Counted from the stretch's first letter, positions 1-33,843 are shown. The stretch: 33,843 nucleotides of DNA from an uncultured SAR86 cluster bacterium (GCA_902624765.1 CACNYO010000012.1:1-33843), one strand, 5' to 3'. Notes: generated by a model from the letters alone, not told the origin. Numbers and translations are program-made.

Positions 1-420
1 AGTTCCTTCTCTTAATTTTCTGTTTTTTTCTATGTTCTGATTTTCCCGAATTGCAATGTATTCCATCTCGGGAGTGATAATACCTTTCTTTGCAAGGCTC
101 ATTTGAGTACTTGAAGGATCTTCTTCTTGCCTTTTTTTCAACCAAGGTCTAGAAGAAGGAAGACCATCTTTTATATCAAAAGACGCATTTGGATCTGTAT
201 AAGGACCCGAAGAATCATAGACGAAAATTGGAGACTGCTTTTCTTCTCCTTCAGAAGTTTTTAAAGAAGTTTGTGTTATTTTCCTCATGGGAACTCTTAT
301 ATCTTTTGTGCTTCCGGAGAGGTAAACTTTCTCTGAATTTTTAAATTGTGAGCTGGCGGTTTGCTGTATGTTTTCGTTAAAGGGAACTTCTTTGATGCTT
401 TTGACGTCTAACTTTTTCAT
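1..420 (-). CDS. thiC: Phosphomethylpyrimidine synthase ThiC, N-terminal part (runs off left edge)
   Basis: This ORF is not in the supplied track because it is open to the window edge; I translated it from the minus strand. It starts at an ATG (cat at 418-420) and gives 140 residues without a stop. It contains [17 protein letters not shown], then [13 protein letters not shown] and [17 protein letters not shown], which match the N-terminal domain of ThiC (E. coli has IYITGTHPGVRVPMREI, VYDTSGPYGDP and [17 protein letters not shown]). ThiC is a radical-SAM enzyme that turns aminoimidazole ribotide into the pyrimidine moiety of thiamine. Its iron-sulfur motif is C-terminal and lies outside the window. 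It diverges from tolC. I found no TPP riboswitch core in the short gap upstream, which is unusual for thiC. Family assignment is secure; completeness cannot be judged. Confidence 0.9.
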
Positions 421-502
421 TAGATATATTTTATAGCATAATGCCCCACAAAAAATTATTATGAAGATAACTTTTAAAAAAAAATTTCAAGACATTTTTG
501 AT

Positions 503-1816
503 ATGAAGGTTTTTATTTTTTCTTTATTTCTTCTATTTTTTACAACGCCTGCTTTCAGTAAAACCCTTTCTGAAATATATGAAATTGCTTTAGAAGAGGA
601 TCCTCAGTTGAAAATAGCAGAGGCGACTTTTAGAGCTAACAAGGAAATCAAAGAACAAACTCTAGCCGGGCTTTTACCGTCGATTACCACAAGTGCATCG
701 ACATCTTGGAATAATAGCTTCATCGATAATAACAAGACAGATGAGTATAACTCGTTTGGCTATTCTCTAAGATTGAGTCAACCAATTGTCAGGGTTGATA
801 GGTGGTTTCAATTTGCTAGCGGTAAGGCTTTAACCGAAAGCGCCACAGCTCAATTCCTTTTATCTCAACAGCAAATGATTTTTAGAGTTGCTCAAGCTTA
901 TTTTGGCTTGTTGAAAGCTCAAAATAATTTGGAGACAGCAGTATCGGAGGAGAGAGCACTAAAAAAACAATTAGATAGAGCGAAACGATTATTTGAGGAA
1001 AACATATCTCCAATTACAGATTTTCAAGAAACTCAAGCTTTCTATGATTTATCAAGAGTCTCAAGAATTGCTTCGGAGGGTCAATTAGATGTTGCTAGAG
1101 AAATTTTAATAGCCCTAGTCAATGAGGCCCCTGAAATATCAGATTTATTAGATTATCCATTTGGGAAAGTATTGGTTGATGATCAGGACGAATGGGTAAA
1201 AATTGGTCTCGTTAATAGTAATGTATTGAAGACAGCTAAGCTTTCTGAAAGAGCCGCTCAAAATAACGCAAAAGCGAGCATAGGTGGCCACATTCCAAAT
1301 ATTGATCTGGTTGGAACTTTAAATAGTAGCACTTCTTATCAAGGTAGATTTGGTGGCTTTATTGAAAACCCCCTCTTGGGCATAGAAACGGAATCAAATA
1401 ATTATTCGATACAATTTAGCTGGCCTCTTGTCGCAGGAGGTATTGCTCATTCAAAAAGAAGAGAAGCGTATGCAAATTATGATAAAGCAAAAGAACAAAC
1501 TAAATTCACAAGGAGAAGTGTCATACAAGATATTAAATCGAAACATTCGTCTTTGTTGACCGCAAAAGCTAATGTACAAGCACGAGAGCAAGCTTTTAAA
1601 TCGGCTGAATCAGCTTTAATTGCCACAGAATATGGCTTTGAAGCAAATACAAGAAATATTATTGATCTATTAAATGCGCAAAGAAATGTGTTTGCCGCTG
1701 AAAGAGATTATGCTTCTGCTAAATACGACTTCATCCTTTCTGATTTTGGTTTAAAACTATCTGCTGGTACGCTCTCGCCACAAGATTTATATAATCTAGA
1801 TGAGTTTATGAATTAA
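503..1816 (+). CDS. tolC: TolC-family outer membrane efflux channel
   Basis: TolC trimers form the outer-membrane and periplasmic exit duct of tripartite efflux pumps and type I secretion. The protein has the two-fold repeated coiled-coil pattern of the family: ALEEDPQLKIAEA near the N-terminus, long Ala/Gln/Glu-rich helices, and a final NIIDLLNAQRNVFAAERDY segment typical of the second repeat. The track starts at 461, but M15 of that ORF begins MKVFIFSLFLLFFTTPAFS, a clean signal peptide. The preceding 14 residues include two Asp, unusual for a signal-peptide n-region, so 503 is preferred (437 aa). Neither start has a clear Shine-Dalgarno sequence, and 461 remains possible. mutM follows after 3 bp, so the two are probably co-transcribed. 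The pump partner is not in this window. Confidence 0.88.
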   Translation: MKVFIFSLFLLFFTTPAFSKTLSEIYEIALEEDPQLKIAEATFRANKEIKEQTLAGLLPSITTSASTSWNNSFIDNNKTDEYNSFGYSLRLSQPIVRVDRWFQFASGKALTESATAQFLLSQQQMIFRVAQAYFGLLKAQNNLETAVSEERALKKQLDRAKRLFEENISPITDFQETQAFYDLSRVSRIASEGQLDVAREILIALVNEAPEISDLLDYPFGKVLVDDQDEWVKIGLVNSNVLKTAKLSERAAQNNAKASIGGHIPNIDLVGTLNSSTSYQGRFGGFIENPLLGIETESNNYSIQFSWPLVAGGIAHSKRREAYANYDKAKEQTKFTRRSVIQDIKSKHSSLLTAKANVQAREQAFKSAESALIATEYGFEANTRNIIDLLNAQRNVFAAERDYASAKYDFILSDFGLKLSAGTLSPQDLYNLDEFMN

Positions 1817-1819
1817 TTC

Positions 1820-2632
1820 ATGCCCGAATTACCAGAAGTTGAAACTACGGTCAGAGCCCTTAAACCTAAAATAGAAAAAAGTCTTATAAAGACTTTTGAA
1901 TTAAGAAATAAAAATCTTCGTTGGCCAGTTTCATCGAACCTAGCGAAAATACTTATTTCAAAAAGGGTTACTTCCCTTTCAAGAAGAGCAAAATATTTAA
2001 TTGTTAATTTGGATTCAGAATATCTTTTGATTCATTTAGGCATGTCTGGAAGTCTGAGATATTTATCAAACAACATTTCACCTCAGAAACATGACCATTG
2101 GGATTTATGTTTTGAAAATGGAATGTTACTTAGATATACAGATCCTAGAAGATTCGGCTCGATTCATTACACCAAAGATTTTAAAAATCATTTCCTAATA
2201 AAATCGCTTGGTCCAGAGCCATTGTCAGATGCCTTCGATGAAAACTACCTGTACAAAATAAGTAGAGGAAGAGAAGTTCCGATAAAGACTTTAATCATGA
2301 ATTCTAGAATAGTAGTTGGCATTGGTAATATTTATGCATGCGAAGCTTTATTTGATTCAAGTATAAAACCCACAAAAAAAGCCAAAAGGATTACAAAAAA
2401 CGATTCAAAAGCTTTAGTTGCCGCAATAAAGAAGGTGCTGGAAAAGGCCATAAAAGCTGGGGGAACAACTCTCAGAGATTATTTAAACCCTGATAATTCT
2501 CCAGGATATTTTAAGGTTGAATTACAGGTTTATGGAAGAGGAAAAGAAGACTGCTTAAAATGCGGAAGAATTCTCAAGGAAATCAGGATGAACAACAGAA
2601 GTACAGTTTTTTGTCCTAATTGTCAGCGCTAA
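1820..2632 (+). CDS. mutM: Formamidopyrimidine-DNA glycosylase (Fpg/MutM)
   Basis: Bifunctional base-excision repair enzyme that removes 8-oxoguanine and formamidopyrimidines and nicks the abasic site. The N-terminus [10 protein letters not shown] supplies the catalytic Pro (exposed after Met removal) and Glu. RRAKYLIV carries the conserved Lys near residue 57. The helix-two-turn-helix stretch [15 protein letters not shown] is present, and the C-terminus has the four-Cys zinc finger (CLKCG then CPNCQR). At 270 aa it has normal length. It starts 3 bp after tolC. Its TAA overlaps by 4 bp the TAG of the convergent coaD, so there is no room for a terminator between them. Nothing essential is missing. 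Confidence 0.96.
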
Positions 2633-3108
2633 TTGTTTATTTTCTTATTAAGAGCTTCTAGGGTTACTGGGTCAACAAATCTTTTCACATCCCCGCCCAT
2701 GGTAGCAATTTCCTTAACTAGACTTGATGAAATATAAGAATACTCTTCTTTAGGAGTAAGAAACACGCTCTCAATTTCGGGGCTCATTGCTCTATTCATA
2801 TTTGCTAATTGAAATTCATATTCAAAGTCAGCTACTACCCTTAGACCTCTTATTAAAATATCCGCACCATTTTCTTTAGCGAAGTTCACTAACAAGCCAG
2901 AAAAACCAACCACTTCGACCTTTGGGTCTTCAGCAAATATTTTGTTTCCTATGTCAATCCTTTCTTGAAGAGAAAACATAGGTTTCTTTGAATCACTAGA
3001 TGCAATAGCTATTATTACTGAATCGAAAAGCTTACTTGCTCTTTTTACCAGATCTACATGCCCCATAGTCATAGGATCAAAAGTCCCAGGATATACCGCT
3101 CTTTGCAT
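2629..3108 (-). CDS. coaD: Phosphopantetheine adenylyltransferase CoaD
   Basis: Catalyses the penultimate step of coenzyme A synthesis, adenylating 4'-phosphopantetheine to dephospho-CoA. The 159-aa length is standard. The nucleotidyltransferase signature [17 protein letters not shown] near residues 8-24 contains the T/HxGH motif, [17 protein letters not shown] is the mid-domain, and [13 protein letters not shown] is the C-terminal nucleotide-binding element. It lies 30 bp downstream of hemG on the same strand, so it is probably the last gene of the heme transcription unit. Succinyl-CoA is an ALAS substrate, but co-location may simply reflect operon packing. It converges on mutM with a 4-bp overlap of stop codons. 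Confidence 0.96.
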
Positions 3109-3138
3109 TTAGATATTATAAACGATAGTTAGGAAATA

Positions 3139-3663
3139 TTATCTGAGGTCTGAGAAAAGTTTTGCAAAGAGATCAACTTTATCCCAATCAGTGAATTCAT
3201 GAGTTTTGCTTAGATCCTTTGGACCTTTAGTTAAAAACATAATAAAAAGGATTATATATTTATCTAGGAAGTTGTATTTAGGGTAATCTACCACTCCTGC
3301 AAAAACTTCAATGAGATCAGGCTTAAAGGAAATTTTTTTTAATAATTTTATTAAATACGGATTATTTTTAGGTTTATTTTTTCCTTCCTTTCTTGCAACT
3401 ACATTTACGCTAAAAAAAGCTGTTTTCTTTCTAATCAAAACATCCGAGTATGAATTAAAAAAATCTAATAAATTTTTTCTATATTTACCATATCTTATGC
3501 TTGCTCCGACAAGGATTTTGTCAGCCTTTTCAATGTGGTCATCTCCTAAGTCATCCAGCGAAATTAATTCGTAATCATCCCTAGAATCAAGCTTTGATAA
3601 TATTCTCTCTGAAATTTTTTTTGTATGCCCGTCTACAGAAGAGTAAATAATAAGCCCTTTCAT
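3139..3663 (-). CDS. hemG: Flavodoxin-type protoporphyrinogen IX oxidase HemG
   Basis: Oxidises protoporphyrinogen IX to protoporphyrin IX, the seventh heme step; in E. coli the electrons go to membrane quinones. The protein aligns with E. coli HemG almost end to end: the flavodoxin FMN loop IIYSSVDGHTKKI at the N-terminus, ILVGASIRYGKYRKN, the FFSVNVVARKEGK segment, the hydrophobic insert with LFIMFLTKGP, and FTDWDKVDLFAK near the end. The track start at 3672 adds three residues. The Met at 3663 matches the family N-terminus (MKGLIIYSS) and gives a TGATG stop/start overlap with hemF, implying translational coupling, so 3663 is preferred (174 aa). This HemG type is largely gammaproteobacterial. 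Confidence 0.93.
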   Translation of the reverse strand: MKGLIIYSSVDGHTKKISERILSKLDSRDDYELISLDDLGDDHIEKADKILVGASIRYGKYRKNLLDFFNSYSDVLIRKKTAFFSVNVVARKEGKNKPKNNPYLIKLLKKISFKPDLIEVFAGVVDYPKYNFLDKYIILFIMFLTKGPKDLSKTHEFTDWDKVDLFAKLFSDLR

Positions 3664-4481
3664 CAGTCCCATTTCGCATTTGGTGGCATAGACATCAAAA
3701 TTGCTTCTGTTGATCCTCCAGTTTTCAAGCCAAATAAAGTTCCTCTGTCCCAGATAAGATTAAATTCAACATATCTCCCTCTTTTAATAAGCTGTAGATC
3801 CTTCTCTTCATGGGTCCAAGAAAGATCTTTTTTATTTTTAACAATATTCGTTATTGCAGTGTGAGTTGATTCCCCTACTCTTTTTATAAAATCAAAATCC
3901 TTATTCCAATTATTAGTATTAACGTGATCAAAAAATATTCCTCCAGCACCTCTTGGCTCATCACGATGGCCTAGATAAAAGTATTCATCACAATTCTTTT
4001 TGTATTCTTTGTAAGCATTTTCTTTGAAATTTTTACAAGATTCCTCCATTTGATTATGGAAGAAATTAATACTTTCCTTGTCTTCCAGAGTGGGAGTTAA
4101 ATCAGCGCCTCCTCCAAACCAAGAATCACCAGTAACCAAAAATCTAGTATTGAAATGGAAAGCTGGAATTTTTGGTGAGTTCATATGCGCCACCAAACTT
4201 ATTCCAGTTGCAAAATATTCAGGAGAATTTTCCGTACCCTTAACCTGGTTTCTGAAATCATCTTCAAAGGTACCTGACACAGTTGAAATATTCACACCAA
4301 CTTTTTCAAAGACCTCTCCTTTCATGATACTCATTTCACCACCACCAGAATGTTTATGAGGCCAGGATTTTCTTTCAAAAGAAAATTTATTTTTCTCAAT
4401 TTCCTCAAAAGAATAACAAAACTTGTCTCTTAAACTTCTAAACCATTTTTGAGCGAGATCTTTTTTTTCTTGGATGTCCAC
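3663..4481 (-). CDS. hemF: Oxygen-dependent coproporphyrinogen III oxidase HemF
   Basis: Uses O2 to decarboxylate the two propionates of coproporphyrinogen III, giving protoporphyrinogen IX (sixth step). Family signatures are present in order: SGGGEMSIMKGEVFEKVGVN near residue 45, FGGGADLTPTLEDKESINFFH, GHRDEPRGAGGIFFDHVNTN, GRYVEFNLIWDRGTLFGLKTGGSTEAILMSMPP (the C-terminal signature). At 272 aa it is a little shorter than the ~299-aa E. coli enzyme, with the difference at the termini. It starts 2 bp after hemH and overlaps the hemG start by one base. Reliance on HemF implies aerobic heme synthesis; no oxygen-independent HemN lies in this window. Confidence 0.96.
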   Translation of the reverse strand: MDIQEKKDLAQKWFRSLRDKFCYSFEEIEKNKFSFERKSWPHKHSGGGEMSIMKGEVFEKVGVNISTVSGTFEDDFRNQVKGTENSPEYFATGISLVAHMNSPKIPAFHFNTRFLVTGDSWFGGGADLTPTLEDKESINFFHNQMEESCKNFKENAYKEYKKNCDEYFYLGHRDEPRGAGGIFFDHVNTNNWNKDFDFIKRVGESTHTAITNIVKNKKDLSWTHEEKDLQLIKRGRYVEFNLIWDRGTLFGLKTGGSTEAILMSMPPNAKWD

Positions 4482-4483
4482 TT

Positions 4484-5476
4484 TTAGTTATTTACTAGAC
4501 CAGATAAAAAAGTAATATGATCGTCATCATCGTTTAGGCACTTAATATAATTAAACTTTTTCCCTCCAGCATCTTCAAAATATTCTTTATTTTCAATATC
4601 TATTTCTTGCAATGTTTCTAAGTTATCAACTCCAAAACCAGGAGAAACAACTTGAACGGATGAAATGCCATCCTTAGGAAGAGACTTCATAACATCGCTT
4701 GTGTAGGGTTTTAACCATTCAGAAGGACCAAATCTAGATTGAAACGAAGTAATGTATTCATTCTCATTAAGATCTAGTCTCTCTGCAATTAATCTTGAAG
4801 TCTTTTGACATAGACAATGATATGGATCACCTAATTCAAAATATTTTTTTGGAATAGAGTGATAGGAAAAAACAAGTCTCTCTGGTTTTCCGTGTTTTTC
4901 AAAACTGCCCTGGATTTTTCTTGATAGTAATTCAATCAGCTTCGGATGATCATGATAGCTATTTAGAAATTTGAGACTAGGTACCCATCTCCAAGATTTT
5001 ATTTCATCTGAAACAGCGTCAAATATACTCCCAACAGTGGTAGCTGAATAGTGAGGAAAAAGAGTTATTACTTCAATCTGTCTACAATTTGCATCTTTTA
5101 GCTCATTCAATGCACTTTTAATGCTTGGTTTGCCATATCTCATGCCTAAAGCGACTTCATAGTTATCCGGCAAATTCTCTTTGATTTTTCTTTTTATATT
5201 CAGACAGTTCACCAATAAAGGGGAACCTTCTTCTGTCCAAATGGACTTGTAGAGTTTTGCTGAGTTGAAAGATCTAAAATTTAAGATGAAAAGATTTAAA
5301 ACAAACCACCAAATAATTTTTGGTACTTCAACAATTCTAGGATCTGACAGAAATTCTTTTAAATATTTCCTTACATTTCTAACATTAGGAGAATCTGGCG
5401 TACCTAAATAAGTAATTAGAAGACCTTTTTTAACCTTATCCTCGTGATTGAAATTACCTTCTCCTTTGAATTTCAT
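4484..5476 (-). CDS. hemH: Ferrochelatase HemH
   Basis: Inserts Fe2+ into protoporphyrin IX, the last protoheme step. Conserved blocks are visible: LLITYLGTPDSP near residue 20, the EEGSPLL loop, FPHYSATTVGSIF around 140-152, the metal-site His in LVFSYHSIPKKY (about residue 206), and PGFGVDNLETLQEI with the catalytic Glu. The segments QSRFGPSEWLKPYT and the following PGF block resemble E. coli HemH closely. At 330 aa it is near the usual length; the first ~15 residues are poorly conserved and the start could be slightly internal. The ATG overlaps the hemE stop in an ATGA, indicating coupling. Confidence 0.95.
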   Translation of the reverse strand: MKFKGEGNFNHEDKVKKGLLITYLGTPDSPNVRNVRKYLKEFLSDPRIVEVPKIIWWFVLNLFILNFRSFNSAKLYKSIWTEEGSPLLVNCLNIKRKIKENLPDNYEVALGMRYGKPSIKSALNELKDANCRQIEVITLFPHYSATTVGSIFDAVSDEIKSWRWVPSLKFLNSYHDHPKLIELLSRKIQGSFEKHGKPERLVFSYHSIPKKYFELGDPYHCLCQKTSRLIAERLDLNENEYITSFQSRFGPSEWLKPYTSDVMKSLPKDGISSVQVVSPGFGVDNLETLQEIDIENKEYFEDAGGKKFNYIKCLNDDDDHITFLSGLVNN

Positions 5477-6495
5477 TTGAAAGCCTGTCTTATTTCATTT
5501 ACAAAATGTTTAACGTGAGCTTCGGGTGTTTCTTTGTTAACTCCATGACCCAGACCACAAACCCATCCACTTTTTTCATCATCGTCAAGCAGAAGAAGTT
5601 CCTCAATAAATTCTTCAAGGCATTTATAAAAAAGGTTTGTATCTGCATGGATTTTTGACTCATCAAAATTACCTTGTAAAAAGCCTTTTTTCACCTTTTT
5701 AAGGGTTTCCGTAATTGATATTTTAGAATCTACTCCTATTCCAGCAAAATTATTTTCTTCATCGTTTGTAAAAGTAATTATAGTTTCATAATCAATATTC
5801 TCTTTCGAGTAATATCCCACTTTTCCATTGAATGGTCTTATAAGATGTTCGGAAACCTTCTCTAAATATCCTCTGAAATCTTTCGTCAAAATTTGATGAG
5901 CTGAAGAATCGAAAATCATTACGATTTCAGCTCCAGCTTCTATCTGCATTGCAATATTTTTCTGAAGAAAAGGAATAATTTTATTCTCAAGAAGGTCATT
6001 TATATTCTCATTAAGTTGAATAGAGTTATTTCCTAACTTATTCATTCCCATACCAAAAGCAGTAATCGTCCAGGGGCCGCCGACAAAACCTATCAGTGAT
6101 TTGTCATTTCCAAGCTTGTCTTTAGTTAAGTTCAGGGCTTCGCATTGAAAGTCCATAAATTCAAAATCATTTTTATTCAAAGCTTTTTTCCAATTAGTTT
6201 CTGAAATAAAGTTTCTAAATTTGGGGCCGGGATCAAATACTAATTCCATGCCCATGGCTTGTAGAGGCCATAAAATATCACTGAATAAAATTGCCACATC
6301 AAAATCAAATTCATCAATTGGTCCAATTGCAGTTTCTGCAGCCAAGTGAGGCTTTTTGCATAATTCTTCAAATGAGTATTTAGCTCTCATTGATTGATAG
6401 TGAGAATGATATCTGCCTGCTTGTCTCATAAACCATATAGGCGGACATGATTGAGCTTTTCTATTCAAGGCGTTAACAAATTTTTGGTTTGGCAT
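5473..6495 (-). CDS. hemE: Uroporphyrinogen decarboxylase HemE, divergent
   Basis: Removes four acetate carboxyls from uroporphyrinogen III to give coproporphyrinogen III (fifth step). MRQAGRY (23-29) supplies the two Arg, ILFSDIL (69-75) the catalytic Asp, and GLGHGV near the C-terminus the conserved His. Two blocks differ from the usual family pattern. The segment normally ending in a Tyr (as in GAPWTLATYMVEG) reads GGPWTITAFGMGM, with Phe147 in its place, and the usual FDTWGG-type block reads FDSSAHQI near 195-202. At 340 aa it is close to normal length. Its place in a complete heme operon supports the function despite these changes. It lies 2 bp after hemB and overlaps hemH by 4 bp. Confidence 0.92.
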   Translation of the reverse strand: MPNQKFVNALNRKAQSCPPIWFMRQAGRYHSHYQSMRAKYSFEELCKKPHLAAETAIGPIDEFDFDVAILFSDILWPLQAMGMELVFDPGPKFRNFISETNWKKALNKNDFEFMDFQCEALNLTKDKLGNDKSLIGFVGGPWTITAFGMGMNKLGNNSIQLNENINDLLENKIIPFLQKNIAMQIEAGAEIVMIFDSSAHQILTKDFRGYLEKVSEHLIRPFNGKVGYYSKENIDYETIITFTNDEENNFAGIGVDSKISITETLKKVKKGFLQGNFDESKIHADTNLFYKCLEEFIEELLLLDDDEKSGWVCGLGHGVNKETPEAHVKHFVNEIRQAFK

Positions 6496-6497
6496 TT

Positions 6498-7496
6498 TTA
6501 ACCTAGTTTTTTAGCAGCTTCCTCAGCAGCGTAAGTTAATATGCAATCTGTTCCTGCTCTTTTAAAAGAATATAAACTTTCTATTAATACTTCTTCTTGC
6601 AACCATTTTTTTTCAATAGCTGCCTTAAGCATTGCATATTCTCCACTAACTTGATAAGCAAAAGTAGGTACTCTAAATTTTTCTTTGACTGCTTTGATTA
6701 CATCAAGATAAGGCATCCCAGGTTTGACCATAACTGCATCTGCACCCTCATTTAAGTCCATTTCAACCTCGTGAAGGGCTTCATCAATGTTGTGAGGAGA
6801 CATTTGATAAGAATCTTTATTACTTTTGCCAATGTTCGATGATGATTGGACTGCCTCTCTAAATGGACCATAAAACTTAGAGCTGTATTTTGCAGCGTAA
6901 GACAGAATTATAGTATTAAAGAAACTTTTAGCTTCAAGTTCGTTTCTAATAATTCCGATCCTTCCGTCCATCATATCTGATGGAGCTATGATATCTGCTC
7001 CAGCATCCGCTAATGTCAAGGCTTGTTTTTTCAAGGCCTCTAAGGAAACATCATTGTCTACGTAGCCAGACTCATTCAAAATTCCGTCATGACCATGTGG
7101 TGTATAAGGATCAAGAGCCACGTCAACGATTAAAAGTAAGTCAGGTATTTCCTTTTTTATTGCTTGTACGCATGTGCAAATTAAGTTTTTTCTGTTGAAA
7201 GCCTCTTTTCCATCAAGATCTTTCTTTGAAGGATCTATTACCGGGAATAATGCGACAGCTTTAATCCCAACATCCATTATTTTTTTACAATATTCAATAA
7301 TTCCTTCTTTGGAGTATCTGAAAATTCCTGGCAATGAATCTATTTTTTCTTGAGATTTTATTCCTTCCTTAATGAATATTGGTTGAATCAGATCATCCAC
7401 CGTCAAAGTTGTCTCTGCGGTAATTTTTAAAAGCGACGGATGACTGCGCAATCTACGCAGTCTAGTTTCAGGATATTTTCTGTTCATCTTTGCCAT
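6498..7496 (-). CDS. hemB: Delta-aminolevulinate dehydratase (porphobilinogen synthase) HemB
   Basis: Condenses two 5-aminolevulinate molecules to porphobilinogen (second step). The Schiff-base lysines lie in LSYAAKYSSKFYGPFREA (Lys203) and VMVKPGMPYLD (Lys258). The metal loop reads DVALDPYTPHGHDG (125-138), the Ala/Asp form of Mg-type enzymes and not the three-Cys zinc form of E. coli. The whole sequence, including QVSGEYAM and ESLYSFKRAGTDCILTY, is very close to Pseudomonas-type HemB, so this gene looks native to a gammaproteobacterium. The track start overlaps the end of hemCD by 29 bp; the Met at codon 4 (MNRKYPETRLRR) is an alternative. hemE follows after 2 bp. Confidence 0.96.
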   Translation of the reverse strand: MAKMNRKYPETRLRRLRSHPSLLKITAETTLTVDDLIQPIFIKEGIKSQEKIDSLPGIFRYSKEGIIEYCKKIMDVGIKAVALFPVIDPSKKDLDGKEAFNRKNLICTCVQAIKKEIPDLLLIVDVALDPYTPHGHDGILNESGYVDNDVSLEALKKQALTLADAGADIIAPSDMMDGRIGIIRNELEAKSFFNTIILSYAAKYSSKFYGPFREAVQSSSNIGKSNKDSYQMSPHNIDEALHEVEMDLNEGADAVMVKPGMPYLDVIKAVKEKFRVPTFAYQVSGEYAMLKAAIEKKWLQEEVLIESLYSFKRAGTDCILTYAAEEAAKKLG

Positions 7497-8973
7497 TTAA
7501 AATAAATTTCTTCCAGTCTTCAAAATTCACAAAAGGCAGAACAGAAGAAATTTTGCGGCTAATTATGTCATAGCTTGATCCTAATCCGCATGCATGATGG
7601 GCATCTATGATCTTAGGATATAATTCAAGCGCATATTCAAAAGAACTTGCGCTCATCCAGTAGAAGAATTTCTTATCTGATAAATCAAAACTTAATTCTT
7701 TTGGTATTAATTTGTAAGAAACTAAGTTTTGTATACCTCTTTCTTTTGTGCCTTTATCGTTTGTGAGGTTAATCCATTTTACATTTTCAATCAGTGAACA
7801 AGGTTTCTCATTATTTCTTCCTAAACTATCAGAACTTCCATTCACCCAATAGCCTCTAGAGGCCAGCTTTTTCCATGTCTCTAAACCACTCGTCCATAAA
7901 ATATTCGAATTACAAATTTTTATTCCATCTGGTAAAGCATTTTGTCTAGAAACGAAAATTCCTGTATCTGTAAAATTTTCTAGAATTTCGTTTATACCTT
8001 TCACTGGCTCACGGTCAAAAAAACTTATCTCTTCTTTATTTTTTGGAAAAATATCATCCATCGAAATGTTTTCAGGGCTGTAAACCTTCTGGTATTGTCT
8101 GAAATGTCTTTCCTCAATTTCATCGCCTTGCTCAGTGAGGCCAACAACATTCATGACTTCACCTAACTGAAGTCTTTTTATTGATACTCCGATTTTCTGA
8201 TGACATCCTCCTCCATATTTAGAAAGTACTTCTCTTTCTTTTTCAACCGACTCAAAAATTGATTTTTCATTTATTGACGATGCAATTTCTCTAGCAAATT
8301 CATTGTTTTCAGCTACTTCTATTGCTAGAGCACCCTGCCCAGGCGCACATGGATTAATTGAGTGCGGCAAAATCATCCAAGAGATGAATTCTTTGTGTAA
8401 TTTATAAAATTTAACAAAATTTTTATCCATTGAGAGTCTATCAATTGCTGCTTTGGCAATTACGATCCCATCAACAGAGTCGTCTAAAAACTTTTGAAAT
8501 CTCGTTTGGATATTTCCTCTTATAGGGAGAAATTTACATTCATCAATATCCCAAGGTATCAAATCGTTTAATGTTAAAGATAAATTCCTTTCTCGCCTGG
8601 GAGAAGAAGAATAAAGTTTCAAAGCTTTTTTTTCTGAAGATTTCCTCTTCAAAAACAAGATGTCTCTGCTGTCTGCTCTTGAGATAGTTGAAATAATTTC
8701 TGTGCCTGATTCCATCTCTAAAGGTAAATCCTTCCATGAGTGAACTACAAGATCAGCCTCACCTTGAATCAAAGCCGATCTTAGATCAGAGGTAAAAACG
8801 CCCTGATCAGGCATCTTTGAGAGTGGCGTACTTAGATCTATATCTCCCTTTGTTTCCCTATGTAGATGTTCTATTTCGATATTTGAATAAACATTTTGAA
8901 TTGCAGAAGCAACTAGATTTGCCTGAATCTTAGCCAAGCTACTATTCCTAGAAAGTATTCTTAAAGTTTTCAA
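7468..8973 (-). CDS. hemC: Fused hydroxymethylbilane synthase / uroporphyrinogen-III synthase (HemC-HemD)
   Basis: At 501 aa this is about 190 residues longer than an ordinary HemC. Residues 1 to ~315 are porphobilinogen deaminase: HSWKDLPLE (78-86) with the catalytic Asp, SSSPRRERN with the substrate-binding Arg pair, CAPGQGALAIE, and GGGCHQKIG with the dipyrromethane-cofactor Cys at 257. From ~335 on, GIFVSRQNALP, ILWTSGLETWKKLASRGYWVNG and FYWMSASSFEYALEL followed by a Gly-rich helix resemble the two lobes of uroporphyrinogen-III synthase in shortened form. Fused HemC/HemD proteins are known in other bacteria, Leptospira among them (from memory). No separate hemD is present here. It starts with TTG behind AAAGG and is the first gene of the minus-strand run. 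HemC is certain; the HemD part is a strong inference. Confidence 0.92.
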   Translation of the reverse strand: MKTLRILSRNSSLAKIQANLVASAIQNVYSNIEIEHLHRETKGDIDLSTPLSKMPDQGVFTSDLRSALIQGEADLVVHSWKDLPLEMESGTEIISTISRADSRDILFLKRKSSEKKALKLYSSSPRRERNLSLTLNDLIPWDIDECKFLPIRGNIQTRFQKFLDDSVDGIVIAKAAIDRLSMDKNFVKFYKLHKEFISWMILPHSINPCAPGQGALAIEVAENNEFAREIASSINEKSIFESVEKEREVLSKYGGGCHQKIGVSIKRLQLGEVMNVVGLTEQGDEIEERHFRQYQKVYSPENISMDDIFPKNKEEISFFDREPVKGINEILENFTDTGIFVSRQNALPDGIKICNSNILWTSGLETWKKLASRGYWVNGSSDSLGRNNEKPCSLIENVKWINLTNDKGTKERGIQNLVSYKLIPKELSFDLSDKKFFYWMSASSFEYALELYPKIIDAHHACGLGSSYDIISRKISSVLPFVNFEDWKKFILNGKDEQKIS

Positions 8974-9016
8974 TATAACCTTTTGTTCTTAAACAATACA
9001 TAATGATACCGCAATG

Positions 9017-9043
9017 TTGGAAGCATATGTGATGTGATATAGT
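9017..9043 (+). promoter_or_regulatory. Putative sigma-70 promoter for hemA (extended -10)
   Basis: A -35-like TTGGAA (9017-9022) and an extended -10 TGATATAGT (TATAGT at 9038-9043) lie about 45 bp before the hemA ATG. The 15-bp spacer is short, which the extended -10 could offset. The 115-bp gap must also hold a promoter for the divergent hemCD; I could not pick that one out. Read by eye, not scored. Confidence 0.35.
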
Positions 9044-9088
9044 TGCCTCACATTAAAGATTTGGTATTCAAAATTAGCTAGGTACAGA

Positions 9089-10330
9089 ATGAATTATGAA
9101 AAATTTTTCAGCGATGAGCTAAAGTCCTTAAAGTCTCAGGGGCTTTACAGGAAATTTAGAGAAATAAACCGAGAAAGATCAACATTTCCCAAAGCTCTTG
9201 AAAGAGATGGTGAAAAAGAGAGACAAGTCGAAGTCTGGTGCAGTAATGATTATTTAAACCTTAGTCAACATCCTGCGATAGTTAATGAAACCATTAAAGT
9301 AACTCAAGAACTTGGCACTGGCTCAGGGGGTACAAGAAATATATCTGGAACTTCCAGTTATCATGCCGATCTTGAAAAAACTCTGGCTGAATTACATAAG
9401 AAAGATGCTTCATTAATCTTTCCATCGGCTTATACCGCTAATCAATCAACTCTATGGACTTTATGTAAAAAAATGCAGGGTATTGAAATCTATTCAGATG
9501 AGTTGAATCATGCCTCTATGATCCAAGGAATAAAAAATGCAAATGTAAATGTCCATATTTTCCGACACAATGATGTTGAGCATTTAGAAGAACTTTTAAA
9601 AACTTCAAATGCAAACACTCCAAAAATGATTGTCTTTGAGTCTTTGTACTCCATGGAAGGCCTTAGATCTCCTATAGAAAAGATTATCTGGCTGGCTGAA
9701 AAATATAATGCTCTGACTTATCTTGATGAGGTTCATTCAGTTGGCTTGTATGGTCCCGAAGGTAGAGGAATTGCAGCGGAGCAAGGTGTCTCGGATAAGA
9801 TAGATATAATAAATGGAACTCTATCCAAATCTTTTGGGCAATTAGGAGGATATGTAGCTGCGAATTCAGATATCATTGATTTTGTAAGAAGCTTTGCTCC
9901 TGGATTTATCTTTACCTCCTCAGTGAATCCTTCGATCGTTGCAAGTTCAATTAAAGCTATTAAGCTTGCAAAAAAAGCAGATCATCTTAGAAGAGAAATT
10001 AAATTTAATTCTGATCAAATCAGAGCTGGATTAAGAAATCTTGACATTCCTTTTATCGAGAATGATAGTCACATAATTCCAATACTTATAAAGGATCCTC
10101 TCCTATGTAAGGATGCAGCGAACCTCTTAGTTGATAAGCACGGTATTTACATCCAGCCCGTCTTTTTCCCAACAGTTCCAAAAGGTGATGAAAGATTCAG
10201 AGTAACTATTACTCCAAAACACAATGCCAAAGATATTCAAAACTTTTTAAATGCTATTGACGATGTTTGGACAGAAATGCATCTTGAAAGAGTCGATTCA
10301 GACAAGAAGGTTGTAAATCTAAACCGTTAA
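9089..10330 (+). CDS. hemA: 5-aminolevulinate synthase (ALAS, Shemin/C4 pathway)
   Basis: PLP enzyme of the alpha-oxoamine synthase family that condenses glycine with succinyl-CoA to 5-aminolevulinate, the first committed heme precursor. Identity as ALAS and not a related acyl-CoA synthase rests on [13 protein letters not shown] (76-88), whose Thr82 and Asn84 correspond to the succinyl-CoA-selecting residues of Rhodobacter ALAS, and on Arg21 in [41 protein letters not shown] and the PLP lysine Lys247 in [13 protein letters not shown] are also present. The N-terminus [20 protein letters not shown] fits alphaproteobacterial and mitochondrial ALAS, and 413 aa is full length. It diverges from hemCD and ends 1 bp from the convergent FTR1 gene. 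Most gammaproteobacteria make this precursor from glutamyl-tRNA instead, so transfer or ancient replacement is likely. Confidence 0.93.
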
Positions 10331-10331
10331 T

Positions 10332-11240
10332 TTATGTCGCTGGACGGTAGAAAGATCTCCACAGAGCTATTCCTCCAATTAGAGAAATAATCCAAAATAG
10401 TAGTTCGACATAGTTTGGATTGCTGTTGTAGCCAAAAAAACCCTTAAGAAAAACTCCAACTCTGCCACTATCGTGCATGATGTGGGTATATTTCTGTTTA
10501 CCCTTTAAATCAAAAGAATAAAAGAAAGGATTATCTTTTTCATCAAGGCTATCTTTAGGTTGTAAGATATCCCAAGGACGAGCAATGTCCGATTTGCTTT
10601 CTAAACCTATTAATTGAAGGTTGTCTGATTTAACTAGATAGCTTTCGGCTTCATGAGTGCCGTAAGCAATCATGCCTGATGCCAAAAATACCAATAATAG
10701 TGTCGTTGCCTGAAAGAAAGATCTTAAGTTGATCTTTCTGCCTTGAACAACAACAAGATACCCAATCAAAATGGCCAATGCAGCGCCTACTGTAAATCCA
10801 AGATAGCTAAAAGATCCCGTCATTGAAAAACTACCTAAGAGAAAAATCGCTGTTTCAAAGCCCTCTCTTAAAATGGAGAAGAAAATTACAAAGAAAATTC
10901 CCCAAGTTGATGCTTGAACAGCTGTATTAGTTTCAGCTTCAAGTTGTTTTCTATCGCTAACGTGTTTTGATAGCCAAAAAATTACGTACCAAATCAATCC
11001 AGCCGTAATAAACATGAATACTGATTCGAAAAGTGCTCTTGCAGACTCATTACTAAAGCTTTCTTTGAGCACATAAACCAGATAGCCAACTAAAACACTA
11101 AAGACAAGAGCTGCAGCAACACCTATCCAAAGTTTTTTTATGGATTCGTAAAGTTCGTTCTTTATAAGAATAGTGTAAATAATTCCCACTATAAGAGAAG
11201 CTTCAAGAGTTTCTCTAAAGACTATGATGAATTCATTCAT
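10332..11240 (-). CDS. FTR1/EfeU-family iron permease
   Basis: Multi-pass inner-membrane iron importer. Two REXXE iron-binding motifs sit in membrane helices: FRETLEASLIVG (Arg9-Glu13) and ILREGFETAIFL (Arg125-Glu129). The 302-aa protein shows about seven hydrophobic segments, with a soluble periplasmic-type loop around residues 210-265 before a final helix. This matches Ftr1p/EfeU architecture. The usual partners (multicopper oxidase Fet3, or EfeO/EfeB) are not adjacent, so the oxidation step and energetics are unknown. It is convergent with hemA (1-bp gap) and lies downstream of the Fur-regulated siderophore receptor on the same strand, which suggests a role in supplying iron. I found no convincing Fur box directly in front of it. 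Confidence 0.9.
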   Translation of the reverse strand: MNEFIIVFRETLEASLIVGIIYTILIKNELYESIKKLWIGVAAALVFSVLVGYLVYVLKESFSNESARALFESVFMFITAGLIWYVIFWLSKHVSDRKQLEAETNTAVQASTWGIFFVIFFSILREGFETAIFLLGSFSMTGSFSYLGFTVGAALAILIGYLVVVQGRKINLRSFFQATTLLLVFLASGMIAYGTHEAESYLVKSDNLQLIGLESKSDIARPWDILQPKDSLDEKDNPFFYSFDLKGKQKYTHIMHDSGRVGVFLKGFFGYNSNPNYVELLFWIISLIGGIALWRSFYRPAT

Positions 11241-11546
11241 TGTGATAATTTACCGTATAAAGAGAGGAAGAGCTTAATTTTTCACCAGGGGTGTTATGTT
11301 AGAACGAATAAAAAAAACTCTTCCAAAACCCTTTAAAGTGTAGGGAAAACCAATCTTGATGGTAGGTACAGATGGTAAGATTGGTTTTCCCTTCAGTTCT
11401 CTCTCCTAATTAAGAACTGAGCTTTTAGAACAGACCTGCTCCGAAATCATGACCAGGGTATTGATCTTCATAACCGCTCCGCCAACGGTTTTTGAATTCT
11501 TAGAATTCGGAGCAAGAATATTCATGACTGCTTATACGATATCCCT
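11241..11546. other. Gene-free, inverted-repeat-rich region between FTR1 permease and TonB receptor
   Basis: This 306-bp stretch holds no convincing gene. It contains at least five inverted repeats: GGAAGAG/CTCTTCC (11266-11272 with 11318-11324), a perfect 15-bp pair (11343-11357 with 11377-11391), TCAGTTCT/AGAACTGA (11393-11400 with 11413-11420), AACCG/CGGTT (11472-11476 with 11486-11490), and TGCTCCGAA/TTCGGAGCA (11437-11445 with 11506-11514) enclosing the previous one. None has a direct T-tract on the minus strand, the strand of both flanking genes. A 39-codon ORF and a start-less peptide reading frame occur on the minus strand without support. It could be a structured 3' or 5' untranslated RNA. 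Confidence 0.5.
11343..11391. repeat. Perfect 15-bp inverted repeat with 19-nt loop
   Basis: GGGAAAACCAATCTT at 11343-11357 is the exact reverse complement of AAGATTGGTTTTCCC at 11377-11391. The loop carries GATGGT twice. There is no T-tract directly after either arm, so it is not a classical intrinsic terminator; the nearest minus-strand T8 is about 30 bp further on. It would form a very stable stem in RNA. Confidence 0.75.
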
Positions 11547-13640
11547 TTAGAATCTTCTTGTGTACGAAACTCTAGCGTTTAGTGATTCACCAACAGAAGC
11601 TTGGTGAGTACTATGCGAATGAGGGAAATATAATTCATCAGTTAAGTTCTCGATGTTAATTCTAATCACATCGTTATCTGAAGCATTAATGAATAACGCA
11701 AAGTCTACTCTTGTGTAATCAGGCAAAGCGGGTCCTGTGCTTCCATTAGAAGTATCTTTTATGAAGGACTCTCCTTGGTGAGTTACACCTAAACCAAAAC
11801 CAAAGGTTTCATTTGCTTGGTATGAATACCACAATGAAAGCATTTGGTCAGGAAGTTCTCTTGGTTGCTTTGTACCCTTGCTGGTTACTCCATCAAGCGA
11901 AGTGTAGCCAAAAGTTAAATTATTTTGATCATCAATATCACCTGATAATTCAATTTCAACACCTTCTACTTCTAGTCCTCTGATCTCATTTGTTTCTCCA
12001 GAAACATTATCTTTTTCAGCTCTTGTAGATTCTGAATCAAAGATTGCAGCTGTGAATGTAAGAGCATCGTGGATGTCGTACTTGTAACCAATTTCAGTAT
12101 TTTTGAAAACATCTGGATCAAGGGCAGCTCCACTAGCATCAAGCTTTTTGTACTGTTCACCTGACCTAGGAAGGAAACTTTCGCTGTAGCTGACATATAA
12201 AGACATGTTATCTACTGGCTTGTAAATCACACCTAATCTAGGAGAAAACATATCGTCTTTTCTAGATTGATCTTGTGCTTTCTTAACATCAGTGACAGTA
12301 ATATCAAAGTTATCTAAACGACCACCTATTATCATTTTCCAGTTGTCAGAAAAATCTATGTCACCTTGTAAGTAAAAAGAAGTAACTGTGATATCTGACT
12401 CTGAACTGCTTTTCAAATCAGTTGTGTAATCAACAGTTGAATCAAGACCTGTTGATGTTTTTGAAATATCTAAAGGCCTAGTTATGTTGAATATCTGTTG
12501 ATCTGTAGGTTCGCCTGCATCTTTCCCAGCTCTGTTGTTAAAGAAAGTGTTGTATCTGTAATTTTTGTTATCAGTATCAACGAACTCCAAACCAACTAAA
12601 ACTGTACCGGAAGTAGATCCATTGCTGAATTCATTTACCACATTAGCATTTAGGATCATGTTCTGTCTTTCTGTAGGGTCTAAATAACCATCAAGTTTTA
12701 CTGTGTTATCAGCTGCGGTGTATCCAGCAGCATATAAGTTTTTGTACATTTTTTTGAAATCACTAGAAGTAAAGCTCATGTTGAACTTACCAGAATCAGA
12801 ATAATCATGAGCTACATTGGCTCTTAAAATACTAGCTTCTAAAGTTTGTAAATTTAGGCCTTTAACTCCGAAAACAACATCTTTTAAACTTTCTACGGGA
12901 GTATTGTTAGCGGTTGGGATACCACGATCAATAAATCTTTCGTGATCAGCAATTTCATAAGAAAGATCTACTGTAGTGTCACCAGCTACAATTTTTACTG
13001 TTGGGTTTATACCGTATCTCTCACCTTCATAAAAATCTCTGTGATTTGCAAGTGAGTCAGTGTGAAGATTTAATCTCACAGCAGTTGTGTCGGAAGTAGC
13101 AAAGTTAGCATCTAGCGCTAAATCTGCTGCACCAAAAGAATCCGCTCCAAAATCAAACGTACCAAATGCTTCTCCAATTTCGGCTTTCTTTGAGACTCTG
13201 TTAATTAATCCACCAGTTCCGCCTCTACCAAAAAGTAAAGCATTCGGACCTCTAAGAATTTCCAGTTGTTCAACATTGTATAAAGACCTGTAATATTGAA
13301 CATCATCCCTTACGCCATCTTGATAAAAGTCAGCAGTTGATCTAACTCCTCTGAAGACTACTGCATCTCTGTGCCCTTCACCTTGAGAAGTATTAACACC
13401 TGGAGAATAACGGATGATATCTGCTATTTCTCTAAAGCCTTGATTTTTTATTTCTTCATCGGTAATGACTGATACGGATTGAGGAACATCTAAAATAGGT
13501 ACAGGGGGTTTTAATGAATTGACTTGGTCAACATATAAGACCTTACCTTTAACTTCGACTTCTTCAACATCATCACTATTTTGCGCAATAACACCAAAGG
13601 AACCAATTAAAAGTAAAGCGGAGTAAATATATTTTTTCAT
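11547..13640 (-). CDS. TonB-dependent receptor, catecholate-siderophore (Fiu-like) type
   Basis: Outer-membrane gated beta-barrel for ferric-siderophore uptake. The track ORF starts at 13697, inside a Fur operator and the predicted -10. The Met at 13640 begins MKKYIYSALLLIGSFGVIAQ, a signal peptide, so it is the real start (697 aa). The plug domain reads VPILDVPQSVSVITDEEI, IRYSPGVNTSQGEG, FRGVRSTADFYQDGVRDD and LEILRGPNALLFGRGGTGGL, the pattern of Fiu and related monomeric-catecholate or ferrichrome-type receptors. The barrel follows and ends in ...ARVSYTRRF with the C-terminal Phe typical of outer-membrane barrels. Two Fur boxes over its promoter predict iron repression. The exact siderophore cannot be told. 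Confidence 0.93.
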   Translation of the reverse strand: MKKYIYSALLLIGSFGVIAQNSDDVEEVEVKGKVLYVDQVNSLKPPVPILDVPQSVSVITDEEIKNQGFREIADIIRYSPGVNTSQGEGHRDAVVFRGVRSTADFYQDGVRDDVQYYRSLYNVEQLEILRGPNALLFGRGGTGGLINRVSKKAEIGEAFGTFDFGADSFGAADLALDANFATSDTTAVRLNLHTDSLANHRDFYEGERYGINPTVKIVAGDTTVDLSYEIADHERFIDRGIPTANNTPVESLKDVVFGVKGLNLQTLEASILRANVAHDYSDSGKFNMSFTSSDFKKMYKNLYAAGYTAADNTVKLDGYLDPTERQNMILNANVVNEFSNGSTSGTVLVGLEFVDTDNKNYRYNTFFNNRAGKDAGEPTDQQIFNITRPLDISKTSTGLDSTVDYTTDLKSSSESDITVTSFYLQGDIDFSDNWKMIIGGRLDNFDITVTDVKKAQDQSRKDDMFSPRLGVIYKPVDNMSLYVSYSESFLPRSGEQYKKLDASGAALDPDVFKNTEIGYKYDIHDALTFTAAIFDSESTRAEKDNVSGETNEIRGLEVEGVEIELSGDIDDQNNLTFGYTSLDGVTSKGTKQPRELPDQMLSLWYSYQANETFGFGLGVTHQGESFIKDTSNGSTGPALPDYTRVDFALFINASDNDVIRINIENLTDELYFPHSHSTHQASVGESLNARVSYTRRF

Positions 13641-13676
13641 AATTTTTTCCAATAATTTATAGTGAATTCTCATAAC

Positions 13677-13695
13677 GATAATGAGAATCGTTCTC
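13677..13695. promoter_or_regulatory. Fur box 1 (proximal)
   Basis: GATAATGAGAATCGTTCTC closely matches the 19-bp Fur consensus GATAATGATAATCATTATC. It lies immediately downstream of the predicted -10, over the expected transcription start of the siderophore receptor. Bound Fe-Fur here would block initiation. Confidence 0.85.
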
Positions 13696-13696
13696 A

Positions 13697-13724
13697 ATTA
13701 TATACAAATGAGAATGATTATCAA
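13697..13724 (-). promoter_or_regulatory. Sigma-70 promoter of the siderophore receptor
   Basis: On the minus strand, -35 TTGATA (13719-13724), a 16-bp spacer and a perfect -10 TATAAT (13697-13702) precede the receptor start at 13640, leaving a leader of about 50 nt. Fur box 2 covers the -35 and spacer, and Fur box 1 covers the start point. This arrangement also rules out the track start at 13697. Confidence 0.82.
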
Positions 13725-13725
13725 T
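13707..13725. promoter_or_regulatory. Fur box 2 (distal)
   Basis: The core TGAGAATGATTATCA (13709-13723), read on the other strand as TGATAATCATTCTCA, is a near-perfect 7-1-7 Fur site. Its centre is 30 bp from that of Fur box 1. It overlaps the -35 element of the receptor promoter. Confidence 0.87.
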
Positions 13726-13841
13726 TAGTTTTGGAAATATCTTTATAACTTTCTCTAAAAAAAAAGAAGAAATTACGAATTAAAAGTCTTGACCTTTTGT
13801 CATTTTATTGTAGGGCGGAATGACCTATATAAATAAGAGGG

Positions 13842-13870
13842 TTGACGCTAATGAAAGAGTTGAATATTCT
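13842..13870 (+). promoter_or_regulatory. Sigma-70 promoter of the second TonB receptor
   Basis: TTGACG (13842-13847), a 17-bp spacer and TATTCT (13865-13870) form a good promoter. It lies inside the N-terminal extension of the track ORF and ends about 33 bp before the preferred ATG at 13904. This supports the internal start and predicts a leader of about 27 nt. Confidence 0.65.
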
Positions 13871-13903
13871 GAAGATTATAGATTATTTTCTAGGGGGAAA
13901 ATT

Positions 13904-16642
13904 ATGAATAAATTCTATTTATTAAGGTTATTTTTAATCTCCCTCCTTTGCATTCCTTTTGTTAATTCTCAGGATGATGATACTGAAGAAGTCGTAGTTA
14001 CAGGTTCACTGATTGCTACCGATAGAGAAGTTTTATCCGTTCCTGTTGATTCCTTCGATCGGGATGATTTTGAATCTGCTGGACAACCAGAAATATCAGA
14101 TCTAGTAAGAAATCTTACTGCTGTATCGGGTACTGTAAATACGTCTGAGCAATTCGTTGAAGGGGGAACAATAACCGGTATTAAAAACGTGAACATTAGA
14201 GGTCTGGGTGTTGCTAGAACTCTTGTTCTTATAAATGGTAAGAGGATGGTTGAAACTGCTGTTGCAACTAACTCGGCTGAGTCACCAGTTGATATTGGTA
14301 ACTTTCCATCAATTGCATTAAAGCGTATTGAATTACTTAAAAACGGTGGTTCAACTGTTTACGGTTCTGATGCGGTTGCTGGTGTGTTCAACATGATCAC
14401 GAGAACTGACTTTGAAGGGTTTGAAATGAATCTTTCAACTACTAATATTAATAACGCTGATCCTGGTTACAACTTTGGTTTCATTTATGGAAATCAAAAC
14501 GGTGATAACAGATTCACTATTTCTTATGAATACGAAGAAATTGGCCGTTTGATGAACATTGATCTTGGACTAGTAGATTGGTCTACGCCTGCAACTTGGT
14601 CTTTAGGATTTTCTTCTTTCGGTATGCCTGGAACTTGGCATCCTCTTGCTGGTGGTAGTGCCCAAGGTGAAAATGCCATTATGGATCCTACTTGTGGTAT
14701 GAGTGTTCCTGTTGCTGCATCTAAGACAAAAGGTAAATCAGTTTCAGTTCCTATAACAGGCAATCCTCATTCAAAATGTGGATATAACTATGTGCCATTT
14801 TCAAACACAATTGATCCAACGACGAGGAACAAACTTTATGTAACTGCAGAGTCAGATATTAATGAAGATACCATGTTGTATTTTGAGTATCTGCATGCTG
14901 GATTGGACACTACATACACTGGTTCGCCTTCTTATCCGCCAACTGCTGCTGGTTACTACTTAGTGGTTCCTAGTCATAACCCAGGTTTTCAAGAAATTGA
15001 AAGAGCTACTGGTCAAGACATGGGGGCTGCTGCTTTAACTTGGTTAAGAGCTAGAGCGGTTGAAGGTCCTGGAATGGAAAGACCTAACTATCACGATTCA
15101 GACAGAATCGTCACTGGAATAAAAACTGATATTACTGATTCAGTTTCCTTTGATGCCAGCATAACTTACGGTGCTACAGAATGGAGTAATGCTTGGGGTG
15201 ATGTTTTAACCGATAGGTTTAATATGGCTTTAAACGGTATCGGTGGTGAAGATTGTAGAGATCCTGCAACTGGTAATTTTTATGAAATTGGAACCGATGC
15301 TGCTTTAGCCGCTGCTGGAACTGGTAATTGTTATTACTACAACCCGGTTGGAGCTTCTATTGGAGCCAGCCCATCTGATCCTTATTACAACAATCCAGCT
15401 GCTTGGGACTTCTTCTGGGGAGGCCCTGAAGCTGAAGAGAAAAAATCTCTAACAGTTGGTGAATTTGTTTTCTCTGGTTTCGGAGCAAACGATGTTGGTT
15501 GGGCGGTTGGAGCTCAATTTAGAAAGTTCTATGGTTTCTATAGAGCTGCCGGTGATAACAGATGTCCGGATAATGGAAAATGTAACACCGTCTTCCATTT
15601 CTTGACTATGGATAAGACTGAAAGAATTGATAACGAAGTTACTTCTTTATTTGGTGAAGTAAATATCCCAGCTGGAGACAACTTTGAAATTCAACTTGGT
15701 GCAAGGTACATTGACTATGAACTTGATCAGGTTACAAAACCAAGGATGTCTTTCATATGGGATGCTACAGACATATTCAGTCTAAGATTCTCTTACGAGC
15801 AAACTTATAGAACTCCAGTTCTTGCAAGTCAGCCTACTGAATCTTTAGAAAGGTATGCGCCTCTTGGTGAATATGTAACAGTTGTAACACCTGTGCCTTC
15901 AACCTTAGAACCAGAGCAATCTGACAACATGAACATTGGTTTTATTATCAGACCAACTGATCGTAGCCAATTAACTTTTGATTACTTCAACCTTGCGTTT
16001 ACAAATGGTTTTGCGAGAACAGCCTCAACAGCTCCTTCTGCAAGAATCATTTACAACACCCCTGGTGATGACACTAGTGGTGTAGCAAGAATTGAAACTG
16101 ACTTCATCAACGGAGATGATGTTGATGTTTCAGGATTAGATTTTGAAGGTTCCGTTGGATTTGATTCTGGAAGAGCTGTAATGCAATTCTCTTACGGTGG
16201 TACTTACATGACTCAGTACGACGTTGCTGGTGGTATTGGTGCCTTAGCAGGAGGAACGTATGATGCTTTGGGTAAATTCAACACTAGATCATCTGTATCG
16301 CCTATCGTTTTGAGATCATTGCCTGAACTGCAATTATTCTTAGGGCTTGGAATAGATATCGACATTCACAGAATGAATATTTATCTAAGACACGTAAGTG
16401 AATACGATGTTCCTGATACTATAACTGCTGCCTACAGCTTTATTGATAAAATTGATTCTATGAATACTTTAGATTTCAATTACTCAGTTAATTTAGCTGA
16501 TGACAGAGTTACTTTAAACATAAGTGCATACAACTTACTTGATGAGAAGCCTCCTTTAGCTCCATCTGAGTTAGGTTATGATGCTTATACACATTCTCCT
16601 GTGGGAAGAGTTCTGAAAGCTGGTATCCAGTACAGATTCTAA
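13904..16642 (+). CDS. TonB-dependent receptor, substrate unknown
   Basis: Large outer-membrane TonB-gated receptor, 912 aa from the preferred start. The track start (13820) includes a promoter. The ATG at 13904 follows a strong AGGGGG Shine-Dalgarno sequence and opens with a signal peptide, MNKFYLLRLFLISLLCIPFVNS. Directly after it comes the TonB-box-like EEVVVTGSLIATDR, then the plug with VNIRGLGVARTLVLINGKRM and IELLKNGGSTVYGSDAVAGV, and a barrel ending in LKAGIQYRF. The EEVVVTGS start and long Gly/Asn-rich loops resemble receptors of marine and caulobacter-type bacteria used for large organic substrates, not the Fiu group. It lies divergent from the siderophore receptor, but the Fur boxes are ~120 bp upstream of its promoter, so Fur control is doubtful. 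A strong terminator follows. Confidence 0.9.
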   Translation: MNKFYLLRLFLISLLCIPFVNSQDDDTEEVVVTGSLIATDREVLSVPVDSFDRDDFESAGQPEISDLVRNLTAVSGTVNTSEQFVEGGTITGIKNVNIRGLGVARTLVLINGKRMVETAVATNSAESPVDIGNFPSIALKRIELLKNGGSTVYGSDAVAGVFNMITRTDFEGFEMNLSTTNINNADPGYNFGFIYGNQNGDNRFTISYEYEEIGRLMNIDLGLVDWSTPATWSLGFSSFGMPGTWHPLAGGSAQGENAIMDPTCGMSVPVAASKTKGKSVSVPITGNPHSKCGYNYVPFSNTIDPTTRNKLYVTAESDINEDTMLYFEYLHAGLDTTYTGSPSYPPTAAGYYLVVPSHNPGFQEIERATGQDMGAAALTWLRARAVEGPGMERPNYHDSDRIVTGIKTDITDSVSFDASITYGATEWSNAWGDVLTDRFNMALNGIGGEDCRDPATGNFYEIGTDAALAAAGTGNCYYYNPVGASIGASPSDPYYNNPAAWDFFWGGPEAEEKKSLTVGEFVFSGFGANDVGWAVGAQFRKFYGFYRAAGDNRCPDNGKCNTVFHFLTMDKTERIDNEVTSLFGEVNIPAGDNFEIQLGARYIDYELDQVTKPRMSFIWDATDIFSLRFSYEQTYRTPVLASQPTESLERYAPLGEYVTVVTPVPSTLEPEQSDNMNIGFIIRPTDRSQLTFDYFNLAFTNGFARTASTAPSARIIYNTPGDDTSGVARIETDFINGDDVDVSGLDFEGSVGFDSGRAVMQFSYGGTYMTQYDVAGGIGALAGGTYDALGKFNTRSSVSPIVLRSLPELQLFLGLGIDIDIHRMNIYLRHVSEYDVPDTITAAYSFIDKIDSMNTLDFNYSVNLADDRVTLNISAYNLLDEKPPLAPSELGYDAYTHSPVGRVLKAGIQYRF

Positions 16643-16660
16643 ACTTAGGGTTTGCAAAAG

Positions 16661-16688
16661 AAAGGCGGTGGTAACACCGCCTTTTTTT
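16661..16688 (+). terminator. Intrinsic terminator after the second TonB receptor
   Basis: AAAGGCGGTG-gtaa-CACCGCCTTT forms a perfect 10-bp stem with a tetraloop, followed by more T. The opposite strand also ends in a T-rich tract, so it probably works in both directions for the convergent dehydrogenase gene ending at 16696. Confidence 0.93.
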
Positions 16689-16695
16689 ATGATTT

Positions 16696-17484
16696 TTAAT
16701 CTCTTGTAAAGCTACTATCAGTATTCCACCAAGCCATATCTGAAAAAGATCTGATATCTATTTCATGAGTCCAAGTGGATCTATGTTGATTAGCAAGATG
16801 AAAATAGGTTTCTGCTACTTTTTCAGGAAGGATTAATCCATCATGTTCCATTCCTCGGGTTTCTCTCATCTTTTGATACATATCCGGTCCGAGCATTTTT
16901 CCAAGAGTATCAGGAGCATCAACAGCGCCATCTATAACAATATGAGCAACATGGATACCTTGTGGACCGAATTCGTCGTTTAAAGATTGACATAACATTC
17001 TTCTTCCTCCCATCGCAGCAGCATGGGAATGTTGTGTCTTATTACCTCTAACGGCTGCAGTAGCAGAAGTAACAAGTAAAGAGCCCACTCCTCTGTTTGC
17101 CATGATAGGGCATATCTCTTTGGCCACTCTGAAGAGTCCTTGAGTAGCCATCTTCCAGCCCCATTCGAATTCTTTTAAGCTTGTTTGATCCAAAAGCTTC
17201 ATTCCAGTTTGAGCTCCTAAGTTATAGACTAAAGTATCAATAGGTCCTATGCCCTCTTCAATATCTTTGATCAGCTTTTCTATTGCACCTTCTTCAATTG
17301 CGTTTATTAAAAATCCTGAAGCCTCTCCTCCTTCAGCTTCAATATTTTTAATCCATTTATTAAGGCCTTCTTGATCTGTTCTCCTTGCCAAGCAGGAATA
17401 ATAACCCTCAACTGCAAATTTTCTGGCTATGTTTGCTCCAATTCCGCCACCAGCACCTATAACTAAACAAACTTTTTTAGTCAT
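16696..17484 (-). CDS. Atypical short-chain dehydrogenase/reductase lacking the Tyr-Lys pair
   Basis: Rossmann-fold SDR of 262 aa. The cofactor loop VIGAGGGIGANIA (8-20) is intact. The usual NNAG is NLGAQ (88-92) and the catalytic-type Ser is Ser140 in LLVTSATAA. Where classical SDRs have YxxxK, this one has HSHAAAMGG, i.e. His154 and Met158, so both Tyr and Lys are missing. GPQGIHVAHIVIDGAVD (173-189) resembles a subfamily of SDRs in which the Tyr is already commonly Phe. It may therefore bind nucleotide without classical oxidoreductase activity, or act by another mechanism; the substrate is unknown. A strong AAGGAG Shine-Dalgarno sequence precedes the ATG. It is divergent from a second, canonical SDR across 75 bp. 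Confidence 0.82.
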   Translation of the reverse strand: MTKKVCLVIGAGGGIGANIARKFAVEGYYSCLARRTDQEGLNKWIKNIEAEGGEASGFLINAIEEGAIEKLIKDIEEGIGPIDTLVYNLGAQTGMKLLDQTSLKEFEWGWKMATQGLFRVAKEICPIMANRGVGSLLVTSATAAVRGNKTQHSHAAAMGGRRMLCQSLNDEFGPQGIHVAHIVIDGAVDAPDTLGKMLGPDMYQKMRETRGMEHDGLILPEKVAETYFHLANQHRSTWTHEIDIRSFSDMAWWNTDSSFTRD

Positions 17485-17559
17485 TTTTTAACTCCTTTAC
17501 TACTATTTTTATCATATTCTATCGTTTCCTTATACTTAGATAAGTCATATGATAGTTTT

Positions 17560-18531
17560 ATGAAATCTTTTGAAAATAAAATTGCTGTTGTCACTGGAGG
17601 TGGCACAGGTATGGGGAGAGAACTTGTTTTGCAACTGGTTAAAGCAAACTGCAACGTCTCTATGTGTGATGTTATAGAAGAAAATATGGATCAAACAATG
17701 GATTTAGCAACTTCGATAAATCCTGACGTTAAAATAACAAAGCATTTGTGCGATGTCTCCATCAAAGAACAAGTTGAGAAATTTAGGGATGATGTTTTAA
17801 AAGAACAAGAATCTGATTCAATAAATTTACTATTTAATAATGCTGGCATCGGAGGCGGTCAAAGCTTCATAAAAAGCGATATTGAAGAATGGGAAAAAGT
17901 TTTTGCTGTTTGTTGGTACGGTGTTTACTTTTGTTCAAGAGCTTTTATGGATGCATTAATTCAAAGTGATGAGGGACATTTAATCAATACAAGCAGCGTG
18001 AATGGATTCTGGGCATCTTTAGGAGATGGCGTTCCTCATACTTCATACTCAGCGGCTAAATTTGCTGTTAAAGGTTTCTCGGAGGCCTTGCTAAATGATT
18101 TCAAAGTTAATGCGCCACATTTAAATGTCTCTGTTGTTATGCCGGGTCATATAGGGACAGACATTAGTCAGAATACGGGAATAATATTGGGCAAAAAACC
18201 AGAAGAAATGGAAGATGAAGAGCTAAAGGAAATGAAGGATAACTGGATTAAAGCAGGAGCGCCGGTGCATAATCTTTCTCTTAAAGTATTTAAGGAAGCA
18301 CTAATTCAACGACAAGAAGATTTTAAAAATAATGCAATTACATCAGCCGAAGATGCAGCAACAGTCATTCTTGATGGTGTTAAGGAAAATAAATGGAGAA
18401 TTCTTATTGGCCCCGATGCTGCTGCTTTGGATAAAAGAGTTAGAGATAATCCTGAGAAGGCATACGACGGAGATTTTTTGCCTAAAAGGGATGATAATCA
18501 TTTCACTAATCCTTTTTCTGAAAAAAAGTGA
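17560..18531 (+). CDS. Short-chain dehydrogenase/reductase (classical SDR)
   Basis: NAD(P)-dependent oxidoreductase of unknown substrate. It has every classical SDR motif: AVVTGGGTGMGREL near residue 9, LLFNNAGIGGG around 90-100, the catalytic Ser in INTSSVNGF, YSAAKFAVKGF with Tyr and Lys, and a MPGHIGTD loop. At 323 aa it is longer than a core SDR (~250 aa). The extra C-terminal region includes KKPEEMEDEELKEMKDNW and a helix-rich tail. Asp in the CDVIEEN segment at the end of beta-2 favours NAD over NADP (inference). It is divergent from the atypical SDR and the two could act on related compounds, but the sequence does not show this. Confidence 0.88.
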   Translation: MKSFENKIAVVTGGGTGMGRELVLQLVKANCNVSMCDVIEENMDQTMDLATSINPDVKITKHLCDVSIKEQVEKFRDDVLKEQESDSINLLFNNAGIGGGQSFIKSDIEEWEKVFAVCWYGVYFCSRAFMDALIQSDEGHLINTSSVNGFWASLGDGVPHTSYSAAKFAVKGFSEALLNDFKVNAPHLNVSVVMPGHIGTDISQNTGIILGKKPEEMEDEELKEMKDNWIKAGAPVHNLSLKVFKEALIQRQEDFKNNAITSAEDAATVILDGVKENKWRILIGPDAAALDKRVRDNPEKAYDGDFLPKRDDNHFTNPFSEKK

Positions 18532-18574
18532 TTTTGATGGCATAAAGCTAAAAAAAAATAGACAATAATAATGT

Positions 18575-18730
18575 ATGGAAAGAGGAGAAAGAATTTCTCG
18601 CTCAGACCAAGCTAGAAATAAAAGAGCTCAAATAAAAAAAATAAAAATTCAAAGGAGTGAAAACTTGTACGCTCATCTAGATAGACTGAGAGAGAAAAAG
18701 AAAAAGTTTCACCTAAAACATCCTTATTAA
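18575..18730 (+). CDS. Small highly basic ORF, 51 aa, function unknown
   Basis: This ORF is too short for the track. From the ATG at 18575 it reads MERGERISRSDQARNKRAQI..., continues with SENLYAHLDRLREKKKKF and ends HLKHPY before TAA. It is very rich in Lys and Arg (about 20 of 51), with a predicted helical middle, and no Cys or Trp. I do not recognise the family. It sits between the SDR and the tRNA, with no strong Shine-Dalgarno sequence. Its composition would suit a nucleic-acid or ribosome-associated peptide, but this is a guess, and it may be a chance ORF in AT-rich DNA. Confidence 0.4.
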   Translation: MERGERISRSDQARNKRAQIKKIKIQRSENLYAHLDRLREKKKKFHLKHPY

Positions 18731-18748
18731 GGAAAAATATAGATAAGT

Positions 18749-18825
<77 letters not shown>

Positions 18826-18855
18826 CCAAGAATTGAGAATTATATAGGTTTTAAT

Positions 18856-19482
18856 TTGAGTTACGATAAATTAATTGAAAGTTTTATTCTTTTGTTTGTA
18901 GCAGTGGATCCTATTGCACTCATCCCTATTTTTGCAAGCCTAACTTTTGGCTTATCTACAGTAGAAATAAGAAAAATTTATCTTAATGCAACTTTATTAT
19001 CTTTAATAATCCTGAGCTTTTTCTGGTTTTTTGGTTCTGCTCTATTAACTTTGTTAGGAATAAGCATGAGTTCTTTTAAGATTATCGGTGGTCTATTTTT
19101 AATTGCCATTGCTTTTGAGATGGTTCTTGAAAATAGACAGACTAGGAGAAAGACAAACGCTCAAAATGCTTATGAAGATTTTTCAAGTAGTTCCATTGCT
19201 ATATTCCCATTAGCTATTCCCTTGATTGCAGGTCCGGGGGCTATTACCGTCGTGACTTTATTGGGAGAAGAAAACAAAGTAAATCTTCTGGATAATTTAG
19301 TAAGTTTCACACCAATTTTATTGATCTGTCTTTTGGCCGGCATGGCTATGTGGCTATCCTCAAGAATATCTAATAAGCTTCCTGAGTCAGCAATAATTGT
19401 TCTTGAAAAACTATTTGGAATATTGCTAGGAGCTCTAGCGATTGAGTTTGTAGCCTCTGGTGTAAGGTCTTTCTTGGTCTAA
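18856..19482 (+). CDS. MarC-family integral membrane protein
   Basis: Six-helix inner-membrane protein of the MarC/UPF0056 family (208 aa). Family landmarks are the N-terminal FVAVDPIALIPIFASL, the central FPLAIPLIAGPGAITVVTLL, and the C-terminal KLFGILLGALAIEFVASGVRSF. Despite the name (multiple antibiotic resistance locus), the physiological role is unknown; a transporter or exporter function is only inferred from topology. The start is a TTG at 18856; no upstream ATG is in frame before the tRNA. The gene begins just downstream of the opposite-strand tRNA and ends 2 bp from the convergent rpoD. Confidence 0.9.
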   Translation: MSYDKLIESFILLFVAVDPIALIPIFASLTFGLSTVEIRKIYLNATLLSLIILSFFWFFGSALLTLLGISMSSFKIIGGLFLIAIAFEMVLENRQTRRKTNAQNAYEDFSSSSIAIFPLAIPLIAGPGAITVVTLLGEENKVNLLDNLVSFTPILLICLLAGMAMWLSSRISNKLPESAIIVLEKLFGILLGALAIEFVASGVRSFLV

Positions 19483-19484
19483 TA

Positions 19485-21278
19485 TTACTCGTCGAGAAAA
19501 CCTTTTAGGTGTGCGGACCTTGATGGATGTCTAAGTTTTCTCAAAGCTTTCGCTTCAATTTGTCTGATTCTTTCTCTTGTAACATCAAACTGTTTTCCAA
19601 CTTCTTCAAGAGTATGATCGGTGTTCATACCAATACCAAATCGCATTCTTAAAACTTTAGCTTCTCTTGCAGTTAAACTTCCTAAAACATCCCCAGTTGC
19701 TTCAGTTAAATTGTTTTCAGTAGCGGCGTCAATGGGCGAACTCTGAAGAGGATCTTCAATAAAATCTCCCAGAGTCGTATCGTCTTCATCTCCTATAGGT
19801 GTTTCCATTGAGATTGGCTCTTTTGCTATTTTTAGAACTTTTCTAACTTTATCTTCAGGCATTTCCATTCTTTCGCTTAACTCTTCTGGAGTTGGTTCCC
19901 TTCCCATTTCCTGGAGCATTTGTCTAGAAATTCTGTTTAATTTATTGATTGTTTCAATCATATGAACGGGGATTCTTATAGTTCTGGCTTGATCAGCTAT
20001 AGACCTAGTTATTGCCTGTCGTATCCACCAAGTTGCATAAGTAGAAAACTTGTAACCTCTTCTGTATTCAAACTTATCTACTGCCTTCATGAGACCAATG
20101 TTTCCCTCTTGGATAAGATCTAAAAATTGAAGACCTCTGTTGGTGTATTTTTTTGCTATTGATATAACTAGCCTTAAATTAGCTTCAATCATATCTTTCT
20201 TAGCTCTTCTAATTTTTGATTCGCCTTTTGTAATCCTCATGTTCACTTCTTTTAATTGAGGTACAGACAGCCCGGATACCTTTTCTAAAGCATTTATTCT
20301 TTTTTGAATTAAATTAATCTCTGGCTTTCTAGTTTTAAGTTCTTTCACAAAAGGTTTTTTTGACCTTAAAGTCGAATCTAAGAAGTTAGCTTTAGTTTCA
20401 CTACCTACAAAAATTTCAATAAATTCTTTACGTGGCATTTTTGACTCTCTGACACAGATATCGTAAATGAGTCTTTCCAGTTCTTTGACTTGTTGAAAAT
20501 TTAATCTTGCAGGAAGAGCGATTGTTTCAAATTTTTTTGGGGATAATTTAAGGTACTTAAAAATTTCTCCCAACTTTTCCAAGTCAGTTTGGGCTTTTGT
20601 GCTGCTTCTTCCGCTGGAGGCAATGGTTTTTTCAGTTTTGTTGAATTGTCTTCTGAGAGATGCAAATCTTTTTTCTAATTCCTCTTCATTTATTCCAGAA
20701 TCTTCTTCTTCCTCAACATCATCATCTGTTTCGTTTATATCTTTATTAGCTGTAGCTTCCGAAGGAGCCTCATCCTCATCCATAAAGCCAACAATCAAAT
20801 CTGAAATTCTTTTTTCTCCTTTTTTAGTTAGCTTATAATCCTCTATTATTCCCTCAACAACTCCAGGATAATGAACACATGCGCTAAGTAGATCTCTGGC
20901 GCCATCCTCAATTCGTTTTGCTATTGATATCTCACCCTCTCTGGTTAATAGATCAACGGAACCCATTTCTCTCATGTACAACCTTACTGGATCTGTTGTT
21001 CTACCTACTTCTGACTCAATTGCTATTTCACCTTCTGGATCTGATTGTTCCTGGGGATCTTCAGCAGCAGGCATGAAATCTGAACCCTCGGCAGGAGGAT
21101 TCTCTAAAACTTCAAGTCCTAATTCATTTATAAGAGAAATAACCTCTTCAAGTTGATCTGGATCTGACACATCTTCTGGTAAGAAATCATTGATATCAGC
21201 ATAAGATATGTATCCTTGCTCTCTTCCTTTTTCAATGAGTTCTCTTAAACCGCTATTCTCTAAATCGTCGTCGTACAT
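19485..21278 (-). CDS. rpoD: Primary sigma factor RpoD (sigma-70)
   Basis: Housekeeping sigma factor that directs RNA polymerase to -10/-35 promoters. At 597 aa it has the proteobacterial layout: region 1.1 ([20 protein letters not shown]), region 1.2 ([19 protein letters not shown]), a non-conserved acidic insert ([14 protein letters not shown] and around), regions 2.1-2.4 with [20 protein letters not shown] and [17 protein letters not shown], region 3 ([16 protein letters not shown]), and region 4.2 ([20 protein letters not shown]). It follows dnaG by 67 bp, the order of the macromolecular-synthesis operon, and has its own promoter in that gap. The convergent marC ends 2 bp away. Confidence 0.98.
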
Positions 21279-21300
21279 GTATTTCTAAAAAAGGTCGTTG

Positions 21301-21329
21301 ATTATATCTTCTAAGAGCTAAAGTTTGAA
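21301..21329 (-). promoter_or_regulatory. Internal sigma-70 promoter for rpoD
   Basis: Within the 67-bp dnaG-rpoD gap the minus strand has -35-like TTCAAA (21324-21329), a 17-bp spacer and a perfect TATAAT (21301-21306), about 22 bp before the rpoD ATG. This would let rpoD be expressed separately from dnaG. Confidence 0.68.
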
Positions 21330-21345
21330 TAAATATGTAAAAAGA

Positions 21346-23106
21346 TTACAAAGACTTTAGCAGCTCTTTTTCTTGATCATTCAATCCTTCAAATTTTTCA
21401 AGCAAGCTTTTTTTCAATTCGAACTTTTCTTTCTCCGTAATATCTCCATCCATGAGCTTTTTTTCTAAATATCCATGATTTGAAAAGTTCTCTTTTTTTA
21501 AATAAAAATTAATCGATTCTTCAATGTATTCATTAGCTTTGGATTCGGAAACTATATTCTCATCAGCAGCGATAGAAGTAATATCTCCCTTTAATTCAGG
21601 ATATTCCTCAATTAATTGACCTGTATTATAGTTGGGGGCTGATTTACAAAATTCAATTATCTTGGCGATTGTTTCTTCTTCCTTTATTTGCGACTTAACG
21701 TCGAAATATGAGAACAAATCTAAATTAATTCTTCCAGGAAAATCTAATACGACCGCAAGAACCTTTTTCAAAATTTCACTTTCTATAAAAGTTTCATTTT
21801 CTTTCATCGTGAAAGATTTTTTCTTTATTGATGGTTGGATTTCTTCGTCAACTTTGAAACCTAATTTTGATGAAAAGTCTTCAACCAACAAGGTTTTGAA
21901 ATTTGAAGGTGGTATAGACTTTATAAAATTTTGAAAACTTCTCATGGAGTTTGCTTTTGTTTCTATTGAATCGTCAGCTCCAACAAGAAAAGAATCTTGA
22001 ATATATTTGGAAAGTACCACTGATTTACTCAAATATTCTTCAAATTTATACGTACCATGCTCCTCAATAATGCTTGCAGGATCTTGCCCTTCAGGAAGAA
22101 ACAAAATGTTGAACTTTCTGTGATCGTTAATGAAAGGTAATGTAACTTCTACTGCTCTTCTAGCTGCATCAGATCCTGCTTGATCACCATCAAAACAAAA
22201 AACTACTTCATTGGTAATTTTTAGAATATTTTCAAGATGATATTTTGACGTAGCTATTCCAAGTGTAGCCATCGCATAAGGAAAACCACTTGAAAATAGA
22301 GCAATGACGTCTGTATAACCTTCAACCACCAAAATTTTGTTTATGTTTTTATTTTGCTCAATGCATTCATAAAGGCCGTAAAGCTCCCTATTTTTTTTGA
22401 ATACTAGGGATTCTGCAGAATTAAGATACTTTGGTTCTTCATTCTCAATTACTCTGCCACCGAAACCTATAACTTGCCCTCTTCTGTTTCGTATGGGAAA
22501 CATTAATCTATTCCTAAAGAAGTCATAATCTTTACCTTTATCAGAGGTTTTGATTAATCCTGTTTTCAAAATATCTTCTCTAGGTATACCCTCTTTAAGT
22601 AGATATTTACATAAATCGTCCCAGCTTTTAGTTGCGTATCCTAAAGAAAAGTTTTGGGAAGACTTCCCTTCAATATTTCTACTTTTAAGATATTTATAAA
22701 CAGAACTAGATTCACTTTGTTCAGAAAGATTCTTTTGAAAAAACTTCACAGTAAGATCATTGATCTTGTCAAAAATTTTAAAATCTTCATTAATTATACT
22801 GTTTGAGTTCTTAGGAATTTCGATGCCTGCATTAGTTGCTAAAAATTCTAAGGCATCCATAAAAGTTTGCCCTTGATGATCTGTGAGAAACGAAATTGCA
22901 TTTCCACTCGCTCTGCATTTGAAACAATAATAAAACTGCTTATGTTGACTTACGCTAAAAGAAGGCTTACTTCCATCATCGCAGAAAGGACAAAGCGCCC
23001 AGTGATCTTTTCCTCTTTTTTGAAGAGAAACATGACTATCGATTAAAGAAACAATATCTGTTGAATCTAAAACTCTTTGAATAAAATCTCTAGGTAATTG
23101 AGCCAT
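21346..23106 (-). CDS. dnaG: DNA primase DnaG, with CxxC zinc ribbon
   Basis: Makes RNA primers for chromosomal replication. The 586-aa protein has the N-terminal zinc ribbon (residues 39-64), the RNA polymerase basic domain with GFGGRVI, the TOPRIM domain (VVEGYTDVIALF, then VVFCFDGDQAGSDAA), and a C-terminal helicase-binding-type domain that is poorly conserved. The zinc ribbon reads CPFCDDGSKPSF...YYCFKC. The usual second ligand is His (CPFH), so this enzyme has four Cys and one extra residue in the loop. Four Cys should still bind zinc. It lies 2 bp after ruvX and 67 bp before rpoD. rpsU, which usually precedes dnaG in gammaproteobacteria, is absent. Confidence 0.97.
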   Translation of the reverse strand: MAQLPRDFIQRVLDSTDIVSLIDSHVSLQKRGKDHWALCPFCDDGSKPSFSVSQHKQFYYCFKCRASGNAISFLTDHQGQTFMDALEFLATNAGIEIPKNSNSIINEDFKIFDKINDLTVKFFQKNLSEQSESSSVYKYLKSRNIEGKSSQNFSLGYATKSWDDLCKYLLKEGIPREDILKTGLIKTSDKGKDYDFFRNRLMFPIRNRRGQVIGFGGRVIENEEPKYLNSAESLVFKKNRELYGLYECIEQNKNINKILVVEGYTDVIALFSSGFPYAMATLGIATSKYHLENILKITNEVVFCFDGDQAGSDAARRAVEVTLPFINDHRKFNILFLPEGQDPASIIEEHGTYKFEEYLSKSVVLSKYIQDSFLVGADDSIETKANSMRSFQNFIKSIPPSNFKTLLVEDFSSKLGFKVDEEIQPSIKKKSFTMKENETFIESEILKKVLAVVLDFPGRINLDLFSYFDVKSQIKEEETIAKIIEFCKSAPNYNTGQLIEEYPELKGDITSIAADENIVSESKANEYIEESINFYLKKENFSNHGYLEKKLMDGDITEKEKFELKKSLLEKFEGLNDQEKELLKSL

Positions 23107-23108
23107 TA

Positions 23109-23513
23109 TTATTTTTTGTTAAGCCAAGTATCAAGAATTATCTTAGCTGCAAGGGCGTGAGATGTTGTTTTTTTACCAGTAAAATTATTTTTATCAGACA
23201 TTATTTCCTTCGCTTCCCATGTAGTAAGTCTTTCATCTTCTAATTCAACGTCAATATCAAACAGCTGCTCACAAGCTAATTTAAATTTGCTTACTTTTAA
23301 TGAAAGTTTTGAATCAGTATCATCCATATTAAGTGGATATCCTAAAATAATTCCTTTTAAATCCCACTCTTTTATTAAGTTATCAATAAATTTTAAAGCT
23401 TCTTTTTCAGAAGCAATTTTTTCAGAAAAATATGTTGTTGAATTTTTGGTAATTGAATTGCCAATCGCAAATCCATAATTAACTTCTCCGTAATCAATGC
23501 CCAAATAGTTCAT
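23109..23513 (-). CDS. ruvX: RNase H-fold nuclease YqgF/RuvX (16S rRNA 5'-end maturation)
   Basis: YqgF family, thought to help mature the 5' end of 16S rRNA and once proposed as a Holliday-junction resolvase. The 134-aa length is typical. Motifs are the N-terminal LGIDYGEVNYGFAIG with the first acid, GIILGYPLNMDDTDS, and VELEDERLTTWEAKEIM (the DERLTT block). The C-terminal block, usually [V/I]DxxAAxxIL with a third acid, reads SHALAAKIIL, so His stands where Asp is expected. RNase H-fold nucleases can tolerate substitution there, so activity is plausible but not assured. Its start overlaps the gshB end by 20 bp and dnaG follows after 2 bp. Confidence 0.9.
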   Translation of the reverse strand: MNYLGIDYGEVNYGFAIGNSITKNSTTYFSEKIASEKEALKFIDNLIKEWDLKGIILGYPLNMDDTDSKLSLKVSKFKLACEQLFDIDVELEDERLTTWEAKEIMSDKNNFTGKKTTSHALAAKIILDTWLNKK

Positions 23514-24426
23514 CTACAAAAAGTTTTGCTAAGTTTTCTCCTGCTTGATCATTTAGTTCTCTAAAGCAAGTGGGACTTGTTAAATTTATTTCTGTTAAAA
23601 AATTTCCAATCATATCTAATCCAACTATATAAAGCCCAAAATCCAACATTTTGTCTGCTACAGTCTGGGCAATAATTTTATCTTGTTCGTTAAGCTCAAT
23701 AGTTGAGGCTGATCCTCCTGCAGCCAAATTACCTATAAACTCTCCTTCAGGAGGTGTTCTCAACACGGCGTGTTTAGGAACTTTACCGTTGATAACTAAT
23801 ATTCTTTTATCTCCAATGGAAATTTCTGGTAGGAATTTTTGCGCAATAAATTTTACTTTGCCCTCTTTAGATATTTTTGAATAAACTTCAGATAAATGTT
23901 CATCATCCTTCTTTAGTTGAAAGATAGAATCTCCACCCATGGAATTAAGAGGCTTGACTACGATATGCTCATTCTCTTTAAGAAAATTATTAAAAATTTC
24001 AAAATCAGATGTGATCAACGTAGGTGGACAAAATTTTGGAAAGTTTAGTGCGAATATTTTTTCATTTAAGTTTCTTAGATTTGAAGGATTATTAATAACG
24101 TTAACCCCTAAATCGGCAGCTTTTTCTAAAATCATTGTGTTTACTATGAAAGAGTAATCAACAGGAGGATCTTGACGCATCATGATCACTTCAAAAAAAT
24201 TCATTGTATTCTCGGAGGAGGACAAAACGTTGAATTTTGTATCATTTAGAGAAACTTCTACCTTTTGATATTTACAGAAGGGTTGATTATCCTTCATAAA
24301 TAAATTTTTTGAGTCAATAAAATATATATCGTGTCCATTATTTTGGGCTTCGAACATTAGCAACAAAGTAGAATCCTTTTTAAGATTCTTTGCAAGAATT
24401 GGCTCCATTACAAAACCTATTTTCAT
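23494..24426 (-). CDS. gshB: Glutathione synthetase GshB
   Basis: ATP-grasp enzyme that adds glycine to gamma-glutamylcysteine. The 310-aa length matches E. coli (316). Landmarks are the N-terminal MKIGFVMEPI, MMRQDPPVDYSFIVNTMILE, VVKPLNSMGGDSIF (nucleotide loop), KRILVINGKVPKHAVLRTPP, FIGNLAAGGSAS and LTEINLTSPTCFRELN, which carries the C-terminal metal and substrate residues. Its ATG overlaps the rsmE stop in an ATGA, and its end overlaps ruvX by 20 bp. rsmE-gshB adjacency is common in gammaproteobacteria. gshA is not in this window. Confidence 0.96.
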   Translation of the reverse strand: MKIGFVMEPILAKNLKKDSTLLLMFEAQNNGHDIYFIDSKNLFMKDNQPFCKYQKVEVSLNDTKFNVLSSSENTMNFFEVIMMRQDPPVDYSFIVNTMILEKAADLGVNVINNPSNLRNLNEKIFALNFPKFCPPTLITSDFEIFNNFLKENEHIVVKPLNSMGGDSIFQLKKDDEHLSEVYSKISKEGKVKFIAQKFLPEISIGDKRILVINGKVPKHAVLRTPPEGEFIGNLAAGGSASTIELNEQDKIIAQTVADKMLDFGLYIVGLDMIGNFLTEINLTSPTCFRELNDQAGENLAKLFVDELFGH

Positions 24427-25133
24427 GAAATATCCCTCATAGAAAAATTTAATATTGATAATATTACGATCGGCATTGTATCTGTTCTAAAAATCATATC
24501 TCCACAATTAATACCAATAAATCCTTCTTCTTCTAATTTTTCTATTTCACCATCCGTAAATCCACCCTCTGGGCCGATCGCTATAGAGAGGCTTTCAACT
24601 TTTTTTAAATTTTTAATGGACTTGGTTGCTCTGGGATTTAACACAATTTTTAAAGAGTCATTGGAATTCTGTGCCCAAGATATTAATTCATTTGAATATA
24701 TTTCGGGGACCCAATCCATTCCGCATTGTTCGCAACTGCTTGCAGCAATTTTCTTCCATCTTTCTATTTTTGATTGAGAAGGTTTTTTTCTTATTTTTGA
24801 TCTTTCGCTTGATAAGCAATTTATGGAATTTATCCCAAGAGGAGTGCTCTGTTTTACAACATTATCAAAATTCTTTATCTCACTGATACCTAAATTAAAT
24901 ATTGGTTTAAGTTTTTTAGAAAAGTTTAAACTCTTATTTGTTTTGACTAAAAAGGTTTTTTTCTTTTTTTCAATAATATTTCCAAAAGTTGAATTGCCTT
25001 GCCCATCAAACAGTTGAAGCTGCTGACCAATTTTTTTATTCGTAACTTTTAAATGATCTGAAATATTTTGATCAAGCTCTATAATTGAATTTGGTCTTAG
25101 TTCAGTTTTTAAAAATACCCTTGGAGTTCTCAT
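24423..25133 (-). CDS. rsmE: 16S rRNA m3U1498 methyltransferase RsmE
   Basis: SPOUT-family methyltransferase that methylates N3 of U1498 in 16S rRNA. The 236-aa protein has an N-terminal PUA-like domain (MRTPRVFLKTEL, then HLKVTNKKIGQQLQLFDGQG) and the C-terminal trefoil-knot domain with KKIAASSCEQCGMDWVPEI, SLSIAIGPEGGFTDGEIE and the SAM-binding end INCGDMIFRTDTMPIVILSIL. It is the first gene of the rsmE-gshB-ruvX-dnaG run. It overlaps gshB by 4 bp and diverges from the phosphatase gene across 46 bp. Confidence 0.95.
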   Translation of the reverse strand: MRTPRVFLKTELRPNSIIELDQNISDHLKVTNKKIGQQLQLFDGQGNSTFGNIIEKKKKTFLVKTNKSLNFSKKLKPIFNLGISEIKNFDNVVKQSTPLGINSINCLSSERSKIRKKPSQSKIERWKKIAASSCEQCGMDWVPEIYSNELISWAQNSNDSLKIVLNPRATKSIKNLKKVESLSIAIGPEGGFTDGEIEKLEEEGFIGINCGDMIFRTDTMPIVILSILNFSMRDIS

Positions 25134-25179
25134 GAATTTCTTTGTATGCTAATCATTCAATTTTATCAGAGTTTAAAAG

Positions 25180-25731
25180 ATGAAAATCTACATCATAAGA
25201 CATGGGGAAGCTGCCAAATCTTGGGAGGTTGATAGAGATCCAGAATTAAGTCCTAGGGGAAGAGAACAGGCTCAAAATATTTCAGACATTCTTGCTCAAG
25301 AAGATTTGAATGATTTCCAAATCATTTCAAGCCCGCTTAAAAGAGCAATTGAAACCGCTGAGCCAATATCGAAGAAATTAAATAAGGAGATCGAAATCAA
25401 AGAAAGCTTTATTGAAATCCCCTCTCCTGGGATAGAGATGTCTGAGAGGCCTTCTTGGCTAAAGGAAATGTTTTCAAGGGAAGTGGATCAGTTTGAAAAG
25501 CCACAAGCAGATTGGAGGGATGAAATAATAAGCGTCACTCATTCTTTTAAATCACCAACTTTAATCTTTTCACACTTCATGGTGATAAACGTTTTGGTAG
25601 GTTATTTACAAAGATCAAATAAAATTGTGACTTTTTATCCAGATAATTGCTCAGTAACAAAGATGTCGCTAAATCAAGGAATCCTTTCTTTGGAAGAAGT
25701 GGGGAGCAGTCAAGAAAGTGTGGTTAACTGA
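25180..25731 (+). CDS. Histidine phosphatase family protein (SixA/phosphoglycerate-mutase-like)
   Basis: The N-terminal IYIIRHGEAA is the RHG phosphohistidine motif. LSPRGREQAQNISDIL and IISSPLKRAIETAEPIS supply the second Arg, and LIFSHFMVINVLVGYL contains the second catalytic His. At 183 aa it is slightly longer than E. coli SixA (161 aa). The SHFMVIN block looks more like the broad phosphoglycerate-mutase-like group than like SixA proper, so the substrate (protein phosphohistidine or a small phosphoester) is undecided. Its TGA overlaps the fis ATG by one base (TGATG), implying translational coupling with fis and purH-purD. Confidence 0.85.
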   Translation: MKIYIIRHGEAAKSWEVDRDPELSPRGREQAQNISDILAQEDLNDFQIISSPLKRAIETAEPISKKLNKEIEIKESFIEIPSPGIEMSERPSWLKEMFSREVDQFEKPQADWRDEIISVTHSFKSPTLIFSHFMVINVLVGYLQRSNKIVTFYPDNCSVTKMSLNQGILSLEEVGSSQESVVN

Positions 25732-26003
25732 TGGTCTCAAAAAAAAATAATGCAAGCGATAAAAATTCTCTTAAATATCAGGTTGGAAAATCAATCAGAA
25801 GATATCTAAGAGAATTAGATGGTAATAAATCATCTGATGTTTATCCAATGGTCTTAAAAGAAGTAGAAGCGCCTCTTCTATTTGAAATAATGAAGTATTG
25901 CAATGGAAATCAGAGTGAGGCAAGTAAAATGCTTGGCCTCAACAGAGGTACTTTAAGAACAAAACTCAAAGAATACGACCTTCTAAAAGTTAATAAAAAA
26001 TAA
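25731..26003 (+). CDS. fis: DNA-binding protein Fis
   Basis: Nucleoid-associated bending protein that regulates growth-linked promoters and recombination. The 90-aa protein matches E. coli Fis in the C-terminal helix-turn-helix: VEAPLLFEIMKYCNGNQSEA, then SKMLGLNRGTLRTKLKEYDL. The middle part (VGKSIRRYLRELDG) corresponds to the dimerisation helix. It overlaps the upstream phosphatase stop by 1 bp and ends 1 bp before purH. fis next to purH is found in Pseudomonas-like gammaproteobacteria, where dusB usually precedes it; here dusB is replaced by the phosphatase gene. Confidence 0.95.
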   Translation: MVSKKNNASDKNSLKYQVGKSIRRYLRELDGNKSSDVYPMVLKEVEAPLLFEIMKYCNGNQSEASKMLGLNRGTLRTKLKEYDLLKVNKK

Positions 26004-26004
26004 G

Positions 26005-26667
26005 ATGTCTAAAAATGTCCTTATCAGTGTCTCAAACAAAGATGGGATAATTGATTTTGCTAAAAATCTTATTTCTCTGGGATACAAAATTATTTCAACA
26101 GGGGGAACTTACCAGCTGCTAAAAGAAAATAATGTTGATGCTACTGAAGTTTCAGAACATACAGGATTTCCAGAAATAATGGATGGCAGAATCAAAACCT
26201 TACATCCCAAAATTCATGCAGGGATTCTTTCTCGAAGAAAAATTGATAAAAAAATCATAAAAGAACACAGCATCGATGAAATCGATATCGTGGTAGTGAA
26301 CCTTTATCCTTTTTATTCAACTGCAAAAGATCCAAATAGTACCGAAGCAGAAATAATTGAGAAAATTGATATAGGCGGACCAACGATGTTAAGAGCAGCT
26401 GCAAAAAATCATAAGCACGTTACCACAATTGTTGATCCTAATGATTATGATCTAGTTACAAAGGAACTCAAAAAAAGTAAAACCATTTCAAATTCTCTGA
26501 AAAGGCAATTGGCAATTAAAGTTTTTTCACATACAGCAAATTATGATTTAGAGATTTCAAACTATTTTAATGGTGATCAGTTTGAAGAGAATCTTCTTTT
26601 AAGTTATGAAAAGACGGAAAGTTTAAGATATGGAGAAAATCCTCATCAGACAGCTTCTTTTTTTTAA
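26005..26667 (+). CDS. purH: PurH, N-terminal fragment (IMP cyclohydrolase domain), ends at a frameshift
   Basis: Bifunctional purine enzyme for the last two steps to IMP. This fragment holds the whole MGS-like cyclohydrolase domain (VLISVSNKDGIIDFAKNLIS, IISTGGTYQLLKEN, MDGRIKTLHPKIHAGIL, IDIGGPTMLRAAAKNH) and the start of the AICAR transformylase domain (SLRYGENPHQTASFF). It stops at TAA inside a run of eight T (26658-26665). With seven T the frame continues directly into the next ORF, giving about 508 aa, a normal PurH length. It is either a homopolymer sequencing error, a true frameshift, or a gene rescued by slippage on the T-tract. The essential role of PurH argues against simple loss. 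Confidence 0.93.
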   Translation: MSKNVLISVSNKDGIIDFAKNLISLGYKIISTGGTYQLLKENNVDATEVSEHTGFPEIMDGRIKTLHPKIHAGILSRRKIDKKIIKEHSIDEIDIVVVNLYPFYSTAKDPNSTEAEIIEKIDIGGPTMLRAAAKNHKHVTTIVDPNDYDLVTKELKKSKTISNSLKRQLAIKVFSHTANYDLEISNYFNGDQFEENLLLSYEKTESLRYGENPHQTASFF

Positions 26668-27532
26668 ACATAAATTTTCAAAGCCTTATGGGATATCCTC
26701 ATCCATTCTCCATCAAGGCAAAGAAATGTCTTATAACAACATAGCAGATACAGATACTGCTATCGATTGCGTATGTAATTTTGTTGAACCTACTTGTGTC
26801 ATTGTAAAACATGCCAATCCTTGTGGAGTATCATCAAGAAAAAATATATTAGATGCTTATCAAAGTGCATTTGAGAGTGATCCAACCTCAGCTTTCGGAG
26901 GGATTATTGCTTTCAATGAAAAGGTTTCTGACGAAGTTGCAAAGAAATTGATTGGTAATCAATTTCTTGAGGTAGTCGCTGCTCCAGCTTACTCAGACGA
27001 ATCTCTGAAAATTTTTATGGCTAAACCTAATGTAAGGGTTCTCTCATTCGAGCCAAAAATAAATGATAGAAATAAAATTTTATCTGTATCCGGGGGCCTT
27101 CTTATTCAATCAGCTGATAACAAAATAATTGCCGAAGATGATTTAGAAGTTGTAACAAAAAGAGAACCAAATAAAGGTGAAATACAAAATGCTTTGTTTG
27201 CGTGGAAAGTATGTAAATATGTCAAATCTAATGCAATTGTGTTTGCTGCAAATAAGCAAACATTAGGAATTGGTGCAGGTCAAATGAGTAGAATAGATAG
27301 CGGAAAAATTGCTGCCTCAAAAGCTAAAGAATTTGAATTCTCATTAAATGGAGCATCAATGGCATCTGATGCATTTTTTCCTTTTAGAGACAATGTCGAT
27401 AATGCTCATGAACTAGGCATAAAGTGCATTATTCAACCTGGAGGTTCAATTAAAGACGAAGAAGTCATTCAAGCTGCTAATGAAGCGGACATGAGTATGT
27501 TATTCACAAAGGTTAGACATTTCAGGCATTAG
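26630..27532 (+). CDS. purH: PurH, C-terminal fragment (AICAR transformylase domain)
   Basis: This is the second part of purH in another frame. Homology begins at FFKHKFSKPYGISSS after the T-run; the first ~10 track residues (MEKILIRQLL) are out-of-frame reading of the upstream fragment, so the listed start is not a genuine start. Transformylase motifs include GKEMSYNNIADTDTAIDCV, VIVKHANPCGVSS, SDPTSAFGGIIAFNEKV, TLGIGAGQMSRIDS and SMASDAFFPFRDNVDNAHELG, with the expected RHFRH end. The two parts together would be one full-length enzyme. purD follows directly with no gap. Confidence 0.92.
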   Translation: MEKILIRQLLFFKHKFSKPYGISSSILHQGKEMSYNNIADTDTAIDCVCNFVEPTCVIVKHANPCGVSSRKNILDAYQSAFESDPTSAFGGIIAFNEKVSDEVAKKLIGNQFLEVVAAPAYSDESLKIFMAKPNVRVLSFEPKINDRNKILSVSGGLLIQSADNKIIAEDDLEVVTKREPNKGEIQNALFAWKVCKYVKSNAIVFAANKQTLGIGAGQMSRIDSGKIAASKAKEFEFSLNGASMASDAFFPFRDNVDNAHELGIKCIIQPGGSIKDEEVIQAANEADMSMLFTKVRHFRH

Positions 27533-28804
27533 GTGAATTTCTTAATTATTGGGAACGGTGGAAGAGAGCACGCCTTTGCATGGAAAATCTCCCAAAGCTC
27601 TATTGTTCAAAAAGTTTTTATTGCCCCTGGTAATGCGGGAACAGAGAGAGAAAATAAATGTGAAAATATAGATATTGATTCCGAAGATATATCTGCACTT
27701 AGAAATTTCGCCATTGAAAAATCTATAGACCTGACCATTGTCGGTCCTGAAGCTCCGCTAGTGAAAGGTATCGTTGATGAGTTCGAAAAACATAAATTAC
27801 TTATTTTAGGTCCCTCTAAAAGAGCTTCACAAATTGAAGGTTCAAAAAAATTTATGAAGGATTTTTTAAAGAAAAATCATATTCGTACCGCTGAGTACAA
27901 AGTATTTGAAGACTATGAAAAATCAAAGAGATACTTATCAGAGGTTAAGTTTCCTATTGTTATTAAGGCAGACGGTCTTGCTGCTGGAAAGGGTGTGACC
28001 ATTGCACGTTCATCTGAAGAAGCTCACAAAGCACTAGACGATGCTATGCAAAAAAAGATATTTGGATCTGCAGGTACAAAAGTTGTTATTGAAGAATTTC
28101 TAGAGGGGGAAGAAGCGAGCTTTATTGTTTTATGCGATGGTAAAAAAACCATTCCTTTTGCTTCTTCTCAAGATCATAAAGCTAGAGATAATAATGATTT
28201 AGGTCCAAATACAGGCGGTATGGGAGCTTATTCTCCAGCCCCTATTGTGACAGAGGAAATTCATGAGGAAGTAATGAAAAAAATCATACAACCAACTATT
28301 GATGGTCTTAAATCAGAGGGAATAACCTATAAAGGCTTTCTTTACGCTGGGTTGATGATAAAAGGTTCAGACATTAGTGTGTTGGAATTTAATTGTCGTT
28401 TTGGAGATCCTGAGACACAGCCAATTCTCATGAGAATGGAATCTGATTTAGCAGAGATTTGTCTTCTAGCTGCACAAGGTAATTTAAATGAAAGTAATAT
28501 CTCTTGGACTAAAGATTCAGCTCTTGGCGTAGTAATAGCATCCAAAGGATACCCTTATGAATACCAGAAAAATAAAGTAATAAATAACCTAGAAAATGAA
28601 AATCCAAGTCAAAAAGTTTTCCATGCGGGAACGAAAGTTCAAGAAGGACAAGTTGTTAGTAATGGAGGAAGAGTTCTTTGCGTTACTGCATTAGGAAATA
28701 CTTTGTCAGATTCAAAAAATTTAGCTTATAAAAAAGTTAAAGATATTGATTGGAAAGAAGGATTTTATCGAGATGATATTGGTGATAAGGCTATTAAATC
28801 TTGA
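27533..28804 (+). CDS. purD: Phosphoribosylamine-glycine ligase PurD
   Basis: ATP-grasp enzyme for the second purine step, making glycinamide ribonucleotide. The start is a GTG directly after the purH TAG. The 423-aa protein has FLIIGNGGREHAFAWKIS, GPEAPLVKGIVDEF, FPIVIKADGLAAGKGVTIA (ATP-binding loop), SQDHKARDNNDLGPNTGGMG, and LEFNCRFGDPETQPIL (metal ligands). It is full length and shows no missing motif. Its last 40 bp overlap the 3' end of the convergent trpC, so neither gene has room for a conventional terminator. Confidence 0.97.
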   Translation: MNFLIIGNGGREHAFAWKISQSSIVQKVFIAPGNAGTERENKCENIDIDSEDISALRNFAIEKSIDLTIVGPEAPLVKGIVDEFEKHKLLILGPSKRASQIEGSKKFMKDFLKKNHIRTAEYKVFEDYEKSKRYLSEVKFPIVIKADGLAAGKGVTIARSSEEAHKALDDAMQKKIFGSAGTKVVIEEFLEGEEASFIVLCDGKKTIPFASSQDHKARDNNDLGPNTGGMGAYSPAPIVTEEIHEEVMKKIIQPTIDGLKSEGITYKGFLYAGLMIKGSDISVLEFNCRFGDPETQPILMRMESDLAEICLLAAQGNLNESNISWTKDSALGVVIASKGYPYEYQKNKVINNLENENPSQKVFHAGTKVQEGQVVSNGGRVLCVTALGNTLSDSKNLAYKKVKDIDWKEGFYRDDIGDKAIKS

Positions 28805-29568
28805 ATAGCTTTATAAGGTTCTTTATTTCTCATAAAAAATTCTCCAACTAAAAAATTATAGATGTTGGCTTTGTTGAGGTTATTAATATCATCTCTGGAG
28901 TAAATTCCACTTTCTGACATCGTCAGTTGGCTTTCGGGTAGCATTTTTTTGATATTAATAGAATTATTAATGTCCACATCAAAAGTCTTTAAGTTGCGGT
29001 TGTTAATTCCTAAGAGTTCGGGAGAAAATTCCATAACTAATTCAGCTTCATTAGCATCATGCACTTCTATAAGAACATCTAATTCATTTTCTTTTGCAAT
29101 CTGATAAAAATCTTTAATCTTTTTTTTATCTAAAATAGAAGCAATTAGAAGTATGCAATCCGCCCCAAAAGCTTTTGATTCTAAAATCTGAATTTCATCA
29201 ATTATGAAATCCTTTCGAAGAATAGGTAAGTGACAAATTTTTCTGACATCTAAAAGATAATCAAGATTACCAAGAAAGAAATCTGGTTCAGTTAGTATGC
29301 TCAGACATGAGGCTCCGCCCTTCTCATATTGATTTGCAATCCAATTGGGATTGAAATCTTCTCTAATTACGCCTTTACTTGGTGAGGCTTTTTTTATTTC
29401 TGCAACCACAGAATTTCTTAGTTCTTCTGTAGATTTATACAAAATATCAACGAATTTTCTTTTTTTATATTCTTTTCCATTTATTAAAAGGTCCCCTACA
29501 GAAAAAGTACTTTTAAGAGTTTCAATCCTTTTTTCGGTACTTTGAATAATTTTTTCCAGATGATTCAT
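28765..29568 (-). CDS. trpC: Indole-3-glycerol-phosphate synthase TrpC
   Basis: Closes the indole ring in tryptophan synthesis. The 267-aa TIM-barrel carries VVAEIKKASPSKGVIREDFN (catalytic Lys and Glu region), YEKGGASCLSILTEPDFF, ILRKDFIIDEIQI, DCILLIASIL, ELLGINNRNLKTFDVD and MSESGIYSRDDI. It is monofunctional; no TrpF (PRAI) domain is fused, unlike E. coli TrpC. It follows trpD by 7 bp and is the last gene of the trp run. trpF, trpB and trpA are not in the window. The 3' end overlaps purD by 40 bp in convergent orientation. Confidence 0.96.
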   Translation of the reverse strand: MNHLEKIIQSTEKRIETLKSTFSVGDLLINGKEYKKRKFVDILYKSTEELRNSVVAEIKKASPSKGVIREDFNPNWIANQYEKGGASCLSILTEPDFFLGNLDYLLDVRKICHLPILRKDFIIDEIQILESKAFGADCILLIASILDKKKIKDFYQIAKENELDVLIEVHDANEAELVMEFSPELLGINNRNLKTFDVDINNSINIKKMLPESQLTMSESGIYSRDDINNLNKANIYNFLVGEFFMRNKEPYKAIQDLIALSPISSR

Positions 29569-29575
29569 AAATTAC

Positions 29576-30583
29576 CTAAGATCTAAAATTTATGAACTCA
29601 TCAAATTTTTCAAGAGCTTTGCCTGATGAAATCAATTCGAAAGCAAGCTCATATCCATCTTCAAAATTATCAACTACAGAAGATATTTTTAAAGCTGGTG
29701 CAGCATTTAAAGAAATAATCTCTTTGCCGGCTAAGAACTTATTTTCAAAAGTATCAATAACTTTGTTAACACTTTCTTGAGGTGATTCAATTTCTAAGTC
29801 CGAGATATTTTTAGACTTAATATTAAAATCTTTTGGATCTATTTCATGGTTAGTTAATTTATTCTGAAAGAGTTCTATCATTTGGGTTGTGCTGGTGAAA
29901 GAAATTTCATCTAAACCATCATCTGAATGGAAAATTGCTGCAGCTTTACAATTCAAATTCATTAAAGCCTCAGCTACTGGTTTGATCCATTTATTGTGGA
30001 AAACACCAATAGACTGAATGTTAGCACCTGCGGGATTTGATAAAGGTCCCAATAAGTTAAAAATGGTTTTTTTACCTAAGATTTTTCTTGCGTCCATGAC
30101 ATATTTCATTCCAGGATGATGATTTTGAGCAAATAAAAATCCTAATCCAATCTTATCAAGAGAGTTAGAAAAATTTTCTGAAGATTTTTTTAAATTGATA
30201 CCTGCTGCTTCTAAAAAGTCAGCGCTGCCGCTTTTGCCAGTAGCGGTTCTATTTCCGTGTTTCGCTACTTTCAAGCCTGCCGCAGCAAGAACAAAACTAA
30301 CAGAGGTAGAAATATTTATAATTTTTTTCCCAAGCCCTCCTGTACCGCAACAATCTACAATTTGATCGTGGTTTACATCAATTAATTTGGCATTTTTACG
30401 CATTGAAGTTGTAGCTCCAGCTAATTCTTCGGGAGTTTCTCCCTTTTTATCTAAAGCGTCTAAGAGATCAACAAGGCTATCTGTATCTATCTCTCCTTTA
30501 AAAATCTTATCAAAAAGTTGTTCTGTCTCCTCCATAGTGAGGTTGATCTCTTTTTGAATATTTTCTATCAGTCTATCAATCAT
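29576..30583 (-). CDS. trpD: Anthranilate phosphoribosyltransferase TrpD
   Basis: Transfers phosphoribose from PRPP to anthranilate. The 335-aa protein shows the PRPP-binding DCCGTGGLGKKIINIST (GTGG motif), KHGNRTATGKSGSADFLEAAG, FLFAQNHHPGMKYV, LGKKTIFNLLGPLSNPAG, and the acidic pair in HSDDGLDEISF. It is separate from TrpG, unlike the enteric fused TrpGD. Its start overlaps the trpG stop by 8 bp (ATGATTGA), indicating coupling. Full length, no anomalies. Confidence 0.97.
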   Translation of the reverse strand: MIDRLIENIQKEINLTMEETEQLFDKIFKGEIDTDSLVDLLDALDKKGETPEELAGATTSMRKNAKLIDVNHDQIVDCCGTGGLGKKIINISTSVSFVLAAAGLKVAKHGNRTATGKSGSADFLEAAGINLKKSSENFSNSLDKIGLGFLFAQNHHPGMKYVMDARKILGKKTIFNLLGPLSNPAGANIQSIGVFHNKWIKPVAEALMNLNCKAAAIFHSDDGLDEISFTSTTQMIELFQNKLTNHEIDPKDFNIKSKNISDLEIESPQESVNKVIDTFENKFLAGKEIISLNAAPALKISSVVDNFEDGYELAFELISSGKALEKFDEFINFRS

Positions 30584-31145
30584 TTAATTTTAAGAAGTTA
30601 TCCAACATAATCATTCCATCCAAAGTTTTTAGAGATTCTGGATGAAATTGAAGGCCATAAATCTCCTGAGAATGGTGTTTTATACCCATGATTGTTCCAT
30701 CTTCTGTCCAAGCGTTAACATAAAAATCCTTACTCAAAGTTTCTGGATCTATAACCAAAGAATGGTACCTAGTTGCCTGAAATGGGCTTTCAATATTTTT
30801 AAAAATATCCGAACCATCATGAGTAATATTAGAAATCTTTCCATGCATAATTTGATTAGCTTTTACTATTTTTGAACCATATGCTGCGCCAATTGCCTGA
30901 TGCCCGAGACATACGCCTAAAATGGGAATCTTTCCAGAGAATTCTTTAATCGCATCTATTGAGATACCTGCCTCATTTGGAGTGCAAGGACCGGGGGAAA
31001 TTACCAAATATTCGGGATTGAGTTCCTCAATTTGATCTAGAGTAACTTCGTCATTACGCAAAACTTTAACTTTCTGCCCTAATTCACCAAAATATTGAAC
31101 TAAATTAAAAGTGAAAGAGTCATAGTTATCAATAATTAAGAGCAT
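30576..31145 (-). CDS. trpG: Anthranilate synthase glutamine amidotransferase subunit TrpG
   Basis: Class I glutamine amidotransferase that feeds ammonia to TrpE; it may also serve folate (PabA) synthesis if no pabA exists elsewhere. The 189-aa protein has MLLIIDNYDSFTFNLVQYF, LVISPGPCTPNEAG, the nucleophile elbow LGVCLGHQAIG with the catalytic Cys, and YGLQFHPESLKT with the His-Glu pair. The ATG overlaps the trpE TAA by one base (TAATG), and the end overlaps trpD by 8 bp, so trpE-G-D translation is probably coupled. Confidence 0.97.
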   Translation of the reverse strand: MLLIIDNYDSFTFNLVQYFGELGQKVKVLRNDEVTLDQIEELNPEYLVISPGPCTPNEAGISIDAIKEFSGKIPILGVCLGHQAIGAAYGSKIVKANQIMHGKISNITHDGSDIFKNIESPFQATRYHSLVIDPETLSKDFYVNAWTEDGTIMGIKHHSQEIYGLQFHPESLKTLDGMIMLDNFLKLND

Positions 31146-32500
31146 TAGTCCATCTCCTCTATGGCTTTCATGATGGACATGGCTTTATTCAATGATTCTT
31201 GATACTCACTCTCTGGGTCAGAATCATAAACAATACCTCCTCCAGCCCTTACAGTAAGATTTTTTCCTTGTATGACTGCTGTTCTGATTGCAATTGCGAC
31301 ATCCATGTTTCCAGTCCAAGATAAATAACCTACCGCTCCTCCATAAACTCCCCTCCTATCAGGTTCAAGCTCATCTATTATTTCCATAGCCCTTATTTTT
31401 GGAGCACCAGATAATGTGCCTGCTGGAAAAGTTGCTTTTAAGACATCGATAGATGTGAGTCCTTTTTTTATTTTCCCTACAACATTTGATACAAGATGCA
31501 TGACGTGTGAATATTTCTCTATTTTCATCTCCTCTGTTGTAATTACGCTGCCGATCTCGGCTATCCTCCCAACATCGTTTCTTCCGAGATCAATGAGCAT
31601 AAGGTGCTCAGCTATTTCTTTCGGATCACTTTTCAACTTGTCAGCCAACTCTTGATCTTCTTTGCTATTTTTTCCCCTTTTTACAGTGCCAGCAATTGGT
31701 CTCACTGTAACCTCTTCTTTTTGAAGTCTTACTAAAATTTCTGGAGAGGCTCCTACAATATGTAAATCATCAATTTTCATCAGATACATATAAGGAGAAG
31801 GATTAAGCTTTCGCAAAGATCTATATAAATCAATTGGAGATCCTTCAAATTTTGTGGAAAATTCTTGCCCGTAAACAACCTGCATCACATCTCCTTCAAC
31901 GATATAATTTTTTATCTTTTTTATAGCGTCAAGATAATCTTCTTTTTTGACGGACGATTTGAAATTTATTGCTCCTTTTTTGAATGATTTTTGAGAGGGT
32001 AAAGGTTCAAGAATTTTTTTATGAATATGTTCAATCCTTTCGTGACATTCATTTCTTGAATCTTCATTACCATGAACGACAATAAAAAGAGATTTTTTTA
32101 GATTATCGTAAATTATAACTTCATCGGAAATCATTAGAGATATATCTGGATAATTCAGTTTTTCTTTAGATGAATTTTCTAGCTTTTTTTCTATATGCCT
32201 TATAGTTTCATAACTAAAGTAACCTACTAAACCTCCGTGAAAATCCGGCAAATCAGGAACTGATTTAGATTTACTTTCTTTAAGGAAATTCTCTATATCT
32301 TTCAATGGATTTTTAGAAAGTTCTATTTTCTTATCAGTAGGTAAGCCAATTATTGAATACCTAGCCCATTTTTCTCCGCCTTCAACTGATTCAAATAAGT
32401 AAGAATTTCTATCGTCCATGAATTTGAGATAGATGCTAAGCGGAGTTTCTAGGTCTCCAGAAATCTCCTTAAAAAAAGGAATTTTAGTACCGCTTTCCAT
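31145..32500 (-). CDS. trpE: Anthranilate synthase component I TrpE
   Basis: Converts chorismate to anthranilate using ammonia from TrpG. N-terminal ETPLSIYLKFMDDRNSYLFE and GEKWARYSIIGLP resemble Pseudomonas TrpE. The chorismate-binding domain has LVRLQKEEVTVRPIAGTVKR, LIDLGRNDVGRIAEIG, FPAGTLSGAPKIRAMEII and VRAGGGIVYDSDPESEYQE. The start is uncertain. The track uses a TTG at 32539 with no Shine-Dalgarno sequence; a TTG at 32515 follows GAGGAG by 6 nt; the ATG at 32500 has GGAAG upstream and is given here (451 aa). All three overlap the DUF192 gene end. No leader peptide or attenuator is visible. Confidence 0.95.
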   Translation of the reverse strand: MESGTKIPFFKEISGDLETPLSIYLKFMDDRNSYLFESVEGGEKWARYSIIGLPTDKKIELSKNPLKDIENFLKESKSKSVPDLPDFHGGLVGYFSYETIRHIEKKLENSSKEKLNYPDISLMISDEVIIYDNLKKSLFIVVHGNEDSRNECHERIEHIHKKILEPLPSQKSFKKGAINFKSSVKKEDYLDAIKKIKNYIVEGDVMQVVYGQEFSTKFEGSPIDLYRSLRKLNPSPYMYLMKIDDLHIVGASPEILVRLQKEEVTVRPIAGTVKRGKNSKEDQELADKLKSDPKEIAEHLMLIDLGRNDVGRIAEIGSVITTEEMKIEKYSHVMHLVSNVVGKIKKGLTSIDVLKATFPAGTLSGAPKIRAMEIIDELEPDRRGVYGGAVGYLSWTGNMDVAIAIRTAVIQGKNLTVRAGGGIVYDSDPESEYQESLNKAMSIMKAIEEMD

Positions 32501-32891
32501 ATTTTCGACTTCCAATAAGTTCTCCTCTGTTTGCCTCAACTACAAGCTTAGCCCTGTGACAAATACTTTTTTCTGAAAATGGAATTCCTTTTTCAATTAT
32601 TTCAGAATTCGATCCAATGAATTTGATATCAAGAGGAATTGAAGTATTTTTCATCCAGAAACATTTGGTTGATAAATTTTGAAAGTGGAATTTAACAATA
32701 TGATTAGGAGGCAGGTGATCAACATACATCAGTCCCTTCCTTCGATCAGATGGTTTATACAAGTGTTTAACGCAATACTCACCATGTTCTTTGATATAAC
32801 CTTCTGCGCATGAATTATATAAATTTTCTTCAGCACCGGCATGCAAGCTAAAAAAACTAACTAAAATTATTCTTAAGATTTTTGATTGCAT
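32484..32891 (-). CDS. DUF192-family exported protein
   Basis: Small protein of the DUF192/UPF0127 family, biochemical function unknown. The hallmark is CFWMKNTSIPLDIKFIG in the middle, preceded by RRKGLMYVDHLPPNH and followed by a C-terminal segment ending VVEANRGELIGSRKYGKRY, in line with the family. The track start at 32933 is unlikely. Met15 of that ORF (32891) opens MQSKILRIILVSFFSLHAGA, a signal peptide, giving a 135-aa exported protein. It then overlaps the rpe 3' end by 35 bp and the trpE 5' end by at least 17 bp. Two Cys in the N-terminal mature part (CAEGY, YCVKHL) could form a disulfide. Confidence 0.83.
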   Translation of the reverse strand: MQSKILRIILVSFFSLHAGAEENLYNSCAEGYIKEHGEYCVKHLYKPSDRRKGLMYVDHLPPNHIVKFHFQNLSTKCFWMKNTSIPLDIKFIGSNSEIIEKGIPFSEKSICHRAKLVVEANRGELIGSRKYGKRY

Positions 32892-33531
32892 CAAAATAAT
32901 TAGGCTTATTAAAAATCGCTGATCCAGCCACAAAAGTATCAGCGCCTGATTTAGAAATCTCTCCTATGTTTTCTTCCTTGACTCCACCGTCAATTTCTAA
33001 TCTTATTTTAAGATTTGAACTATCAATAATTTCTCTCATTTTTTTAATTTTATTCATAACTTCAGGAATGAATTCTTGGCCTCCAAACCCCGGAAAAACG
33101 CTCATTAATAAAACCATGTATATGTCATTCAAATATGGCTGGAGAACATCAAGTGAAACATCAGGATTTATTACCAAACCGGGTTTGCACCCTAAGTCAG
33201 AAATTAAATTTAGAGACTTCTCAGGATCTTTTGAAGCTTCTGGATGAAAAGTAATCGATGTTGCTCCTGAATCTGCGAACATTTTAATCAAATCATCAAC
33301 AGGGTTGGCCATTAAGTGGACATCTACCGGACATTTAACCCCATTATCTCGAAGTGATTTACAGACCATGGGGCCTATAGTTAAATTTGGAACAAAATGG
33401 TTATCCATCACATCAAAATGAATCCATTCAGCGCCTGCTTCTAATACAGATTCAACCTCTTTACCCAAATTTGCAAAGTCAGCAGATAGAATCGAGGGAG
33501 CAATTATGTTTTTCTGTTTACCCACAGACAA
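32857..33531 (-). CDS. rpe: Ribulose-phosphate 3-epimerase Rpe
   Basis: Interconverts ribulose-5-phosphate and xylulose-5-phosphate in the pentose phosphate pathway. The 224-aa TIM-barrel has IIAPSILSADFANLGKEVE, WIHFDVMDNHFVPNLTIGP (metal His and Asp), VDVHLMANPVDDLI, VLLMSVFPGFGGQEFIP, and LEIDGGVKEENI. The start is a TTG at 33531; a GTG two codons downstream is an alternative, and neither has a clear Shine-Dalgarno sequence. It lies 3 bp after the murU fragment. gph, often next to rpe and trpE in gammaproteobacteria, is absent here. Confidence 0.96.
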   Translation of the reverse strand: MSVGKQKNIIAPSILSADFANLGKEVESVLEAGAEWIHFDVMDNHFVPNLTIGPMVCKSLRDNGVKCPVDVHLMANPVDDLIKMFADSGATSITFHPEASKDPEKSLNLISDLGCKPGLVINPDVSLDVLQPYLNDIYMVLLMSVFPGFGGQEFIPEVMNKIKKMREIIDSSNLKIRLEIDGGVKEENIGEISKSGADTFVAGSAIFNKPNYFDAIKNLKNNFS

Positions 33532-33534
33532 ATT

Positions 33535-33843
33535 TTACACAAAATCAAGATCTTCTTTTGTATTAATATTCTTTAAAACGCCCTTATAAATTTCTGCAGA
33601 AACTTTCTTTTCCTTAACTGAAGGCAGAATAATATCTTTCCAAAACTCTTTGTGTTGATTAGTTCTATCTGCCAGTAAGACTGGATTAATTGTAGCAATT
33701 CCTCCGTAGTTAAAATCATTTCCCTCTATAACTATTCCTTCTTCTATTGAAAAATCTCCCTTTAATCCATCATTTTTAACTGATACCAAATGCGCTCCAT
33801 TCACTTTATTGTTCAGACTTTCTAAAGGATATTCTGTGTATAA
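33535..33843 (-). CDS. murU: MurU-like nucleotidyltransferase, C-terminal part (runs off right edge)
   Basis: The track lists an 89-aa ORF starting at a GTG, but the frame stays open 13 codons further to the window edge (...LYTEYPLESLNNK before the GTG), so this is the 3' end of a longer gene. NGAHLVSVKNDGLKGDFSI matches the AHLVLVPNPxHxxGDF block of MurU-type sugar-phosphate nucleotidyltransferases. FNYGGIATINPVLLAD, LPSVKEKKVSAEIYKGV and NINTKEDLDFV match their C-terminal FSGIxVxxPELF, LLRxAxxxGxVxGExYxG and DVGTxERL pattern. MurU makes UDP-MurNAc from MurNAc-1-phosphate in cell-wall recycling. The N-terminal nucleotide-binding motif is outside the window, so a related NTP-transferase cannot be excluded. 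Confidence 0.78.
   Translation of the reverse strand, partial: LYTEYPLESLNNKVNGAHLVSVKNDGLKGDFSIEEGIVIEGNDFNYGGIATINPVLLADRTNQHKEFWKDIILPSVKEKKVSAEIYKGVLKNINTKEDLDFV

Follow-up and report, generated by a model that had tools for sequence, protein, structure and literature searches.

Among described systems, the hem operon of Leptospira (hemACBLENG, with HemKR and with hemH nearby) comes close to the locus analysed here. Nearly the whole pathway is united in one locus, and HemC is fused to a domain of uroporphyrinogen-III synthase (U3S) type (PMC11426443). Leptospira uses the C5 route (a GluTR-like protein plus HemL) and has an oxygen-independent HemN, a longer oxidase named HemG and an embedded two-component system. 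In hem clusters of Bdellovibrionota/Oligoflexia, a fused HemC (HemC-X) also adjoins other hem genes. These clusters again use the C5 route and have the order GluTR-hemC-X-(hemB)-hemL-two genes-hemE.

SAR86 bacteria are among the abundant uncultured bacteria of the surface ocean. The stretch of 33,843 nucleotides analysed here (the window) is from an uncultured SAR86 cluster bacterium and contains a hem block of about 7 kb (3139-10330). It shares with Leptospira the concentration of the pathway and the same HemC fusion, but it codes for ALAS, in divergent orientation, and for HemF, and SAR86 loci have HemG or HemJ. We are confident that this is a Shemin-route locus with a HemCD protein, that its core is exchangeable with OCS116/PS1 and with TMED46/Marinimicrobia, and that in two SAR86 families this core takes the place of the C5 route and hemD. 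With somewhat less assurance, we consider it probable that a self-contained Shemin-route HemCD cassette has spread among marine SAR86, OCS116/PS1 and Marinimicrobia-like bacteria, replacing the C5 route and canonical hemD in one order, and that its HemD family is wide (Leptospira, Bdellovibrionota, other gammaproteobacteria) and uncovered by the Pfam and NCBIfam models used. As far as could be checked, the pairing of HemCD with ALAS in a marine cassette that crosses classes, the route switch in SAR86 and the breadth of the unmodelled HemD family are new. No paper pairing SAR86 with heme biosynthesis or 5-aminolevulinate was found in a partial open-access literature, which is weak evidence of novelty.

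Organization of the hem locus

ALAS is divergent from hemC-X, hemB, hemE, hemH, hemF and hemG. According to the ORF coordinates, these six minus-strand genes are tightly packed, with overlaps of 29 bp (hemC/hemB, with the listed ATG of hemB), 4 bp (hemE/hemH) and 10 bp (hemF/hemG) and gaps of 2 bp each between hemB and hemE and between hemH and hemF. A further 30 bp separate hemG from coaD. The features are as follows.

9089..10330, plus strand: hemA/alaS, 5-aminolevulinate synthase (Shemin/C4 route), step 1; TIGR01821 555.5 bits; single copy
8974..9088, no strand: divergent promoter region of 115 bp common to ALAS and hemC-X, from ORF coordinates
7468..8973, minus strand: hemCD fusion, steps 3 and 4; HemC at residues 1 to about 300 (TIGR00212 at residues 4-284), putative cryptic U3S at residues about 330-501 (match to Leptospira HemCD)
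7471..7986, minus strand: C-terminal X domain, putative cryptic HemD/U3S; AlphaFold pLDDT 85.8; Foldseek ranks 1-8 are U3S
6498..7496, minus strand: hemB, porphobilinogen synthase, step 2; NF006762 461 bits; single copy
5473..6495, minus strand: hemE, uroporphyrinogen decarboxylase, step 5; PF01208 236.8 bits; motifs RQAGRY and FSDI
4484..5476, minus strand: hemH, ferrochelatase, step 8; TIGR00109 304 bits, above cut-off
3663..4481, minus strand: hemF, oxygen-dependent coproporphyrinogen oxidase, step 6; NF003727 357.7 bits, above cut-off
3139..3672, minus strand: hemG, menaquinone-dependent protoporphyrinogen IX dehydrogenase, step 7; NF008316 171.8 bits, above cut-off
2629..3108, minus strand: coaD, flanking gene 30 bp downstream of hemG; TIGR01510
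10332..11240, minus strand: ftr1/efeU-like iron permease, cassette companion; PF03239
11547..13697, minus strand: TonB-dependent receptor, cassette companion, named from sequence

ALAS, HemB, HemC, HemE, HemF, HemG and HemH were all recognised by Pfam and NCBIfam models at these coordinates, so that the gene list, the compact minus-strand run and the divergent hemA of the original prediction proved correct. All hem proteins of the window pass the NCBIfam cut-offs except HemE, which scores 223.8 bits with TIGR01464 (cut-off 302.95) but is above the cut-off of Pfam URO-D. ALAS is far above the cut-off of its equivalog model (338.55 bits) and keeps the catalytic lysine motif NGTLSKSFG. In HemC the motifs GGGCH, HSWKDLP, SSPRR and RGNIQTR are intact, which means that the cysteine for the dipyrromethane cofactor and the substrate-binding Arg and Asp are kept. 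The two HemE motifs are likewise intact, as are HRDEPRG in HemF and SYHSIP in HemH. Judged by the length of 329 residues in congeners, the likely start of hemB is at 7487. The TonB-dependent receptor may serve iron or siderophore uptake.

ALAS would convert glycine and succinyl-CoA to 5-aminolevulinate, from which HemB would form porphobilinogen. One HemCD polypeptide is proposed to polymerise porphobilinogen and to close the ring to uroporphyrinogen III via a strongly diverged, Leptospira-type U3S domain, and HemE, HemF, HemG and HemH would complete protoheme. We infer that the hem run is co-transcribed. Shuffled sequence has more promoter-like sites, and the number of terminator-like sites is near the chance level.

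The source assembly consists of 37 contigs and is 71.6% complete. The original prediction had called for a search for second hem copies. ALAS, HemB and HemC, the three enzymes covered by this search, are single-copy in this genome. Neither HEM4 nor GluTR gave a match in the genome at this completeness. Within the same bounds, no set of heme biosynthesis genes was detected apart from this locus.

The C-terminal domain of HemC

HemC-X of the window has 501 residues, and the HemC models account only for the part up to residue 284. The X domain, comprising the C-terminal 170 residues or so, has no match in Pfam, NCBIfam or PDB sequence models. Pfam HEM4, which represents canonical HemD, does not match it up to an E-value of 10. 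With hhalign, a comparison with HEM4 proteins of SAR86 relatives yielded a probability of 0.9%, thus no profile-profile similarity. The domain is conserved across the aligned fusions from SAR86 families f1 and f2, in which certain Trp, Gly, Tyr and His residues never vary.

The AlphaFold (AF2) model of the X domain was compared with the PDB by Foldseek, and ranks 1-8 are all occupied by uroporphyrinogen-III synthases (best E-value 0.002, probability up to 1.00), with a ninth at rank 10. TM-scores over these nine matches are moderate (0.41-0.60), and no E-value is below 0.001. Lower down the list come unrelated folds, at probabilities no higher than about 0.2. The full-length model (pLDDT 88.9, pTM 0.89) matches HMBS in the PDB. 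Taken alone, the fold match is only suggestive of U3S. The decisive link comes from the full-length protein, which is 37% identical to HemCD of Leptospira interrogans over 97% of its length (BLASTP E-value 3e-109). The Leptospira protein is annotated as bifunctional porphobilinogen deaminase/uroporphyrinogen synthase, and its C-terminal domain is likewise not matched by Pfam HEM4 or NCBIfam models. Dual activity has been reported for it (Guegan 2003, as cited in PMC8698207; also PMC11426443). By sequence, HemC-X is a Leptospira-type HemCD, a known kind of fusion that curated models miss, and the HemD-like domain predicted at the outset is supported both by fold and by this identity. U3S activity of the SAR86 domain would follow by analogy. 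The X domain thus shares predicted fold and role with canonical HemD, but it has no detectable sequence or profile similarity to it, is shorter and is fused to HemC.

A candidate case of recoding ('1 TAG inside' in same-genus matches) was rejected, as the TAG is merely a genuine stop codon that comes earlier, close to the C-terminus.

Distribution of HemC-X and of the two routes to 5-aminolevulinate

Among 199 genomes of the SAR86 order, 54 have full-length HemC-X and 110 have HEM4 above cut-off, with an overlap of 0. In a second gammaproteobacterial order, HEM4 is absent from 17 of the 22 genomes with X, the two coexisting in the other 5, and is present in 18 of the 20 genomes lacking X (Fisher p 1.2e-5, uncorrected for kinship between genomes). 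Named genomes were scanned for X, which turned up in SAR86, in OCS116 and PS1, in TMED46 and one Marinimicrobia single cell, in Bdellovibrionota and in several further gammaproteobacteria. HEM4 is not found above cut-off in 26 of 32 genomes behind named loci, while 6, outside SAR86, have it. All these tallies, like the Fisher test, are uncorrected for kinship. Genomes with X and without HEM4 would be scored as lacking hemD by the Pfam and NCBIfam models used. The unmodelled HemD family would explain such pathway holes, and it can be converted into a profile.

In 24 SAR86 genomes, ALAS above cut-off occurs only in families f1 and f2 and GluTR only in families f3 and f4. Families f1 and f2 have ALAS and HemCD without canonical hemD and GluTR, and in f3 and f4 GluTR occurs together with a hemD of HEM4 type that is a gene of its own. 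A single bacterial order has thus switched between the C4 and C5 routes. In f1 and f2 the cassette would have replaced the C5 route and the canonical hemD that are found in f3 and f4. True heme auxotrophy is possible in SAR86 genera g12 and g13. Whether a bacterium makes its own heme determines on which others it relies, or which rely on it, for iron and cofactors.

Gene order and relationship to other lineages

The comparison of gene order that the original prediction had suggested gave a clear result: all 35 further SAR86 loci from f1 and f2 have this order, one of them ending at a contig edge. This recurrence is far beyond chance. Contigs of this group are named SAR86 cluster in public records and many are from single-cell style assemblies (AG-/AH-). 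Since the same order is found in so many loci, many of them single-cell, the cluster is not a mis-assembly, the event that had been named as a possible refutation. The original claim of all eight steps in one unit applies to family f1, whereas the run of family f2 does not include hemH. Relatives keep a gap of 62-155 bp between ALAS and hemC-X, and in family f2 this gap contains a Fur-like palindrome. The adjacency of coaD is restricted to the genus of the window, coaD being outside the cassette in other genera.

A divergent ALAS and a hemCX-hemE-hemF-hemJ core are also found outside SAR86. In OCS116/PS1 (Alphaproteobacteria) the order is ftr1, TonB receptor, ALAS divergent from hemC-X, hemE, hemF, hemJ; this cluster differs from that of SAR86 in having neither hemB nor hemH. 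In TMED46/Marinimicrobia, ALAS is divergent from hemC-X, hemE, hemH, hemF, hemJ and hemB, so that hemB is at the far end. The companions found beside the OCS116/PS1 cassette are 59-61% (ftr1) and 59-60% (TonB receptor) identical to those of the window. We propose that ALAS, hemCD, hemE, hemF, the oxidase slot and the iron uptake pair form an exchangeable block shared with OCS116/PS1, of which TMED46/Marinimicrobia would hold another version.

In trees that sample few lineages, SAR86 f1/f2 adjoin OCS116/PS1 for ALAS (97/93), HemC-X (93/92), HemE (SH-aLRT 92) and HemF. These four trees are concordant across classes, as expected for a horizontally transferred cassette. The ALAS of SAR86, OCS116/PS1 and TMED46 type form a clade apart from 15 ordinary alphaproteobacterial ALAS, although the enzyme is the same. 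For HemB, the tree, from a similarly sparse sample, moderately supports a grouping with the HemB of other SAR86 families, and hemB is therefore probably native to SAR86, retained and built into the run. From such sequence comparisons, the cassette common to SAR86 and OCS116/PS1 is best read as the result of an ancient transfer, in one direction or the other.

The idea that the cassette can move as a whole is partly supported, in that the core is shared with OCS116/PS1 and TMED46/Marinimicrobia. It does not extend to the entire locus, as hemB looks native, hemH is variable, the HemG/HemJ slot switches and mobility genes were not found. No integrase, transposase or other mobility gene was recognised by eye among the ORFs of the window. 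Full-length HemC-X occurs in none of the phage records and, in the plasmid collection, only on the second replicon of Leptospira. Viral contigs did not yield the fusion in a search with exact short peptides, which detects close relatives only. Old transfer with homologous recombination is for these reasons more likely than an active element. In GC content the hem genes lie near the average of the window, which gives no sign of foreign origin.

Alternative explanations

The cluster might also have descended vertically from a SAR86 ancestor, with loss in f3 and f4 and with OCS116/PS1 having taken it from SAR86, so that no foreign set was acquired. The unremarkable GC content fits such a history, as does the monophyly of the f1/f2 genes in the ALAS, HemCX and HemE trees. 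We nevertheless regard it as rather unlikely: f3 and f4 possess GluTR as well as an unfused HEM4 hemD, HEM4 hemD is also typical of most sampled gammaproteobacteria outside the order, and HemCD has its nearest relatives in groups as far apart as Leptospira, Bdellovibrionota and TMED46.

X could be an extension of HemC with a structural or regulatory role, and another enzyme could make uroporphyrinogen III, as might be suspected from the moderate TM-scores and from the failure of Pfam, PDB sequence search and hhalign to give a HEM4-level match. This is very improbable, given that the top fold matches are all U3S, that the same domain belongs to a Leptospira protein reported to be bifunctional, that X and HEM4 almost exclude each other across genomes and that X adjoins hem genes in the loci read. 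Least probable of all is a chimeric assembly of unrelated pieces. Fragmentation into 37 contigs would be compatible with it, and the region of about 3.7-9.0 kb is only 62-83% identical to four congeners, compared with 79-90% for most of the left flank. In the trees, however, the genes of this block fall with those of the genus to which the window belongs, and the 35 other loci, many of them from single-cell style assemblies, share the gene order.

Proposed local allele replacement and the oxidase slot

Across the same block, the four congeners are 85-99% identical among themselves. The simplest reading of these identities is that hemC to hemF have been replaced by the alleles of an unsampled relative. 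The adjacent oxidase slot is variable. In many relatives it is filled by HemJ (PF03653 above cut-off, TIGR00701), and at least 5 switches between HemG and HemJ are required on the HemCX tree of 35 loci, a count that recombining genes may inflate. The hemG of the window is 95-96% identical to that of congener G023, and the other three congeners have HemJ in this position.

Divergence and content of the heme locus

The DNA between positions 3672 and 8973 of the window, which extends from hemC-X (hemC fused to the X domain, a cryptic HemD) to hemF, diverges from that of congeners far more than the flanking DNA does. This looks like an allele replacement that comprised the entire block.

The protoporphyrinogen oxidase slot (3139-3672 in the window, with the same slot in L043-L082) is occupied by HemG in 16 SAR86 loci and by HemJ in another 19. 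On the HemCX tree, this distribution requires the enzyme to have changed at least five times.

In family f2 (L055-L082), a Fur-box-like palindrome, e.g. ATGAGAATNATTCTTA, is found in the divergent promoter between hemC and ALAS; this palindrome is not evident in the hemC-ALAS intergenic region of the window's genus.

A second TonB-receptor gene (13820-16642) adjoins the locus and is common to the window and its relatives G015 and G023. In G011 and G067, it is replaced by a highly different gene (ca. 50% DNA identity). Elsewhere in the window (26005-27532), a purH-like reading frame shows up as two overlapping ORFs of 220 and 300 aa, so that a frameshift or an assembly error is possible.

Heme genes in other genomes

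HemB was not found in three genomes of the SAR86 order, G021 (genus g12), G029 (genus g13) and G008 (family f4). ALAS and GluTR were likewise not found in G021 and G029, while GluTR is retained in G008. These organisms may be heme auxotrophs, or else the bins may be incomplete.

On L191, a MAG contig labelled Gammaproteobacteria, ALAS and hemC-X resemble those of the alphaproteobacterial OCS116/PS1 group, while hemF falls within SAR86 family f1 in the tree (SH-aLRT 82). The contig also carries HemG. It is possibly a cross-class mosaic or a case of mis-binning.

In one gammaproteobacterial family (L086:15439-16989 and its relatives L088-L107), most of the HemC-X proteins read are without HemC's cofactor cysteine motif, GGCH, but it is retained in L099. 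On a contig labelled Saprospiraceae (L131:3377-6103), ALAS, HemC and X are joined in one ORF of 908 aa, which adjoins hemB and siroheme/sulfite reductase-like genes; HEM4 is also present in that genome.
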